Positions 1 through 64,000 of a stretch of 64,000 nt of DNA are shown here, in pieces. The DNA is taken from NCBI GenBank assembly GCA_902786365.1, contig CADACD010000012.1, positions 62,001 to 126,000 on the forward strand, in the 5' to 3' direction. The stretch's first letter is position 1; every line of letters starts with the position of its first letter. The notes under the pieces are model-generated. The model searched no databases and was not told where the DNA came from. It saw nothing but the letters and a program-made list of their open reading frames with translations. Origin of the DNA: an uncultured Lachnospiraceae bacterium (lineage in GTDB: Bacteria; Bacillota; Clostridia; Lachnospirales; Lachnospiraceae). A program made the translations under genes and the position numbers.

Positions 1-308
1 TTACAATGATAATTGCGTTCAATTATATCATATCCATTGTTTTTAAGAAAATTCACTGCAACAGTTTCATAATCATATCCAATTTTCCTCTTATTCATTT
101 TATTCATTTTTTTGACAGCTCTTTTTGTCTGTCCGCCAATAGCAACTACTTGATTGTTGGCATCTGATAGATGGACATCATTCAGTATACCACAATCATG
201 TACTTTGTCGTCGCTTTTCAATTTGTCATTGTTTATCAATTCATTTCTTCCATTTTCTCTTTCAAACAATATATTACATCCCCATTTACTACCTTGTATT
301 TCTTCCAT
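1..308 (-). CDS. YraN/UPF0102 family endonuclease-like protein, partial (N-terminal part)
   Basis: The frame is open from an ATG at 308 to the left edge, so the C-terminal part is missing. The last visible stretch, beginning KRKIGYDYETVAVNFL and ending with ERNYHC, matches the conserved start of UPF0102, a predicted nuclease-fold family of unknown role. The gene begins 3 bases after the rnhB stop, an order (rnhB-yraN) common in Firmicutes. About 65 residues, rich in Asn and Asp, precede the family core. Either this is an unusual extension, or translation begins at the in-frame ATGs at 107 or 98; none of the three starts has a clear ribosome site. Confidence 0.7.
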   Translation of the reverse strand, partial: MEEIQGSKWGCNILFERENGRNELINNDKLKSDDKVHDCGILNDVHLSDANNQVVAIGGQTKRAVKKMNKMNKRKIGYDYETVAVNFLKNNGYDIIERNYHC

Positions 309-311
309 ATA

Positions 312-1097
312 CTATATGTATTTGCATTTTTTTGGAATCCACTCTTCTTTTAAAAAAGTCATTCTGTGAATCGGACATGGTCCATATTCTTTGATTGCTT
401 CGATATGCTGCTTTGAACCATATCCTTTATTACCTGCAAAACCATACTCTGGATAAATTTCATCAAATTTTTCCATTAGTCTGTCCCTCTCTACCTTTGC
501 AATAATACTTGCTGCAGCAATTGATGCTGACCTTGCATCACCTTTGATAATAGCAACCTGTTTTATTTTAATTTGAGGAATATTCACTGCATCATTTAAC
601 AAAACATTAGGCCGAACCGAAAGACTTCCGATTGCCGTCTGCATCGCTCTGTAAGTAGCCTGTAAAATATTTATTTCATCAATGATTTCATGACTTATAA
701 AGGCAGTCTTATATGCTACTGCCTCGCGTTTTATGATGTCATACAATTCATCACGCTTCTTTGCTGACAGCTGCTTTGAATCATTCAGATATAAGATGTC
801 ACATTTCTTTGGTAATATGACTGCTCCGGCACACACCGGTCCTGCAAGCGGACCACGCCCTACTTCATCAACCCCGCATATATGCCCTAAATCATTATAT
901 TTTCTTTCAAACTCAAACATCTGATACATTCTTGCCTCTTCATCATGATATGCCTGAACCTTTTTTTTATATGTACCTAAAAGTTTAATAACTCCTATTC
1001 TTTCATCTGAAGAATATCGTTCAAATAATCTCTCATATTCTTCTATGTTTGTATTTTCAAATTCTGCTTTTATATCTGCTATTTTGATATTGCCCAT
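312..1097 (-). CDS. rnhB: Ribonuclease HII
   Basis: RNase HII cuts the RNA strand of RNA-DNA hybrids and removes single ribonucleotides from DNA in the cytoplasm. The catalytic motif GVDEVGRGPLAGP lies at residues 75-87 with the metal-binding Asp77 and Glu78. DSKQLS, IIKGDARSASIAAASIIAK and the C-terminal GYGSKQH blocks follow in the usual order. The protein has 261 residues. The first 70 or so form the extra N-terminal domain typical of Firmicute RnhB. It is co-directional with rbgA upstream and the yraN fragment downstream, the usual gene order behind rplS. Confidence 0.95.
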   Translation of the reverse strand: MGNIKIADIKAEFENTNIEEYERLFERYSSDERIGVIKLLGTYKKKVQAYHDEEARMYQMFEFERKYNDLGHICGVDEVGRGPLAGPVCAGAVILPKKCDILYLNDSKQLSAKKRDELYDIIKREAVAYKTAFISHEIIDEINILQATYRAMQTAIGSLSVRPNVLLNDAVNIPQIKIKQVAIIKGDARSASIAAASIIAKVERDRLMEKFDEIYPEYGFAGNKGYGSKQHIEAIKEYGPCPIHRMTFLKEEWIPKKCKYI

Positions 1098-1146
1098 ACT
1101 GCACTTCCTTGTATTTTGTCATATATCATTTAACATGACTGTGTAT

Positions 1147-2070
1147 TCATTTTATTTCATCTTTTATGTCTGATTGGTCATTCTTGAATTCATCATTCCC
1201 GAACTTTTCATTCTTGGATTTTTCATCTTTTTCACATGTTTCAAGGCTGATTCTTCCTAATTTTCCACTCCTAAATTCATCTAAAAGCGTTATTGCTGCC
1301 TTGTCAATATTGAATTCATTTCCCTTTAATAAAAACTTTCTGTTTTCTGCGATATCTCTTAACATCTTTACAAAATCATCTGTCTCTTCAATCGAATATC
1401 TGGCATTCAAAACCCCCGGATATTCCTTTATGAGATATTTTTCAAGCTTCATCGCAAGCTCTGTTGTGTTGATAATATCATCTTTAATAGAACCGATAAA
1501 GGCAAGTTTCAGCCCAACTGTCTGATCTTCAAACTTTGGCCAGAGAATTCCAGGTGTATCTAAAAGTTCTAATGTACTGCTTAGCTTTATCCATTGTTTT
1601 CCTTTGGTGACACCCGGTTTATTTCCCGTCTTTGTACATGCCTTTTTTGCATAGGAATTGATAAATGTAGACTTTCCAACATTTGGTATTCCGACAACCA
1701 TAGCTCTTACCGGTCTGTTTTTTATTCCACGCTTTCTATCTCTTTCTATCTTCTCTTTACATGCATCCTTTACAACATTATTAATTGTTTTAATGCCCTG
1801 ACCATCTCTGGAATTCACCATTACGGCAAAATATCCTTTGCTTTCAAAATAACCTTTCCATTCTTTTGTCTTCTTTTCATCTGCTAAATCGCATTTATTG
1901 AGAAGAATTAATCTTGCTTTATTTCTTCCAATCTTATCGATATCAGGATTTCTGCTGCTGAGTGGTATTCTCGCATCAACAAGCTCAATCACCAAATCTA
2001 TCAGCTTTATATCTTCCTCCATCATTCTTCTTGCCTTTGTCATATGTCCCGGATACCACTGAAACTGCAT
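1147..2070 (-). CDS. rbgA: Ribosome biogenesis GTPase RbgA (YlqF)
   Basis: RbgA is a circularly permuted GTPase needed for late assembly of the 50S subunit. The permuted order is visible: G4 NKCD at residues 58-61 comes before G1 GIPNVGKS at 127-134 and G3 DTPG at 171-174. The start is placed at the ATG at 2070 because it gives the family N-terminus (MQFQWYPGHMTKARR) and has AGAGG 7 bases upstream; the frame is open 20 codons further. The last 30 or so residues are a charged Lys/Asp/Asn tail without family similarity. It sits between lepB and rnhB. Confidence 0.94.
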   Translation of the reverse strand: MQFQWYPGHMTKARRMMEEDIKLIDLVIELVDARIPLSSRNPDIDKIGRNKARLILLNKCDLADEKKTKEWKGYFESKGYFAVMVNSRDGQGIKTINNVVKDACKEKIERDRKRGIKNRPVRAMVVGIPNVGKSTFINSYAKKACTKTGNKPGVTKGKQWIKLSSTLELLDTPGILWPKFEDQTVGLKLAFIGSIKDDIINTTELAMKLEKYLIKEYPGVLNARYSIEETDDFVKMLRDIAENRKFLLKGNEFNIDKAAITLLDEFRSGKLGRISLETCEKDEKSKNEKFGNDEFKNDQSDIKDEIK

Positions 2071-2137
2071 TATCTTACCTCTTTTCTCTTTATTACGTCT
2101 TAATATTAATCCTGCATTGGTATTTTTCAATATACCT

Positions 2138-2698
2138 CTATTTCACATGTTTAATTCTTGCAAATGGCCAGGCAATCATCCATACCCTGCCCTCTATCTC
2201 ATCAAACTTCACTTTTGCTATTGTATTTGCCCTGCTGTCTTCACTGTTATTAATATTATCTCCAAGTACGAAATACTCATTATACTCAAGTTTTATCTTA
2301 TCCTTGGCTAGTCCTGCATTAACAATAGACTCTCCAAAATCAAAACCTTTTAACGGTTTATCATTGACATATATTTTTCCATCTGTTATCTGTATTGTCT
2401 CTCCCGGCAGCCCAACAATCCGTTTTATATATTCCATTTTTTCCCCATTGATATCCGTCTTTTTAAATACAACCACATCGAATCTCTTTGGAGAACTAAT
2501 CTTATAGGAAAGTGAATTGATAAGTACTGTGTCATCACTAAGCAATATATCATTCATTGAATTACCGACAACCTTTGTCTGTTTACAAAAAAAGGTGATA
2601 AAAAACATGGCAAGCACAATAACCACCAATATGTCTGTTACCCACTTAAGAACTTTATCAATCAAAAAATTTTCGTTAGGTCTTGCACTATAAAACAT
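2138..2698 (-). CDS. lepB: Signal peptidase I (bacterial Ser-Lys type)
   Basis: Removes signal peptides of exported proteins at the outer face of the membrane. A single N-terminal membrane segment lies at about residues 22-38. The catalytic Ser47 is in the GNSM box and the general base Lys92 in YIKRIVGLPGE. The start at ATG 2698 is preferred over an in-frame TTG at 2713 because GAAAGGA lies 6 bases upstream of it. At 186 residues it has the size of short Gram-positive SipS-type enzymes. It lies between rplS and rbgA. It is clearly different from the two SipW-type peptidases at 7.7 and 11.6 kb. Confidence 0.94.
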   Translation of the reverse strand: MFYSARPNENFLIDKVLKWVTDILVVIVLAMFFITFFCKQTKVVGNSMNDILLSDDTVLINSLSYKISSPKRFDVVVFKKTDINGEKMEYIKRIVGLPGETIQITDGKIYVNDKPLKGFDFGESIVNAGLAKDKIKLEYNEYFVLGDNINNSEDSRANTIAKVKFDEIEGRVWMIAWPFARIKHVK

Positions 2699-2812
2699 TT
2701 CTAATCCTTTCAAATTTTATTTATAATGTTTCAGATAAAATAGATTTGTTTATATCTTTTCATATTAATCAACTATATTTTAATTATGAATACCTATTAT
2801 ATTTTTAATCAC

Positions 2813-2847
2813 AAAAAGGACAAAATACTGTAAGTATCTGTCCTTTT
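2813..2847 (-). terminator. Rho-independent terminator after rplS
   Basis: Nine-pair hairpin (AAAAGGACA with TGTCCTTTT, 16-base loop) followed on the minus strand by a run of T. It lies 25 bases past the rplS stop, so rplS is probably transcribed largely apart from lepB-rbgA-rnhB. Confidence 0.75.
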
Positions 2848-2871
2848 CACTCTTTATTTACATTAAAGAAA

Positions 2872-3219
2872 TTACTTAACTAACTCTTTAACCTTAGCAG
2901 CTTTACCTACTCTGTCTCTTAAATAGTTAAGCTTAGCTCTTCTAACCTTACCATAACGTACAACTTCAATCTTCTCTACGTTTGGTGAATGTAATGGCCA
3001 TGTCTTCTCAACACCAATACCATTTGAAGTTTTTCTTACTGTAAATGTCTCACGAGAACTTCCACCCTGTCTCTTGATTACTGTTCCTTCAAAAACCTGG
3101 ATTCTTTCTCTGTTTCCTTCCTTAATCTTAGCATATACCTTAACAGTATCACCAACACTAAATTCATCAACTGTCTCTTTTAACTGAGCAGCTTCGATGT
3201 TCTTAATAATATCGTTCAT
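2872..3219 (-). CDS. rplS: 50S ribosomal protein L19
   Basis: L19 lies at the interface of the 30S and 50S subunits. The 115-residue product contains the typical motifs [31 protein letters not shown] and [22 protein letters not shown]. An AAGGAGG ribosome site precedes the ATG. In most Firmicutes trmD lies immediately upstream; here queA occupies that place after a 160-base gap that carries the leader element. Confidence 0.98.
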
Positions 3220-3242
3220 TTGTGTGACCTCCTTAATATTTA

Positions 3243-3284
3243 GATGTTCTTAATACCTCACAAATTCCGTAACAGAGGACCATC
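3243..3284 (-). promoter_or_regulatory. Probable L19 leader element in the rplS 5' UTR
   Basis: On the minus strand an outer GATG/CATC stem and an inner CCTC/GAGG stem enclose the loop TGTTACGGAATTTGT, 24-65 bases upstream of the rplS ATG. A conserved L19 leader RNA that probably lets free L19 repress its own synthesis is known before rplS in Firmicutes. Position and the CCTC-loop-GAGG core fit, but I identify it by shape only. Confidence 0.5.
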
Positions 3285-3380
3285 TCTTTTCACAACAATA
3301 ATAAATTATCACAAGTTCAGACAGATTGCAAGTAATTTTTTCAAATTTCACTAATCAAATGATTCACCCAATTATGAAAT

Positions 3381-4406
3381 TTATAATATCATCATCGCAT
3401 CTCCAAAACTGAAAAATCTATATTTTTCTTTTACAGCAGTGTTGTAAGCCTCAAGAATTTTATCACGCCCTGCAAGAGCTGATACAAGCATCAGTAAGGT
3501 AGATTCCGGCAGATGGAAATTGGTAATAAGTGAGTCTACTGCCTTAAACTGATATCCCGGATAAATAAAAATATCTGTCTCTTTACTGATTGGATTCACA
3601 ATTCCATTTTCATCAACCGCTGACTCAAGCGTCCGGCAGCTTGTTGTACCTACTGCAATAATTCTGCCCCCATTCTTTCTTGCATTATTTATTTTTTCTG
3701 CTGCCTGCTTTGTCACATTTATGTATTCTGAATGCATATGATGTTCCAATATATTTTCCACTTTGACAGGTCTAAATGTGCCAAGCCCTACATGGAGTGT
3801 TACCCTTGCAATCTCCACACCTTTTTTTTCAATTTTCTTCAACAATTCATCTGTGAAATGAAGTCCTGCTGTCGGCGCTGCCGCAGAACCATCATTCTTA
3901 GCATATACAGTCTGGTATCTGTTCTTATCCTGAAGTTTGTGCGTGATATATGGTGGAAGCGGCATCTCTCCTAATTTGTCAAGAATCTGTTCAAACACGC
4001 CACTATATTCAAACCTGATAAGACGGTTTCCATCTTCAACAACATCGATTATCTCACCCCTCAAAAGTCCGTTGCCAAATGATATCCTGCATCCTGTTCT
4101 TGCTTTTTTGCCGGGTTTTACCAATACTTCCCATATACTGTCCTTTTTTCTTTTTAACAGTAACACCTCAATCTGTGCCTGTGTATCTTCTTTTACTCCA
4201 ATCAGTCTCGCCGGAATTACCCTTGTATCATTAATAACAAGACAGTCTCCCGGATTAAGATACTCTGTCACATCACTAAAAATTTTATGTTCGATTTGAC
4301 CTGTTTTTCTGTCAAGCACCATCAATCTTGATGATGTTCTGTCTTCAAGCGGATCTTGAGCAATTAATTCCTGTGGCAATTCATAACTAAAATCTGATAA
4401 CTTCAT
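3381..4406 (-). CDS. queA: S-adenosylmethionine:tRNA ribosyltransferase-isomerase QueA
   Basis: Adds the ribosyl part of SAM to preQ1 in tRNA anticodons, forming epoxyqueuosine. Family blocks are [17 protein letters not shown] at the start, [19 protein letters not shown], the central [10 protein letters not shown] and GTFRPV, and the C-terminal [17 protein letters not shown]. The start at ATG 4406 gives 341 residues, the normal QueA length; an in-frame ATG at 4439 would add 11 residues but has no better ribosome site. No tgt gene is visible next to it, so the rest of queuosine synthesis lies elsewhere. Confidence 0.95.
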
Positions 4407-4479
4407 AGTGTCTGTAAATCCTTTCCATACGTCACTCATATTTATAAAAAATTCCGTTTTTCTTATTAATCAATTCAAT

Positions 4480-5808
4480 TCATGGCTTTTGATGATCAAT
4501 ATATTTCACAACATACTCTTCCAATGTCTCAATATTCTCATCATGCATTGTTTTTGAAATTTCTTCACCCACATAAACAATATGCCATGGCTCAAAAATA
4601 TAACCTGTCACATCTGTCTGGTCTGCTTTATACCTTACGATAAACCCATATCGATATGCATTGGCATATAACCATAATGCCTCATCACTCCCCTCGAATG
4701 CATCTAATTGATTATACACCTGACTTACATCAATCGCTCTTCCGGTATGATGTTCACTGTATCCCGGTCTGGAACTGTAAGTATCCACTTCTTCTACTGA
4801 ATCTGTTTTTAAATAATAACGGTACAGCCTGTCCTGATATGCAACACTTCTGTAGGATGAACACACATAAATTTTCATCCCCAAATCTTTCATATCAGCT
4901 GTCAGTTTATGATAAGCAGCAACAGTCTGCGGCGTTGCTATATAATCTCCCTCCAGTGTAACAAGTTCATCCGGTTCAAAATCATCCGACACTCTGCTGA
5001 ATTTGTTGAGTAACAACGGACTGTCTGTATTTTCATCCGCATATTTTACATATTTCTCATCATAAAAGTCCTGATCCAGATTTGCATCAACTCTCCACAC
5101 AATCTCCTCAATCGCCATCTCCGGATGAATAGCCGCATAGGCATCATATCTGTCATACTTATCTGTATCTGCATAATAAATATGTGAATATCTGTCATTA
5201 ACTTGATTTTCAGCATCCGGCAAATTATGAATCGTGTCTTTCATCTTTTTGTTCAAATTCTTTCCCGAAACGTTCTGTACTGTTGCTAATATTGAAAATA
5301 GAAAGACAAAACATAATGTAATAATCTCTATTTCATATGATGATATGATATTTTTTTTTCTTCTCTTTTTTAAAATAAGACTACTTCTCAGTTTCGGAAA
5401 TAATCTATTGATACAGATACATATAAAATATCCCATAAACAATCCTATTACACTGAAAAATATCATAAGAACATTACATTTTATCATTCCGGAATGCTGT
5501 AATATTAAAATGTATATATCGATAAAAACAACATACATAATATTGAATAAAAAATACTTATATCTCTGATAAATCAGTGGCATTGTTATACCTATTGGTA
5601 TAAAAATTAAAAATACAAACAAAAGTTCATAATTCATATGAATCCTTCTGTCATGCAGAAATTCTATAATAAAGATAGAATATATAGAAAATAAGGCAGA
5701 CAACATCATGTGTTTTATATTTATTTTTAATCTGCGTTTATGATATTTTACGAATAAAATTGTCTGAACGCCAATCACCACCAAAATTCCCAATAGAAAG
5801 TATAGCAT
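4480..5808 (-). CDS. VanZ-like membrane domain fused to VanY-like D-Ala-D-Ala carboxypeptidase
   Basis: Residues 1-190 or so hold five to six hydrophobic segments resembling VanZ-like proteins. The rest is an extracellular M15B (VanY) domain: SSYRSVAYQ, then SEHHTGRAID with zinc ligands His353 and Asp360, and FEPWH with catalytic Glu406 and zinc ligand His409. Such enzymes trim the terminal D-Ala of peptidoglycan stem peptides. No vanHAX genes are present, so a normal wall-remodelling role is more likely than glycopeptide resistance. Its stop and the next gene's start are 4 bases apart, so it is probably translated right after the phosphoesterase gene. A second M15 protein lies at 60.4 kb. 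Confidence 0.85.
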   Translation of the reverse strand: MLYFLLGILVVIGVQTILFVKYHKRRLKINIKHMMLSALFSIYSIFIIEFLHDRRIHMNYELLFVFLIFIPIGITMPLIYQRYKYFLFNIMYVVFIDIYILILQHSGMIKCNVLMIFFSVIGLFMGYFICICINRLFPKLRSSLILKKRRKKNIISSYEIEIITLCFVFLFSILATVQNVSGKNLNKKMKDTIHNLPDAENQVNDRYSHIYYADTDKYDRYDAYAAIHPEMAIEEIVWRVDANLDQDFYDEKYVKYADENTDSPLLLNKFSRVSDDFEPDELVTLEGDYIATPQTVAAYHKLTADMKDLGMKIYVCSSYRSVAYQDRLYRYYLKTDSVEEVDTYSSRPGYSEHHTGRAIDVSQVYNQLDAFEGSDEALWLYANAYRYGFIVRYKADQTDVTGYIFEPWHIVYVGEEISKTMHDENIETLEEYVVKYIDHQKP

Positions 5809-5812
5809 TTTA

Positions 5813-6928
5813 TCACCTGTGTTTCTTTCCTTTTATCTCAAAAGTTCCGTTTTTGTGGATTGTAATCAAAGTTCCACCTTTATGTTCTGACAATGTTTTG
5901 GCATACAAAAGACAATCAATTCCCTGTCCATACGTAAATCTGATACCCTCATATTCTACTGAAAAATCATTCAAATGGTCATGCCCGCAATAGATTGCCT
6001 TTGTACTTCCCAGTTCTTTTACCTTTTCAAAAAGCCTGCACTTCTCATTCTGTGTACTGATTGCCTCATCTTTAGTACCATAATAATATACGGCCCCTTT
6101 CTTTGCATTAATGGCCGCATCCCACGCCTCTTCGTACTCCTTTACAGGTATATGCATAAAGATATGGGACGGAACTATCCTTCCCTCTTCTTTGTTGATT
6201 CTGTTTGTAACATTTTCGTACCACTGCAATTGGTCATCATGAATATAGTCATATTCTTTCTTTTTGCCTGTATAGATGTATTCATTCGAATCCAGCATAA
6301 AAAGAAGTGAATTTAACTTGCCTGATTTATTCCTGAGTTTTACTACATAATTTGAAAATCCTGTTATCATTTCTGTCTCATCTGTACGTACAAGAAGTGA
6401 GTTTTGTTTTGTCATCAAAAACTGCCCCAGTTCTCTTCTTTGATGTGTCGCTCTTCCTTCTACATCATGATTTCCAAATGTTACTGCATATGGAATTCCG
6501 GTACTTTCAAGAAGGTTGGTGATTATCTCATAGCTGTGAAGATTATTTCTCGAAAGTGATATATGTGCTTTTGAACATGTCAAATCTCCTGTGAGTACAA
6601 TCAAATCCGGTTTTGTCTTATTGATAAGATTCTTTACAATTGCAAGTGCACGCATATCTTCGTGTCTTGAAAAATATCCTCCTCCTATATGAAGATCTGT
6701 CAGTTGCAACACTCTGAAAGGTTTATCATCTTCTTTTGTAATGGAATAATATCCGTCATCTTCAAGTCTTATCTTTGAATTAATTTTCACACAATTATTA
6801 TTACATTTATCAATATACGAATCTAAAAATTTACTTCCGCTGTAGATAGTTTTTACCAGCTTATACGCACCTAAAGCTAATGCCCCAAAACCGGTCAGTC
6901 CAATAATTATCGGTTTCTTTTTATCCAT
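5813..6928 (-). CDS. Membrane-anchored metallophosphoesterase (calcineurin-like)
   Basis: A hydrophobic N-terminal segment (about residues 5-28) acts as an uncleaved anchor or signal. It is followed by the metal-site motifs of the calcineurin-like fold in order: LTDLHIGGG, LTGDL, FGNHDVEG and, near the C-terminus, CGHDHLND. The substrate cannot be read from sequence; relatives include extracellular phosphodiesterases and lipid or nucleotide phosphatases. It is followed after 4 bases by the VanZ-VanY gene, suggesting work at the cell surface. Confidence 0.85.
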   Translation of the reverse strand: MDKKKPIIIGLTGFGALALGAYKLVKTIYSGSKFLDSYIDKCNNNCVKINSKIRLEDDGYYSITKEDDKPFRVLQLTDLHIGGGYFSRHEDMRALAIVKNLINKTKPDLIVLTGDLTCSKAHISLSRNNLHSYEIITNLLESTGIPYAVTFGNHDVEGRATHQRRELGQFLMTKQNSLLVRTDETEMITGFSNYVVKLRNKSGKLNSLLFMLDSNEYIYTGKKKEYDYIHDDQLQWYENVTNRINKEEGRIVPSHIFMHIPVKEYEEAWDAAINAKKGAVYYYGTKDEAISTQNEKCRLFEKVKELGSTKAIYCGHDHLNDFSVEYEGIRFTYGQGIDCLLYAKTLSEHKGGTLITIHKNGTFEIKGKKHR

Positions 6929-6957
6929 CGTACACCTGCCTCCATCATATATACCTT

Positions 6958-7467
6958 TTATTCCTTTACAAAAACCTTTTCTATCTCGCAGATATACATT
7001 GTATGCCAGTCATTATCCGGATACCATCTTGTATCTATTGATGTCTCAGTAAGACAATCTGCTTCCATCTGCTGATGATATAATTTTTTCGCTTTCAATA
7101 CTAAAGAAGCCTCTTCGAAATATGGTGCTTCTCCATCAAACCTGATTGTCAGATTTTCATGCTCTATCTTGTTTTCATCTCTTCCTGATGCACTTCCCAT
7201 GTAAGATAACATTTTTCTGTATGTTTCATCATAAAATGAGAGTGTAAGTTCACCTGAAAAATCTACAAACTCCTTTGTATATCTCTGCGGTCTGATAAAT
7301 ATGAACGCAACCGGTTTTCCCCACATAATTCCAAGTCCTCCCCATGATGCAGTCATGGTGTTAATATCATTTTCTGACTTAGCTGCCGTAATTAACATCC
7401 ATTTCTTACCTATCATATCAAATACATTTTCATTTATATCACTTATATTCATCTCTTTGAATGCCAT
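6958..7467 (-). CDS. Flavin reductase family protein
   Basis: The 169-residue protein shows the split-barrel FMN-binding pattern of flavin reductase-like proteins: WMLITA near residue 23, NTMTASWGGLGIMWGKPVAF and RPQRYT. Members bind FMN and pass electrons from NAD(P)H, often with unknown partners. It is followed on the same strand by the phosphoesterase after 30 bases. Specific donor and acceptor cannot be deduced. Confidence 0.85.
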   Translation of the reverse strand: MAFKEMNISDINENVFDMIGKKWMLITAAKSENDINTMTASWGGLGIMWGKPVAFIFIRPQRYTKEFVDFSGELTLSFYDETYRKMLSYMGSASGRDENKIEHENLTIRFDGEAPYFEEASLVLKAKKLYHQQMEADCLTETSIDTRWYPDNDWHTMYICEIEKVFVKE

Positions 7468-7647
7468 ATTTTAAACTCCTTTATATATATTATTAAGTGT
7501 GACACCTCATTACATATTATATCACATTTTATGGAATTATGTGAATTTTTTATCTTTTGTTTTTTATATGTATTTGCTTCCGCAATGCATCCGTTCTAAT
7601 GATGATTTCATATTCTTTTTTAATCAATTATTCCTATACACACAATT

Positions 7648-7669
7648 AGGTCAGTTATTCAACTGACCT
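7648..7669. other. Short perfect inverted repeat
   Basis: AGGTCAGTT and AACTGACCT form a 9-pair hairpin with a 4-base loop, 50 bases past the stop of the signal peptidase gene at 7721. It may end that transcript, but no clear T-run follows on the minus strand. Confidence 0.5.
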
Positions 7670-7720
7670 TTCTCGTAACATTCAAACATTTTATGCATAT
7701 TATTGTATTTTCAGTGTCTA

Positions 7721-8341
7721 TTATTTTTCATACTTCTTATTTTCTATTATATTTTCTTCATCCTGTATTATATCTTCATTCTCCATCTCACTTTTTAGCT
7801 TTTCTATCTCAACCCTAAGTTCACCCAATCGTTCATCTTTTTCCTCTATCGCTTTATTGTGGGATTCTCTCATAAACAGAATGAAGATTACTACTATCAT
7901 AACTACAACAGCAGGATTCTGTAATAGTCCAATGAGTTTTCCTACTTTTGGAATCGTTTTAATCACTTTTCCCTGTATACGTTCCTGCTCAAATGGTTTA
8001 TCTGTAGTATTATTAGCATCACCTTTAGTAATTACTTCTTTCCCATTAATATCAACTATTCTGTGTGTAACAAGATCATTTGCATAATCTACAAATGTAA
8101 TAATATCACCTTTTTTGTATGTATAACATTTTTTGATAATCAACAAATCATCTACTTCTATCGTCGGAGACATACTTCCCGACATTACCACTGCCTGTCC
8201 ATATCCGCCAATCATCGGAAGCTGTTTGTGCAACACGAGTCTGGCATTCACAAAAAATACACTCCCCCCGATAAGAAATGATACGAGAATAAAGCATAGC
8301 ATTCTTACAGAAAATTTTAATATTTTCAATCCTTTCATCAT
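7721..8341 (-). CDS. SipW-type (archaeal/ER-like) signal peptidase I, copy 1
   Basis: The N-terminal membrane segment (about 10-32) is followed by MSGSMSPTIEVDDLLII with the catalytic Ser, then KKGDIITF, LVTHRIVDI with the His that replaces the bacterial Lys, VTKGDANNTTD and a second hydrophobic segment near residue 150. The C-terminal 45 residues are a charged coiled coil. SipW-type peptidases process TasA/camelysin-like proteins that form fibres. The gene begins 5 bases after the stop of the anchored partner at 8347, so the two are one operon. Two adjacent ATGs (8341, 8338) can serve as start. Confidence 0.88.
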   Translation of the reverse strand: MMKGLKILKFSVRMLCFILVSFLIGGSVFFVNARLVLHKQLPMIGGYGQAVVMSGSMSPTIEVDDLLIIKKCYTYKKGDIITFVDYANDLVTHRIVDINGKEVITKGDANNTTDKPFEQERIQGKVIKTIPKVGKLIGLLQNPAVVVMIVVIFILFMRESHNKAIEEKDERLGELRVEIEKLKSEMENEDIIQDEENIIENKKYEK

Positions 8342-8346
8342 ATCTT

Positions 8347-9402
8347 TTACATTTCATCCTCATCTTCATTATTTCTGACAATTACGAGAAATACTATTAT
8401 TACCACTATACATGCTCCACCGATTATCAAATATCTCAAATAGATAGGGGCATCTCCGGTCTTAATTGTTGTCCATGAAATATCTTTTGAACCCTTATCT
8501 GTATCAGTCTGTTTTGAAGGTGGTGTCGGATTATCATAGTCATATTCTGCTATCACATTAATATTGATATGACATGCAATTTCTTCATCTACAGCTGTGT
8601 TACCAAGCATGGTGTCATAATCATCTGAGCCTCTCTCAAAATCCCACTTCCACTTAATTGTGTATTCTTCAGAACTGTTTCCGTAAAGAGTGCTCTCTTT
8701 AACAACATCTTTAAAATCACTAATCATCACTTCTCTACCTGTCATAGACTCTCCATTTGAATCAAATATTTCTAATTCAACCGGAATCGCGTAATCACTG
8801 TCATTACCACCTGCTATTTCAAGGTAGTATTTTATATTGATGTTTTTGTTATTTCTGATACTGAATGTGTAGTCGTTCATCGTGCCTGGGGCGATGACAT
8901 GGTGTGCCTCGCCACTTCCGTCACTTTGCACGGCCGAATCACCATGTTCAAAAATGTTGACATCTGTCAAAGTTGTCCATGTTTTATCTGAATCTGTCAC
9001 TGTAAATATATCACCTTGTGGTGTACTGTTACTGTCATTTGACACATCTACCGATGAACCATTTGACCCTGATTGACTGTTTACTCCAACGCTACCGGAC
9101 GCTTCTTTGACAGAATTACTTTCTGTTCCCAACGAAGCTACGGAATTATCTTTTGTACTGTTATCTGCAACATTTCCCGATATTGTTTGCGGTTCGTATA
9201 CCGGTGCATTATATGTGATGTCAATCACTCTGTCAGGACTAATATTTGTTGATGATGACATGTAGATATTTACAACAATCACTCCCGTAATCAACACGAA
9301 AATTGCAATTATAAAACTTACAAAAATGACCTCTTTACTATATCTGTTTTTTTTATGCATGTTTTGCGTCTTTCCATTAGAATCATTATGTTTAGTTACC
9401 AT
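8347..9402 (-). CDS. Membrane-anchored protein, candidate partner or substrate of SipW-type peptidase
   Basis: About 351 residues: a membrane segment at about 25-47, a Ser/Asn-rich linker, an extracellular domain, and a C-terminal membrane segment (YLRYLIIGGACIVVIIVFLV) with an acidic tail. The domain holds APGT and WKWDFERGSDDYDTMLG, matching APGT and WEWDFDASGAGTYDKEDTLLG in the secreted protein at 10643, so the two share a fold. The start at ATG 9402 is chosen because AAAGGA lies 9 bases upstream; the further ATG at 9420 has no ribosome site. It could anchor a TasA-like fibre to the cell. That role is inferred from context. Confidence 0.65.
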   Translation of the reverse strand: MVTKHNDSNGKTQNMHKKNRYSKEVIFVSFIIAIFVLITGVIVVNIYMSSSTNISPDRVIDITYNAPVYEPQTISGNVADNSTKDNSVASLGTESNSVKEASGSVGVNSQSGSNGSSVDVSNDSNSTPQGDIFTVTDSDKTWTTLTDVNIFEHGDSAVQSDGSGEAHHVIAPGTMNDYTFSIRNNKNINIKYYLEIAGGNDSDYAIPVELEIFDSNGESMTGREVMISDFKDVVKESTLYGNSSEEYTIKWKWDFERGSDDYDTMLGNTAVDEEIACHININVIAEYDYDNPTPPSKQTDTDKGSKDISWTTIKTGDAPIYLRYLIIGGACIVVIIVFLVIVRNNEDEDEM

Positions 9403-9504
9403 AAACATACATCCTTTCATAAATTCAGTATTCTATTATATTCTATCATAAAACATATTTATATGTCTAGGAATTTATAATTTTTTTCTAAATACTTCTC
9501 ATTT

Positions 9505-10368
9505 GCAATCCGAAATTCCACTTTGGTACAAACATGGCTGTTCTCTCCCGGCGGAATGGAGGATTTTCATGAGTAAACAAAGACATTTAACCATTGATGA
9601 AAAAATTGTTATTGAAACCGAACTTAGAAAAAGAAGTTCATTCAAATCTATTGGAACATTAATTGGAAAGGATTGCACCACTATCTCAAAAGAAATCAGA
9701 GCACACAGAACTTCCGAAAAAACAGGTGCTTTCGGAAAAGATTTTAATGACTGTCTTTATGATTTTAGACATTACTTTGCATGCGCAAGCATCATGAAAT
9801 GGTTAGATGAAGGCAAAGATATTGAATAAAACTGTTCAACATCTTCAAGTATATTTAAAAGAATTTCATCCTGAAATGAATGAGTGTCCTTTATTCTATA
9901 GTTTACTTGATGGAAGACCTCATAGATTATCAACAGATAGTATAATTCTAGTACTAAAATCAGCTGCTGATAAAGCAAGAGAAACCTGCAAGGCCATTGA
10001 ATTTGATTCACAGGGAAACCGGCGCACACAAATGTTTTATTGTGACGCAAATGCTCCTTACCAGAAGGGAAGCTGTGAAAATAACCATCACTCAGAATCA
10101 GTTCAGCCTTATGATGAGCCATATAAACTCGTATGCAAGGAAATCCCTTGGTAACAAAAGCCCTTATGAAATATTTGCATTTATGTACGATGAAGATCTG
10201 CTTAAAAAATTTGGTCTTCAATTTATTCCGGCAAATGATATCATACTTACGCCAGAACTTTTGAAATAATAAAACAAAAAATCAAAGATTAAAATAATAA
10301 AAACAAGCCGGGATCAGAAGTTATGCAGCCATCATAAGGACATTCACAGGGGTGGAATTTACAACTTC
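9505..10368 (+). mobile_element. Degenerate IS30-family insertion element
   Basis: Imperfect terminal inverted repeats sharing AAATTCCAC (9513-9521 on plus, 10352-10360 reversed) bracket a broken IS30-type transposase reading rightward, opposite to its neighbours. The element separates the two halves of the SipW cluster. Length about 0.86 kb, shorter than intact IS30 elements (about 1.1 kb). Confidence 0.7.
9569..10269 (+). pseudogene. IS30 transposase pseudogene with inserted tyrosine-recombinase fragments
   Basis: A good ribosome site (GGAGGATTTTC) precedes ATG 9569. The first 60 or so codons encode an IS30-type helix-turn-helix (HLTIDEKIVIETELRKRSS, IGKDCTTISKEIR). The frame then changes character to YDFRHYFACASIMKWLDEGKD and stops at 9829; this resembles the RH box of a tyrosine recombinase. 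An overlapping frame (9807 on) encodes another recombinase-like piece with CPLFYSLLDGRPHRLSTDS. It then continues without a break into an IS30 end, FYCDANAPYQKGSCENNHHS, and a final shift gives YARKSLGNKSPYEIFAF. The central DDE catalytic region is lost, so no active transposase can be made. Confidence 0.75.
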
Positions 10369-10560
10369 CGAAAAAAGACCAGTAAATTCGATTCCTTTTT
10401 GGTATGCAATAAAATAACTAATAATCCCAACTATACGATATATTTTAACTCAAAATTATATATTTTGCACCTAAAATACGATTTTTTTGTGATAAGTGAA
10501 ATTTAACACAGAGTTTCAGCTGAAACGAGACATAAGGTTAAAGATATATTATAACTAGTA

Positions 10561-10593
10561 CAAAAACAGCTATCCTTTACAAAGGATAGCTGT
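10561..10593 (-). terminator. Rho-independent terminator after the TasA-like gene
   Basis: ACAGCTATCCTTT and its complement form a perfect 13-pair hairpin, followed on the minus strand by TTTTTG. It lies 50 bases after the stop of the gene at 10643. The rest of 10270-10642 holds the right end of the insertion element and no other gene that I can see. Confidence 0.85.
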
Positions 10594-10642
10594 AAAATAT
10601 ACACTATATATTTTAAAATTATAATGAACCATTCTACAAATA

Positions 10643-11506
10643 TTAGTCAACCTGCGTTACAGTAACATCAATTTGAATACCTGCAGTTAAATTATAAAGA
10701 GCAGGATTGACAGCAGGAATTTGTAACCAATCAAGATTCTCTTGATTCTTATCTTCAGTATAAGCTAAAATTTGTGAATTTGCTGCCAAATCGCCGAGTA
10801 ATGTATCTTCCTTATCATATGTCCCAGCACCTGATGCATCAAAATCCCACTCCCATGTAAGGTTAAGTGTACCAATCTCATCTGCCAAGTCAACATTGGC
10901 ATCTTTAGTTATTGTTAAAGCTTCAAGTGCAGTCTTAACTGCAGAAAGATTGCCATCATTTACAAGAGTAGTTGTTGTAGAACCTATCGTCTGAGTCAAT
11001 GTATACTTTATAGGATAATAATCAGCTGTTGGATTAAAGCAATCATTCACATTGCTTGTTGTAAGATTTGCATATGCTGCATTGGGATTTTCAATCTTCT
11101 TTAGATAAACATCTTGAACATTCGAAACAGCCACTGTTATACTAGTATTTACTTCTGGTGTTCCTGAAACAGCTAATGTAATTCCTTCTGTATTTTTTGT
11201 ACCTGGTGCAACAACCTTATCTTTTCCGTTAATACCTTTACTAGAACTACTATCAGTACTTGATACAACACTCAATGTTTCTCCTTGCGTTTTAGTTCCA
11301 GGCGTATTTACACTCTTTATGTAAGTATCCTCAAAGAGCGATCCACTAGCCTCAACTACCACACCAAACTTCGCAACCCTTGCGCTATCACTAGCACTAT
11401 CACCAGTCGTATACTTCGCAAATGTTCCTGCTGTCATACTTGTTGTGAGCATAGTCGCTACAAAAAGAGTACCTGCTACACGCATTGTTTTGTTTTTCTT
11501 TTTCAT
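10643..11506 (-). CDS. Secreted TasA/camelysin-like protein with SipW-type signal peptide
   Basis: The N-terminus, MKKKNKTMRVAGTL then a hydrophobic core ending TAGTFAKYTTGDSAS, has the form of SipW-cognate signal peptides: a core ending in Ala/Gly-Thr, then a region with Ala-Lys-Phe. The mature part of about 255 residues contains APGTKNTEG, LTWEWDFDASG and DTLLGDLA, typical of the TasA-like beta-sandwich. TasA proteins form extracellular fibres in biofilms. A SipW-type peptidase gene lies 53 bases upstream on the same strand. The function as a fibre protein is inferred from signal type and neighbour. Confidence 0.75.
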   Translation of the reverse strand: MKKKNKTMRVAGTLFVATMLTTSMTAGTFAKYTTGDSASDSARVAKFGVVVEASGSLFEDTYIKSVNTPGTKTQGETLSVVSSTDSSSSKGINGKDKVVAPGTKNTEGITLAVSGTPEVNTSITVAVSNVQDVYLKKIENPNAAYANLTTSNVNDCFNPTADYYPIKYTLTQTIGSTTTTLVNDGNLSAVKTALEALTITKDANVDLADEIGTLNLTWEWDFDASGAGTYDKEDTLLGDLAANSQILAYTEDKNQENLDWLQIPAVNPALYNLTAGIQIDVTVTQVD

Positions 11507-11559
11507 AATAATTACCTCCTATTATCAACATTAATTAACATCTTCTGCACCATTATTTA

Positions 11560-12267
11560 CTATTCTCCACCTGAACCGTCTTTCTTTCCTTCGGTTCTTG
11601 CAGCTTTCTCCTGCCTCAATTTTTCTAACTCCTCAAGCAATTCAGCCGTTTCTTTCTTCTCATTTTTCTCAATACGACTTCGACTGATAACATCATACAA
11701 AATGAATAAAACAAGTGGTAAAAAAACGCATACCGCAAGTCCCGGTATCGTTTGCATAAACAAAGCAACATCTCCGAGTTTTGGAACTCGCTTCTGATAC
11801 ATTCCCACTACCTTATCTCTTGTAATCAGCTTTGCATCCTCAATTATGTTGGCATCACCCTTTGTTCTGTAAGCGATATTACCATCATTATCATGTATCA
11901 CTTCCGTTACACGATGGGTTACAAGCGTTCCGCCCGGTTCGCCATCCCAAAAAGTGATAATATCATTTTCCTTAATTATGGTACTGTCGTTTACTATATG
12001 TACAATAATCAAATCACCAACCTCAATCGTACCGCTCATAGAACCCGACTGAACCATAAGAGGGTAATATCCGCCCATGTTAGGAAGTTCATCTTTTTCA
12101 AATGTATATCCTTTAAAAATCAGAACAAGATTAACTATCAGAACAGGAATCAGAATAACACATAGTATTATTCCAACAACAGTCAAACCTTTGCTTGATG
12201 AGTTACTTTCTTTTTTCTTATCTCCTAATTCTAAATTATCATTAGGGAAAACTTCAGATTTGTCCAT
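11560..12267 (-). CDS. SipW-type (archaeal/ER-like) signal peptidase I, copy 2
   Basis: 235 residues with an N-terminal membrane segment (about 28-52), the Ser box MVQSGSMSGTIEVGDLIIV, LVTHRVTEVI with the catalytic His, YRTKGDANIIED, a second membrane segment near 180-200 and a Lys/Glu-rich C-terminal coil. It is similar in plan to the peptidase at 7721 but clearly diverged. It is the first gene after a good promoter at 12358-12386 and is followed by its presumed substrate. Confidence 0.88.
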   Translation of the reverse strand: MDKSEVFPNDNLELGDKKKESNSSSKGLTVVGIILCVILIPVLIVNLVLIFKGYTFEKDELPNMGGYYPLMVQSGSMSGTIEVGDLIIVHIVNDSTIIKENDIITFWDGEPGGTLVTHRVTEVIHDNDGNIAYRTKGDANIIEDAKLITRDKVVGMYQKRVPKLGDVALFMQTIPGLAVCVFLPLVLFILYDVISRSRIEKNEKKETAELLEELEKLRQEKAARTEGKKDGSGGE

Positions 12268-12357
12268 ATGATACCTATCCTTAAATGTATTTATAGAACT
12301 GTAACTTAAATTTTGTATTTTCTCCTTTTATGTACACTTCTATCCTATGTACTATAT

Positions 12358-12386
12358 ATAATAACATTTCGTTATTAATGTGTCAA
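12358..12386 (-). promoter_or_regulatory. Promoter of the SipW/TasA-like operon
   Basis: TTGACA (12381-12386) and TATTAT (12358-12363) on the minus strand with a 17-base spacer, about 90 bases before the peptidase ATG. Confidence 0.7.
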
Positions 12387-12499
12387 GAAAAAGTAGCTCT
12401 TTTATCTCTTTTAATTATTTGTAATTCATCCATTACAATTTTCTTTAAAACATCTGTAATTATTACTATCTTTTATTTTGTATCGGATATAAATATAAA

Positions 12500-12534
12500 A
12501 ACCACTAATATCAAGGTTATTAATATTAGTGGTT
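12500..12534 (-). terminator. Rho-independent terminator after asd
   Basis: AACCACTAATAT pairs with ATATTAGTGGTT (11-base loop), followed on the minus strand by a T-run. It lies 24 bases past the asd stop. Confidence 0.8.
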
Positions 12535-12557
12535 CTATTTATTCAAGAAAAATCAGC

Positions 12558-13643
12558 TTATTTCGCCTGAATATATCCTTTTGCCTTAAGTAACTCTGCA
12601 CAGAGAACTGCACCACCTGCTGCTCCTCTTACAGTGTTGTGTGATAATCCTACAAATTTATAATCATAAACGCTGTCTTCTCTGAGTCTTCCAACAGAGA
12701 TACCCATTCCGTTTTCATAATCAACATCAAGATTTACCTGTGGTCTGTTGTCTTCCTCAAGATACTGTATAAACTGCTTTGGTGCACTAGGAAGTTCTAA
12801 CTCTTGCGGAACACCACTGAAGTTTACCATTTTCTCAATCAACTGTTCTTTTGTCGGTTTTTTCTTAAATTTTACAAATACTGCTGCTGTATGTCCATTT
12901 AATACCGGAACTCTGATACACTGTGTTGTAATCACTGGTGATTCTGCTTTCTTAATCACACCATCTTCAATTGATCCCCACAATCTTAAAGGTTCCTGTT
13001 CACTCTTTTCCTCTTCGCCACCAATGAACGGAATAATGTTGCCTTCCATCTCCGGCCAGTCTTTAAATGTCTTTCCTGCACCTGAAATAGCCTGATATGT
13101 TGTAGCAACTACTTCATATGGTTCAAACTCTTTCCATGCTGTAAGTACAGGAGCATAACTCTGAATAGAGCAGTTCGGTTTCACTGCCACGAAACCTCTT
13201 GTTGTACCAAGACGCTTTTTCTGAAATTCTATCACATCAAAATGTTCAGGATTAATCTCAGGAACAACCATAGGTACATCCGGTGTCCATCTGTGTGCGC
13301 TATTATTAGAAACAACAGGCGTCTCTGTCTTTGCATATGCTTCCTCAATCGCCTTTATTTCATCCTTTGTCATATCTACCGCACTAAATACAAAATCAAC
13401 AGTGGCAGCCACTTTATCCACTTCATTGACATTGAGAACAACAAGTTTCTTAACAGCTTCCGGCATAGGAGTTGTCATTTTCCAACGGTCTCCCACAGCT
13501 TCCTCATATGTCTTTCCCGCTGAACGTGGACTTGCTGCTACTGTGACAACCTCAAACCAAGGATGATTCTCAAGCAAAGAGATAAATCTCTGACCTACCA
13601 TTCCTGTTGCACCTAAAATTCCGACTCTTAATTTCTGACTCAT
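12558..13643 (-). CDS. asd: Aspartate-semialdehyde dehydrogenase
   Basis: Reduces aspartyl phosphate to aspartate semialdehyde with NADPH, the branch point to lysine, threonine and methionine. The NADP-binding GATGMVGQRF is at residues 11-20, and the catalytic Cys158 is in KPNCSIQ; the downstream RVPVLNGHTA carries the catalytic His. At 361 residues with an insert around EGNIIPFIGGEEEKSE it belongs to the longer archaeal/fungal-type group. Aspartate semialdehyde is also the substrate of the carboxyspermidine dehydrogenase encoded 3 kb upstream. It is expressed separately: tRNA-Thr and a folded element lie between. Confidence 0.95.
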   Translation of the reverse strand: MSQKLRVGILGATGMVGQRFISLLENHPWFEVVTVAASPRSAGKTYEEAVGDRWKMTTPMPEAVKKLVVLNVNEVDKVAATVDFVFSAVDMTKDEIKAIEEAYAKTETPVVSNNSAHRWTPDVPMVVPEINPEHFDVIEFQKKRLGTTRGFVAVKPNCSIQSYAPVLTAWKEFEPYEVVATTYQAISGAGKTFKDWPEMEGNIIPFIGGEEEKSEQEPLRLWGSIEDGVIKKAESPVITTQCIRVPVLNGHTAAVFVKFKKKPTKEQLIEKMVNFSGVPQELELPSAPKQFIQYLEEDNRPQVNLDVDYENGMGISVGRLREDSVYDYKFVGLSHNTVRGAAGGAVLCAELLKAKGYIQAK

Positions 13644-13792
13644 TTCATTACCTCACTTCTATATAATATTCCATTGTAGAACATATTTATCGTTTCCAAA
13701 CGTCATGTCCGTATATCGCGTACAACTGTTTGTGACGTATGTATACTATACCACAGATTTTTCAAATTGCAACTACTTTTTTCAAATTATTG

Positions 13793-13821
13793 TTGATTAT
13801 TTTTGTTTTTTCTTATATAAT
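13793..13821 (+). promoter_or_regulatory. Promoter of tRNA-Thr
   Basis: TTGATT (13793-13798) and TATAAT (13816-13821) with a 17-base spacer, ending 10 bases before the tRNA. Confidence 0.75.
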
Positions 13822-13831
13822 ACAGTGGTGT

Positions 13832-13904
13832 GCTGGAATAACTCAGGTGGTAGAGTAACTGATTCGTAATCAGTAAGTCGAGGGTTCGAGTCCCTTTTCC
13901 AGCT
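13832..13904 (+). tRNA. tRNA-Thr (anticodon CGT)
   Basis: A complete cloverleaf: acceptor GCTGGAA/TTCCAGC with discriminator T, anticodon stem ACTGA/TCAGT around loop TTCGTAA giving anticodon CGT (reads ACG), and TPsi loop GGTTCGAGTCC. CCA is not encoded. It is a single gene in the opposite orientation to its neighbours. Confidence 0.96.
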
Positions 13905-13920
13905 TTTTATATAAACGCAC

Positions 13921-14001
13921 AAAAAGATGTCATTTGTTTTCTGCCCCATTTTGTGGCATGGTATATATTACCATTAGAAAAGAGAACTTTGACATCTTTT
14001 T
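13921..14001. other. Folded element downstream of tRNA-Thr (terminator or small structured RNA)
   Basis: A perfect outer stem, AAAAAGATGTCA with TGACATCTTTTT, encloses two inner hairpins: TGCC..GGCA, and ATGGTA-TATAT-TACCAT. The whole could form a three-way junction. On the plus strand the outer stem ends in T and can terminate the tRNA transcript. It could also serve the minus-strand DHH gene in mirror orientation. Confidence 0.65.
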
Positions 14002-14052
14002 ATCATCTGACTGATGACAAATCCGATACCAAAGTCCTCTATAGAAAATTAT

Positions 14053-15078
14053 CTAATCTTTATAAGGACTGCGATTATAAAATTGTTTTTCATATTTCAT
14101 AACAGTATTCAAAAAATTATTCTCTATTATCTCCACCAGTTCATCTACTTTACTGTGGTCTTTCTTAAAAGGCACAAAACCTCCTGCCATGGCAGGGTGA
14201 CCGCCTCCGCCACCTATTCCTGCTAATGCTTCATTTGTCAATCTTCCCGCATCAAAGCATCCGTTATCGCTTCGAACAGATATCTTGATACCATCCACTT
14301 TAATAGAATATACGATGCATAAATCAACACCGGCTATCAACATCATAAAATCTGATATCGAAGCAACAAGTGGCTCCGGACAATGATTACCTGTATTGGC
14401 AAAGCTGATATTATCATATACCTTGATACTTTTAATCGCATTCGCATATGCATCCAAATCTTCAAATTCAACTGTACTTGACTCCAGCGAATTAATCAAA
14501 TCCATATCTGCCTTTGTATACAGTGAATAAAACATATTCAAATCCAGTTCTGAAACACCTCTTGAAAGATTTGCTGTGTCAACCTTTATTCCATACATCA
14601 GTGCTGTTGCCACATTTTTATGCATTTTTATATCATTTGCGAAATAATACGCAGCAATAATAGAAGCACATGCACCTACACTTGGCCGAATATCACAGAA
14701 CTTGTAGTCCACAAATCCAAATGAAGGATGATGGTCGATGCACATAGTAATGGGCACCTCTGTATTCTTCAGATTCGGGTTTCCCGCCTGTGAATCAACA
14801 AGAATAATTTCGCTTCCACTGTCCAATTCGCCTAATTCATCAATGTGTTTGATTCCTATATCTAATTGGTCACACATATTCCTCGTACTATACTTGTCAA
14901 TTCTTCCCTGGTAAATAATTGTACTGAATATATCTCTTGTCTCTAGGAGTTTCTGTAATCCAAATGCAGTTGATATTGCATCAGGATCAGGAAAATTATG
15001 AGTCTGAATATAGACATGCTCCCTATTGATATTTTCAAATAATATATCTAATCTTGTTTTTCTCTCTGCCAAATGCAT
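14053..15078 (-). CDS. DHH/DHHA1 phosphoesterase, NrnA-like
   Basis: DHH-family enzymes such as NrnA degrade nano-RNAs, pAp or cyclic-dinucleotide products. Motifs in order: HNFPDPDAIST, ILVDSQ, CIDHHPS and the C-terminal DHHA1 signature GGGGGHPAMAGG. About 341 residues, near NrnA length. The start is unclear: AGAGGG sits right before ATG 15078 and would better serve a TTG at 15072; an upstream TTG at 15087 is also in frame. It follows nspC by 150 bases and may be the last gene of the polyamine transcript or independent. The exact substrate is not decided. Confidence 0.85.
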   Translation of the reverse strand: MHLAERKTRLDILFENINREHVYIQTHNFPDPDAISTAFGLQKLLETRDIFSTIIYQGRIDKYSTRNMCDQLDIGIKHIDELGELDSGSEIILVDSQAGNPNLKNTEVPITMCIDHHPSFGFVDYKFCDIRPSVGACASIIAAYYFANDIKMHKNVATALMYGIKVDTANLSRGVSELDLNMFYSLYTKADMDLINSLESSTVEFEDLDAYANAIKSIKVYDNISFANTGNHCPEPLVASISDFMMLIAGVDLCIVYSIKVDGIKISVRSDNGCFDAGRLTNEALAGIGGGGGHPAMAGGFVPFKKDHSKVDELVEIIENNFLNTVMKYEKQFYNRSPYKD

Positions 15079-15229
15079 CCCTCTCAATCATTGCCACTAT
15101 TCTCGATTAAGATACTCTTTTTTCCCTTTTCAGTGTATTCTTAATTCTTATTTCTTAACCTTTGATTATCCGATTACAATTCACATAACTCATATATGAT
15201 AGTATACATGATTTATCATTTTTTATCAA

Positions 15230-16435
15230 TCATAACCTATTCTTAAAATCTTCGTACCCAAACTTCTTGATAATTTTGATTCCTTCTTTATCTTTGTATG
15301 CAATCGCCGGAAGTCTCATTCCATTAAAGGTGTTCGTCTTAACCATGGAATAAATAGCCATATCCTTAAATGTAAGTCTGTCACCTATTTTCAGGTCTCT
15401 ATCAAAAATATAATCACCTATTACATCTCCCGCCAGACATGTTGGACCACCGATTCTGTACAATTTAAATGTTTCTTGTTCTTCCATCATGCTTTTAACA
15501 GACAAATCTTTGTCATAAGTTTCTCCGCCTGCTGCCACTATTCTGACCGCTTCTGCCAGCTGTGGTGTATAAGGCATCTCTATCACATCCGGCATATGAC
15601 ATGCCGCTGATGTGTCAACTATTGCAATATCAATCCCATTACTTACTATATCTAAAACTGTTGATATCATAAAGCCTGCATCAAGCGCCACAGCCTCCCC
15701 CGGCTCCAGATATACTTCCAATCCATACTCTTCTTTCATCTCATTAATACAGTCTACCAGACATTCTATATCATAATCTTTTCTTGTAATATGATGTCCG
15801 CCTCCAAAATTAATCCATTCCATTTCTTTTAATACATCAGAAAACTGTTCTTTTACTGATTTGATTGTGGTAAGCAAGTCATCTGAATTTTGTTCACATA
15901 ATGTATGAAAGTGAAGTCCTGATATTCCTTCAAGATTTTCCCTGTCAAAATTTTCATTTGTGATACCCATTCTGGAATATGGTGCACACGGATCATAGAT
16001 TGCATGACCTTCCTGTGTAGAACACTTCGGATTGATTCTAAGGCCACATTTGATATCCTTTTTTTTCGCCTTGTCTTTAAACCTGTTCCACTGTGAAAAC
16101 GAGTTAAATACGATATGATCACATATATCAAGCAGTTCATCAATTTCGTCATCTCTGTATGCTGCACTGTATACATGAGTTTCCTTTCCAAAATATTCTT
16201 TTCCGAGTTTTGCCTCATACAGTCCGCTCGCTGTCGTTCCTGACAAATATTTTGAAAGAAGAGGATATGTGTGATACATGGAAAAACATTTTTGTGCAAG
16301 CAGAATATGACAGCCTGTCCTGTCTATCACGTTTTTCAATATTTCAAGATTTTTTTTTAACAATTCCTCTTCCACAACAAAACATGGGGTTGGAACTGTA
16401 TTATAATCATATATCTTACCTTTTTCCATCTGCAT
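15230..16435 (-). CDS. nspC: Carboxynorspermidine/carboxyspermidine decarboxylase
   Basis: A PLP-dependent, alanine-racemase-fold decarboxylase that turns carboxyspermidine into spermidine (or the nor-form). Features: PTPCFVVEEELLKKN at the N-terminus, PLP Lys49 in LLAQKCFSMY, GLHFHTLCEQ, the glycine-rich INFGGGHHIT, and IGGPTCLAGDVIGDY with the active-site Cys. The start at ATG 16435 has AAAGGA 9 bases upstream; an ATG at 16453 is in frame but lacks a site. It follows the dehydrogenase by 54 bases, so substrate and product genes are consecutive. Confidence 0.93.
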   Translation of the reverse strand: MQMEKGKIYDYNTVPTPCFVVEEELLKKNLEILKNVIDRTGCHILLAQKCFSMYHTYPLLSKYLSGTTASGLYEAKLGKEYFGKETHVYSAAYRDDEIDELLDICDHIVFNSFSQWNRFKDKAKKKDIKCGLRINPKCSTQEGHAIYDPCAPYSRMGITNENFDRENLEGISGLHFHTLCEQNSDDLLTTIKSVKEQFSDVLKEMEWINFGGGHHITRKDYDIECLVDCINEMKEEYGLEVYLEPGEAVALDAGFMISTVLDIVSNGIDIAIVDTSAACHMPDVIEMPYTPQLAEAVRIVAAGGETYDKDLSVKSMMEEQETFKLYRIGGPTCLAGDVIGDYIFDRDLKIGDRLTFKDMAIYSMVKTNTFNGMRLPAIAYKDKEGIKIIKKFGYEDFKNRL

Positions 16436-16489
16436 TACACCGTATCCTTTCATTTCATTTTTGATTTTATGGCTATTGAATTACTTTTC

Positions 16490-17692
16490 CTAATCAACCA
16501 ATACAGGATTAAAATCCTCTTCCCAAGGAAGTCCCCACTTATTCAGTGCTTCCATAAACGGATCTGGATCAAATTCTTCTATGTTGAACACTCCCGGTCC
16601 TTTCCATGTTCCATTCATAATCAGCATTGCACCTATCATGGCAGGTACACCTGTTGTATAGCTGATTGCCTGTGAACCGACTTCTCTGTAACATTCCTGA
16701 TGGTCACATATATTATAGAGATAATATGTTTTTTCTTTTCCGTCTTTTATTCCTCTGAAAATACATCCGATATTCGTCTTTCCTACAGTTCTCGGTCCCA
16801 GTGATGCCGGATCGGGGAGTACCGCTTTTAAAAATTGAAGTGGAACTATCTTCTTGCCTTCGAATTCAATCGGTTCAATCGATGTCATTCCCACATTTTC
16901 AAGGCATTTCAGGTGTGTTAAATAGCTCTGCCCAAATGTCATAAAGAAACGTATCCTTTTGATTCCCGGAATATGAATACCTAATGATTCCAATTCTTCA
17001 TGATGCAGAAGATACATATCTTTTTTTCCGACTCCCTTAAAATCGTATTCTCTTTTTATTTCCATAGGTTTTGTCTCAACCCATTTTCCTTCTTCCCAGT
17101 AACTTCCATTTGCAGATACTTCCCTGATATTTATCTCCGGATTAAAATTGGTAGCAAAAGGATAACCATGGTCACCACCATTACAGTCAAGAATATCAAT
17201 ATAATGAATCTCATCAAATTCATGCTTTAAGGCGTATGCACTAAACACTCCTGTCACACCCGGATCAAATCCGCTTCCAAGAAGTGCTGTAATCCCTGCC
17301 TCTTTGAACTTTTCTCTGTATGCCCACTGCCATTTATATTCAAACTTCGCTGTATCAAGCGGTTCATAATTGGCAGTATCCACATAATTTGTCTTTGTCG
17401 CAAGACAGGCGTCCATGATTGTCAAATCCTGATAAGGAAGTGCAAGATTCAATACCACATCCGGCTGAAAAGATTTGATAAGCTCTATCAATTCATCAAC
17501 ATTATCTGCATCAACCTTTGCAGTATGAATGATGGTACTTGTTTTATTCTGTAACTTTTCCTTAAGTGCATCACATTTGCTCTTTGTTCTGCTCGCAATC
17601 ATAATTTCCGTAAATACTTCACTGTTCTGACAACATTTGTGTATGGCAACACCTGCCACACCTCCACAGCCTATAATTAACGCTTTTCCCAT
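16490..17692 (-). CDS. Carboxynorspermidine/carboxyspermidine dehydrogenase (saccharopine dehydrogenase family)
   Basis: Condenses putrescine (or diaminopropane) with aspartate semialdehyde and reduces the imine with NADPH to carboxyspermidine. The Rossmann motif IIGCGGVAGVAIHK is at residues 7-20; DPGVTGVFSAYALKH, DILDCNGGDHGYPFATNFNPEINIR (split here as two family blocks) and GSQAISYTTGVPAMIGA follow the pattern of Lys1-like carboxynorspermidine dehydrogenases. It has 400 residues, with ribosome site AAAGGA upstream. Which diamine is used cannot be told from sequence; agmatinase next door makes putrescine the likely one. Confidence 0.9.
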   Translation of the reverse strand: MGKALIIGCGGVAGVAIHKCCQNSEVFTEIMIASRTKSKCDALKEKLQNKTSTIIHTAKVDADNVDELIELIKSFQPDVVLNLALPYQDLTIMDACLATKTNYVDTANYEPLDTAKFEYKWQWAYREKFKEAGITALLGSGFDPGVTGVFSAYALKHEFDEIHYIDILDCNGGDHGYPFATNFNPEINIREVSANGSYWEEGKWVETKPMEIKREYDFKGVGKKDMYLLHHEELESLGIHIPGIKRIRFFMTFGQSYLTHLKCLENVGMTSIEPIEFEGKKIVPLQFLKAVLPDPASLGPRTVGKTNIGCIFRGIKDGKEKTYYLYNICDHQECYREVGSQAISYTTGVPAMIGAMLIMNGTWKGPGVFNIEEFDPDPFMEALNKWGLPWEEDFNPVLVD

Positions 17693-17736
17693 TTTATCAA
17701 ATCCTTTCTTTTATCTACATTTTTATTTATATAATT

Positions 17737-18585
17737 TTAATATACTGCCAGCAAAAGTTCTCTCACAATCTTGCATGCCACTGCTGTCGATGTTCCTGAC
17801 AAATCAAGATTCGGTGCCAGTTCATTGACATCCATTCCGACAATTTTTAATTTCGATACTTTAATGACTGCGCCAAGCAAGTCCATAAATGACACCCCGC
17901 CTGCCTCCGGTGTACCTGTTCCCGGAAATACCGAAGGATCCAATACATCTAAATCTATCGTAAAATAAACAGGTTTATCTGCAATTTCCTTTATCGCTTC
18001 ATCCAGTCCCTCAAAATTATATTTATTTAATTTTGTGTGTTCCTTTGCCCAGTAAAATTCTTCTCTCTCCCCACTACGTATTCCAAACTGGTATATTCTG
18101 TCATCTCCTATTATATCCCATATTCTTCTTATTACCGATGCATGTGAAAGTCTCACACCAAGATATTCTTCTCTCAAATCTGTATGTGCATCAAAATGAA
18201 TGACTCTGACATCAGGGTATTTTTTTAACACTTCCCTGAATGCTCCGAGCGTCACAAGGTGTTCGCCACCTATCATACACGGTATTTTACCAGCATCAAG
18301 TATTATCTTTGTCTTCTCTCCTATCATATCAAGGGCAGTTTCAGGATTTCCAAAAGGAAGCTCAATATCGCCTCCGTCAAAAACACGGATATCTGTAAGG
18401 TCTTTATCCTGGTATGGACTGTATGTTTCAAGTCCAAATGACTCACTCCTGACAGCCTTGCTTGCAAATCTTGTTCCCGGTCTGTAAGATGTTGTTGAGT
18501 CAAAAGGTGCACCGAATATCACAATTTCAGCCTCTTCAAACTCCGACTCACATCCGATAAAAGTCTCTATGTTTTTATTCCACAT
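17737..18585 (-). CDS. speB: Agmatinase
   Basis: Hydrolyses agmatine to putrescine and urea. The binuclear manganese ligands of the ureohydrolase fold are all present: His109 in GGEHLVTLG, Asp132/His134/Asp136 in DAHTDLREEYLG, and Asp211/Asp213 in DLDVLDPSVFPGTGTPE. 282 residues, normal length. Its start overlaps the end of speE by 11 bases, so the two are translationally coupled. With the decarboxylase at 19446 it forms the arginine-agmatine-putrescine route. Confidence 0.93.
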   Translation of the reverse strand: MWNKNIETFIGCESEFEEAEIVIFGAPFDSTTSYRPGTRFASKAVRSESFGLETYSPYQDKDLTDIRVFDGGDIELPFGNPETALDMIGEKTKIILDAGKIPCMIGGEHLVTLGAFREVLKKYPDVRVIHFDAHTDLREEYLGVRLSHASVIRRIWDIIGDDRIYQFGIRSGEREEFYWAKEHTKLNKYNFEGLDEAIKEIADKPVYFTIDLDVLDPSVFPGTGTPEAGGVSFMDLLGAVIKVSKLKIVGMDVNELAPNLDLSGTSTAVACKIVRELLLAVY

Positions 18586-19426
18586 CTCTTAATAATTCCT
18601 CCACATAATTTGGCAGTGCAAATGCACCTACATGTAATCTTGTATTATAGTATTTTGTCTTAATGCCCAGCATATCCCACTTTGTTCCATCAAAATCTCG
18701 TGTCGGATGATATTTCTTAGAGGAAAATCCAAACAGCCAGTGTCCTGATGGATAGGTCGGAATATGTGCCTGATACACCTTGCTGATTCCAAAACTTTCC
18801 ACTATTTTTTTATGTGCTCTTTGCATTGCCAATGAATCATCTTTATAAAACGGACTTTCATGCTGGTTCACAATAATCCCATCACTTTTTAAAGCCTTGC
18901 AACAGTTACCATAAAATTCTTTGGTAAAAAGTCCCTCTCCTGGTCCGAACGGGTCCGTTGAGTCAACAATAATAAGATCATACTTATCCTCACAAGTCCT
19001 GACATATTTGAGTCCGTCCTGGTACGTGATATGAACCCTCTCATCATCAAGACAACATGAGGTAAATGGCAGGTATTTTTTGCAGACTTGCACAACTAAT
19101 TCATCAATCTCTACCATATCAATATTTTCGATGGTATTGTATTTGACAAGTTCTCTGACAACACCGCCGTCACCTGCGCCTATCACCAATACATTTTTCA
19201 CGCAAGGATGCACTGCCATTGGCACATGAACCATCATTTCATGGTATATAAACTCATCTTTTTCTGTCAACATCATATATCCGTCAAGTGTTAAAAATCT
19301 TCCGAACTCTTTTGATTCAAACACATCTATTCGTTGAAAATCACTCTGTACACTGAATAATTGTTCGTTTACCTTGATTGAGAATTTTACATCCGGTGTA
19401 TGACATTCCGTAAACCATAATTCCAT
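18575..19426 (-). CDS. speE: Spermidine synthase
   Basis: Transfers aminopropyl from decarboxylated SAM to putrescine. The methyltransferase-like fold shows the GAGDGG motif at residues 83-88, the acidic pair in the VDSTDPFGPGEGLF segment (Asp155, Asp158) and the N-terminal LTLDGYMMLTEKDEFIYHEM substrate block. The start at ATG 19426 is preferred because AAGGAGG lies 7 bases upstream; the open frame continues 11 codons further. 283 residues. It overlaps speB by 11 bases. Confidence 0.94.
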   Translation of the reverse strand: MELWFTECHTPDVKFSIKVNEQLFSVQSDFQRIDVFESKEFGRFLTLDGYMMLTEKDEFIYHEMMVHVPMAVHPCVKNVLVIGAGDGGVVRELVKYNTIENIDMVEIDELVVQVCKKYLPFTSCCLDDERVHITYQDGLKYVRTCEDKYDLIIVDSTDPFGPGEGLFTKEFYGNCCKALKSDGIIVNQHESPFYKDDSLAMQRAHKKIVESFGISKVYQAHIPTYPSGHWLFGFSSKKYHPTRDFDGTKWDMLGIKTKYYNTRLHVGAFALPNYVEELLRDVE

Positions 19427-19445
19427 TTTAAGTCCTCCTTGTATA

Positions 19446-20900
19446 TTATGCATTCTCATCTACAATATTTAAATTTTTGATTTCTATGTCCTGTGGACCT
19501 GTCATAAAACAGCCCTTTTGTTTTGCGTAACTGATATAGTCAAGAATTTCCCTTGTGATCATTTCCCCAGGTGCCAGTATTGGAATTCCCGGCGGATAGC
19601 ACATGACAAATTCACCACATATCATTCCTTCTGTCTCCTCTAACCTGACAGATTTTTTTTCAGCAAAAAACGCCTGTTTCGGCGACACACAGACAATAGG
19701 ATTAATGTATTCATGATCCATCATTCCGCTTTTTTCTTTTCCAAATCTTCTTCGAATCTCGGAAAGTGCACTTGTAAGTCTTTCTATTTCTCTTTCTCTG
19801 TCACCAACTGAAATATAGGCAAGAATGTTATCCAAATCTCCAAATTCAATCTGAATGTCATATTCATCCCTAAGCAGGTCATAGACTTCTATTCCTGCAA
19901 GACCGACTTCAAATGTATTAATCGAGAGTTTGGTAATATCAAAATCATACACCGAATCACCGTTAATTATCTCTTTTGAATATGCATAATAATCACCTAT
20001 GCTGTTAATTTCATCTCTCGCATACTGTGCTAAATGACACACTCGTTCAAAGATTTCTTCTCCTTTCAGTGCAAGATTTTTTCTCGATATATCAAGGCTT
20101 GACAACAAAAGATAACTTCCACTTGTCGTCTGTGTCAGATTGATAATCTGCCTTACATAGTCCGGATTCACATCTTCTCCCATAAGCAGGATGGAGCTTT
20201 GGGTAAGACTTCCTCCTGACTTGTGCATACTAACTGAGGCAAAATCGGCTCCTGCCTCCATAGCCGATACCGGAAGTCTGTCACTGAAATAAAAATGAGT
20301 TCCATGTGCCTCATCTGCAAGAACTTTCATCCCATGCTCATGTGCAATCTTCACTATTTTCCTGATATTAGAACAAATTCCATAATAGGTAGGATTGTTA
20401 ACCATGACTGCTTTTGCATCAGGATTGGCTTTTATCGCACTCTCAACATCGGCCACAGACATTCCAAGCGCAATTCCAAGTCTCTTATCCGCGTCAGGAT
20501 TTACATATACCGGAATAGCGCCACTCAACACAAGTGCATTAATTGCACTTCTGTGTACATTCCTTGGCATGATAATCTTATCTCCTTCTTTACATGTCGC
20601 AAGTATCATTGTCTGGACTGCTGACGTTGTCCCTCCTACCATAAAAAATGCATTTTTTGCTCCAAACGCATCTGCTGCCAATTCCTGCGCCTTTTTAATA
20701 ACTGAAACAGGATGACAGAGATTGTCTAACATTTTCATAGAATTAACATCCACTGACATACAGTTTTCTCCAAGAAATTCTGTAAGTTCCGGGTTTCCTT
20801 TGCCATGCTTATGTCCCGGAACATCAAACGGAACAATTCTTTCTCTTTTCATTTTTTGTAATGCCTCATATACCGGCATCTCATTCTGATTCAATTTCAA
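19446..20900 (-). CDS. Orn/Lys/Arg decarboxylase family protein, probable arginine decarboxylase
   Basis: A fold-type I PLP enzyme of the short Firmicute SpeA/YaaO type (about 484 residues). DEAHGTHF (about residues 196-203) and the PLP Lys227 in SVSMHKSGGSLTQSS are visible, along with NPTYYGICSN. Arginine is the likely substrate because agmatinase follows; lysine or ornithine cannot be excluded from motifs alone. The start is a TTG: either 20900 (AGAGGG 7 bases upstream) or 20918. It lies between speD and speE with short gaps on both sides. Confidence 0.9.
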   Translation of the reverse strand: MKLNQNEMPVYEALQKMKRERIVPFDVPGHKHGKGNPELTEFLGENCMSVDVNSMKMLDNLCHPVSVIKKAQELAADAFGAKNAFFMVGGTTSAVQTMILATCKEGDKIIMPRNVHRSAINALVLSGAIPVYVNPDADKRLGIALGMSVADVESAIKANPDAKAVMVNNPTYYGICSNIRKIVKIAHEHGMKVLADEAHGTHFYFSDRLPVSAMEAGADFASVSMHKSGGSLTQSSILLMGEDVNPDYVRQIINLTQTTSGSYLLLSSLDISRKNLALKGEEIFERVCHLAQYARDEINSIGDYYAYSKEIINGDSVYDFDITKLSINTFEVGLAGIEVYDLLRDEYDIQIEFGDLDNILAYISVGDREREIERLTSALSEIRRRFGKEKSGMMDHEYINPIVCVSPKQAFFAEKKSVRLEETEGMICGEFVMCYPPGIPILAPGEMITREILDYISYAKQKGCFMTGPQDIEIKNLNIVDENA

Positions 20901-20933
20901 CTTATTACCCTCTGCCAATTAAACTTTTATTAT

Positions 20934-21728
20934 TTAATATATATTATTTCCACTAAATATCTCTATCATCTCACGCCGTAAGCTGTTTGTGATTTCAAGT
21001 CTCTGCTTCGGTGGCAATTCATACACATCTGTATTAAAAAGATAATTTTGTAAATCAAGCTCTTTAATCAACATCTTTGTGTGAAAAATGTTCGACTGAT
21101 ATACATTGACATCCATTGCATCATATCTCTGCAAAGTCTCATTTGAAATATAATCCTGGATAGATGTAATCTTGTGGTCAATAAATATCTTTTTACCATC
21201 TAAATCTCTTGTAAATCCTCTGACCTTGTAATCCATTGTGATGATATCAGAGTCAAAACTTCCAATCAGATAATCAAGAGCCAAAAGAGGAGTAATCTCC
21301 CCACATGTCGCAACATCGATATCTACCCTAAACGTTGCAATACTTGTCTCAGGATGATACTCAGGATATGTGTGGACTGTAACGTGACTCTTGTCAAGAT
21401 GTGCCACTGTCGCATCCTTTTTTGAAATAATTTCACTGCTTAAGTCACCACTTCTTGCACCAAACATTTTTTCTTCTGCCATTAAAATCGTGACACTAGC
21501 CCCCTGAGGATCATAATCCTGCTTAGATACATTCAAAACATGAGCACCTATTATCTCTGTAATATTACACAAAATCTTCACCAGACGTTCCGAATTGTAC
21601 TGTTCATCTATATAAGAAACATAATCCTTTTGCTCTCTTTCTGTTTTTGCATAACAAACATCATAGATATTAAAGCTCAATGATTTAGTCAGGTTATTAA
21701 ATCCATAAAGTTTTAATTTATCGCTCAT
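20934..21728 (-). CDS. speD: S-adenosylmethionine decarboxylase proenzyme (SpeD, enterobacterial type)
   Basis: Makes decarboxylated SAM, the aminopropyl donor of SpeE. The proenzyme cleaves itself before Ser114 in [13 protein letters not shown] to form the pyruvoyl cofactor. Other family blocks are [36 protein letters not shown] (two adjoining blocks) and VRGFTRD. The start at ATG 21728 has GGAG 6 bases upstream and gives 264 residues, exactly the E. coli SpeD length; ATG 21740 has no site. It is the first gene of the polyamine operon, behind a leader with a terminator. Confidence 0.94.
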
Positions 21729-21750
21729 CTTCTTCTCCATTCACAGTTAA

Positions 21751-21788
21751 TATAAAAAAATCAAGTGCCACTTCACAACACTTGATTT
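21751..21788 (-). terminator. Leader terminator/attenuator just before speD
   Basis: AAATCAAGTG pairs with CACTTGATTT (11-base loop), followed on the minus strand by TTTTTTTA. It ends 23 bases before the speD ATG, so it must be bypassed for the operon to be expressed. ACACTTG in the upstream leader (plus 21910-21916, complement) can pair with CAAGTGT of its first arm and would prevent it from forming. Confidence 0.75.
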
Positions 21789-21922
21789 CATACTAATTGC
21801 TTTATTTATTCCTGAATATTCATTACCAAAATCTTCATTTATTTATTCAATATAGCGTTTAGAGTCTATATAGCAAGAAATTACTTTTACTACTCTTATT
21901 GATTTTTAACAAGTGTGTACCA

Positions 21923-21986
21923 CTATTCAAAATAATTTCCGCAAGACCAACGCATGCGTCCTTGTACGAATATCTCTTTCATACAT
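21923..21986 (-). other. Possible upstream short ORFs in the speD leader
   Basis: Two overlapping 19-codon frames begin at ATG 21986 and ATG 21982 and stop at 21927 and 21923. The first, MYERDIRTRTHALVLRKLF, has four Arg codons (AGA, CGT, AGG, CGG). The second ends in MRWSCGNYFE, whose internal ATG follows AAGGA. The predicted transcript start lies almost at the first ATG, so translation of it would be leaderless. No proof that either is translated. Confidence 0.3.
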
Positions 21987-21991
21987 GTCAG

Positions 21992-22021
21992 ATTATATAA
22001 TAAAACCACATTCTTTGTCAA
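21992..22021 (-). promoter_or_regulatory. Promoter of the polyamine operon
   Basis: TTGACA (22016-22021) and TATAAT (21992-21997) on the minus strand, 18-base spacer. The predicted transcript starts near 21985 and has a leader of about 255 bases before speD. Confidence 0.8.
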
Positions 22022-22089
22022 TACGTTTTCAAACAAAATATATGGGTTTACGTTCAAGTACTGACCTATTAATATTAACTAGTAACACT

Positions 22090-24357
22090 TTAATAATACT
22101 CTCTGATTTCTACATCTGTATAGAAAAACTTTAATATCTCTTCATAGTTTTTCCCCGATGCTATCATATTTTTCACTGCTGTCTGGCTCATGCCGGCACC
22201 ATGACCGAAACCTCCTCCGTAGAATTTGATACCTCCATCCACTTTTTCAACTGTAAAAAAGGCACTTGGTATTGAAGAAAATGTGTTGATAGATGTTCCA
22301 TCATGTTTGTGAATATCTATCCCATATGGATTAATAATATTTCGTATCACAGACTGTTTGAGGACTTTGATAACTGCCCTATCTCCCTCAATCGTCATTT
22401 CATCAATCACGCCTCCGCACAGTCTTTTGTCAATGATGATATTATTGACATTTCCTATATTTTCAATATATTCAGCCGCAAATGAACCATCCTGTTTTTT
22501 CACTAAAATTTTATCAGGATTTTGTTTGCACATTGAACCAAGATTTTTATTAATACTGTCTGAAAGCTGTCCTGATGTCATGGTAAAATCCCATCGGTAC
22601 CAGGATGTATCGCTGTCATATGTCTGAAAATCTGACTTTATAAATGCACTAAACTGTTCATTGTCTTCCAAATCAATATCACAGTCTGCATCTGTTAGCA
22701 ATTTTCCCTTCACATATGGAAGTCCGTCTGCTCCCCATATGGTGGCATCTGTTGTACTTCCACATGATGTTGCAAAAAAATAGGTGTTGGCAATTTCATC
22801 TCCATAGCTTAACACTTCCCCATATGTCTGATCGACAGCTTCAATAGTAGTTTCATTCTCTTTTGTATTATTATATACCTGATAATTTGTACTGTCATCC
22901 ACCTGTGCACCATATACACTTAATTGATTATCACTTAAGTGACTTATTGCATAGCTTCTTGCACATACAGCCTGAACCTTTAATGCCTCTGTCCCATATG
23001 ATGTCGGCATTTCACTTGGCACTACAGCATAGAGATATTTCTCTAACGAAATATCATTGATGATAACTAGTTTTCCATCATAATTTGAGATTTCTATCGT
23101 TCCCCTATACTCAGGACTACTATTATTTCTGCTGATGGAATGAATCGTTGTTTTTCCATTTTCATCTACCGGAGTTACCTTTATTCTTCCGTATTTCAAT
23201 CTTTCATCATTCGGCTCAATCTCCACCGCCTCTTCCGGCTCATGTACTGTCACATTTTCCTCTCTGTCCCCGGATTCATTCATTTCATAATAGCTAAGTT
23301 GATATTTTCCCTGACATGAAAGTGATACATGATTATGAAAAAAACTCTCATATCCTGTACTTTTTAGTAACACTCTGATATTCTTTTCATTTTCATCATT
23401 CTTTAAGATGGCTGCACATATGATTTTATCGGCAACTACAAAACGAACTCTCTCACTTCCGACAACCACAACGCCTTTATCACTCTGCTCATAATTTTTA
23501 TAACCAATATAGTATCTGCATTTTTCTGATAACAAAATTTTCCCATAACCTTCTATCTCGATTCCATCATCAGCAATTGCAAGTACTTTTCCTGCTATAT
23601 AGTCTCTTTTTAAAATCAGTCTGTTCACTTTTCCGTCCAAAAGTTTAATATCTGCCACGACATTTGTAAGATTTTCATTTAGGCCGGTTGCCACAAATGT
23701 TCTCTCACTTCCATTCAGAACCACTTTGATATTCTCCCCATCAGTCTCCTTAATCAGTACATTTTCATACAGATTGTCAGATTTTTGTACAGAGCTAATA
23801 TATATAATAGTTTCGCCTCTCACAACAGCATTTGCCACAGTATCTCTGCTTACATATTTTTTTACACTTTTATCACCACCAAAATAGGTATATATCTTTT
23901 CATTAGAAACAACCATATCTGTTTCTTCTCCCTCTATCACTTCATATACACATATTTCTTTTTCCTCTACTGTATCTTTTAAACCGTTTGACTCTATAAT
24001 GGTTCTGACAATCTCAAGCCACTGCTGTCTTGTGAGTTTTTTGTCTGACCCGTATTCATGATAAATACTATCTTTCACATCATTTTCAATTCCTATTTTC
24101 TCTAGAATAAGCTTAATATTATCTCCCTTCATCTGCATTCCGGCATATTCTTTTTTAATATCACTTATATTCACAATTTCTTCATCGAAAAGCATATTGA
24201 TGGAATACATTCCCTCTGCGACAGAAAGTTCAATATTTTCTGAAACATATTGCTTTTTCTTTTTTCCTTCATATACCATATATATGGTTCCTGCTACGAA
24301 TATGACTGCCATTAAGATAAAAATAAGTTTTACATTCACTTTTTTGTTCTGTTTCAT
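22090..24357 (-). CDS. SpoIID/LytB domain protein, membrane-anchored
   Basis: A large secreted or anchored protein (about 755 residues, membrane segment at about 8-28) with a C-terminal SpoIID domain: LEKYLYAVVPSEMPTSYG, ALKVQAVCARSYAISHL, FFATSCGSTTDA and the final GGGFGHGAGMSQTAVKNMI. SpoIID is a lytic transglycosylase acting on peptidoglycan during engulfment. This protein is roughly twice as long, with an unassigned beta-rich N-terminal half, so it may be a vegetative homologue (LytB-like modifier). ATGs at 24363 and 24357 are both possible; AGAGG is 9 bases before the second. The stop is about 70 bases upstream of the speD promoter. Confidence 0.87.
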   Translation of the reverse strand: MKQNKKVNVKLIFILMAVIFVAGTIYMVYEGKKKKQYVSENIELSVAEGMYSINMLFDEEIVNISDIKKEYAGMQMKGDNIKLILEKIGIENDVKDSIYHEYGSDKKLTRQQWLEIVRTIIESNGLKDTVEEKEICVYEVIEGEETDMVVSNEKIYTYFGGDKSVKKYVSRDTVANAVVRGETIIYISSVQKSDNLYENVLIKETDGENIKVVLNGSERTFVATGLNENLTNVVADIKLLDGKVNRLILKRDYIAGKVLAIADDGIEIEGYGKILLSEKCRYYIGYKNYEQSDKGVVVVGSERVRFVVADKIICAAILKNDENEKNIRVLLKSTGYESFFHNHVSLSCQGKYQLSYYEMNESGDREENVTVHEPEEAVEIEPNDERLKYGRIKVTPVDENGKTTIHSISRNNSSPEYRGTIEISNYDGKLVIINDISLEKYLYAVVPSEMPTSYGTEALKVQAVCARSYAISHLSDNQLSVYGAQVDDSTNYQVYNNTKENETTIEAVDQTYGEVLSYGDEIANTYFFATSCGSTTDATIWGADGLPYVKGKLLTDADCDIDLEDNEQFSAFIKSDFQTYDSDTSWYRWDFTMTSGQLSDSINKNLGSMCKQNPDKILVKKQDGSFAAEYIENIGNVNNIIIDKRLCGGVIDEMTIEGDRAVIKVLKQSVIRNIINPYGIDIHKHDGTSINTFSSIPSAFFTVEKVDGGIKFYGGGFGHGAGMSQTAVKNMIASGKNYEEILKFFYTDVEIREYY

Positions 24358-24537
24358 TTTCATCAACCTCTTTGTAATATTTTACTCCCGCATCCTTTGC
24401 CATCTATTCTCGTTTTTTCACATCGGACATCTACTTCACAATTTATGTAAATATAATGATAATTATTACACCTAATACCATTTGATGATGTTGGAGGCAA
24501 AAATATTTTGACTCCTGATTTACTTCTTAATTACAGA

Positions 24538-24792
24538 CAAAAAAATAGAGCCAATCTGGCATTGCTGCCAAATCAGCCCTACTCTCATATCACCAAAATG
24601 CCGGTTCCTGCGATTCTGAGTCCTAGCAACGCTAGGTGGGTTACCGCATTCAGTCTTCTGTGGTCCACTCGATGGAGGCTTCACATCATTCTGAAGATAA
24701 TAGGAATCCCAATTCAAAAATGTAGGTTCAAAAAAACAGGAGTTGTCGCACATTCCAGAAAATATGATTACCTAAATCTATTGATTTATGTT
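24538..24792 (-). ncRNA. Small structured RNA, probable 6S RNA
   Basis: A promoter (24799-24827) and a strong terminator define a transcript of about 255 bases that codes for nothing convincing. The terminator is TAGGGCTGATTTGGCA, loop GCAA, then its partner and a T-run at 24539-24545. Inside, AATGT/GCATT and TCCTG/CAGGA can close a long imperfect helix, with a CCTAGC-GTT-GCTAGG hairpin in the middle and an open central region, as in 6S RNA, which binds RNA polymerase in stationary phase. I recognise the general look of Clostridia 6S but cannot confirm it; that it is an RNA gene is much surer. Confidence 0.65.
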
Positions 24793-24798
24793 AGACTT

Positions 24799-24827
24799 AG
24801 TATACTCTATTTTATGATAAATTTCAA
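24799..24827 (-). promoter_or_regulatory. Promoter of the small RNA
   Basis: TTGAAA (24822-24827) and TATACT (24799-24804) with a 17-base spacer on the minus strand, directly behind prfC. Confidence 0.75.
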
Positions 24828-24858
24828 TAAAAAATTCAATTTTTTTTAAATTATTTGG

Positions 24859-26460
24859 TTAATTTCTACCAAATTCTGACAGACTAAGTCCGGGATTTCT
24901 CTCAAGAACCATCCCTACACTCCATGAATTAACAAAAAGCAACAGTGGATTGTCTTTTAAATCCTTAATTTTTTTCATATCCGATGTTCCGGAAATCGCA
25001 TTAACATTGACTTCTTCTTTATTTTCTATCCATCTGATATGCTCATATGGAAGTTGTTCTAGCTTAATCTCAACATTATATTCATTTTCAAGCCTATATT
25101 TCAATACATCAAACTGAAGAACACCTACCACGCCTACAATAATTTCTTCCATTCCTGTATTAAATTCCTGGAATATCTGAATTGCACCTTCCTGCGCTAT
25201 CTGATTGATTCCCTTTACAAACTGTTTTCTCTTCATTGTGTCCATCTGTCTGACCCTCGCAAAATGTTCCGGTGCAAATGTCGGTATACCCTCAAACTCA
25301 AACTTTTCATTGGATGCGCAGAGTGTATCTCCAATGGAAAAGATACCCGGATCAAACACACCAATGATGTCTCCGGCATATGCTTCTTCCACAATATGTC
25401 TCTCCTGTGCCATCATCTGCTGTGGCTGTGAGAGTTTCACCTTTCTTCCTCCTTGCACATGATTGACTTCCATCCCTGCATCAAATTTTCCGGATGTAAT
25501 TCTCATAAATGCAATTCTGTCGCGGTGTGCCTTATTCATATTTGCCTGTATCTTAAACACAAATGCTGAAAAATCAGGTCTGAACGGATCAATATCTCCA
25601 ATATTAGACTTTCTTGGAAGCGGTGATGTTGTCATTGTGAGGAAATGCTGTAAAAAGTTTTCAACACCAAAGTTGGTTAACGCCGAACCAAAAAATACAG
25701 GTGTCAGATTTCCTGCTCTGACCTGCTCTAGATCAAACTCCTGGCTTGCCCCATCTAAAAGTTCCAAATCCTCACTGAGTTTCTCGTACAAATCCTGTCC
25801 CATATGTTCAATTAACTCATCATGATTTTTCTCATCAAAATCAATTCTGCTTGTCTCTACCTGCTTTTGTCCATTCATTGCCGCCTTAAATGTTGTGACA
25901 CAGTTGATTTTTCTCTCATACACTCCTTTAAAACTTTTTCCTGAGCCTATCGGCCAGTTAATCGGGCATGTGCTGATTCCAAGTACATTTTCTATATCAT
26001 CAAGCAAATCAAACGGATCATTTGCCTCTCTGTCCATCTTGTTGATAAATGTAAATATCGGTATATGCCTTAGCACACATACTTTGAACAATTTTATTGT
26101 CTGCTTTTCAACACCTTTAGACGCGTCAATTACCATTACAGCCGAATCTGCTGCCATGAGTGTTCGATACGTATCTTCTGAGAAATCTTCATGTCCTGGT
26201 GTATCAAGAATATTGATACAATATCCGTCATAATTAAACTGCATAACAGAAGACGTTACAGAAATACCTCTCTCTTTTTCTATCTCCATCCAATCTGACA
26301 CTGCGTGTTTTGCTGTCTTCTTGCCCTTTACGGAACCGGCAAGATTAATTGCCTTTCCATACAACAAGAACTTTTCCGTAAGGGTTGTCTTACCTGCATC
26401 CGGATGTGATATAATTGCAAATGTCCTTCTTTTTTTAATCTCTGTATTGATATCAGACAT
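24859..26460 (-). CDS. prfC: Peptide chain release factor 3
   Basis: A translational GTPase that recycles RF1/RF2 after termination. GTPase motifs: G1 ISHPDAGKTTLTEK near residue 17, switch region ERGISVTSSV, G3 LDTPGHEDF, G4 FINKMDRE. The RF3-specific C-terminal part includes GVVGVLQFDVLKYRLENEYNVE. 533 residues, the normal RF3 length; it starts with MSDINTEIKKRRTFAIISHP behind GAAGGAGAG. Transcribed alone from its own promoter. Confidence 0.96.
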   Translation of the reverse strand: MSDINTEIKKRRTFAIISHPDAGKTTLTEKFLLYGKAINLAGSVKGKKTAKHAVSDWMEIEKERGISVTSSVMQFNYDGYCINILDTPGHEDFSEDTYRTLMAADSAVMVIDASKGVEKQTIKLFKVCVLRHIPIFTFINKMDREANDPFDLLDDIENVLGISTCPINWPIGSGKSFKGVYERKINCVTTFKAAMNGQKQVETSRIDFDEKNHDELIEHMGQDLYEKLSEDLELLDGASQEFDLEQVRAGNLTPVFFGSALTNFGVENFLQHFLTMTTSPLPRKSNIGDIDPFRPDFSAFVFKIQANMNKAHRDRIAFMRITSGKFDAGMEVNHVQGGRKVKLSQPQQMMAQERHIVEEAYAGDIIGVFDPGIFSIGDTLCASNEKFEFEGIPTFAPEHFARVRQMDTMKRKQFVKGINQIAQEGAIQIFQEFNTGMEEIIVGVVGVLQFDVLKYRLENEYNVEIKLEQLPYEHIRWIENKEEVNVNAISGTSDMKKIKDLKDNPLLLFVNSWSVGMVLERNPGLSLSEFGRN

Positions 26461-26570
26461 GAATTTCTCTCCTTCTCATTTATTTCCTTTATTATCACTC
26501 TCAAGGATAATCACTTCTGTTATTGTTTGCTGCTTGGTTATTATTTACAATTTTTCTTTCAAACTAGTAT

Positions 26571-26599
26571 ATAGTACCATAAATTATCATTTATGGCAA
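26571..26599 (-). promoter_or_regulatory. prfC promoter with an embedded palindrome
   Basis: TTGCCA (26594-26599) and TACTAT (26571-26576), spacer 17, on the minus strand. A perfect inverted repeat, CCATAAAT-TATC-ATTTATGG (26577-26596), fills the spacer and reaches into the -35 box, a position typical for a repressor operator. Confidence 0.55.
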
Positions 26600-26663
26600 T
26601 TTTTTATTTTTCTAAATTTTTTCTAAACTTTTTAATTTTTTTTTAATAAATTTCTATATTTTA

Positions 26664-26692
26664 TTGACACACAGTAAAAATATTGGCATAAT
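26664..26692 (+). promoter_or_regulatory. Promoter upstream of degV
   Basis: TTGACA (26664-26669) and CATAAT (26687-26692), spacer 17. The leader to the degV ATG would be about 160 bases. Confidence 0.65.
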
Positions 26693-26776
26693 GTAGTTGT
26701 GAAAACTATTTTGTACTGTGCGCTGACCAGTGCAATTAGTTTCTATTTAAGCTTTTTTATTTTTTTATGTATAATA

Positions 26777-26803
26777 TGATACAAATTCGGTATTTTTGTA
26801 TCA
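26777..26803 (+). other. Hairpin in the degV leader
   Basis: TGATACAAA and TTTGTATCA form a perfect 9-pair stem with a 9-base loop, about 60 bases before degV. No T-run follows. I see nothing else in 26461-26860. Confidence 0.45.
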
Positions 26804-26860
26804 CATATTTCATTTACATATTTTCAAAATTACTTATTCAGCGCAGAAAGAGGACTATTT

Positions 26861-27727
26861 ATGAGCAAATATATTATTACAAGCGATGCAACATGTGACC
26901 TTCCTGATGACTATATCGCAGAAAATGAAATTGATTTAATTCCTATATACTACACACTGGACAACGAAACAATTTACGGAGATGAGATAAAGCTTTCACC
27001 TGAAGATTTTTATAATAAAATGAGAGAAGGCATGATGCCAACTACTATGGCTATCAATCCTGAAACTGCCACAAACCACTTAAAGAAGCACTTAGAAGAC
27101 GGATTCGATGTACTTCATATCGCATTCTCATCAGGACTTTCAAGCAGCTGTGATACCTCTATGATGGTTGCAAAAGAGTTATCAGAAGAATTTCCTGACA
27201 GAAAAATCATTGTCATTGATTCAAAATCTGCCACTTTAGGTGAAGGACTGCTAGTCTGCAAAGCTATCGAAAATCAAAAAAATGGTATGAGTCTTGAAGA
27301 TAATGCAAAGTGGCTCGAGGAAAATGTACCTCATGTATGCCAGCAACTCACTGTTAATGATTTGAATCATCTATACAGAGGCGGAAGATTATCAAAAACA
27401 TCTGCTATAATCGGTTCAATTATCAGTGTTAAGCCTATCATACATATTAACAATGAAGGAAAATTAGGTTCCCTTAACAGTGTTCGTGGCCGCAAGAAAT
27501 CCCTTAACACTCTGATTGACAACATTGCAGAGAATATCAAAGGATTTGACAATGACACAGTTTATATTGCACATGGTGACTGCTATGAAGAGGCTAAATA
27601 TATTGCAGACCAGATTAAAGAACGTTTTGACATACAGAATGCAGTCATCAACTTTGCAAGTCCTGTTATCGGAGCCCATACGGGTCCAGGCTTTATCTTT
27701 GTCAGCTATTTAGGTCAAAACAGATAA
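26861..27727 (+). CDS. DegV family fatty-acid-binding protein
   Basis: DegV/FakB-type proteins hold a fatty acid for phosphorylation by a FakA kinase, feeding phospholipid synthesis. Family signs: ITSDATCDLP at the N-terminus, PTTMAINPE (ligand-contact Thr/Ser), HIAFSSGLSSSCDTS, VIDSKSATLGEGLLV, and the C-terminal VIGAHTGPGFIFVSYLG. 288 residues. A GAGG site precedes the ATG. It is one of the few plus-strand genes and is divergent from prfC. Confidence 0.92.
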   Translation: MSKYIITSDATCDLPDDYIAENEIDLIPIYYTLDNETIYGDEIKLSPEDFYNKMREGMMPTTMAINPETATNHLKKHLEDGFDVLHIAFSSGLSSSCDTSMMVAKELSEEFPDRKIIVIDSKSATLGEGLLVCKAIENQKNGMSLEDNAKWLEENVPHVCQQLTVNDLNHLYRGGRLSKTSAIIGSIISVKPIIHINNEGKLGSLNSVRGRKKSLNTLIDNIAENIKGFDNDTVYIAHGDCYEEAKYIADQIKERFDIQNAVINFASPVIGAHTGPGFIFVSYLGQNR

Positions 27728-27973
27728 ATATATTTCTATTCTGGTAATCAGACATACGCAACAGTCCAATTACCACAACATGAATCTATATTATCAAACA
27801 TTTCATAGAGAATTTTCCATATATGGAGCTGTTACACTTAGCATACCTGCTATAACACAGTGTTTATTTTCTAATTGGTAGCACTATATATTGCAGTGAT
27901 TTCTGTTACTATGACAGCTCTGTGCATTCAGAAAAATACCGATAACAAAGATACTATTATTTTCTGAATTCTA

Positions 27974-28002
27974 TTGGCAAATTCTCTTTTCTTTTATATA
28001 AT
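27974..28002 (+). promoter_or_regulatory. Promoter of tldD-tldE
   Basis: TTGGCA (27974-27979) and TATAAT (27997-28002), spacer 17. The leader is about 125 bases. In 27728-27970 I see no gene or clear terminator. Confidence 0.75.
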
Positions 28003-28028
28003 GATTAATAGGATACCTAGGTCTAAAA

Positions 28029-28063
28029 GTCATACTTTTCATGCTTGCATGTAAAAGTATGAC
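28029..28063 (+). other. Hairpins in the tldD leader
   Basis: GTCATACTTTT and AAAAGTATGAC pair over 11 bases with a loop that is itself palindromic (CATGCTTGCATG). A second small hairpin, GCCC-GTATA-GGGC, lies near 28090. Together they fold most of the leader; no T-run, so not a terminator. Confidence 0.5.
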
Positions 28064-28134
28064 AACCCTCAAAAACATGAAAGGTAGCCCGTATAGGGCG
28101 TTTAATAAACTCAACTATGAAAGGATAATATAAA

Positions 28135-29592
28135 ATGTCAAATCAAAAAAAAGTTTCAGATGATGTTTTTAAAGACACAAAATACTTATTTTCAAATCTG
28201 GTCTACAAGCTCTCATCAAAAGCTGATTATTCTGATGTTTCTATTCTTGTTGAAAAATCTTTTGGAAAAAACTACCGCGTGTCCAAATCAGGAACATTAA
28301 TCAAAGATAATACTTTTGCAGCGACCGGAGCTGTCATAAGACTGCAATCCTCTAATGGATTATATGAGTATTCGTTTAATGACTTTTCTAAGGAATTTAT
28401 CGAGTCTGTTCCTAATATCATAAGTGAAAATATCAAAAATATTTCTTCCCCTTCAAGAGATATTTCCAATCATTATGCAAATAGCATTCACACTGTTGAC
28501 AGCAGAAATGACAATAAAATCTGTTTTAACAAGTCAACATCTTATTCTGTAAATCCAAAGGATTTATCTGACGAGGAGATTACAGATTTATTAAATGAAA
28601 TACATCAAAATGCAATGGACTATAACAAAAAAATAATAGACTGCGTATGCATTTTTCAATATCTGACCATCCACAAGATGTATATTTCTAACACAAAAGA
28701 TTTGCAACAGAATTTAATGTGGTCTTCGGGGGTAATTCAACCACTTGCGTCTGATGGCGAAAAAACATATCATTATTATCAATCCTTTTCAAAGCTTGGT
28801 GGTGCCGAATTATTAGATGAGATGAAATCTGACATTTCTGAATCATGCAAAAATGCGATAGAATTGTTAGACAGTACCGCTCCACCTTCTGGTATTTATG
28901 ATGTCATATGTATGCCTGATGTGACAGGATTAATTGCACATGAAGCGTTCGGTCATGGTGTCGAAATGGATATGTTTGTAAAAGACCGTGCACTTGCCAA
29001 AAATTATATAGGCACTCAGATTGCTTCACCACTTGTGACAATGCATGACAATGCCTCTACCTGTAATCAGACAGCTACTTATTTCTTTGATGATGAGGGA
29101 ACTATTTCAAATGATACCGTGATAATCGAGAAAGGAATATTAAAGTCCGGAATCAATGACTTAATCAGTGCCAATATCCTCGCTGTATCCCCTACCGGAA
29201 ACGGAAGACGTGAATCTTATGAGCGAAAAGCTTATACCAGAATGACAAATACATATTTCGAAGCAGGACAAAGCACACTTGAAGATATGATTGCTTCCAT
29301 TGACTATGGAATCCTTCTAGAAAATGGTTCAAGCGGCATGGAGGATCCGAAGAACTGGGGAATCCAGTGTATGGTAAATATCGGTCGTGAAATCAAAGAT
29401 GGAAAATTAACCGGTAAGATTTTTTCACCAATCTGCCTGTCCGGATATGTTCCTGATTTATTGAAATCAATCTCTATGATATCAACAGATTTGAAACTTA
29501 GCGGCAGTGGATATTGTGGAAAAGGATACAAAGAATGGGTAAAAGTTTCTGATGGCGGCGCTGCAATCAAAGCAAAAGTCACTATTTCATAA
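28135..29592 (+). CDS. tldD: TldD-like metallopeptidase subunit
   Basis: TldD forms a heterodimer with TldE/PmbA that degrades small unfolded peptides and matures some ribosomal peptides. The zinc motif HEAFGH is at residues 269-274 (HExxxH), followed by GHGVEMDMF and, further on, SPTGNGRRESYERKAYTRMTN (two blocks) and CLSGYVPDLL. 485 residues, the usual length. The gene is followed by tldE after 27 bases. No precursor peptide or modification genes are adjacent, so a housekeeping peptide role is the simplest reading. Confidence 0.9.
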   Translation: MSNQKKVSDDVFKDTKYLFSNLVYKLSSKADYSDVSILVEKSFGKNYRVSKSGTLIKDNTFAATGAVIRLQSSNGLYEYSFNDFSKEFIESVPNIISENIKNISSPSRDISNHYANSIHTVDSRNDNKICFNKSTSYSVNPKDLSDEEITDLLNEIHQNAMDYNKKIIDCVCIFQYLTIHKMYISNTKDLQQNLMWSSGVIQPLASDGEKTYHYYQSFSKLGGAELLDEMKSDISESCKNAIELLDSTAPPSGIYDVICMPDVTGLIAHEAFGHGVEMDMFVKDRALAKNYIGTQIASPLVTMHDNASTCNQTATYFFDDEGTISNDTVIIEKGILKSGINDLISANILAVSPTGNGRRESYERKAYTRMTNTYFEAGQSTLEDMIASIDYGILLENGSSGMEDPKNWGIQCMVNIGREIKDGKLTGKIFSPICLSGYVPDLLKSISMISTDLKLSGSGYCGKGYKEWVKVSDGGAAIKAKVTIS

Positions 29593-29619
29593 ATATATTA
29601 TTGTAATTGGAGGAGTAAC

Positions 29620-31032
29620 ATGAGTAACATAAATACAACTAATAATGCAGACGGGCAATTGCTTATCAACAGAATTTTAAAATGTATATCCGTTAATGAT
29701 ATACAAAACTATTCATTACATTGTACGACTACAAAATCAGAAGAATTATTTTTTATCAGACAAGAATGTACGCTTAACAGAAATAAATTAACAACAAAAT
29801 GCGAAATAACTATCTATCATGATTTTGAATCAAATGATGTCAATTATCGTGGAAGTTCCAGCTTTATTGCTGACTTAAACATGGATGAAGAGGAACTAGG
29901 TGCTAAAATTATGTCTGCCTATCGTTCTTCTTTATATGTAAAAAATTCATATTATCCTCTACCATCCGGCAATCGAATGGAGACAGAAAACTCTGAAACA
30001 ATCCAAAATAATTCCGGTCAAATAGGTTCAAACAAAAATTCTGACAAAAATACCTTCGAGAATTCTGATAATGATGATATAGTAACTGAGCACAAACTAT
30101 ATACTGGAAATGAAATTGCAGATTTTGTATTTAAGAACGATGTTGATACAGATGTCTTTATCAACTCCTTAGAAATTTTTGTTACTGAAAATTTTGTCCA
30201 TATTATTAATTCGAACGGAATTGATGTAGGCTATCACAATACTATTTATTCCGGTGAATTTGTTGTCCAGGCAAAAACTCCGAACGATGTTGAATTGTAT
30301 CAGGATTTCAAATATTCCTATCTCGATGATGATATCGCTTCATCATTATCAGAACTTGTATGTAAAAATCTAAAAGCTGTCAAAGACAGAGCAATTGCAG
30401 TTCCAATAAATGGTCTGCCTCAATGGAATGCCACAGGATTATCCTTTAAAAATGTGATTCTTGAAGGCAATTCTGTTTATGAATTGTTTCACTATTACCT
30501 TCGTAGAACAGATGCTTCTATGGTTTATCCTGGATACTCACATTTTAAAATTGGTGACTCCATACTGAAACACACTGAAACATCAAGTACTGTTACTATA
30601 ACTCTTAATCCTAAAGTACCATACTCACCTGAAGGGATTAAACTTTTAAACCTTCCCCTTATCTCTGACAATACTATAAACTACATAACAGGTGATGCAA
30701 GATTTTCTTATTATCTTGGTGTACCGGCTACTGGTACATATGAGTGTTTTGTTATGGAATGCGGAGATACTTCTATCAGTGAGATTCAAAAAGAACCATA
30801 TCTGAAAATTGTCAGTTTTTCAGATTTTCAAATGGATGAATTTACGGGCCAGTTTGGTGGCGAATATAGACTTGCTTACTATTTTGATGGAAAAAATACC
30901 ATTCCGGTTACAAATGGTTCCATCAGTGGCAATATCAATGATATTATAGGTAATATATTGTTTTCAAGTGAAAAACAGTCATCTTACTATTTTGATGGAC
31001 CACTCGCAATATCATATTCAAATATACAATAA
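29620..31032 (+). CDS. TldE/PmbA-like metallopeptidase partner subunit
   Basis: The partner that shapes the TldD active-site tunnel and lacks the zinc motif. Family blocks include VHIINSNGIDVGY, GEFVVQAK, VILEGNSVYELFHYYLR and the glycine-rich C-terminal FTGQFGGEYRLAYYFDGK; 470 residues. Ribosome site TTGGAGGAGTAAC. Residues about 120-165 are an Asn/Ser/Glu/Asp-rich stretch (SETIQNN, SDKNTFENSDNDD) without family counterpart, one of several such inserts in this window. Confidence 0.85.
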   Translation: MSNINTTNNADGQLLINRILKCISVNDIQNYSLHCTTTKSEELFFIRQECTLNRNKLTTKCEITIYHDFESNDVNYRGSSSFIADLNMDEEELGAKIMSAYRSSLYVKNSYYPLPSGNRMETENSETIQNNSGQIGSNKNSDKNTFENSDNDDIVTEHKLYTGNEIADFVFKNDVDTDVFINSLEIFVTENFVHIINSNGIDVGYHNTIYSGEFVVQAKTPNDVELYQDFKYSYLDDDIASSLSELVCKNLKAVKDRAIAVPINGLPQWNATGLSFKNVILEGNSVYELFHYYLRRTDASMVYPGYSHFKIGDSILKHTETSSTVTITLNPKVPYSPEGIKLLNLPLISDNTINYITGDARFSYYLGVPATGTYECFVMECGDTSISEIQKEPYLKIVSFSDFQMDEFTGQFGGEYRLAYYFDGKNTIPVTNGSISGNINDIIGNILFSSEKQSSYYFDGPLAISYSNIQ

Positions 31033-31111
31033 TTAAAATGTGCGAAACAATTCGTAAGTATCAAGGGTTCAAAATGCTTTTTGTGTCCAACATCATTGAA
31101 ATATAATTATG

Positions 31112-31145
31112 AAAAAAGCCACATCTTAAGAGATATGGCTTTTTT
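31112..31145. terminator. Bidirectional terminator between tldE and glgP
   Basis: AAAAAAGCCA(C/T)ATCT and its partner ending GGCTTTTTT form a stem with T-runs on both strands; 80 bases past tldE. Confidence 0.85.
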
Positions 31146-31208
31146 CATTTTACCGATTTACAATTTCATTTGAATATTATTTGAAATACAAATTTGCTTT
31201 AAACTAAA

Positions 31209-31250
31209 TTCAGAATCAAAATCTTTGAAATTTTAGATTTTGATTCTGAA
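31209..31250. repeat. Perfect 16-pair inverted repeat behind glgP
   Basis: TTCAGAATCAAAATCT and its exact complement with a 10-base loop, 48 bases past the glgP stop (minus strand). It probably ends or protects the glgP mRNA; the T content after it is modest. Confidence 0.65.
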
Positions 31251-31297
31251 TCTTAAAAATTCTATTTAAGCTATTATATTTAATTTTCTAAATTATA

Positions 31298-33655
31298 TTA
31301 AGCTTTCCAAATCTCTTTTGCATAATCAAGGATTGTTCTGTCTGATGAGAACTTACCTGCGTTAACTGTATTCATGAAGCACTTCTTAGCAAATGTTTCT
31401 GCATCAGAATAATCTTTATTTACTCTTAATTTTGTCTCAACATATGATGAGAAGTCTTCTAATAAGAAATACTGGTCAGCTTTCTCCCAAGGCTTACTCT
31501 CAAATAATGATTTGTATAACTCTTTGAATAATCCTGTTCCGTCATCACTTAATGTTCCATCAATTAATGTATCAACAACTCTCTTGATTCTTGGATTAGA
31601 CTCATAAATCTTCTTTGGATTATATGACTCTTTCAGTTTATCAAGTTCTTCAACTGTTGCACCAAAGATATAGTTATTTTCTTCGCCGGCTTCCTCAACG
31701 ATTTCTATATTAGCACCATCAAGTGTACCAAGTGTAACAGCTCCGTTTAACATAAACTTCATGTTACTTGTACCTGATGCTTCTTTACCTGCTGTTGAAA
31801 TCTGCTCTGAAACATCTGCAGCCGGTATAATCTTCTCTGCATAAGATACACAGTAGTTTGATACAAATACAACCTGTAACTTATCATTTACTTCAGGATC
31901 ATTAGCAATCATCTTAGAAATCTCATTAATGAACTTAATGATACCTTTTGCTCTTGCATATCCCGGAGCTGCCTTTGCACCGAAGATAAATACTGTAGGG
32001 TTGAAATCTTTGATACTTCCATCCTTTAATCCATAATAGATATCAAGAATTGAGAATGCGTTGAGTAACTGACGTTTGTACTCATGTAACCTCTTAACCT
32101 GAATATCGAAGATAAAGTCAGGGTTGACATCAATGCCCTCTTTCTCTTTGATATATGCAGCGAGCTGCTGTTTCTTAACTTTCTTAATTTCAGCATAATC
32201 TTTGATAACTTTCTTCTTATCTTTGAACTCTTCTAACTTCTTAAGTTCATCAAGGTTTGTAATCCATCCGTTACCAATCTTATCTGTAATAAAACCTGCC
32301 AATTCCTGGTTAGCAAGAGCAAGCCATCTTCTCTGTGTAATACCGTTTGTCTTATTATTGAAACGATCTGGATAAATCTCATTCCATTCTTTTAATTCAA
32401 CATTCTTTAAAAGATCTGTATGAATCTGTGCAACACCATTTGTTGAATGACTTGCAAAAATTGCCATTCTTGCCATATGTATAATAAACCATTCTTTATT
32501 ATCATCATAAGGATTATCGATAATCTGGTACTTGTGGATATCCTCCTCTTTCACACCAAGTTTCTTCACTTCTTTGATTAATGCATCATTAATCTTGATA
32601 ACATATTTGAATACATCTGGAAGAACTGCCTTAAAGAGTTTTACACTCCATTTTTCAAGAGCCTCTGCCAAGATTGTATGGTTTGTATAAGCAAATACCT
32701 TTTTACAGATATCTAATGCCTCCTCAAATTCCAATCCCTCATCTTCTACTAAAAGACGACATAATTCAGGAATAGAAACAACAGGATGTGTATCATTCAA
32801 TTGAATTGCATACTCTTTTGATAATTTAGAGAAATCATTTCCATGTTTTTCTTTGTATTTCTTTAATACATCCTGTAAAGATGCACTTGAGAAGAAATAC
32901 TGCTGTTTTAATCTTAACTTCTTACCTGCGTCTGTTGAATCATTAGGATATAATACGCTTGTAATAGCCTCTGCTTCATTCTTTTCCTTTACAGACTTCT
33001 CATACTTCTGCTCATTGAATAAGTCAAAGTTGAACTCTTCAATCGGCTCTGCCTGCCATAATCTGAGTGTGTTAATCTTCTTTGCACCATATCCGATAAC
33101 AGGAGTATCATATGGTACTGCCCACACTGACTGTCCTTTAAAATCAATTCTTACCTTATCTTCTTCTCTTCTTACAGACCATGGATCACCGAACTTTGTC
33201 CAGTTATCAGCAGTTTCCTTCTGAAAACCATCTTCAAAATACTGTTTAAAAATACCATAACGGTATCTGATACCATAACCATTCACTGTAACATTCTGTG
33301 TGGCAGCTGAATCAAGGAAACATGCAGCAAGACGTCCTAAACCACCATTACCAAGGGCATTGTCATCAATATTCTCAAACACTTTGATATCAATATCATT
33401 GTCAGCAAAAAGCTGTGCCAACTCGTCCATAAGACCAAGGTTCAAAAGGTTGTCATAAACCAATCTTCCTACAAGAAACTCTGCTGAAAGATAACATACC
33501 TTTTTCTTCTTTGTGTCCCATGACCATTTTTTAGCAATGCTCTTCATAGCTGCCTTTGATACTGCGTTATAAAGTTCTACTGTTGTAGCATCCTTTATAT
33601 TCTTGTTGTAATCAAGGTCTAAAATAGTCACAATGTTCTTTGAAAATGTACTCAT
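31298..33655 (-). CDS. glgP: Glycogen/starch/alpha-glucan phosphorylase
   Basis: Releases glucose-1-phosphate from the ends of alpha-1,4-glucan with PLP. NGGLGRLAACFLDSA near residue 103, QLNDTHPVVSIPELCR, NGITQRRWL, DIQVKRLHEYKRQLLN and the PLP Lys633 in EASGTSNMK are all present. 785 residues, slightly shorter than the usual 800-840. It follows malQ by 62 bases on the same strand, forming a glucan-degradation unit. Confidence 0.96.
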   Translation of the reverse strand: MSTFSKNIVTILDLDYNKNIKDATTVELYNAVSKAAMKSIAKKWSWDTKKKKVCYLSAEFLVGRLVYDNLLNLGLMDELAQLFADNDIDIKVFENIDDNALGNGGLGRLAACFLDSAATQNVTVNGYGIRYRYGIFKQYFEDGFQKETADNWTKFGDPWSVRREEDKVRIDFKGQSVWAVPYDTPVIGYGAKKINTLRLWQAEPIEEFNFDLFNEQKYEKSVKEKNEAEAITSVLYPNDSTDAGKKLRLKQQYFFSSASLQDVLKKYKEKHGNDFSKLSKEYAIQLNDTHPVVSIPELCRLLVEDEGLEFEEALDICKKVFAYTNHTILAEALEKWSVKLFKAVLPDVFKYVIKINDALIKEVKKLGVKEEDIHKYQIIDNPYDDNKEWFIIHMARMAIFASHSTNGVAQIHTDLLKNVELKEWNEIYPDRFNNKTNGITQRRWLALANQELAGFITDKIGNGWITNLDELKKLEEFKDKKKVIKDYAEIKKVKKQQLAAYIKEKEGIDVNPDFIFDIQVKRLHEYKRQLLNAFSILDIYYGLKDGSIKDFNPTVFIFGAKAAPGYARAKGIIKFINEISKMIANDPEVNDKLQVVFVSNYCVSYAEKIIPAADVSEQISTAGKEASGTSNMKFMLNGAVTLGTLDGANIEIVEEAGEENNYIFGATVEELDKLKESYNPKKIYESNPRIKRVVDTLIDGTLSDDGTGLFKELYKSLFESKPWEKADQYFLLEDFSSYVETKLRVNKDYSDAETFAKKCFMNTVNAGKFSSDRTILDYAKEIWKA

Positions 33656-33717
33656 TACTCTTTCTTTCTCCTATTCTATTTATTTATATTTTCTATACTT
33701 AATAGACTCTTAAATAA

Positions 33718-35226
33718 TTATCTCGCATAAAACTCTGCCAGTTTTTTCAATTCTTTTGCTTTCTTCTTGGTAAGTGCACCTTTTGTCAATCTCCACTTCC
33801 AATTATCACCAACTGTAGATGGCGTATTCATTCTTGATTCATTACCCATCTCAAGAATATCCTGTACCTGGAAAATCGCAATAGCAGAGACGCTTGCATA
33901 AGCTGCTCTTAAAACTGCTGATGGTATATCTTTCTTGTTGTCAACACCAAGATACTGGTATGCATATTTTAATTCAGATGTTTTCTTTGCATTAAAGAAA
34001 CCTGCAACTGTCTCATTATCATGAGTTCCTCCGTATACGAGTGAATTAGGTTTATAATTGTGTGGGAGGTGAGAATTGTCAGGAGAACCATCAAATGCAA
34101 ACTCTATGATATTCATTCCCGGATAGCCTGTCTCGGCAAGCAATTCTCTTACCGCCGGGCTAACAACACCTAAATCTTCTGCGATAATCTTTGCATCTCC
34201 TATCGCACTATCGATTGCATCTGTGAGTTTCTTACCAGGTCCCTCTCTCCATACACCTTCTTTAGCACTATTACAATGAGCCTCAATTGAATAATAATTC
34301 ACGACTCCAATAAAGTGATCAATTCTTATGTAATCATATAATTTTGAGTTGCTTGCCATTCTCTGTTTCCACCACTCAAATCCCTGTCTTTCCATCTCAG
34401 GCCAATTGTATAACGGGTTTCCCCAAAGCTGACCATCTTCTGAAAATGCATCAGGTGGAACACCAGCAACATTAATCTGCTTAAAATCTTCATCTAATTC
34501 AAATAATTCCTTATGTGCCCAGACATCTGCACTGTCCATTGCAACGTAGATAGGAATATCACCAATCATTTCTATGCCCTGTTCATTAGCATATTTTCTA
34601 AGCTTATTCCACTGTTCAAAAAATTTGTACTGACAGAATTTCCAAAAAGCAATATCCTCTGATAATTCCTCTCTATACCTGTTAATTGCTTCAGTCTGTC
34701 TAGCCTTAATATCATAATCCCATGTTGCCCATTCTTTATTGTCAAAATGGAACTTTACAGCCATATACAAACTGTAATCGTCGAGCCAGTACGAGTTATC
34801 CTTCTCAAACTGTCTGTAGGCATCCTCATTCGCATAATCACTATTTTCAAATGCCATTCTTAAAATCTTAAATCTTGAGTTGTACACTGTAGCATAATCA
34901 ATATATTCTGCATTGTCACCCCATGGAAATTTCTTAATCTGTGCCTTAGTAATAAGCCCCTCTTCTACAAGGTAATCTAAATCAATAAAGTACGGATTAC
35001 CGGCAAATGCCGAAAACGACTGGTATGGACTGTCACCATAGCTAGTCGGTCCAACAGGAAGAACCTGCCAATACTTCTGACCTGCTTCAGTTAAATAATC
35101 GACAAACTTATACGCTTCTCTGCCTAAAGTACCAATACCATACGGAGATGGTAAACTGCTAATAGGTAATAAAAGACCTGCTCCACGTTTCAATGTATTG
35201 TCTTTCTTCTCATTCTTGTCAGCCAT
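33718..35226 (-). CDS. malQ: 4-alpha-glucanotransferase (amylomaltase)
   Basis: Transfers glucan chains between oligosaccharides, making chains long enough for GlgP. GH77 motifs: GLLLPISSLPSPYGIGTLG, YWQVLPVGPTSYGDSPYQ, GDIPIYVAMDSADVW, YIRIDHFIG with the nucleophile Asp, IAEDLGV, and YGGTHDNETV with catalytic residues. 502 residues. First gene of the pair with glgP, behind its own promoter. Confidence 0.96.
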   Translation of the reverse strand: MADKNEKKDNTLKRGAGLLLPISSLPSPYGIGTLGREAYKFVDYLTEAGQKYWQVLPVGPTSYGDSPYQSFSAFAGNPYFIDLDYLVEEGLITKAQIKKFPWGDNAEYIDYATVYNSRFKILRMAFENSDYANEDAYRQFEKDNSYWLDDYSLYMAVKFHFDNKEWATWDYDIKARQTEAINRYREELSEDIAFWKFCQYKFFEQWNKLRKYANEQGIEMIGDIPIYVAMDSADVWAHKELFELDEDFKQINVAGVPPDAFSEDGQLWGNPLYNWPEMERQGFEWWKQRMASNSKLYDYIRIDHFIGVVNYYSIEAHCNSAKEGVWREGPGKKLTDAIDSAIGDAKIIAEDLGVVSPAVRELLAETGYPGMNIIEFAFDGSPDNSHLPHNYKPNSLVYGGTHDNETVAGFFNAKKTSELKYAYQYLGVDNKKDIPSAVLRAAYASVSAIAIFQVQDILEMGNESRMNTPSTVGDNWKWRLTKGALTKKKAKELKKLAEFYAR

Positions 35227-35272
35227 TTCTTCACCTCTTTATATAGTTTATATAAATTCGAAATACAAATTT

Positions 35273-35301
35273 ATTTTATCATTTACACATATGTGCGTCA
35301 A
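35273..35301 (-). promoter_or_regulatory. Promoter of malQ-glgP
   Basis: TTGACG (35296-35301) and TAAAAT (35273-35278), spacer 17, minus strand. A 10-base palindrome CACATATGTG (35286-35295) abuts the -35 box and may be an operator. Confidence 0.65.
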
Positions 35302-35407
35302 GATAATATTTATTTTTCATACATGTTTTTTTACATATTTACACATTTTTCGGTTCTTTTATTTCTAATTTCTATCTTGATTTTATTTTGAAATAATCTT
35401 TGGTTTG

Positions 35408-35902
35408 CTATGAATCTATTTTTCCCTTTGCCAGTTTTTCTGACAGGTAAGGAGTTGTGAGTTCCTTTGAGAAAATATACATATTTTCATCTGACTCTCC
35501 CTTCTTACATTCCAGACTCTGTAAAATATTAACTGTTTTGGCATTAATAATTTTCATCAAATCTGTATCTTCTTTATAGTCATGTACAACCATATATGGT
35601 CTCGGGTGGAAATTGTAAGTATAATGGTTATCAAGTGTCAGCCATATAAACCCACCAATAATAATATCCTCCAGCATGTTGTTTGCACATGGATCAAGAT
35701 CTTTCGGATCAAATACATCAAAAGACATTCTGATATGCTTTGCCAGTTTTGAATAATTTGGATCATGGTTGAATCTCATCACACCTATTATCTGTCTTGT
35801 GACTCTGTGATAGATATTAAGGTAAATCGTTGGCACATTGTGATTATCCTTTCTATCAATTTCTTCCACCGTAAAAAAAACATTTCCTAAATGTTGTAAC
35901 AT
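35408..35902 (-). CDS. Conserved-looking protein of unknown function
   Basis: About 164 residues; I do not recognise a family. ATG 35902 is chosen because AAAGGGAGGTAG lies just upstream, while the open frame runs 36 codons further without a site. Sequence features: no signal peptide or membrane segment; hydrophilic alpha/beta composition with FTVEEIDRKDNHNVPTIYLN, RVTRQIIGVMRFNHDPNY and HYTYNFHPRPYMVVHDYKED. It is the last gene of the yfbR-topB-glmS-LbH run, 110 bases behind the LbH gene. Confidence 0.7.
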   Translation of the reverse strand: MLQHLGNVFFTVEEIDRKDNHNVPTIYLNIYHRVTRQIIGVMRFNHDPNYSKLAKHIRMSFDVFDPKDLDPCANNMLEDIIIGGFIWLTLDNHYTYNFHPRPYMVVHDYKEDTDLMKIINAKTVNILQSLECKKGESDENMYIFSKELTTPYLSEKLAKGKIDS

Positions 35903-36012
35903 TAAAACTACCTCCCTTTTTAATATTTTAACAATTGTATTCAGGTTCTCATTCTGCTTTTTAACAACCGGAAAACTTCTGTTGTATTTCCATTTAAGAA
36001 AAAATATCAATT

Positions 36013-36699
36013 TTATATTTTGTCCACTACTTCTCCGGCTTTTTTATAGATTGAATTTTCAGGCACATATCCCCTTACCATAGAAAGAGGATATACATTT
36101 GTATTACTTCCTACCACTGTCCCCGGATTAAGAACACTGTTACATCCAATCTCAACATTACTTCCAAGAATTGCACCAAGTTTTTTTAGCCCCGTCTCTT
36201 TCTTTTCTCCATTTATGTTTATCGATACAAGCGATTTATCCGACTTGAGATTCGATGTAATGGAACCGGCTCCCATGTGCGACTTATATGATAATATTGA
36301 ATTTCCAACATAATTGTAGTGTGGAGTCTGAACATTATTAAATAAAATACTGCTTTTAATCTCTGTCGAATTTCCTACTACAGAGTTTTTACCTATAACG
36401 GCCGAACCTCTGATAAATGCACAATGTCTGATTTCTGCATTTTCATCAACAATTAACGGTCCGTTCAATAGTGCTGTCGGTGCAACCTTTGCAGACTTTG
36501 CTACCCAGATATTCTCACCTCTGTATTCATAGACATCTTCCGGAAGGATTTTTCCTAATGCTATAATCTTCTCATCAAGAGTTTCAAAAACTTCCCATGG
36601 GTATTCAATTCCGACAAAAAAATCCTTTGCAATTGTCTCATCTAACTGTAACAATGATGATATTTTTAGTTTATCTATTTCTTTATTTAATTCTTCCAT
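36013..36699 (-). CDS. Left-handed beta-helix (hexapeptide) protein, GlmU/UDP-GlcNAc pyrophosphorylase-like
   Basis: 228 residues with hexapeptide turns from about residue 65 on (VAPTALLNGPLIVDEN, IRHCAFIRGSAVIGKNSVVGN, ILGSNVEIGCNSVLNPG), the fold of acyl- and some nucleotidyl-transferases. The region NYVGNSILSYKSHMGAGSITSNLKSDK (read as two blocks) resembles the GlmU acetyltransferase part. There is no nucleotidyltransferase N-domain. Directly downstream of glmS, so a role in amino-sugar nucleotide metabolism is plausible but inferred. Confidence 0.75.
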   Translation of the reverse strand: MEELNKEIDKLKISSLLQLDETIAKDFFVGIEYPWEVFETLDEKIIALGKILPEDVYEYRGENIWVAKSAKVAPTALLNGPLIVDENAEIRHCAFIRGSAVIGKNSVVGNSTEIKSSILFNNVQTPHYNYVGNSILSYKSHMGAGSITSNLKSDKSLVSININGEKKETGLKKLGAILGSNVEIGCNSVLNPGTVVGSNTNVYPLSMVRGYVPENSIYKKAGEVVDKI

Positions 36700-36777
36700 C
36701 TTTATTTTCCTTTAATGCAAACTTTCGCTATTTTATTTATATACATTTTTCATTCTATCAGAATGATACCGCCATCA

Positions 36778-38598
36778 TTACTCAACCGTAACCGACTTTG
36801 CGAGGTTTCTCGGTTGGTCTACATCACATCCTTTTAATACTGCTGTATAATATGCAATATACTGCATAGGAATTGCTGCGAGCAAAGGCATCAACATATC
36901 TTCCATCTTCGGGAGCTGTATGAGATGATTGGCAACATCTTTTCCAATCTCCACATCATTTGTACAGATAACAACCACTTTTGCTCCTCTCGCCTTTACT
37001 TCCTTTACATTACTTATCGTTTTTTCAAGCAGGTTACTCTGTGTGGCAACTGCAATCACAGGCATTTCATCTGTCACAAGTGAGATAGTTCCATGCTTTA
37101 ATTCGCCTGCCGCATATGATTCCGAATGTATGTATGAAATTTCCTTTAATTTCAAAGAACCTTCCATGCTGAGTGCATAATCAAGTCCTCTTCCTATGTA
37201 TAGCAAACTTTCTGCATTGACAAGGCGTGAGGCGATAAACTGACATCTCTCCTTAAGTGCCAAAGCCTCATTTAGCTTATCCGGAATCTCCATTAGACTT
37301 TTTGTAAGCTCCATACATCTTTCTTTGCTGATAACACCTTTGGCATACGCAAGTTCAAACGCAATCAAATACATCACACTTAACTGAACACTATAAGCTT
37401 TTGTTGAGGCTACTGATATCTCCGGTCCCGCATGTGTGTAGATGACAACATCTGCCTCTCTTGCAATCCTTGAGCCTTTGACATTGACGATAGCAAGTGT
37501 AGCTGCACCTCTCTCCTTTGCAAGTGCAAGTGCTGCTGCAGTATCAGCAGTCTCTCCCGACTGTGACACTAAAATCACCAAATCTTCTTTCTCAATCAAC
37601 GGATCTCTGTACCTGAATTCAGAAGCAATATCAACCGTCACCTCTACTCTCGCCAATTTCTCAATAATATACTTTCCAACGAGTCCTGCATGCATTGCCG
37701 TTCCACATGCCACAACAAATATCCTTCTGTAATTTTTAAGCATCTCCATTGTCAAACCACTCTCTTCGAGGTATGGCATTCCATCCTGTATTCTCGGAGC
37801 GATGGTTGTCTTGATTGCTGTCGGCTGTTCATTAATCTCTTTTAACATAAAATGTTCATATCCGCCTTTTTCGGCAGCATCTGCATCCCAATCAGCAGTC
37901 AGAACTTCTTTTTGTATGAGTTCTTCCTCTGTGTTGTATATCTTGACTTCTTTAGCAGTAATCACAGCAATCTCACCCTGTTCAAGAAGATAATAATCCT
38001 TGGTATATTTTAAAATAGGTGTCATGTCTGATGCAATGAAATTCTCATTCTTACCAAGTCCCACAATCAGCGGACTTTCTTTTCTAATAGCAAATATGGT
38101 ATCAGGAAAATCCCTGAATAAAATCCCAAGTGCATAAGAACCATTTACTTTATCAATCATCTTACTGATTGTCTCGATAGGGTTGCCGTCATAATAATAA
38201 TCAAGCATTTTTGCCACAGTCTCTGTATCTGTCTCGCTCTCAAATCCATATCCCTGCGAGATCAGAAAATCCTTAATCTGCTTGTAATTTTCTATAATCC
38301 CATTGTGAACAATTGTCACACGTTTATTTCCATGAGGATGGGAATTGATATCAGACGGCTCACCATGTGTTGCCCATCTTGTATGGCCTATACCACAATT
38401 TCCATGAGGTTTCTTTCCGTTTTCCATCTTCTTTTCCAAATCTGCCAATTTTCCCTTTGACTTCTCAACAGTAATCTTTCCATTTTGAAATACGGCAATT
38501 CCTGCAGAATCATATCCTCTATATTCAAGACGCTTAAGACCGTCAACCAATATCTCAGCACATTCCTGTTCACCCACATATCCAACGATACCACACAT
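36778..38598 (-). CDS. glmS: Glutamine-fructose-6-phosphate aminotransferase (isomerizing)
   Basis: Makes glucosamine-6-phosphate, the first step to UDP-GlcNAc. The glutaminase nucleophile Cys2 opens the protein (MCGIVGYVG), followed by GHTRWATHGEPSD. The SIS isomerase domains carry CGTAMHAGLVGKY, SQSGETADT and the C-terminal DQPRNLAKSVTVE. 606 residues, normal. The AAGGAGG site is only 36 bases from the topB stop, so there is no room for the glmS ribozyme usual in Firmicutes. Confidence 0.97.
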   Translation of the reverse strand: MCGIVGYVGEQECAEILVDGLKRLEYRGYDSAGIAVFQNGKITVEKSKGKLADLEKKMENGKKPHGNCGIGHTRWATHGEPSDINSHPHGNKRVTIVHNGIIENYKQIKDFLISQGYGFESETDTETVAKMLDYYYDGNPIETISKMIDKVNGSYALGILFRDFPDTIFAIRKESPLIVGLGKNENFIASDMTPILKYTKDYYLLEQGEIAVITAKEVKIYNTEEELIQKEVLTADWDADAAEKGGYEHFMLKEINEQPTAIKTTIAPRIQDGMPYLEESGLTMEMLKNYRRIFVVACGTAMHAGLVGKYIIEKLARVEVTVDIASEFRYRDPLIEKEDLVILVSQSGETADTAAALALAKERGAATLAIVNVKGSRIAREADVVIYTHAGPEISVASTKAYSVQLSVMYLIAFELAYAKGVISKERCMELTKSLMEIPDKLNEALALKERCQFIASRLVNAESLLYIGRGLDYALSMEGSLKLKEISYIHSESYAAGELKHGTISLVTDEMPVIAVATQSNLLEKTISNVKEVKARGAKVVVICTNDVEIGKDVANHLIQLPKMEDMLMPLLAAIPMQYIAYYTAVLKGCDVDQPRNLAKSVTVE

Positions 38599-38634
38599 AG
38601 CATATCCTCCTTCTATTTCAACCTTTGATTCATT

Positions 38635-40761
38635 TTAATTTTTTGTTTTCGAATAATACTTTGCCACTTCATCAAATCTTCTTCTAAGATCAGTCTGTTT
38701 ATCAGAATTCATAACTGAAACTGTTCTTCGGCTCACAAATCCTTCCAGTTTTTCCATATACTCATCTGATGTTATCTTTCCATCAGCAACTAAGGTAAGC
38801 CCCTTTTCCCAGCTTGCCGTAAGCTCAGGGTTCAAAAGATGAGTAATCGAAACATCCACTACTTCATATACAAACTCACCATATTGGGTAGGTGTGATGA
38901 TTTGTGTTGATTTATTCAATGAAAGATATTTGATATTAAAGAGTTTTTTCAAAATCTCTGCTCTTGTCGCACTTGTTCCTATTCCGCTTCCCTTTATCTG
39001 TGCACGCAACTCTTCGTCTTCGATGAGCTGTCCCGCACTTTCCATTGCAAGAATAATAGAACCCGAATTATATCTTTTTGGAGGTGAAGTTTTTCCCTCC
39101 TTTATATTTAATTCACTGCATATAAGTTTATCATTTTTCTTAATCTTTTTCAATATATTTATTGACTCATCATCCAGTATTTTATCATTGATTCCCGATT
39201 CTTTTCCACCATTGTCAATGTCAGAATTTTCATTGCATGATATTTCATTTTTTGTTTTATTTTTTGCTTCACTCTGCGATTTTCCCTGACTGTTACTTTT
39301 TTCCTTTACAAAAGAATAATTTGTAACCTTTAAGTATCCATCATCTATCTTAACCTTAAATGATGCAAAGAATGTTTCAATAAAATCCTCCTCATCAGCT
39401 TTGTCTGATTTGACAGGCATCGTCAGTTTCAGATTTAGCTTCTGATATCTTGCAGGAGGATAAAAAATAGCAATAAACCTCCTTACAATCACCTCGTATA
39501 CTTTGATATGAAGTGGACTCATATTTTTCAAATTATTAAAGCCCTGACCTGTAGGAATAATTGCATAGTGGTCTGTAATCTGCTTATCATTCACATACCT
39601 TGTCTTTGCAATATCTTTATATGAACCATTTTCAAGAATTTCCTTACAAAAATCAGCTACATAGTTAAAATGCAATAGACCTGTTAAATTCTTATCTATC
39701 TCTTTTGCCACCGCGCTTGATAAAACTCTTGCATCCGTTCTCGGATAGGTGACAGCTTTTTTTTCATACAATTCCTGTACAATTTTTAACGTTTCATCAG
39801 GACTGATTTTAAAAAGTTTAGAACACACATTCTGCAGTTCGGCAAGATTGTATAAAAGCGGCGGGTTTTTCTTTTCCACTTTCTTCTCCACACTTTCTAC
39901 TGTCATCTCATTACCTGCCTGATGAAGCAGACTGATAAGTTCTTTCGCATGTTTTTCTTCCTTAAAACCATTCTCTTTATATAGATATGGCGATTCAAAA
40001 TATTTAGACTTATGATTTACACGCCATTCTGCATCAAACTGAAAGGTGTCGGAGCACTTTACTGTGGCATTTACCCTATAAAATGAGGTTTCCACAAAGG
40101 AACGAATCTCCCGTTCTCTTCTCACAATCATGCCAAGTACACATGTCATCACTCTGCCAACTGAAAGTACGGATTTATCAGATTTTAAATAATTTGATAC
40201 ATTTTTTCCATATCTGAGTGTGAGAACTCTTGAAAAATTAATTCCCATCAGGTAATCTTCCTTCGCACGCAAATACGCTGCATCGGATAGACTGTCATAC
40301 TCAGATAAATCCTTTGCATTTTGAATTCCCTTTAATATTTCTTCTTCTGTCTGTGAATCTATCCAGACTCTCCTTCTTTTTTTTTCTTTCACACCTGCCA
40401 TCTGCTCAACAAGTCTGTAAATATATTCTCCCTCACGTCCAGAGTCAGTACAGACATAGATCGTGTCAACATCATTTCTGTTTAAAATTTTTTTCACAAT
40501 TTCAAACTGCTTTCTAACACTATCTATCACTTCATACTTCCACTCCTTGGGCAAAAATGGCAGTGTAGAAAAACTCCATCTTTTTAATGCCTTATCATAA
40601 ACCTCCGGATAACTCATTGTGACCAGATGACCTACACACCATGTCACAATTCCTTTTTCATTTTCTATAAATCCATCAGTTCGATTTCCTGAAATACCGA
40701 GTGCTTTTGCAAACTCCCTTGCTACACTTGGTTTCTCCGCAATATATACTGATTTTCCCAT
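38635..40761 (-). CDS. topB: DNA topoisomerase III
   Basis: A type IA enzyme that separates linked DNA strands. The Toprim domain has VYIAEKPSVAREFAKALG at the N-terminus and VCTDSGREGEYIYR near residue 105; the nucleophile Tyr is in AVTYPRTDARVLSS; the C-terminal GIGTSATRAEILKKL completes the core. 708 residues without a zinc-finger tail. Between about residues 487 and 545 lies a Ser/Asn/Lys-rich insert (KSNSQGKSQSEAK, CNENSDIDNGG) not expected in the family. It lies between yfbR and glmS with gaps of 54 and 36 bases. Confidence 0.94.
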   Translation of the reverse strand: MGKSVYIAEKPSVAREFAKALGISGNRTDGFIENEKGIVTWCVGHLVTMSYPEVYDKALKRWSFSTLPFLPKEWKYEVIDSVRKQFEIVKKILNRNDVDTIYVCTDSGREGEYIYRLVEQMAGVKEKKRRRVWIDSQTEEEILKGIQNAKDLSEYDSLSDAAYLRAKEDYLMGINFSRVLTLRYGKNVSNYLKSDKSVLSVGRVMTCVLGMIVRREREIRSFVETSFYRVNATVKCSDTFQFDAEWRVNHKSKYFESPYLYKENGFKEEKHAKELISLLHQAGNEMTVESVEKKVEKKNPPLLYNLAELQNVCSKLFKISPDETLKIVQELYEKKAVTYPRTDARVLSSAVAKEIDKNLTGLLHFNYVADFCKEILENGSYKDIAKTRYVNDKQITDHYAIIPTGQGFNNLKNMSPLHIKVYEVIVRRFIAIFYPPARYQKLNLKLTMPVKSDKADEEDFIETFFASFKVKIDDGYLKVTNYSFVKEKSNSQGKSQSEAKNKTKNEISCNENSDIDNGGKESGINDKILDDESINILKKIKKNDKLICSELNIKEGKTSPPKRYNSGSIILAMESAGQLIEDEELRAQIKGSGIGTSATRAEILKKLFNIKYLSLNKSTQIITPTQYGEFVYEVVDVSITHLLNPELTASWEKGLTLVADGKITSDEYMEKLEGFVSRRTVSVMNSDKQTDLRRRFDEVAKYYSKTKN

Positions 40762-40815
40762 ATATTCAACTCACTTTCCGATTTTTCTCCTTTACTGTTA
40801 CGGCTACAGGATAAA

Positions 40816-41406
40816 TCATGCCTGCTCATCTAATGTCAGTCCATATGCCTCTAGGAAATTTTTCATAAAGTACTCTGCCTCTTTGCAGTCTAGTTTCTTT
40901 ATCGCCTCTATGGTCGCTTTCTCAGCCTGTAAAAAGTCCTGATTTCCCATTTTCTTTTCCTCCACACACTTTATCAGTGCAGATATTTTATCAGCTGCTT
41001 TTACAAGAATCCTGTATTTTTTTTCTATCTCATTTTCCTTTAGTATCTCAGAATATACCTCTCTCATTTCTTCAGGAAGCGAATATAAAAGCTTTTTTAT
41101 CGCTGCCTCCTCAACCACATCATATGACTCTTTAATTTCAGGTGCAAAATACTTAACAGGCGTGGGAAGATCACCTGTTATAATCTCAGGAACATCATGA
41201 TACATCGCATAGACAGCTACTCTGTCCGGATTGACATCTCCTTCAAAATATACATTATTAATTACTCCCAATGCATGTGCTATCATTCCTGTTTCAAGAC
41301 TATGTTCTGCAATATTTTCCTGTATGGTATTTCTCATAAGCCCCCATCTGTTAATATATTTCATGCGTGACAGCATAGCAAAAAATTTATTATCTTTTTC
41401 ACTCAT
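40816..41406 (-). CDS. HD-domain 5'-deoxynucleotidase, YfbR-like
   Basis: YfbR-type enzymes dephosphorylate deoxyribonucleoside monophosphates. The HD signature is complete: NIAEHSLETGMIAHALG, then YAMYHDVPEIITGDLPTPVKY and KAADKISALIKC. About 196 residues from ATG 41406, which has GGAGAAAAATA upstream (the frame is open 12 codons further). Head gene of the run to glmS; it has a near-consensus promoter. Confidence 0.88.
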   Translation of the reverse strand: MSEKDNKFFAMLSRMKYINRWGLMRNTIQENIAEHSLETGMIAHALGVINNVYFEGDVNPDRVAVYAMYHDVPEIITGDLPTPVKYFAPEIKESYDVVEEAAIKKLLYSLPEEMREVYSEILKENEIEKKYRILVKAADKISALIKCVEEKKMGNQDFLQAEKATIEAIKKLDCKEAEYFMKNFLEAYGLTLDEQA

Positions 41407-41460
41407 TATTTTTCTCCATTTCCGGTCTGTTTCTAATCCCAATGAAATAAAACTTGCTCA

Positions 41461-41489
41461 ATTATAACATTTTAGGCTAAAGTTATCAA
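41461..41489 (-). promoter_or_regulatory. Promoter of yfbR-topB-glmS
   Basis: TTGATA (41484-41489) and TATAAT (41461-41466), spacer 17, minus strand, 55 bases before the yfbR-like ATG. Nothing else is seen in 41490-41610. Confidence 0.75.
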
Positions 41490-41613
41490 CCTGTTATCCA
41501 ATTCTTTCTCTGCCTATCATAAACCTACGACATTGCGCATTGCATTTCACAGGTATCCTCCGCCTAAAGCTCCTACCCATTTCAGCTAAAAACAGCCAAA
41601 TAATTCTCAAATG

Positions 41614-41668
41614 CAAAAAATCCTCATCGGGTCTGTTTACATCAAATTGACCCATGAGAATTTTTTCT
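41614..41668 (-). terminator. Terminator after the DUF4956 gene
   Basis: CTCAT..GGGTC pairs with GACCC-ATGAG, flanked by A-run and T-run on both strands; about 60 bases past the stop at 41727. Confidence 0.75.
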
Positions 41669-41726
41669 AACCTATCCTATTTTTGAAGAAGGTGCCTTTC
41701 ACCTTCTGCTTTGCCTTTATTTCTGT

Positions 41727-42398
41727 TTATAGCTGGTTTACCTCTTCAACATATGGAAGTATTGATATTTCAAGATTTCCATTCTTAGTTCTGAGGTCAT
41801 CTATTAATGCCTTTTCCTCGCTTTGTTCTTTCATCTGTATTTTGTAGGAAAGTCTGAACATAGAACCCATACCGGTTGTCTTTACTCCTGCACTTTCATA
41901 AGATTTGAGATAATGGTCAAAAATATCATTGAATGCATCTGAATATTCCAATGATTCCGGTATCGTTATCTTTAACAGCTTGTCCTGTGCCATTCCCTTA
42001 TGTTCAAAAATAGGAACAACTGAAAATAATGTAAAGATAACTGCCAGACAAATCAGTATAATGACTCCATATCCGAGATATCCCATACCGAATGCAATGC
42101 CTGAACTCATCGCTACTAAAATTGCTGCAATTTCATCAGAACTTCCCTGAGCACTTCTGAAGCGGATAAGTCCAAAAGCACCTCCAATTGCAACTCCTGC
42201 TCCAATATTTCCATTGACAAATGTGATAACTGCTGCCACAACAAATGGAAGTATTGCTACTACCGTAAAAAATCTTTTCTTTGAAATAATCCTAAATGAC
42301 ATTAGCCATGCATAAATAAAACCTGAAACCAACGCCACACCTGCCATGGCAAAAAACTGTGATGGCGTTACTATCGCTGAATAAATTGAGTCAAACAT
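41727..42398 (-). CDS. DUF4956 family membrane protein
   Basis: 223 residues with four hydrophobic segments in the first 130 residues (about 15-33, 42-60, 67-80, 95-130) and a soluble C-terminal domain of about 85 residues. The loop GAFGLIRFRSAQGSSDEIAA is the conserved signature of DUF4956. Proteins of this family are regularly encoded beside VTC-domain polyphosphate polymerase-like genes, as here (29-base gap). The molecular role is unknown; transport or channel function for polyphosphate is a guess. Confidence 0.85.
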   Translation of the reverse strand: MFDSIYSAIVTPSQFFAMAGVALVSGFIYAWLMSFRIISKKRFFTVVAILPFVVAAVITFVNGNIGAGVAIGGAFGLIRFRSAQGSSDEIAAILVAMSSGIAFGMGYLGYGVIILICLAVIFTLFSVVPIFEHKGMAQDKLLKITIPESLEYSDAFNDIFDHYLKSYESAGVKTTGMGSMFRLSYKIQMKEQSEEKALIDDLRTKNGNLEISILPYVEEVNQL

Positions 42399-42427
42399 AA
42401 TCTTCTTTTCCTTTCTATGTATTTTTA

Positions 42428-43129
42428 TCAGCCTAAAAGCTGTTTTTTATATGCTGCCCCATACTTAGAGAAACTTGATTTATATATTTTTCCATCATTG
42501 AGTATCTTGGTCAGCCACAAAGGCATTGCCTCCTGAACCTTTACCTCCAGAATTGTATATCCCTCATCAAGTAACGATATACCATCCATAGAGTATGTCA
42601 AATCCAAATGTTCCGTGCGGTATCTTGGATTGTGATCGATTGTCAGTCTCAAATCTCCATCCGGCTCAAAATACGCAACTCTGTCATAAATAATCATACA
42701 CGCCGGAGTAAGTTCCGGATAAAAATCTCTAAAATTAGTTATCTCTTTGTTAATCTGACCTCCTGCACAAATATCTCCTTCTCCGTTAAAAAACTTCTGC
42801 ACCAAAGGTATCGTTGACTGGACTCTTCTCTTGTAAACAATACCATATGCTTTTCTTTTCAATTCAAGAAAAACCGGCGAGTTTTCTGTTGCAAGTCCGT
42901 ATGAACGAAGTCTTATCTTCTCTTTAAATAATGGTTTTTCAATAGAAGTTCTTATGAGCTGAAAGTTTGGAGTATCATAATAAATGGAACCTATCGAGGT
43001 AAGTCCATAAGCATCTTCCATCATATGACCTTCTATGCTTTTTTTGAAATATTGGGTCTGCTGTGGGCTAAGTATATACTTAAATTCATATCTTTTCATT
43101 ACTACAATTGGCTCTGTGGAAGTTTCCAT
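42428..43129 (-). CDS. VTC-domain (polyphosphate polymerase-like) protein
   Basis: 233 residues with the tunnel-fold pattern of the VTC domain, which in yeast Vtc4 makes polyphosphate from ATP: MKRYEFKYILSPQQ, SIYYDTPN, KIRLRSYG, FLELKRK, RLTIDHN, ILEVKV and SFSKYGAAY. The basic and acidic tunnel residues (KIRLR, ELKRK, LEVK) are kept. The start with GGGAGG upstream lies inside the kinase gene, an overlap of 44 bases. Whether it makes polyphosphate is not shown by sequence. Confidence 0.88.
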   Translation of the reverse strand: METSTEPIVVMKRYEFKYILSPQQTQYFKKSIEGHMMEDAYGLTSIGSIYYDTPNFQLIRTSIEKPLFKEKIRLRSYGLATENSPVFLELKRKAYGIVYKRRVQSTIPLVQKFFNGEGDICAGGQINKEITNFRDFYPELTPACMIIYDRVAYFEPDGDLRLTIDHNPRYRTEHLDLTYSMDGISLLDEGYTILEVKVQEAMPLWLTKILNDGKIYKSSFSKYGAAYKKQLLG

Positions 43130-44699
43130 AAAAACAACCTCCCATTTCGATTTTCAATTCAAACCAGAATGTACTTCCTTTTCCTTCTTCACTTATCACA
43201 CCATATTTTGCTTCATGCATGACAAGGATATTTTTCACAATGGAAAGTCCGAGTCCGCTTCCGAGTATCGCTCTTTTATGGTCTTTATCAATTTTGTAAT
43301 ATCGCTCCCAAACACTGTCAAGTTTGTCTTTTGCAATTCCCTGTCCATTGTCCTTGACTTCGATTCTGACACTATTTTCTCTTTTTATCTGAGTTACTTT
43401 GATATATCTGTCTTCGCCTGCATAATTTACTGCATTTGCTATCAGATTATAAATCACCTGATAAATTTTAAATTCATCTGCCTCTACCAGAATATTCTCG
43501 TGATACTCAAAATCAATTTTATACCCATATGGTTCAAGAAGTTTCGAGTGTCTTTCAATGATAGCCTTAATACTTTCAGTAATATCATATTCTTTGGTTT
43601 CCAATCTTGCAACCCCTGCCTGTATTTTTGAAATATCAAGCAAATCATTCACAAGACATGTAAGCCTGTTTGCTTCATCTATAATTACCTGAACATTCTC
43701 TGGTGTGTTTTCTCCCGGCAAATCTCTCATTACCTCTGAATATGCTGTAATCATTGTAAGCGGTGTCCTTAAATCATGTGAAACATTGGCAAGCAGCTCT
43801 TTTTGAAGAAGATCTGATTTTGACAGTTCTTTTGCAGTGTAATTGAGTGTTTCTGATAATTCCGCAATTTCTTTATAGTCCTTACCATCAAATTCCACAT
43901 CAAAATTTCCTTTTGCCAAATCTTTTGCAGTTGCATTAATTCTGATAATAGATTTCGAAACTCTTTTCGAAATAATAAATGCAATAATTAATGACAATAC
44001 TACCATTATTGCACTGATATAGATGAGCTGCACTCTCAAAGTATGTACCGTCGCATCAATCGGTGTGATAACAGAATCTATCATGACTGCATACTTTTCG
44101 CCTAATGATGCAGTTACCATTTTAATTTTTATAATACTCTCAACATCATTTGGCATATTTTCCAATTTTCCAATCCTGTCCGTATTTTTACTTTTTTCAA
44201 ATTCTTTTCTCGAAGAACTGCTGTCGAAATTTTCTGATAACTGTTCTTCATCAGCTTTTCCAGTATTTCTTGATGATGACTCTTCTTGTGGATTTATCGT
44301 TTTTCCTCTGCTATTGCTTATTTCCATCTCTCCGCCTTTTTTATCTGCTTTTTCATACATTTCCAAAAGATGCTGACTGCTAAATTTATGAACAGAACAA
44401 TTACTGGCATTTCCGGCAGAATATATTTTATTTGCTTCATTATCTGTCACAAGTATACAGATATCATATCTTTCTGCGATTGTGTTGATTGCATCTTCTG
44501 CATCATCATCATTAATGATAGATATCACATTTTCCATTGCGTTATCTATCTCTTTTTTCTTAATATTTTTATAAAATTTGTCAAGATAAACTGTTTGAAA
44601 AAACCACAGCAGGCAGAGTAGAATCGCACAAAAGCTTAGCATATATATAAATACTTTCCACTTAATACTTATCTTTTCATGTTTCAAAACGATATCCAA
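43086..44699 (-). CDS. Sensor histidine kinase with HAMP domain
   Basis: 537 residues: membrane segments at about 14-36 and 228-250, an outside domain between them, HAMP (SKRVSKSIIRINATAKDLAKGNFDVEF, two blocks), HisKA with the phospho-His in NVSHDLRTPLTMI, and the ATPase domain (NLIANAVNYAG, VKDNGQGIAKD, GSGLGLSIV). The outer domain contains a Ser/Glu/Asn/Lys-rich low-complexity part (about residues 125-190). The start is a TTG at 44699 or 44687. Overlaps the regulator gene by 23 bases at its start and the VTC gene by 44 bases at its end. Confidence 0.93.
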   Translation of the reverse strand: MDIVLKHEKISIKWKVFIYMLSFCAILLCLLWFFQTVYLDKFYKNIKKKEIDNAMENVISIINDDDAEDAINTIAERYDICILVTDNEANKIYSAGNASNCSVHKFSSQHLLEMYEKADKKGGEMEISNSRGKTINPQEESSSRNTGKADEEQLSENFDSSSSRKEFEKSKNTDRIGKLENMPNDVESIIKIKMVTASLGEKYAVMIDSVITPIDATVHTLRVQLIYISAIMVVLSLIIAFIISKRVSKSIIRINATAKDLAKGNFDVEFDGKDYKEIAELSETLNYTAKELSKSDLLQKELLANVSHDLRTPLTMITAYSEVMRDLPGENTPENVQVIIDEANRLTCLVNDLLDISKIQAGVARLETKEYDITESIKAIIERHSKLLEPYGYKIDFEYHENILVEADEFKIYQVIYNLIANAVNYAGEDRYIKVTQIKRENSVRIEVKDNGQGIAKDKLDSVWERYYKIDKDHKRAILGSGLGLSIVKNILVMHEAKYGVISEEGKGSTFWFELKIEMGGCFYGNFHRANCSNEKI

Positions 44700-45357
44700 C
44701 TCCTCTTAATGTCACTAAAAATTTTCTGTAATCTTTCAGACTGCTTCGTAACAGTTTTATATGTGTATCCAATGTTCTGTCATCGCCATAATAATCGTAT
44801 CCCCACACATCTGTTATGAGTTTTTCCCTTGTGAGCGCAATTCCTTTGTTTCTCACCAGATAGAATAGTAAATCATATTCTTTCGGTGTCATATTTGCCT
44901 TTTCACCATCTATCATAACTGTTCTTCCTGTAAAGTCTATATGAAGCCCTTCTGCATCAAAAACTTCATGTACTGACTCTTTTGACTGCGACGAAGTATT
45001 TCTTCTTGCCAATACTGCCTTGCATCTCATCATCAGCTCTCTTGGTGAAAAAGGCTTTACCACATAGTCATCTATTCCCAATTCAAAACCATGTATTTTA
45101 TCATATTCTTCACCTCTTGCCGAAAGCATTATAATTGGAATATCCTTTATTTCTCTAATTTTTCTACAAGCTGAAAATCCGTCAAGCTCGGGCATCATTA
45201 TGTCTAATATAATCAAATCAAAATCCTTGTTTTTGCATATTTCAACAGCTTCTATACCGTTTGAAACCTCTGTGATAAGGTAACCTTCAAATTCACCATA
45301 TTTTCTGATAACAGTTCTTATTTTTGCTTCGTCATCTACTACAAGTATGTTATACAT
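44677..45357 (-). CDS. OmpR/PhoB-family response regulator
   Basis: Receiver domain with acidic pocket Asp8/Asp9, phospho-acceptor Asp52 in IILDIMMPE and Lys in YVVKPFSP; C-terminal winged helix (MTPKEYDLLFYLVRNKG, REKLITDVWGYDYYGDDRTLDTHI in two parts, LRGVGYRFE). The start at ATG 45357 has AAGGAGG 8 bases upstream; ATG 45363 is too close to that site. First gene of a four-gene unit with kinase, VTC and DUF4956. Confidence 0.95.
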   Translation of the reverse strand: MYNILVVDDEAKIRTVIRKYGEFEGYLITEVSNGIEAVEICKNKDFDLIILDIMMPELDGFSACRKIREIKDIPIIMLSARGEEYDKIHGFELGIDDYVVKPFSPRELMMRCKAVLARRNTSSQSKESVHEVFDAEGLHIDFTGRTVMIDGEKANMTPKEYDLLFYLVRNKGIALTREKLITDVWGYDYYGDDRTLDTHIKLLRSSLKDYRKFLVTLRGVGYRFET

Positions 45358-45424
45358 AGGCATTACCTCCTTTTCTTAGAGTGTTTGTCTTGTTCTATCT
45401 GATTCAATAAATTTATCAATTTAA

Positions 45425-45442
45425 TGTGACAATTTTGTGACA
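45425..45442 (-). promoter_or_regulatory. Direct repeat upstream of the response regulator, possible binding box
   Basis: Two copies of TGTGACA (45425-45431 and 45436-45442) with 11-base period, about 70 bases before the regulator ATG. Tandem half-sites one helical turn apart are typical of OmpR/PhoB regulators, so self-control is possible. Confidence 0.45.
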
Positions 45443-45502
45443 AACAACTTACTATTATGTGTTTTTATTCACAATTTAATTTTTACTATTTTGTTAATTA
45501 TA

Positions 45503-45531
45503 TTGAATTTCATATGCAAATATTGTACAAT
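45503..45531 (+). promoter_or_regulatory. Promoter of the CheY/CheX-like pair
   Basis: TTGAAT (45503-45508) and TACAAT (45526-45531), spacer 17, 50 bases before the ATG at 45581. Confidence 0.7.
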
Positions 45532-45580
45532 ATAACCATATTTTTATTGCAATTATAATATTGAAAGGAGTTTTAGTCAA

Positions 45581-45970
45581 ATGAATATTAATGAATTAAA
45601 GATTCTAGTATGCGATGATTCACTTTTAGCCCGTAAAAGACTAAAAGACTGCATTATTTCATTTGGTTGCTCATCGATATTCGAGGCTGCTAATGGTGAA
45701 GAGGCTATAGCTCAATATAATGATAACAAACCTAATCTTGTATTTATGGATATTGTAATGCCTAAGAAAGATGGTATTGAAGCGCTGAAAGATATTCTTG
45801 AAATAGATAGTGATGCAACTGTTATAATGGCTTCTTCAGTCGGAACACAATCTTATCTTAAAGACGCTATTAAAGCAGGTGCCAGTGATTTTATCCAAAA
45901 ACCTATTGACAATGACCGTGTTAAAGAAATCATCAATTCATACTGCTCAAGGGAGGAGGAAGATATATAA
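45581..45970 (+). CDS. CheY-like single-domain response regulator
   Basis: 129 residues, a receiver only: acidic pair Asp12/Asp13, phosphorylated Asp57 in VFMDIVMPKKDG, Ser/Thr in IIMASSVGTQ and Lys in FIQKPID. It lacks an output domain. AAAGGAG precedes the ATG. The following gene begins immediately after its stop, with a strong GGGAGGAGG site inside the last codons, so the two products probably act together. Confidence 0.92.
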   Translation: MNINELKILVCDDSLLARKRLKDCIISFGCSSIFEAANGEEAIAQYNDNKPNLVFMDIVMPKKDGIEALKDILEIDSDATVIMASSVGTQSYLKDAIKAGASDFIQKPIDNDRVKEIINSYCSREEEDI

Positions 45971-46852
45971 ATGTTTACCCAATTTTTTGGAAATTATTTA
46001 CTTAATCAAAAGTTAATTACTCCCAAACAGCTTATAGATGCCATTCAACAGAAACAGGAAACGAGAATGAAAATAGGTGTATTGGCTATTAATGCAGGCT
46101 ATATGACTGCAAGCCAGGTAGAGCGAATTCATGAACTCCAAAGTAAAATTGATAAAGGACTTGGTGATATTGCTGTGGAACTTGGATATATGACTGCCAA
46201 ACAGCTTTCAACTCTTTTAGATGCCCAGCCTGTAGGATATTTGTTATTAGGTCAGACAATTGTTGATAAAGGATATATGACAAATTCACAATTTGAATCT
46301 GCCATCAATTCATATAAAGAAAAGTATTCTCTGTCTGATGAGGATATTACAAATATTGAAAATTCAAAATCCGAAAAGCTTATCGCTTCTTTATTTAACT
46401 TTTCCAATACTTCAAATCCTTTACTGTACAAAGGATTTGTATCTCTGTTGATAAAAAATTTTGTAAGATTTGTCGGTGATGATTTCACGCCTCTTGAACC
46501 TGAATTCAGTGTTCAAGCTGTTTCGTATAAAACTTCTTCACAAAATATTAATGGTGAATTTAGTGCCTTAACACATATTTTTGCCGAAGAGAAAGAATTA
46601 ATCCAGTTTGCATGCCGATATTCCGGTGAGAATATAACGGAATTGGATGAATATGTTGAGGCTTCCTGTCAGGATTTTATCAATCTACATAATGGTTTAT
46701 TTACTGTAAACGTTTCAAACAATCAGCAGATTGAACTGACACTGGCACCTCCTACACCATTGAGTGATTTGAGTCCAAATCAAGTTCAAGGAAGTTTAAT
46801 CCTTCCATTTCAATTTCCATTTGGAATCATCAGATTTGCAATTTCTATTTAA
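45971..46852 (+). CDS. Four-repeat MshEN-like plus CheX-like protein
   Basis: Residues 4-114 hold four repeats of about 25-30 residues with a Gly, small hydrophobics, GYMT/LIT and a following Gln: FGNYLLNQKLITPKQL, IGVLAINAGYMTASQV, LGDIAVELGYMTAKQL, LGQTIVDKGYMTNSQF. This is the pattern of the MshE N-terminal (GspE-II) domain, in which paired repeats can bind cyclic di-GMP. The last 130 residues resemble CheX/CheC-type phosphatases (EYVEASCQDFINLHNGLFTV has the E..N pattern). A partner phosphatase for the adjacent CheY is the best guess. Confidence 0.7.
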   Translation: MFTQFFGNYLLNQKLITPKQLIDAIQQKQETRMKIGVLAINAGYMTASQVERIHELQSKIDKGLGDIAVELGYMTAKQLSTLLDAQPVGYLLLGQTIVDKGYMTNSQFESAINSYKEKYSLSDEDITNIENSKSEKLIASLFNFSNTSNPLLYKGFVSLLIKNFVRFVGDDFTPLEPEFSVQAVSYKTSSQNINGEFSALTHIFAEEKELIQFACRYSGENITELDEYVEASCQDFINLHNGLFTVNVSNNQQIELTLAPPTPLSDLSPNQVQGSLILPFQFPFGIIRFAISI

Positions 46853-46869
46853 TTACTTTTAAATCGAAA

Positions 46870-46907
46870 AAAATGAGACTGTGAGTTTCAAACACCAGTC
46901 TCATTTT
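46870..46907. terminator. Bidirectional terminator between the CheX-like gene and thrC
   Basis: AAAATGAGACTG and CAGTCTCATTTT, 14-base loop, T-runs on both strands. Confidence 0.85.
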
Positions 46908-46951
46908 ATTTTCAACTATTTTATTTCTGATAAATCAGATATCGGTAAGTT

Positions 46952-48448
46952 TTATATTCCAAGAAATTTCTTCACTACATCTTGCATTTCATCCACTTCG
47001 CAGACTGTATCATGCAAAACATCTGCATTTCTGATTTCTTCTATCGCATTCGGAACCTTGACATTTCCAATTCTGCTAAGCTCGTCTACCAATTCAAAAT
47101 CTTCCATGGCATCATATTTACTGTCAATTGCGTTCATAACACTTCTTGTGAACTTGAATGGACTTGCTGTAGAGGCAATGACCGTCTTATTTTCATCATT
47201 TGTCTCTTCCTTATATTTCTTAAATACAGTAGCAGCAACTGCTGTATGTGTATCGATAATATAACCTGTTTTGTCATAAATCTCTTTGATTGTGGTAGCA
47301 GTCTCGCTCTCACTTGCATAATTTCCATAAAAGTCTGCAAGCTGTTCTTTCATCTCATCTGTGATATCATACTTGCCTGTCGTGTTAAGAGATGTCATAA
47401 GCTCTGTATTCTTCTTTGAATCACTTCCGGCAATCTTGTAAATCAGTCTTTCAAGGTTGCTTGAAATAAGAATATCCATAGACGGAGATGTTGTAAGAAT
47501 AAATTCTCTGTTCTTATCATATGTACCCGTTGTAAAGAAATCATATAATACTTTATTATCATTTGAAGCACATATCAGCTTATCAATAGGAAGTCCCATG
47601 TTTTTCGCATAAAATGCTGCCAATATATTACCAAAGTTTCCTGTTGGTACAACGACATTTATCTTATCTCCTGCGTTTATCTCACCATTCTGTACGAGCT
47701 TTGCATATGCATACACATAATAAACAACCTGTGGAACAAGTCTTCCAATATTAATTGAATTAGCAGATGAGAACTGAAATCCTGCCTTATTCATCTCTTC
47801 TGCAAGTTCTTTATTACCAAATATTGCTTTTACACCACTCTGTGCCTGATCAAAATTTCCTTTGATTCCTACAACAAATGTATTATCACCTTTCTGTGTA
47901 ACCATCTGCTTTTCCTGAATAGGACTTACCCCTCCCTTTGGATAGAACACAATAATCTTTGTTCCCTCTACATCTGCGAAACCTGCAAGTGCCGCTTTTC
48001 CTGTATCACCTGAAGTCGCTGTAAGAATGACTATCTCATTTTTCACATCGTTCTTCTTTGCTGATGTAGTAAGAAGGTGTGGAAGTATTGATAATGCCAT
48101 ATCTTTAAAGGCAATTGTTGCGCCATGAAATAACTCAAGATAATATGCACCTTCTGCCTTTACAAGTGGTGCAATCTCCTCTGTATCAAATTTATCATCA
48201 TAAGCTCTGTCAATGCAATTCTTTAATTCTTCTTCTGTAAAATCTGTGAGGAATTCTTTCATAACAGCATATGCTGTTTCCTTATACGACATACGCGCCA
48301 ATTCGTCTATACTTACCTGCAATTTCGGTATAGATGTAGGAACAAATAAACCTCCATCACTTGCAAGTCCTTTTAAAATAGCCTGTGAAGCTGTAACTGT
48401 CTCATCACTTCTTGTGCTTTTGTACTGTAAACTCAAAACATTCACCAT
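46952..48448 (-). CDS. thrC: Threonine synthase
   Basis: Converts O-phosphohomoserine to threonine with PLP. The long (about 498-residue) type: YKSTR near the start, the PLP Lys115 in HGATIAFKDMAL, LTATSGDTGKAAL, FYPKGGVSPIQEKQM, VPTGNFGNILA and TASPFKFTRSV. AGGAAAGG precedes the ATG. No hom or thrB gene is next to it. The 250 bases upstream contain no T-box that I can find. Confidence 0.95.
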   Translation of the reverse strand: MVNVLSLQYKSTRSDETVTASQAILKGLASDGGLFVPTSIPKLQVSIDELARMSYKETAYAVMKEFLTDFTEEELKNCIDRAYDDKFDTEEIAPLVKAEGAYYLELFHGATIAFKDMALSILPHLLTTSAKKNDVKNEIVILTATSGDTGKAALAGFADVEGTKIIVFYPKGGVSPIQEKQMVTQKGDNTFVVGIKGNFDQAQSGVKAIFGNKELAEEMNKAGFQFSSANSINIGRLVPQVVYYVYAYAKLVQNGEINAGDKINVVVPTGNFGNILAAFYAKNMGLPIDKLICASNDNKVLYDFFTTGTYDKNREFILTTSPSMDILISSNLERLIYKIAGSDSKKNTELMTSLNTTGKYDITDEMKEQLADFYGNYASESETATTIKEIYDKTGYIIDTHTAVAATVFKKYKEETNDENKTVIASTASPFKFTRSVMNAIDSKYDAMEDFELVDELSRIGNVKVPNAIEEIRNADVLHDTVCEVDEMQDVVKKFLGI

Positions 48449-48702
48449 GCCTTTCCTATTTTTCCAATCATTTCTATCTGTATCATATCAGCGTATATAT
48501 ATCTTTTCTATATACATTTTTCAGATATATAGCATACATGGTATTTATTCAACTCCATATATACTAATGTCTCCTTATTTCTGATATATAATATATCCAA
48601 TACAATTGTCTGCACAGATATACATTAGTGCGTCAAACGGATACTTCGTGATTATAGCACATGCCAATTCAATTAACAAGCAATAAAATCATATCTTTTT
48701 GA

Positions 48703-49797
48703 TTATCTGTAGAAATAATGTGCTCCATGAACGAATAAAAATGTAAGTGATCTGTTAAACCAGCTGTCTGCAGATGTTCTCATTGCAAAATATAATGCTC
48801 CCTGCGAATAATCCTCACCATTTAAAGCTCTGTCAACACAGCTGATAGTATTATAAGAAGGTGTTACACTATATATCATTCCATTTTTAACTGGCTCAAA
48901 TTGGTATACGGAACCATTCGTCTGGAAAATGACATCATAGACACTGTTCGGGAAACTTTTGCTACAAACTCTGTTGAATATCACATTAGCAACTAAAATT
49001 TTACCAACTTCATCTTGATTTCCTGCCTCTGCTTCAACAATCTGTCTAAGCCAGTAATACTCTTCATCTGTTATTGTAATCGCTGCGGTATTAGTATATG
49101 AAGGTGATGGTTCAACAAAATCAGATACAGTAATATAATCACCAAAAACTGTCTCAGGTTCTGTCACTATTTCTGTCGGTGCCTCTGTCAGAGGTTCTGT
49201 TGCTACTTCTGTAGGTGCTTCTGTCGGCACTTCTGTAGGTGCTTCCGTCGGAGGTTCTGTCGGTGCCTCTGTTGGTGCCTCCGTTGAAGGTTCTGCTGTT
49301 TGTGTCTCAGGTTCAGGCTGTGTATTATCATTGTTACCAGTTTCATTCTCGGCCATCACTATCTGAGTTGTATTATCCTCTATTGTCGCTGTATCTTTCT
49401 TATTACTCAAAACTTCATATACTTCCACTCCGAACGGCAAGAAGTTGTCAGTAATATTCATATATACCTTGTCTGCATGTTCATTATAAACTGTCTCATA
49501 GAATGAAGAAAATCCTTTCTTCAATTCGTCTTTTACATCGTTATCTAAATTAAGTTCAAATAAATTCTCTTCCTGTAAAATATTATCTTCAGTAAAAGCA
49601 TCAGGTTTGGAATAATCCGCATTTGTAGTAAACAAAAATACAGTAACAGAAATCATCAATGTTACACCAAACCCTGCCAACATTGCCACATGATTTTTCT
49701 TCATGCATTCTTTTTCTGTATCTGTGGTAATTCTTACCCTGATTTTTTTGATGTTTTCTAAACCTTTTTGAAATAATAATTTACAAGTTTTAATCAT
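48703..49797 (-). CDS. SleB-like cell-wall hydrolase with PTEA repeats
   Basis: About 364 residues: membrane/signal segment near 35-55, a linker with about ten tandem (P)TEAPTE-like units (residues about 165-215), and a C-terminal Hydrolase_2/SleB domain (EEYYWLRQIVEAEAG, ILVANVIFNRV, ALNGEDYSQGALYF, FLFVHGAHYFY). SleB is a lytic transglycosylase that cuts spore cortex; vegetative relatives trim wall peptidoglycan. The start ATG 49797 has AAGGAG upstream; the open frame adds 9 basic residues. Confidence 0.88.
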   Translation of the reverse strand: MIKTCKLLFQKGLENIKKIRVRITTDTEKECMKKNHVAMLAGFGVTLMISVTVFLFTTNADYSKPDAFTEDNILQEENLFELNLDNDVKDELKKGFSSFYETVYNEHADKVYMNITDNFLPFGVEVYEVLSNKKDTATIEDNTTQIVMAENETGNNDNTQPEPETQTAEPSTEAPTEAPTEPPTEAPTEVPTEAPTEVATEPLTEAPTEIVTEPETVFGDYITVSDFVEPSPSYTNTAAITITDEEYYWLRQIVEAEAGNQDEVGKILVANVIFNRVCSKSFPNSVYDVIFQTNGSVYQFEPVKNGMIYSVTPSYNTISCVDRALNGEDYSQGALYFAMRTSADSWFNRSLTFLFVHGAHYFYR

Positions 49798-49981
49798 GTT
49801 TCTCCTTTTCCTTTTCCTTTTCATTTTACTATTAATAAAATCTCAATCTCTTCTGTAAGGGAAATCAGATGTCCTATCTATTATAACACATTTTTTCCAA
49901 AAGTATTAATATTTTTTTAATTTTTTTAAAAAAATATTACTTTTTTTTCGAGTTATGTAACTGTTTTAATACAAATTTTCC

Positions 49982-50081
49982 AATTAAAAAAAACTGCCAT
50001 GCCAAGCAGTTTTCTTACTGTATATAACATTGTCAATTTCTCCTCAATGCTCTATACCCTTACGCTTAGCATGACAGTTTT
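49982..50081 (-). terminator. Long-loop terminator after leuD
   Basis: GCTTGGCATGGCAGTTTT and AAAACTGTCATGCTAAGC pair over 18 bases on the minus-strand RNA, using two G-U pairs, across a 56-base loop, followed by a T-run. On the plus strand the same positions are C-A mismatches, so the signal belongs to the leuCD transcript. Confidence 0.65.
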
Positions 50082-50091
50082 AAAATTATTC

Positions 50092-50577
50092 TTATTGGTT
50101 GTTGATATAATTGATAAGTCCTTCCGCCTTGATAATCTTCTGCATGAATTCAGGAAATGCCTGTCCTTGGTACTGTGTACCCTTTGTCTTGTCATAAATC
50201 ATTCCACTGTCAAAATCAATTTCCACTTCGTCGCCTGCTTCAATATCTTTTGCCGCCTGCGGACATTCAATAATTGGGAGACCAATGTTAATAGCATTTC
50301 TGTAAAAAATCCTTGCAAATGTCTCTGCAATAACACAGCTCACACCTGAAGCCTTAATTGAGATAGGTGCATGTTCTCTTGAAGAACCACATCCAAAATT
50401 CTTATTTGCGACAATGATATCTCCTTTGTTCACATTTTTTGCAAAATTGATATCAATATCTTCCATACAATGTTTTGCAAGTTCTGCCGGATCCGGTACA
50501 TTCAAATATCTTGCCGGAATGATTACATCTGTATCTACATTATCACCGTATTTATATACTTTTCCTAATGCTTTCAT
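50092..50577 (-). CDS. leuD: 3-isopropylmalate dehydratase small subunit
   Basis: With LeuC isomerises 2- to 3-isopropylmalate in leucine synthesis. [16 protein letters not shown] at the N-terminus, [19 protein letters not shown] with the substrate-contact Ser/Arg, and [16 protein letters not shown] are the family blocks. 161 residues, the short form used with the approximately 420-residue LeuC. 68 bases behind leuC. Confidence 0.96.
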
Positions 50578-50645
50578 ATTAATCTTTATTTCCTTTCTGC
50601 TGTATTAAATTCATAAAAACAAATTCCATATAACTAAATTTTGTA

Positions 50646-51920
50646 TTATAATCCTAATTCTTCCGGACCTGAAATCTTACCTGTAATAGCACTTGCCGCT
50701 GCTACATAAGGACTTGCAAGGTAAACCTCTGATTCAGGATCTCCCATTCTTCCTACAAAGTTTCTGTTTGTTGTAGCCACAGCTCTTTCTCCCTTGGCAA
50801 GGATTCCCATATGTCCTCCAAGACATGGACCACATGTCGGTGTACTGACAGCTGCTCCTGCTTTGATAAAGGTTGTAAGAAGTCCTTCTTCTAATGCCTG
50901 AAGATAAACCGCCTGTGTCGCCGGAATCACAATCGCTCTGACTCCCTTTGCCACCTTTCTGCCTTCCATCACTTTTGCTGCTGCACGCAAATCTGAAATT
51001 CTTCCGTTTGTACATGAACCAATCACAACCTGATCGATCTTCACATCAGGCTCAGAATTGATCTGGTCAATTGTTCTTGTATTCTCTGGTAAATGAGGAT
51101 ATGAAACTGTCGGTCTTAACTGACTTAAATCAATGGTATACTCTGCTTCATACTCTGCATCTTCGTCAGCTTCATATATCTTGTATTCTTTTGTAGAATG
51201 TTCTTTCATATATTCAATCGCCAAATCATCAACAGGGAAGATTCCATTCTTTCCACCTGCCTCGATTGCCATATTGGTCATGGCAAATCTGTCATCCATT
51301 CCAATATACTGTATACCATCTCCAACAAATTCCATTGACTTATAAAGTGCACCATCCACACCTATCATTCCGATAATATGTAAAATAATATCCTTACCTG
51401 TCACCCATGGTGCCGGCTTATTTGTAAGGATAAATTTTATAGCAGACGGAACCTTGAACCAAGCCTTTCCTGTAGCCATACCTGCTGCCATGTCCGTACT
51501 TCCCACACCTGTAGAAAATGCGCCAAGTGCACCATATGTACATGTATGTGAATCAGCACCGATGACAACATCGCCTGCAACAACAAGCCCTTTTTCCGGT
51601 AAAAGTGCATGTTCAATTCCAACTTCACCTGTCTCGAAAAAGTTTGTAATCTGATTGGCATATGCAAAGTCTTTTGCACATTTGCAAAGCTCTGCTGATT
51701 TTATATCCTTATTTGGAGTGAAATGATCAAGAACGATTGCTATCTTATCCTTGTCAAATACGCCATCCACATTCATTTTTTTCATCTCTCCGATTGCAAC
51801 CGGAGATGTTACATCATTACCTAACACTAAATCAAGATTAGCCTCTATCAGCTGTCCTGCTGTCACACTCTCTAACCCTGCGTGTGCAGCTAATATCTTC
51901 TGTGTCATAGTCATTCCCAT
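50646..51920 (-). CDS. leuC: 3-isopropylmalate dehydratase large subunit
   Basis: Aconitase-family subunit holding the 4Fe-4S cluster; ligand cysteines lie in [13 protein letters not shown] and [22 protein letters not shown] at the start, [20 protein letters not shown] and [11 protein letters not shown] near the end confirm it. The start at ATG 51920 has AGGAGG 9 bases upstream, giving 424 residues; the frame is open 9 codons further. leuA and leuB are not in the window. Confidence 0.96.
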
Positions 51921-51965
51921 GATTATCAGCCTCCTAAACATTAACATCTCTTTTAATATCCATTT

Positions 51966-51994
51966 ATCATACCATTATTTCAGTGTAATTGCAA
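51966..51994 (-). promoter_or_regulatory. Promoter of leuCD
   Basis: TTGCAA (51989-51994) and TATGAT (51966-51971), spacer 17, minus strand, about 45 bases before leuC. The leader is too short for a T-box. Confidence 0.7.
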
Positions 51995-52043
51995 ATATTT
52001 TAAAAAAATTTATGTGATTCCTAACCTGGAGAGCAGTATAATA

Positions 52044-52076
52044 GGGCTGCCACACTATTTTCATAATGTGCAGCCC
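52044..52076 (-). terminator. Probable terminator after the beta-propeller gene
   Basis: GGGCTG..CACA pairs with TGTG..CAGCCC, about 35 bases past the stop at 52112. The following minus-strand sequence is T-rich but broken. Confidence 0.5.
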
Positions 52077-52111
52077 ATTACCTAATCTCCATCAATATAA
52101 TGATGAAATAA

Positions 52112-54436
52112 TTATGAAAAACTTACGAAGTTAATCACCGAATAATCATCAAGATTCACTGCCGAGATGCCTCTGTCTAATGTGACAATATATAAATAAT
52201 TTCCTGCATAAACTGCACGATAAGAATACTCATCATAATCATAAGCAAACACATCATCATCATAATAAACAGTATCTCCTTCGTAAAATTCATATCCCTG
52301 TATTTTTTCATCTTTACTGACATCACTGTAATCTTCAAGGAAGTAGTCAAGTACAGGTTTAATTTCACCATTTTCAATAGAAAATACGATATAATGATTT
52401 TTCCAGTTTTCATCATCATAGATACTCATTCCAAATAGTGATTTTTCCGGTGCAACCAACATATTTTTATAATCATAGTTATCATAATTGTACCAATCTT
52501 CCATCACATACTTTGTGATTTCTTCAAGTTGATTATCATCACTTACATCATATAAAGCAAGCTTAAGTCCCTCTTTGCGTCCGTCTGTATCTGCCTCCAC
52601 ACCGACTCCTAATAATGTATCTTCATCCCATTTCTGAAGATAATCTGAATATCCTGTCATTTCAAGTTCATCTGTGATAACCGGATTGTTCACATCGCTT
52701 AAATCTGCCACAAATAACGGATCCATCTGTCTGAATGTAACAAAATAACCTTTATTGCCCGAAAATCTTGCTGAATAAATTGTCTCACCTTCTGCGATAT
52801 CTTCAATACTTCCACATGTATTTAAATACTCATCCAAGATATATAACGCATTACATTCCTCATCTTCATATTCCGGAATATCATCCAGCCACTCATCAAC
52901 ATCATACTCATAGTACGACCACTCTTCAATGGAAGACACCACTCTCAAATATCCATTATATTCATCTAATGAAAACTGATTCAATACATATCCATTAATA
53001 TTACCTGCTGCATATGCTTCTAATTCACCATCAGCATAGGCAAATTTATATATTTTTGTTTCATAATGGCCTTTAATTTTTGTTCTTTCTCCTGATTTTT
53101 CTTCTTCTCTGACATATTTCTCAAAATACGTATAAATATAATTACTGCTTACATAGATATCAGATGCACCGCCCAAAACAGCACTGCTATCTGTACATTC
53201 CACATTTTCATCATTAATCTTAAACGCTGTTACGATTTCATATTCATAATCCTCAATCTCTCCATCCGTCATATAAATATTATCACATGACATTTCTTCG
53301 CCATCAATTCTTGGAATACAGTTCTCTTCTATTCTTTTGATATCATCTTCAACACTTCCATACCAGCCGACTGACATACCAACTCTTCTGTTTGTGATAA
53401 CATAGAGATAATTTTGTACCATTCTGGAAGAAACAAAATCTCCCTCTACCATGTGTATCTCTTTTAACTTTGGCGATTTGATATCTGATATGTCATAGTC
53501 AATAATTAATGTTTCCTGTCCGCCACTTGCACATATCGCATCATTATATCCGTTATACGCAATGTCATCTCCATAGATACATAAATTGTACTCAAGAATG
53601 ATAACCATATTATTTTCGGTAATATAAAATTTAGGGTCATAAAGATAGCCTCGAAATTCATCTGAAGACCATTCTTTTGTATTTAAAACTGTATTCATAT
53701 GCTCATTGGCACTGTCTGCAAAATCAATATCCACAATATGTTCTATCTTTTCTCCATTCACATCTGTGATAGTCACATGGTCATTACTCTGTAATGTATA
53801 GATATATTTTCCGTCTGTCAGTACTTTATCTGCTTCAACAACACCCTCAACCTGATCGTTATTCCGATAATAATCACTATCTTCCTCTGCAGCGTCAAAC
53901 ATTACCCTATCCGATTCACTGCTCTCTATACTGTCAAATACGGCGCCACTTGTTTCATTCATGGCAATATCACCCACTCCTTTAGAACTGTCAATATAAT
54001 TAAAATGCTTTCCTTCAAGATACTCTTTTTTGATCTGCTTTACAATTGCATTCTTTATCTCATCTCTTCCTGTTACACTTTTTACAACACCGGTTCCCTC
54101 TCCTGCCAGTAACTTCTGGCTGTCATATGATGTCTTTATCACACTGTTTTCCGCTTGCTTTGTTCTTCCTTCAAATGCAATTTTACCGATAAATACTGCA
54201 AATATCAGTACTGCTATTGATATTCCTCCTATTAATCCTTTGCCAATCCTATTCATTCCCTTCTCCGGTTTAACCGGAAGTGTATTCTCTTTTTTCATCA
54301 TATTAATTTTTTTCATCATATTTTCAGGACTTAAAGATTCAGGAATCTCAATATTACTATTGACACTGTTCATCTGTTTCATAATGTCTTCATTATCAAA
54401 ACTGGTATTATGATCATTATTGTTTTCTCTATTCAT
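52112..54436 (-). CDS. Membrane-anchored beta-propeller domain protein
   Basis: About 774 residues: a cytoplasmic N-terminal part of about 70 residues with Met/Asn/Lys-rich helices, one membrane segment (GLIGGISIAVLIFAVFIGKIAF), then a large secreted part of the Beta_propel family (VVEADKVLTDGKYIYTL, VITNRRVG, ADLSDVNNPVITDELEMTG). GTG 54442 is also in frame, but ATG 54436 has AAGGGTG 5 bases upstream. It follows the sigma factor gene on the same strand; the cytoplasmic head could hold the sigma factor as an anti-sigma, which is inferred from the arrangement. Confidence 0.83.
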   Translation of the reverse strand: MNRENNNDHNTSFDNEDIMKQMNSVNSNIEIPESLSPENMMKKINMMKKENTLPVKPEKGMNRIGKGLIGGISIAVLIFAVFIGKIAFEGRTKQAENSVIKTSYDSQKLLAGEGTGVVKSVTGRDEIKNAIVKQIKKEYLEGKHFNYIDSSKGVGDIAMNETSGAVFDSIESSESDRVMFDAAEEDSDYYRNNDQVEGVVEADKVLTDGKYIYTLQSNDHVTITDVNGEKIEHIVDIDFADSANEHMNTVLNTKEWSSDEFRGYLYDPKFYITENNMVIILEYNLCIYGDDIAYNGYNDAICASGGQETLIIDYDISDIKSPKLKEIHMVEGDFVSSRMVQNYLYVITNRRVGMSVGWYGSVEDDIKRIEENCIPRIDGEEMSCDNIYMTDGEIEDYEYEIVTAFKINDENVECTDSSAVLGGASDIYVSSNYIYTYFEKYVREEEKSGERTKIKGHYETKIYKFAYADGELEAYAAGNINGYVLNQFSLDEYNGYLRVVSSIEEWSYYEYDVDEWLDDIPEYEDEECNALYILDEYLNTCGSIEDIAEGETIYSARFSGNKGYFVTFRQMDPLFVADLSDVNNPVITDELEMTGYSDYLQKWDEDTLLGVGVEADTDGRKEGLKLALYDVSDDNQLEEITKYVMEDWYNYDNYDYKNMLVAPEKSLFGMSIYDDENWKNHYIVFSIENGEIKPVLDYFLEDYSDVSKDEKIQGYEFYEGDTVYYDDDVFAYDYDEYSYRAVYAGNYLYIVTLDRGISAVNLDDYSVINFVSFS

Positions 54437-54599
54437 AAACACACCCTTGCATTCCCTGCAATTATCCTTTCTTCATTTTTTCATTATTTTGTATAGCAGT
54501 TACCTTTTATTTTACTAACGATTCGCTGTTAATTCATTATTCCGGCAGTCAATCTGCTTTTCAATGTTTAATTTACATCTTAATATTTTAATACACATT

Positions 54600-55133
54600 T
54601 TAACATCTTAATTTTTTTTCAAGTTTTTCTAATGCTCTTTTTAACTTTGACCGCGCTGTTACCGGTTTCATCTTCAAAATTTCACCTATCTCATCACTTT
54701 TGTATCCTTCAAATGATGACAAGATGATAACCGCTTTCTCATCAAACTTCAGTGTATTCAAAGCGTTTTCTAAATCATATCTCTGCTCCAAATCTATCTG
54801 TACTGCTTTCAAATCAACATTTGCATTTTCATCATCAATCGAAATATTCTTTGTGATATACTGTTTTCTCTTTTTCTTGCATTTATTGGATAAGATTTTA
54901 AATACCCATGATTTAAAACGGGATATATCTTTCAATTTTTGTAATCCCACATACACGTCCATCACTGTATCACTCACCACATCCTCTGCCTCATGTTCAT
55001 TCCCAAGCATATAATATGCATATCTGTACATATCTTTATAAATACATCCATAAATTTCTGAAAATGCCATATCATCACCTAAAACAGCCTGTTTTACTAA
55101 ATATTCCTGTATTTCCAAATATCTCACATCCAT
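54600..55133 (-). CDS. ECF-type RNA polymerase sigma factor
   Basis: 177 residues with sigma region 2 (DMAFSEIYGCIYKDMYRYAYYMLGN, seen as two blocks, AEDVVSDTVMDVYVGL, ISRFKSWVFKILSNKCKKK) and region 4 (AVIILSSFEGYKSDEIGEILKMKPVTARSKLKRALEKL, in parts). Such factors direct RNA polymerase to stress or envelope genes. It starts a two-gene unit with the beta-propeller protein; a classical short anti-sigma gene is absent. Confidence 0.92.
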   Translation of the reverse strand: MDVRYLEIQEYLVKQAVLGDDMAFSEIYGCIYKDMYRYAYYMLGNEHEAEDVVSDTVMDVYVGLQKLKDISRFKSWVFKILSNKCKKKRKQYITKNISIDDENANVDLKAVQIDLEQRYDLENALNTLKFDEKAVIILSSFEGYKSDEIGEILKMKPVTARSKLKRALEKLEKKLRC

Positions 55134-55256
55134 TCTCTTATATAGCTATATAACTATAAGTGTACTACATGCGCAAAATTGTTGCATTATTTTTTAATTT
55201 TTTAAACGAGAATTACTATTCGCTGAAATCGGTATGATAAATAGTAACAAATACAC

Positions 55257-55298
55257 AAAAAGCAGCTATTTAACAACACTGATTGTTAAATAGCTGCT
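55257..55298 (-). terminator. Rho-independent terminator after ilvC
   Basis: AGCAGCTATTTAACA and its exact complement (8-base loop) followed by TTTTTG on the minus strand. The rest of 55134-55393 shows no gene. Confidence 0.88.
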
Positions 55299-55393
55299 CT
55301 GTAATATAAGTAATGATAAGTAATCTTTTCATGAATCTTTTCATGATTCTGATAATTCTTTGGACCTTTTGTCTGTTGTTTCAGACCCTATAA

Positions 55394-57006
<1,613 letters not shown>

Positions 57007-57050
57007 GTCAAAACCTCATTTCTGTATATTTATAATAAAAATCTAGTTCA

Positions 57051-57078
57051 ATCATAGCACATTAACATATTTTGTCAA
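57051..57078 (-). promoter_or_regulatory. Promoter of ilvNC
   Basis: TTGACA (57073-57078) and TATGAT (57051-57056), spacer 16, minus strand. The transcript would begin about 40 bases before ilvN, leaving no room for a T-box. Confidence 0.7.
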
Positions 57079-57208
57079 GCATTTCGTCTATTCGCTACTA
57101 TTATTGTTGCTGTTTAGTTACTGTTCACAGGCATCTTCCAATTATCCCCTATGCCTTTGTTTCAGCTAAAAATCCAAAACCTATTGTTACTTACCGTATA
57201 GTAACTTG

Positions 57209-57451
57209 CTATTCGTCAAATTCCGCTGTTACAAAAGAGGCACTTTCTGTCTGTCTTATATCTGTTACCCTTCCGTTGAATGTGTTTAACTTATCTCTTG
57301 ACTTGATGTTATTTGACATAGCTAAAGCCGGCGAAATTGTATAGTAATACATCGCTCCCTGAAGTGTCTGCAGTTTTGATTCTTCCACTTCTATCAAATC
57401 ACCAACATTCAACAATCCTGGTCTTTCCATTTTAAATTCTATGGTTCTCAT
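57209..57451 (-). CDS. Small protein of unknown function (80 residues)
   Basis: I do not recognise the family. AAGGTG lies 5 bases before the ATG, and codon use resembles neighbours, so it is probably real. It is soluble and beta-rich with FKMERPGLLNVGDLIEVEES and FNGRVTDIRQTES, which looks like a small barrel, and ends in acidic residues. No motif points to a function. It stands between ilvN and another small gene, each with its own signals. Confidence 0.6.
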   Translation of the reverse strand: MRTIEFKMERPGLLNVGDLIEVEESKLQTLQGAMYYYTISPALAMSNNIKSRDKLNTFNGRVTDIRQTESASFVTAEFDE

Positions 57452-57489
57452 TTAATCACCTTAAATCTTTTTTACTGATTGTAAGTCCA

Positions 57490-57534
57490 AAAAGAATCGT
57501 CACACAAATTCATGACGAATTATTATGACGATTC
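57490..57534 (-). terminator. Terminator after the 67-residue gene
   Basis: GAATCGTCA and TGACGATTC enclose a second internal repeat (AATTC..GAATT); TTTTT follows on the minus strand, 50 bases past the stop. Confidence 0.75.
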
Positions 57535-57582
57535 AAAATAATCATATAATAAATATGTGACATAACCTTCCATAAATATGTA

Positions 57583-57786
57583 CTATCTTACCATCCATTC
57601 GCCCAGCTGTCTGATAGAGCCATCTTCCTGTTCCTCTAATTCATCAATAATGAATATCTGATCAGGCTCTTTTGTAAATGAAGCGATTGCTTCCTTTGCT
57701 TCACTGATACTGGAATACCTTGCTAACGCCCCTGTTCCGTCTGACTTTTCCTGGTTATATACGCCTAACTCAAAATATCTATTCAT
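57583..57786 (-). CDS. Small protein of unknown function (67 residues)
   Basis: TGGAGG precedes the ATG and a good terminator follows, so the gene is well supported. The protein is acidic, without membrane segment: MNRYFELGVYNQEKSDG, ARYSSISEAKEAIASF and IFIIDELEEQEDGSI. The pattern of a short strand-helix-strand with a C-terminal strand suggests a single small domain. Function unknown. Confidence 0.65.
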   Translation of the reverse strand: MNRYFELGVYNQEKSDGTGALARYSSISEAKEAIASFTKEPDQIFIIDELEEQEDGSIRQLGEWMVR

Positions 57787-57854
57787 AACTAAACCTCCAT
57801 TAATATAGTATACGATTATTCTACTACAAAATGTCCTAAATGTTAACTATTTTT

Positions 57855-58217
57855 TTATTTTTTTAAATTATCACCATTAGCATAACGGCTGTCTTTCTTT
57901 TCTTCCAGCCTTTTTGTATCTTTGATTTTATCTGTTAGTTTCATATTGTCTTCAATGTATTTTCCACTGTCTTCATAATTGGCATATAAATGATTAATAT
58001 ATTCCTCAAATTCATCCACATAAATCAAAATTCCCTCTTCAATAATTGCATTTCTTGTGATGTCATTTCCTGAAATCTTTGATGCACGCATGGCAAGCAT
58101 GTCGATTCTATCCACAAGATTCTTTTTTAAGCTTATATTAATATTCTTCTTGCCATCATTTTTTCCTAATAATTTTTGAAATGATTCATATCTTTTCTCA
58201 TCATAACTGTTAAACAT
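57855..58217 (-). CDS. Small ribbon-helix-helix-like protein
   Basis: 120 residues. After a short polar start, KKNINISLKKNLVDRIDMLAMR followed by a turn and NDITRNAIIEEGILIYVDEF has the strand-helix-helix form of ribbon-helix-helix DNA-binding proteins. The C-terminal half is charged and probably coiled. AGGG lies before the ATG. It follows the patatin gene by 41 bases. Regulator function is inferred from the fold pattern only. Confidence 0.6.
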   Translation of the reverse strand: MFNSYDEKRYESFQKLLGKNDGKKNINISLKKNLVDRIDMLAMRASKISGNDITRNAIIEEGILIYVDEFEEYINHLYANYEDSGKYIEDNMKLTDKIKDTKRLEEKKDSRYANGDNLKK

Positions 58218-58258
58218 ATCCCTACACCCTTTCTTATAATGCTCAATTTTTATCTCAC

Positions 58259-59116
58259 CTAATTTTCACAGGCAAGAAATTCCATAATAGTTTTATATTC
58301 CTTCTTTGCTTCTCTGTAGCCTTGCTTATAAAGCATGGTTAGTTTACTTTTATCATTTTCTAGTCTGCCTATTGTAATGGGTTTTGACGGTCTTATGACA
58401 TAAACATTACCCTTTTTTTCCTGATTTTTAATATACTCAATTGTTCTATTATATTCTATATGTCTTCTCTCAATTGATTTGATAAGATTTGGAAACTCTC
58501 TATATTTCATCTTAATAATCGGCAGTAGTTCATTTGGTTTCTTTTTGTAATCAATATCTCTTGTCAATATAATCAGATTTTTTTTATGCCCATCTCTTAC
58601 CGACTTTCTTACAGGGATTGAATCTGACAATCCGCCATCAAGATATTTTTTTCCATCAATACTTACCATTTCTGCCATGAGTGGAAGTGAGCATGACGCT
58701 CTAATGATTTCTATCTGTTTCTTTAGATCTGTTAATCTGATATACTGTGGCTGACCTGTTTCACAGTCCGTGATAACCGCATAAAACTCTCCCTCATACT
58801 TTAAAAAAGTTTCATAGTCATACGGATCAAGTTCTTCGGGAATTGTATGGTAACACATCTCTGTACCAAAAAAATTTCCTGTAGTAATAAGATTTCCTAT
58901 TCCTGCATAGTTTTTGTCCTCAAGATAATTGACATTTACTCTGTACATTCTTCTTTTCTGCTTTGCAATATAATTAAGACCATTTACTGCTCCTGCCGAA
59001 ACGCCATAACATACATTGAATTCAATACCTTTGTCCTGAAAAAAATCAAGCACCCCCGCAGTATACAAACCTCTCATTCCTCCGCCTTCCAATATCAGTC
59101 CACAATCGTAAATCAT
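58259..59116 (-). CDS. Patatin-like phospholipase
   Basis: Serine hydrolase with a Ser-Asp dyad that cleaves lipid acyl groups. The oxyanion box GGGMRG is at residues 11-16, the nucleophile Ser40 in GVSAG, and the dyad Asp160 in YLDGGLSDS. The start at ATG 59116 has GGAGG 5 bases upstream; ATG 59140 adds 8 residues without a site. 285 residues, without signal peptide, so it acts inside the cell. It is close to the bacterial RssA/YjjU-type of patatin proteins. Confidence 0.88.
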   Translation of the reverse strand: MIYDCGLILEGGGMRGLYTAGVLDFFQDKGIEFNVCYGVSAGAVNGLNYIAKQKRRMYRVNVNYLEDKNYAGIGNLITTGNFFGTEMCYHTIPEELDPYDYETFLKYEGEFYAVITDCETGQPQYIRLTDLKKQIEIIRASCSLPLMAEMVSIDGKKYLDGGLSDSIPVRKSVRDGHKKNLIILTRDIDYKKKPNELLPIIKMKYREFPNLIKSIERRHIEYNRTIEYIKNQEKKGNVYVIRPSKPITIGRLENDKSKLTMLYKQGYREAKKEYKTIMEFLACEN

Positions 59117-59212
59117 ATATGCCTCCGTTATCTCTATCATTTCAAATTATATTCTTTATCTATTATTGCCATCGTTTCTTTTTTTACTGTTAAATTTAAT
59201 ATAATACATATT

Positions 59213-60367
59213 TTATATTATCTCATCAATCTTTGTTAACATATCCCACTCTTCCATGATAATACAGTTTTTGATTGTTCCATCTGTCAGTCTTTCTCTT
59301 GTACTGTCATAATCTACCCAGATAACTTCTTCAACCTCTTCACTTTGAAGTTTGAAATCTTCATCAGATAGATCACTTCCATCCAGTACATATATATTGC
59401 TGTGTTCGCGGTTTGAAAATTTCTTTCCATAAAATTCAGAATCACATTCTGTATTATAATTTCCTATCAGTATCAAATCTTCCTCTTTTGCTGTTATTCC
59501 AAGTTCTTCTTTTAGTTCTCTAAGTGCTGACTCTGTATAATCACTTCCTGCAGGTATATGTCCGGCACTTGATATATCATAACATTCCGGAAAGGAATCC
59601 TTATTTTTTGCTCTTTTCTGCAAAAGAATATCAAATCCGTCTTCTTTCCTTCTGAAAATCCAGACATGTGATGTTCTGTGCCATGTACCTGTTTCATGGA
59701 CAATCGTTCTTTCTCTTACAATTCCTGTCGGATGATAATTTTCATCAAGCACATCGAATAATTCCAGATTGTTTCCATCAAGAATTGCACTTTTTAATGT
59801 TTTTTTCACATATGTCAGCTTTAAATCAAACACAGGATAATTTTCTCTTATCAGTTTCAAAAAAATCTCATCGCCACTCCAGAAATACAAGTCATGTAGT
59901 TCGCTTTTTTTAATAAATTCCAACTCACCCTCATCACATTCTTTTATCTCACCTTCGAATTCATCTGCCGTGTAAAGAAACATATATTCTGTATATTTGT
60001 CCTTTCTGTTATACTCTGTGCTATTCCATATGTTATTCTTTTTTTCACCATTGCCATTTTCATTATGATTAATGCTACTTTTGTTATTTCTGCTATTTGT
60101 ATCAGTTTCATTATTATTCTCATTATTAGGATTGTAATCATTTTCACTATAATTAAATGTCACTATTCCTCTTAATTGGTAAGAAGTAAGTGTCAGTCCT
60201 GTCTCTTCCTTTACTTCTCTCAAAAGACATTCATCCGGTGATTCACCCTTTTTTAAGTGTCCACCAACGCCAATCCACATATCTTTGCTTAAATCATTCG
60301 TTTTCTTAGTCCTATGCAACATAAGGTAACTTTCATCCTGTTCTATGTAGCAAAGTGTCGTAAGCAA
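59213..60367 (-). CDS. Double-Nudix fusion protein
   Basis: Two complete Nudix boxes in one 384-residue protein. Domain 1 (about 1-150) has GGHLKKGESPDECLLREVKEETGL in two blocks at 36-59 and looks like a MutT-type nucleotide pyrophosphatase. Domain 2 (about 185-384) has GHIPAGSDYTESALRELKEELG at 269-290 preceded by GTWHRTSHVWIF, the pattern of isopentenyl-diphosphate-isomerase-like/YfcD Nudix enzymes. An Asn-rich insert (about 72-122) interrupts domain 1. The start is TTG 60367 with AAAGG 12 bases upstream. It begins 9 bases after the M15 gene. Confidence 0.85.
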   Translation of the reverse strand: MLTTLCYIEQDESYLMLHRTKKTNDLSKDMWIGVGGHLKKGESPDECLLREVKEETGLTLTSYQLRGIVTFNYSENDYNPNNENNNETDTNSRNNKSSINHNENGNGEKKNNIWNSTEYNRKDKYTEYMFLYTADEFEGEIKECDEGELEFIKKSELHDLYFWSGDEIFLKLIRENYPVFDLKLTYVKKTLKSAILDGNNLELFDVLDENYHPTGIVRERTIVHETGTWHRTSHVWIFRRKEDGFDILLQKRAKNKDSFPECYDISSAGHIPAGSDYTESALRELKEELGITAKEEDLILIGNYNTECDSEFYGKKFSNREHSNIYVLDGSDLSDEDFKLQSEEVEEVIWVDYDSTRERLTDGTIKNCIIMEEWDMLTKIDEII

Positions 60368-60376
60368 TGTTCATCA

Positions 60377-61225
60377 TCACCTTTCAAGTTCTTTATAAAA
60401 ATGTTGGTAATCCACAGGCGTATTCCAATCTCCACCCCATTTGAAACCATGTCTGATAAATATGTTGTAGCATATGTCACCTTTCACGATTTTATGATCG
60501 AATTCCTTTGTTCTGTCAGCATACCCAACTGCATTAACTGGAAGAACATTCCTTTCCCCAAATGTGGTTCTTACATAAGGATTATACAATGGATTGATAT
60601 CTATTGCCAGTCCGTATCCATGTGCAGAAATCCGATTTGTTCCATCTACGACTCTATAGTTGAACGCGGATGAATTATTATCCGCCATAGATTTATCATC
60701 ATCTGCATCATATTCATCAATAAGTTTTATTTTTTCAATCTGATATTGATTATCATATAATTCTTTGAATATTTCTGTGACATCTTTTGCAATACTTGCA
60801 TTGACAATCAATTCACCTATACATTTCCTGCCTTCAAAATCAATGTATCCTACCACTACATGTCTCAGATCATCATATGATATATCATCATTTTCTTTAT
60901 AGGATTTACCTGTTATATATGACTTTAATTCTTCACTTAGTTCCTCGTAATAAAAGCATATATTGTCTGCTTTTTCATTCATTATATCATTTTCCTCAGT
61001 TTCAGCTTTTTCACTGGTTTTATCATTCTCTGCTATATCATTTGCTTTGACACTGTTTTCATTGTCTGTTCTTCTATCCGTTTTACTGTTGTTTTCATTA
61101 TGATTCTGACTGTTTAATTTTCTTCCTGTTATGTTTTTTATACATAATGATGTTACTAAAATCATTACTATTAGTTTCATTATGTTTTTATATTGAGTGT
61201 TTGGTAGTCTGCTGTTTTTTTTCAA
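60377..61225 (-). CDS. M15-family (VanY/endolysin-like) peptidase, secreted or anchored
   Basis: N-terminal hydrophobic segment at about 16-30, an Asn/Glu/Lys-rich linker to about residue 90, then a peptidase with AFNYRVVDGTNRISAHGYGLAIDINPLYNP (zinc His and Asp in SAHGYGLAID) and WGGDWNTPVDYQHF (third zinc His). These enzymes cut cell-wall peptides, as D-Ala-D-Ala carboxypeptidase or L-Ala-D-Glu endopeptidase. The start is TTG 61225 with AGGTGG 4 bases upstream. 282 residues. It precedes the double-Nudix gene by 9 bases. Confidence 0.85.
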   Translation of the reverse strand: MKKNSRLPNTQYKNIMKLIVMILVTSLCIKNITGRKLNSQNHNENNSKTDRRTDNENSVKANDIAENDKTSEKAETEENDIMNEKADNICFYYEELSEELKSYITGKSYKENDDISYDDLRHVVVGYIDFEGRKCIGELIVNASIAKDVTEIFKELYDNQYQIEKIKLIDEYDADDDKSMADNNSSAFNYRVVDGTNRISAHGYGLAIDINPLYNPYVRTTFGERNVLPVNAVGYADRTKEFDHKIVKGDICYNIFIRHGFKWGGDWNTPVDYQHFYKELER

Positions 61226-61363
61226 TTTTCCACCTAATTACATAGTCATTGTTATATTTTACTATGTTTTTTGGTTATTATTCTATGATTTATAAATTTA
61301 CTTCGCAAATTGTTCTGCTTCTCGCCGAAGAGGCATCGCACAAAGTTATAATTATCTTCGCAG

Positions 61364-61535
61364 AACGCAATGAGGACTCCGTCACACCTTCGGTGTGCCA
61401 CCTCGGAACGCAATGAGGACTCCGTCACACCTTCGGTGTGCCACCTCGGAACGTAATGAGGACTCCGTCACACCTTCGGTGTGCCACCTCGCAACGTAAT
61501 GAGGACTCCGTCACACCTTCGGTGTGCCACCTCAT
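61364..61535. repeat. Four tandem copies of a 43-base hairpin repeat
   Basis: Four nearly identical 43-base units begin at 61364, 61407, 61450 and 61493. Each holds CACACC-TTC-GGTGTG with outer GAGG/CCTC pairing. In the last unit the stem is longest (GTAATGAGG with CCTCATTAC), suggesting it is the original copy. Variation is confined to the joints (AACGCA or AACGTA; CGG or CGC). The array is GC-rich against the AT-rich surroundings and lies between the M15 gene and thrS. No spacers, so not a CRISPR. Confidence 0.9.
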
Positions 61536-61554
61536 TACATATTATACCATATTT

Positions 61555-61594
61555 TTTTAGAGTATCATATGTTTTTGGATATGATACTCTAAAA
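61555..61594. repeat. Perfect 16-pair inverted repeat behind thrS
   Basis: TTTTAGAGTATCATAT and its complement with an 8-base loop, 30 bases past the thrS stop. It may terminate thrS in spite of a weak T-run. The rest of 61226-61623 has no gene. Confidence 0.7.
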
Positions 61595-61623
61595 ATTAAT
61601 CAATTTATTATAAAGTTTTTAAT

Positions 61624-63582
61624 TTATTTATTTTCTTTGACTTCGATTTTTCTGATTTCTTTTGTTCTGATTTCTTTGCTGATAGCATCGATGAAGTCGC
61701 TTAAGTCTTTCTGTCCTTCGTCTCCGAGGAAACGGCTTCTTACGGATACTTTGTTATCCTCTTGTTCTTTCTGTCCGACTACGAGCATGTATGGAACTCT
61801 CTCAAGTCTTGTCTGCCTGATTTTGAATCCTATCTTTTCTGAACGGTTATCTACGGAACATCTAATGCCATTTTCTTTGAGTTCTGCTTCCACTTTCTTA
61901 GCATATTCCTCATATTTCTCAGAAATTGGAAGTACTCTTACCTGTTCCGGACATAGCCATGTAGGGAATAATCCAGCATATTTTTCTATCAGCCATGCAA
62001 GTGTTCTCTCATAACATCCCATTGATGTTCTGTGAATAATGTATGGTCTCACTTTTTCGCCATTCTGATCGATATAATACATGTCGAACTGTTCTGCAAG
62101 AAGTGCATCCCACTGTATTGTTATCATCGTGTCTTCTTTTCCATATACATTTCTTGCATTAATATCAACCTTCGGACCATAAAATGCTGCTTCACCGACA
62201 TCTTCTGAAAATTCAATTCCAAGTTCATTCAATATATCACGAATGTGCCCTTCTGTTTCTTCCCAAACTTCAGGCTCTCCGATATATTTTTCTCTGTTAT
62301 CAGGATCCCATTTTGAAAGATGGTATGTTACATCTTCTTCCACACCAAGTGTTTCCAGACAATATTTTGCAAGTGCAAGACAATCCTTAAACTCATCTAC
62401 CATCTGGTCAGGTCTTACAATTAAATGTCCCTCAGAAATGGTAAACTGGCGAACTCTTGTCAGTCCATGCATCTCACCGGAATCTTCATTTCTGAAAAGA
62501 GTTGATGTCTCACCATATCTGCAAGGCAAATCTCTATAGCTCTTAGGTGTTGCCTTATAGACATAGTACTGGAACGGACATGTCATAGGTCTTAAAGCAA
62601 AAACCTCTTTGTCAACCTCTTCTTCCCCAAGAACGAACATTCCGTCTGTATAGTGATCCCAGTGGCCTGAAATCTTGTATAAATCTGATTTTGCCATGAG
62701 AGGTGTCTTTGTTCTCAAATAACCTCTCTTTTCTTCCTCATCTTCAATCCATCTCTGGAGTGTACGAATGATGATTTCTCCCTTTGGCATAATGAGTGGA
62801 AGTCCCTGTCCAATCACATCTACAGTTGTAAACAATTCCATCTCACGGCCAAGTTTATTATGGTCACGTTTCTTGATATCTTCAAGATATGCAAGGTATT
62901 CTTCAAGGTCAGCCTTCTTTGTATAAGCTGTTCCATATATTCTTGTGAGCATCTTATTGTCAGAATTACCTCTCCAATAAGCCCCTGATGAAGAAATAAG
63001 TTTAAATGCTTTGATGACACCTGTCTTCATCAGATGTGGTCCTGCACAAAGGTCCGTGAAATCCCCTTGTCTGTAGAAAGAAATCACTGCATCTTCCGGT
63101 AAATCTTTGATTAATTCTACCTTATACGGTTCCTCCTTCTCTTCCATAAATTTGATTGCTTCTTCTCTTGGAAGCTCAAACTTTTCAAGGGTATCATTCT
63201 CTTTGATAATCTTTTTCATCTCTGCTTCTATTTTGTCAAGGTCTTCTCTTGAGAAAGGCTCATGCTCAAAATCATAATAAAATCCTGTGTCTATTGATGG
63301 TCCGATTGCCAGTTTTGCATCAGGATATAATCTCTTGACAGCCTGTGCCATCACATGAGATGTGGTATGTCTATACGCTGCCTTACCTTTTTCATCATTA
63401 AAGGTAAGAATACTTAACTCACAGTCTTCATCTATTACTGTTCTTAAGTCTACCACCTTTCCGTTTACTTCACCTGCACATGCTGCTCTTCCAAGTCCTT
63501 CGCTGATGTCATTTGCAATAGCAATCACCGACATTGATGAATCATACTCTTTTACTGAACCATCTTTTAATGTGATTTTCAT
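61624..63582 (-). CDS. thrS: Threonyl-tRNA synthetase
   Basis: Charges tRNA-Thr. Domains in order: TGS (1-60), second additional/editing domain with HTTSHVMAQAVKRLYP and YDFEHEPFSREDL, class II core with RPMTCPFQYYVYK, RYGETSTLFRNEDSGEMHGLTRVRQFT (blocks of motif 2) and the zinc Cys in MTCPF, and anticodon-binding domain with RVLPISEKY. The start at ATG 63582 has GGAAAG upstream and gives 652 residues; the frame is open 26 codons further into the leader. Controlled by the T-box upstream. Confidence 0.97.
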   Translation of the reverse strand: MKITLKDGSVKEYDSSMSVIAIANDISEGLGRAACAGEVNGKVVDLRTVIDEDCELSILTFNDEKGKAAYRHTTSHVMAQAVKRLYPDAKLAIGPSIDTGFYYDFEHEPFSREDLDKIEAEMKKIIKENDTLEKFELPREEAIKFMEEKEEPYKVELIKDLPEDAVISFYRQGDFTDLCAGPHLMKTGVIKAFKLISSSGAYWRGNSDNKMLTRIYGTAYTKKADLEEYLAYLEDIKKRDHNKLGREMELFTTVDVIGQGLPLIMPKGEIIIRTLQRWIEDEEEKRGYLRTKTPLMAKSDLYKISGHWDHYTDGMFVLGEEEVDKEVFALRPMTCPFQYYVYKATPKSYRDLPCRYGETSTLFRNEDSGEMHGLTRVRQFTISEGHLIVRPDQMVDEFKDCLALAKYCLETLGVEEDVTYHLSKWDPDNREKYIGEPEVWEETEGHIRDILNELGIEFSEDVGEAAFYGPKVDINARNVYGKEDTMITIQWDALLAEQFDMYYIDQNGEKVRPYIIHRTSMGCYERTLAWLIEKYAGLFPTWLCPEQVRVLPISEKYEEYAKKVEAELKENGIRCSVDNRSEKIGFKIRQTRLERVPYMLVVGQKEQEDNKVSVRSRFLGDEGQKDLSDFIDAISKEIRTKEIRKIEVKENK

Positions 63583-63687
63583 AATCTTTCTTTCCTTTCT
63601 TAGTAATATTTTTGTCTTCCAAATGTTCTTCCATAATCCGTTCGCAAAACAGACCTCCATTTAGAAATTTTGTAAAATTTCTAAACT

Positions 63688-63971
63688 TAAAAAATCCCTT
63701 ATGACAAAATAAGCCATAAGGGACGAATATTCTCGCGGTTCCACCCTGATTATACAAAATCCGTAATGCCATTCACCACACATTCAAGCCCACACAAAAC
63801 TCAATTGTACAAATCCTAACATCACTTTATTTTATATCTCTCATTGAATGATAACGGAATCACCGGACCGGATTGGGGTCACTCAGAGGTAGTCTTCAGT
63901 ATCACTCCAATAAGATGCTCACAGCATACACATCTCTCTCTGAACCTTCTGTGATACTTACTCGTCTCGTC
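63688..63971 (-). promoter_or_regulatory. T-box riboswitch of thrS
   Basis: The minus strand carries AGGGTGGAACCGCG (63734-63747), the T-box that binds uncharged tRNA acceptor ends. A terminator follows, TCCCTTATG..CATAAGGGA (63695-63723) and a T-run. The upstream part to 63971 can form stem I, with a likely specifier ACC (63888-63890), a Thr codon. Uncharged tRNA-Thr would favour read-through into thrS. The 5' end and promoter lie at or beyond the window edge. Confidence 0.93.
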
Positions 63972-64000
63972 AACGTATTTTCATATTTTTTTATTTCAAC

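Follow-up and report, generated by a model that had tools for sequence, protein, structure and literature searches.

The window, a 64,000-nucleotide stretch of a contig from an uncultured Lachnospiraceae bacterium, carries at 15230-21740 a compact minus-strand cluster of six genes: speD, a homologue of AAT-fold arginine decarboxylases (speA), speE, speB, a carboxyspermidine dehydrogenase gene (CASDH) and nspC, which encodes a carboxyspermidine decarboxylase (CASDC). Consecutive genes are spaced by -14 to +44 bases, and a promoter, a leader RNA and a terminator-like hairpin lie ahead of speD (Table 1). That one operon carries both routes had been predicted originally, and the profile matches, the spacing and the intact residues that we checked bear out the presence of the named genes in one cluster.

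Table 1. Features of the polyamine gene cluster and of the region ahead of it
Feature	Position	Strand	Evidence
Perfect sigma-70-type promoter, TTGACA-18-TATAAT	21992-22021	-	Of the 49 promoter-like sites between 13600 and 22500, the only one matching 12/12
Trimmed copy of conserved leader RNA	21861-21935	-	Covariance model R1, 45.3 bits, E 1.3e-5 (rough) over 51 sources
Terminator-like hairpin and T run, just ahead of speD	21757-21789	-	15-pair stem, AT-rich, 3 G-C pairs
speD, E. coli-type pyruvoyl AdoMet decarboxylase	20934-21740	-	TIGR03331, 422.5 bits (cut-off 255.8)
speA, short AAT-fold Orn/Lys/Arg decarboxylase homologue, presumed arginine decarboxylase	19446-20918	-	PF01276, 249 bits, over Pfam cut-off
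speE, aminopropyltransferase, canonical active-site residues	18575-19459	-	NF002010, 392.9 bits (cut-off 260)
speB, agmatinase-family ureohydrolase (agmatine or N1-aminopropylagmatine)	17737-18585	-	TIGR01230, 283.8 bits (cut-off 174.3)
CASDH/CAPADH, carboxyspermidine/carboxyaminopropylagmatine dehydrogenase	16490-17692	-	PDB 4rl6, 4ina, 8deb (carboxyspermidine dehydrogenase), 8h4z
nspC, carboxyspermidine/carboxyaminopropylagmatine decarboxylase (CASDC/CAPADC)	15230-16453	-	TIGR01047, 502.8 bits (cut-off 409.05); PDB 9eaf, 3n29

Translation of speD more likely begins with the ATG at 21728, directly after GGAGAAGAAG, and the protein contains an 11-residue segment around what we take to be the processing serine. 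The decarboxylase homologue matched no NCBIfam decarboxylase model above cut-off; its 490 aa match the length of the short 'ancestral' AAT-fold form, which is described as covering ornithine and lysine decarboxylases too (PMC8503589), and we presume from its family that its substrate is arginine. Residues of SpeE were assigned to T. maritima numbering by motif and spacing. The window's SpeE keeps Y76, H77, D101, E121, D170, S171, T172, D173 and Y239 and has Glu at position 206, like other SpeD-bearing relatives; Y76, H77, D101, E121, D170, D173, E206 and Y239 are reported to hold the amine and ribose of decarboxylated SAM (dcAdoMet) and putrescine (PMC6514230, PMC4356361). The best solved structure for SpeB was 3lhl, a 'putative agmatinase'. 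The best model for CASDH, NF043000 (carboxynorspermidine synthase equivalog), scored 418.8 bits against a cut-off of 800, so the protein counts as a homologue without assignment to that equivalog. Its LLHHEE segment aligns with 4rl6, which is reported to retain the catalytic triad of BfCASDH (PMC10413350), and the His-Glu-Glu triad is thus present. The original prediction would have been undermined by an inactivated branch; we found no inactivating change at the SpeE residues examined, nor a loss of the CASDH triad.

Between the cluster genes the scans detected consensus-level matches at close to the chance rate, but neither a strong promoter nor a strong terminator. The prediction of a single promoter is consistent with the sole perfect match lying ahead of speD, and we infer from this layout that all six genes would be transcribed from it. 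Among same-family genomes with SpeD over cut-off, E. coli-type SpeD lay within 5 kb of CASDH on the same contig in 16 of 17, and of the 17 loci retrieved around E. coli-type SpeD, 11 had all six genes in identical order; the arrangement is therefore conserved beyond chance. The operon had initially been drawn from 14053 to 21728, which holds for the six genes and fails for a DHH-family gene at 14053-15087, 142 bases 3′ of nspC. The distance of asd (12558-13643), given as 3 kb, is in fact 1.6 kb when measured to the stop codon of nspC; a tRNA and the DHH gene lie in between. Neither gene was matched at relatives' clusters (0/57 fetched loci, some with a partial cluster and with flanks of a few kb or limited by contig ends), which rules out both as operon members and leaves the nearness of asd particular to the window among these loci.

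The leader copy sits between the perfect promoter and the hairpin, and many relatives, ranging from Lachnospiraceae to Streptococcus, have a conserved structured leader RNA ahead of their operon. RNAalifold on the whole leader (15 sequences) gave little covariation, so the 3′ module was modelled alone, as covariance model R1, which was built in this analysis with the window excluded from training and whose E-values are rough. In the window's own genome the leader copy was the only R1 match at E up to 1, and 14/14 Streptococcus loci searched had matches. At the leader's 5′ end, Rfam family RF02440 (SpF59) was found in 7/8 and 5/8 of the relative loci searched, and at the Rfam threshold in one of four Streptococcus loci searched (L218). 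Within the window RF02440 had no match at its gathering score of 37.2, and still none in 21700-22200 when E was allowed up to 1; the Rfam search at the leader returned chance-level matches only, and the SAM-I family was matched neither in the window nor in 16 relative loci searched with Rfam. The hairpin is one of seven terminator-like sites, against 3.5 expected by chance. Given the sequence, position and covariation that we observed, the leader RNA with its terminator-like hairpin probably attenuates the operon.

We propose, with a probability of roughly 0.6, that the six genes encode a hybrid polyamine pathway in which CASDH and CASDC act mainly on agmatine, SpeB yields spermidine, and SpeD and SpeE probably extend it to spermine. 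Arginine would be decarboxylated to agmatine by the speA product, as its family suggests. By analogy with related enzymes, CASDH would couple agmatine with aspartate semialdehyde, CASDC would decarboxylate the product to N1-aminopropylagmatine, and SpeB would strip the guanidino group to leave spermidine. SpeD would supply dcAdoMet, and the canonical SpeE would transfer its aminopropyl group, most likely to spermidine, giving spermine, with agmatine also a possible acceptor. Gene presence, the checked residues, gene order and the co-occurrence of AdoMet decarboxylase, CASDH and SpeE support this reading.

The choice of agmatine follows from the neighbouring arginine decarboxylase homologue. 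The CASDH/CASDC pairs of C. leptum and D. desulfuricans are reported to convert agmatine to N1-aminopropylagmatine (PMC11999265), and the earlier assignment of putrescine as the substrate of the window's pair is, given the decarboxylase, probably wrong. Against this, purified C. leptum CASDH used putrescine in vitro, with agmatine absent from the kinetic substrates in the available text (PMC10413350). The inference of spermine rests on genomes carrying both modules, Blautia hansenii among them (PMC11999265): four of the five aminopropyltransferases tested from such genomes (D. desulfuricans, L. buccalis, C. leptum and H. ochraceum) made spermine, and the fifth, from S. ovata, made spermidine without detectable spermine by LC-MS (PMC11999265). 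In the window's SpeE, motif 2 contains Asp, the presumed motif 3 Glu, and DGG is present, a combination reported for spermine synthases (PMC11107197); the pattern is not diagnostic, because T. maritima SpeE fits it too yet made spermidine only. Of the two options first offered, two distinct end products is thus the better, in line with the published spermine-making enzymes and with S. ovata to the contrary.

To place the pathway among relatives we counted its genes in 150 same-family genomes and in a class sample, scoring only strong CASDH matches (weak NF043000 matches were excluded in 4/68 family and 8/89 class genomes). Strong CASDH matches occurred in 64 of the 150 family genomes, 63 of which also had SpeE. 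All 24 family genomes with any AdoMet decarboxylase carried CASDH and SpeE, so within the family sample dcAdoMet chemistry accompanies the aspartate route. The premise that bacteria have one route or the other therefore fails in the family sample; it fares better in the class sample, with SpeD and no CASDH in 59 of 125 SpeE genomes. No AdoMet decarboxylase was detectable in 39/63 family and 17/64 class genomes with CASDH and SpeE. Roseburia inulinivorans (L224) is one commensal whose operon lacks speD. Against the favoured pathway as a full account, these relatives with SpeE and no SpeD indicate that not everything SpeE does in this kind of operon depends on dcAdoMet.

The SpeE active site differs with the state of SpeD. 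Across both samples it was non-canonical in 54 of 55 genomes with CASDH and SpeE but no AdoMet decarboxylase (55 genomes read, 56 rows, G396 omitted), versus 0 of 48 genomes with SpeD and CASDH (50 rows including the window, which cover 48 of the 60 genomes that qualified), where the catalytic positions were invariant (50/50). These counts omit G006, G396 and G221 (fragmented, low completeness or two SpeE copies); for SpeD without CASDH, eight rows were read from the 59 class-sample genomes. Eight genomes with only a B. subtilis-type SpeD, counted apart, all had an altered SpeE (8/8), and in seven of them (all but G100) a separate long SpeE lay no more than 3 kb from this SpeD. In the published naming, class 1a is the large P. 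aeruginosa SpeD and class 1b the small SpeD2 (PMC11107197). All 59 SpeE ORFs taken from the loci of genomes without SpeD measured 281-318 aa. Y76, D101, E121 and D170 were retained in 57/57; position 122 was not Ile in 51/57 and position 152 not Asp in 25/57. The SpeE active site was likewise changed in 17/17 Streptococcus loci. As judged from these residues, the donor and acceptor pockets of SpeD-less SpeE are altered in similar ways in Streptococcus and in gut Clostridia. Exceptions were L068 (G144, 99% complete), among the SpeE rows nearest the window, with CASDH, a nearly canonical SpeE and no AdoMet decarboxylase match; L140 (G230), with a canonical SpeE and neither SpeD nor CASDH; and L227, with a canonical SpeE and speD missing, on a short contig.

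We consider it close to an even chance that, in this operon family, SpeE has a role linked to CASDH/CASDC for which decarboxylated SAM is not required. The SpeD-less protein may act with the enzymes of the aspartate route, as partner or regulator, or may itself be an enzyme with a different donor. A somewhat more tentative extension is that the window holds both roles and that SpeD-less relatives retain the second alone, as a partner, a regulatory subunit or an enzyme with another donor or acceptor. The frequency of SpeE without SpeD, the split in active sites, the uniform ORF length and the retained residues all argue for a second role. The independent events are few: SpeD changes state about five times across the SpeE tree, an independent-pairs test has three supported pairs (too few to reach significance), and an underpowered dN/dS comparison has seven usable pairs. 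In addition, 17 of 81 class-sample CASDH genomes had no SpeE over cut-off, so CASDH does not require SpeE, and the window's own SpeE is canonical without sign of such a role. A variant in which SpeD-less SpeE transfers a 3-amino-3-carboxypropyl group from SAM, forming the product of CASDH, is not favoured because D101, assumed to repel the SAM carboxylate, is kept (57/57) while I122, at the adenine-stacking position, and D152 often differ. Putrescine N-methyltransferase activity is likewise disfavoured by the retained D101, since the plant switch to that activity is reported to have started with D to I at the equivalent place (PMC3725402).

It is unlikely that the two routes are simply redundant and yield spermidine only, with SpeE as a spermidine/N1-aminopropylagmatine synthase and the branches serving differing supplies of SAM or aspartate. 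The S. ovata enzyme behaves in this way and motifs separate spermidine from spermine synthases without certainty, but the other four tested enzymes made spermine, and redundancy leaves unexplained why no family genome has AdoMet decarboxylase without CASDH (0/24), although 59 class genomes have SpeE and SpeD without it. We regard as improbable that the SAM branch is being lost, with SpeD and SpeE as passengers and the aspartate route as the working branch. Relatives have switched between having and lacking SpeD several times, L068, with no AdoMet decarboxylase match, is close to the window, and the window's leader RNA is trimmed as well, yet speD and speE are full length at operon positions 1 and 3 and SpeE is invariant at catalytic positions in the 50 rows with SpeD and CASDH. 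Least probable is the switch between SAM and aspartate as aminopropyl source for one product that was the other option first offered; one cluster does hold both donor routes, but it lacks strong internal promoters or terminators in our scans, and six closely spaced genes on one strand with a single leader are most simply switched together.

The hybrid pathway that we favour for the window extends one described recently. The pairing of two polyamine-lengthening chemistries is already known, and the window adds another example: as in the hybrid aspartate-semialdehyde/dcAdoMet spermine pathway of Li et al. 2025 (PMC11999265), one genome combines CASDH and CASDC with an AdoMet decarboxylase and an aminopropyltransferase. 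The window shares an AAT-fold arginine decarboxylase homologue with C. leptum (PMC11999265) and fits the idea of spermine-making gut Clostridia. The dehydrogenase, decarboxylase, ureohydrolase and arginine decarboxylase are also the set of the Synechocystis sp. 6803 carboxyaminopropylagmatine route (cited via PMC11999265), on top of which the window has SpeD and SpeE. New here are the SpeD-less relatives that have CASDH and keep SpeE with an altered active site, of which the window has the complete version, and the conserved leader RNA, present in the window as a trimmed copy and without mention in the available text of PMC11999265. The spermidine riboswitch, a SAM-I variant (PMC10853860), is also a leader with a transcription terminator ahead of polyamine genes; the window's leader differs in having no SAM-I match.

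A parallel in gene order is the streptococcal speA-speE-CASDH-nspC operon (PMC7990898, PMC7531197), in which these four genes follow the order of the window in 17/17 Streptococcus loci; unlike the window, these loci (about 15 kb each) had no speD or speB that we could find. Pneumococcal speE without speD is an acknowledged puzzle, no dcAdoMet-making enzyme being annotated there (PMC7531197). A dcAdoMet-independent role for SpeE, if true, would account for it and would make 'spermidine synthase' annotations wrong in many gut and oral bacteria; the wider SpeE/SpeD pattern offers a concrete test, and the window, as the complete form, is a place where both SpeE functions could be compared side by side. 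The leader also reaches into Streptococcus. Its 5′ end in some of the relatives corresponds to RF02440 (SpF59, ldcC RNA) and to the pneumococcal sRNA SN20/srn235/F59, listed between SP0915 and SP0916 (speA). The Rfam model covers 54 nt, the leader runs about 125 nt further, and the RF02440 part is missing in the window. The leader RNA is a candidate polyamine-responsive switch, and the published pneumococcal 'sRNA' would become a terminated leader.

The gene set named in the original prediction was borne out by gene calls and profile matches. Its order is speD (AdoMet decarboxylase, SpeD), an AAT-fold Orn/Lys/Arg decarboxylase homologue, speE (aminopropyltransferase, SpeE), speB, CASDH and nspC/CASDC, the last two encoding the aspartate-semialdehyde route. 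In profile searches speD, speE, speB and nspC exceeded their NCBIfam cut-offs, and the decarboxylase homologue passed the cut-off for Pfam PF01276 only. Since CASDH scored 419 bits against NF043000, below the cut-off of 800, it is, judged by its sequence, a homologue, and we do not call it a carboxynorspermidine synthase. Solved structures related to it are 4rl6, 4ina, 8deb (carboxyspermidine dehydrogenase) and 8h4z. The window's whole genome has one match each for nspC and CASDH, and two much weaker Spermine_synth matches besides the operon SpeE. All catalytic and ligand positions checked are present in the window SpeE, and CASDH retains the His-Glu-Glu segment described for BfCASDH, so that neither the checked SpeE positions nor this segment revealed an inactivating active-site change; the remaining operon enzymes were assessed by profile scores and reading only. 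A tRNA sits between the neighbouring DHH gene and asd, and neither gene had a match in 57 fetched relative loci with limited flanks.

Features of the window and its polyamine operon
Feature	Coordinates	Strand	Remarks
IS30-transposase-like fragments	9503-10269	plus	presumed identity
TasA-like ORF	10643-11506	minus	presumably secreted
Signal-peptidase-like ORF	11560-12267	minus	presumed identity; adjoins TasA-like ORF
asd	12558-13643		
DHH-family gene	14053-15087	minus	DHH/DHHA1-domain, NrnA-like; score far under NrnA cut-off; adjoins operon, outside it
Operon, speD to nspC/CASDC	21740-15230	minus	
Leader	21757-22021	minus	
Perfect promoter	22021-21992	minus	~250 bases ahead of speD
6S RNA	24586-24764	minus	Rfam match
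T-box leader	63716-63982	minus	Rfam match

The operon belongs to an already published hybrid pathway type, because the same modules and neighbourhood are described in PMC11999265 (Li et al. 2025) and PMC10413350. According to the former, genomes with both modules, of which Blautia hansenii and other gut species are named as carriers, can run a pathway in which CASDH/CASDC form N1-aminopropylagmatine from agmatine, and spermine was the product of the aminopropyltransferase in four of five tested cases. PMC10413350 describes C. leptum as having this neighbourhood and gives measurements of CASDH with putrescine. The arginine decarboxylase homologue in the operon favours agmatine as the starting substrate. 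Two different end products, one of the two options originally proposed, are probable; within that option, synthesis of spermine by the window SpeE is likelier but unproven. This SpeE fits the motif rule of PMC11107197, and T. maritima SpeE fits it too yet made spermidine only. At one locus without speB, genes for agmatine deiminase and N-carbamoylputrescine amidase follow nspC (L059:7073-9238).

The strongest lead beyond the original question is that SpeE is kept yet changed in genomes without SpeD. In a family sample of 150 genomes, one per genus and including the window's own, CASDH matched strongly in 64, SpeE passed its cut-off in 64, and an AdoMet decarboxylase of any type was present in 24. 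All 24 of the latter carried CASDH and SpeE, as did 39 further genomes without any AdoMet decarboxylase match, 36 of them with a listed completeness of at least 90%; the exceptions were one CASDH genome without SpeE and one (G089) with SpeE and neither CASDH nor SpeD. The family sampled is probably Lachnospiraceae, since some of its genomes have stretches of DNA identical to Lachnospiraceae-type records, among them Coprococcus catus (L248 = G025) and Lachnospiraceae bacterium C.4_2 (L276 = G130). The class sample (291 genomes) comprised 47 with CASDH, SpeE and SpeD, 17 with CASDH and SpeE only, 59 with SpeE and SpeD but no CASDH, 17 with CASDH and no SpeE (two with SpeD), and two with SpeE alone (G368, one of this pair, gave a partial match to SpeD). 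Genomes that carry SpeE and lack SpeD are therefore found mostly among those with CASDH (in the class sample 17 of 64 SpeE genomes with CASDH versus 2 of 61 SpeE genomes without it; Fisher p 2.9e-4, uncorrected for kinship), with SpeD absence judged by profile searches of draft genomes. Outside the family CASDH is frequent without SpeE, which shows that CASDH can do without it.

The canonical SpeE active site (H77, D170, S171, T172 and Y239, T. maritima numbering) was found in all 50 rows with SpeD and CASDH (48 of 60 eligible genomes), in 8/8 rows with SpeD and without CASDH, and in only one (L068) of 56 CASDH rows without SpeD (55 genomes). Among 57 SpeD-less sequences, those of G089 and G230 included, H77 is replaced by D or N in 44, E206 by G in 44, I122 by another residue in 51 and Y239 by C, S or F in 28, and Y76, D101, E121 and D170 are unchanged throughout. 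On a residue mapping that we made by motif and spacing, PMC6514230 and PMC4356361 have counterparts of H77, D101 and D170 holding the dcAdoMet amine in related enzymes, that of D170 acting as base, and those of Y76, Y239, D173 and E206 lining the putrescine groove. Coordinated active-site change without detectable AdoMet decarboxylase spans gut Clostridia and Streptococcus (L035-L091, L122-L201, L203-L282). One genome (G221) has two SpeE, a canonical copy on the SpeD side (L138/L139 being the two loci) and a changed copy on the CASDH side.

In SpeD-less genomes all 59 SpeE ORFs have full length (281-318 aa; the count takes in G396, G230, G089 and the repeat of a G007 locus). Median dN/dS is 0.14 for seven SpeD-less pairs, with a single outlier at 2.1, and likewise 0.14 for six SpeD pairs. 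A SpeE tree built with the main active-site columns removed gave five changes of SpeD state and five of canonical state; because it was midpoint-rooted, we only infer that the direction was SpeD loss. The pattern is strong and the independent events are few, too few for an independent-pairs test to reach significance.

Searching with a stretch of streptococcal CASDH gave at least 590 loci, of which the best 80 form a further set of named loci, selected by CASDH similarity and viewed over ~15 kb around each. SpeE was readable in 75: 67 were altered without local speD, seven were canonical with speD, and one, on a short contig, was canonical without it. Nine of the 75 were identical to sequences already counted, leaving 58, 7 and 1; three of these nine repeats belong to genomes that have a SpeD of the B. 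subtilis type at another site. Each of the 17 Streptococcus loci shows N77 and an NDATDP loop, and Y239 is replaced in every one. As SpeD and canonical SpeE can accompany the long-type CASDH (~419 residues) as well (L220-L222, L225, L228, L233, L238), SpeE state tracks SpeD and not the long CASDH type. Among literature titles and abstract openings, a scope that takes in few subscription journals, we found no description of changed SpeE in SpeD-less bacteria. PMC7531197 and also PMC7990898 record pneumococcal speE without speD as unexplained; the former describes the dcAdoMet enzyme as unannotated in pneumococcus, while speE is held important for spermidine, and reports no significant difference in any measured metabolite for a speE mutant.

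A long conserved element, a structured leader RNA and candidate regulatory switch, lies upstream of the polyamine operon in many relatives. Its 5' end is RF02440 (Rfam SpF59) in seven of the eight loci first searched; among eight loci of the CASDH-selected set RF02440 was found in five, and three of four Streptococcus loci fell below threshold. This leader, which goes beyond RF02440, occurs in the window and also at L065, L046, L042, L224, L206 and others. R1, a covariance model of the leader's 3' 125 positions built from 19 sequences, had matches in 29 of the 51 sources, counting the 19 sequences it was trained on, and none in the other 22; in the CASDH-selected set it matched 30 of 34 loci searched, including all 14 Streptococcus loci, with three of the 30 repeating first-set loci. 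Over 47 aligned matches, in an alignment fitted to the model itself and hence favoured, 94.4% of pair cells were standard and 10 of 24 pairs changed on both sides. These pairing and covariation values were equalled in 0 of 500 shuffles, and sliding the pairing partners dropped pairing to 26-53%. The window's leader copy, trimmed, scored 45.3 bits (E 1.3e-5) and is the sole copy in its genome. In the window a terminator-like hairpin ends directly 5' of speD, and such a hairpin follows the leader in many loci. At the equivalent place in pneumococcus, between SP0915 and SP0916, the sRNA SN20/srn235/F59, of up to ~320 bases, is listed, and the simplest reading of that site is a terminated leader.
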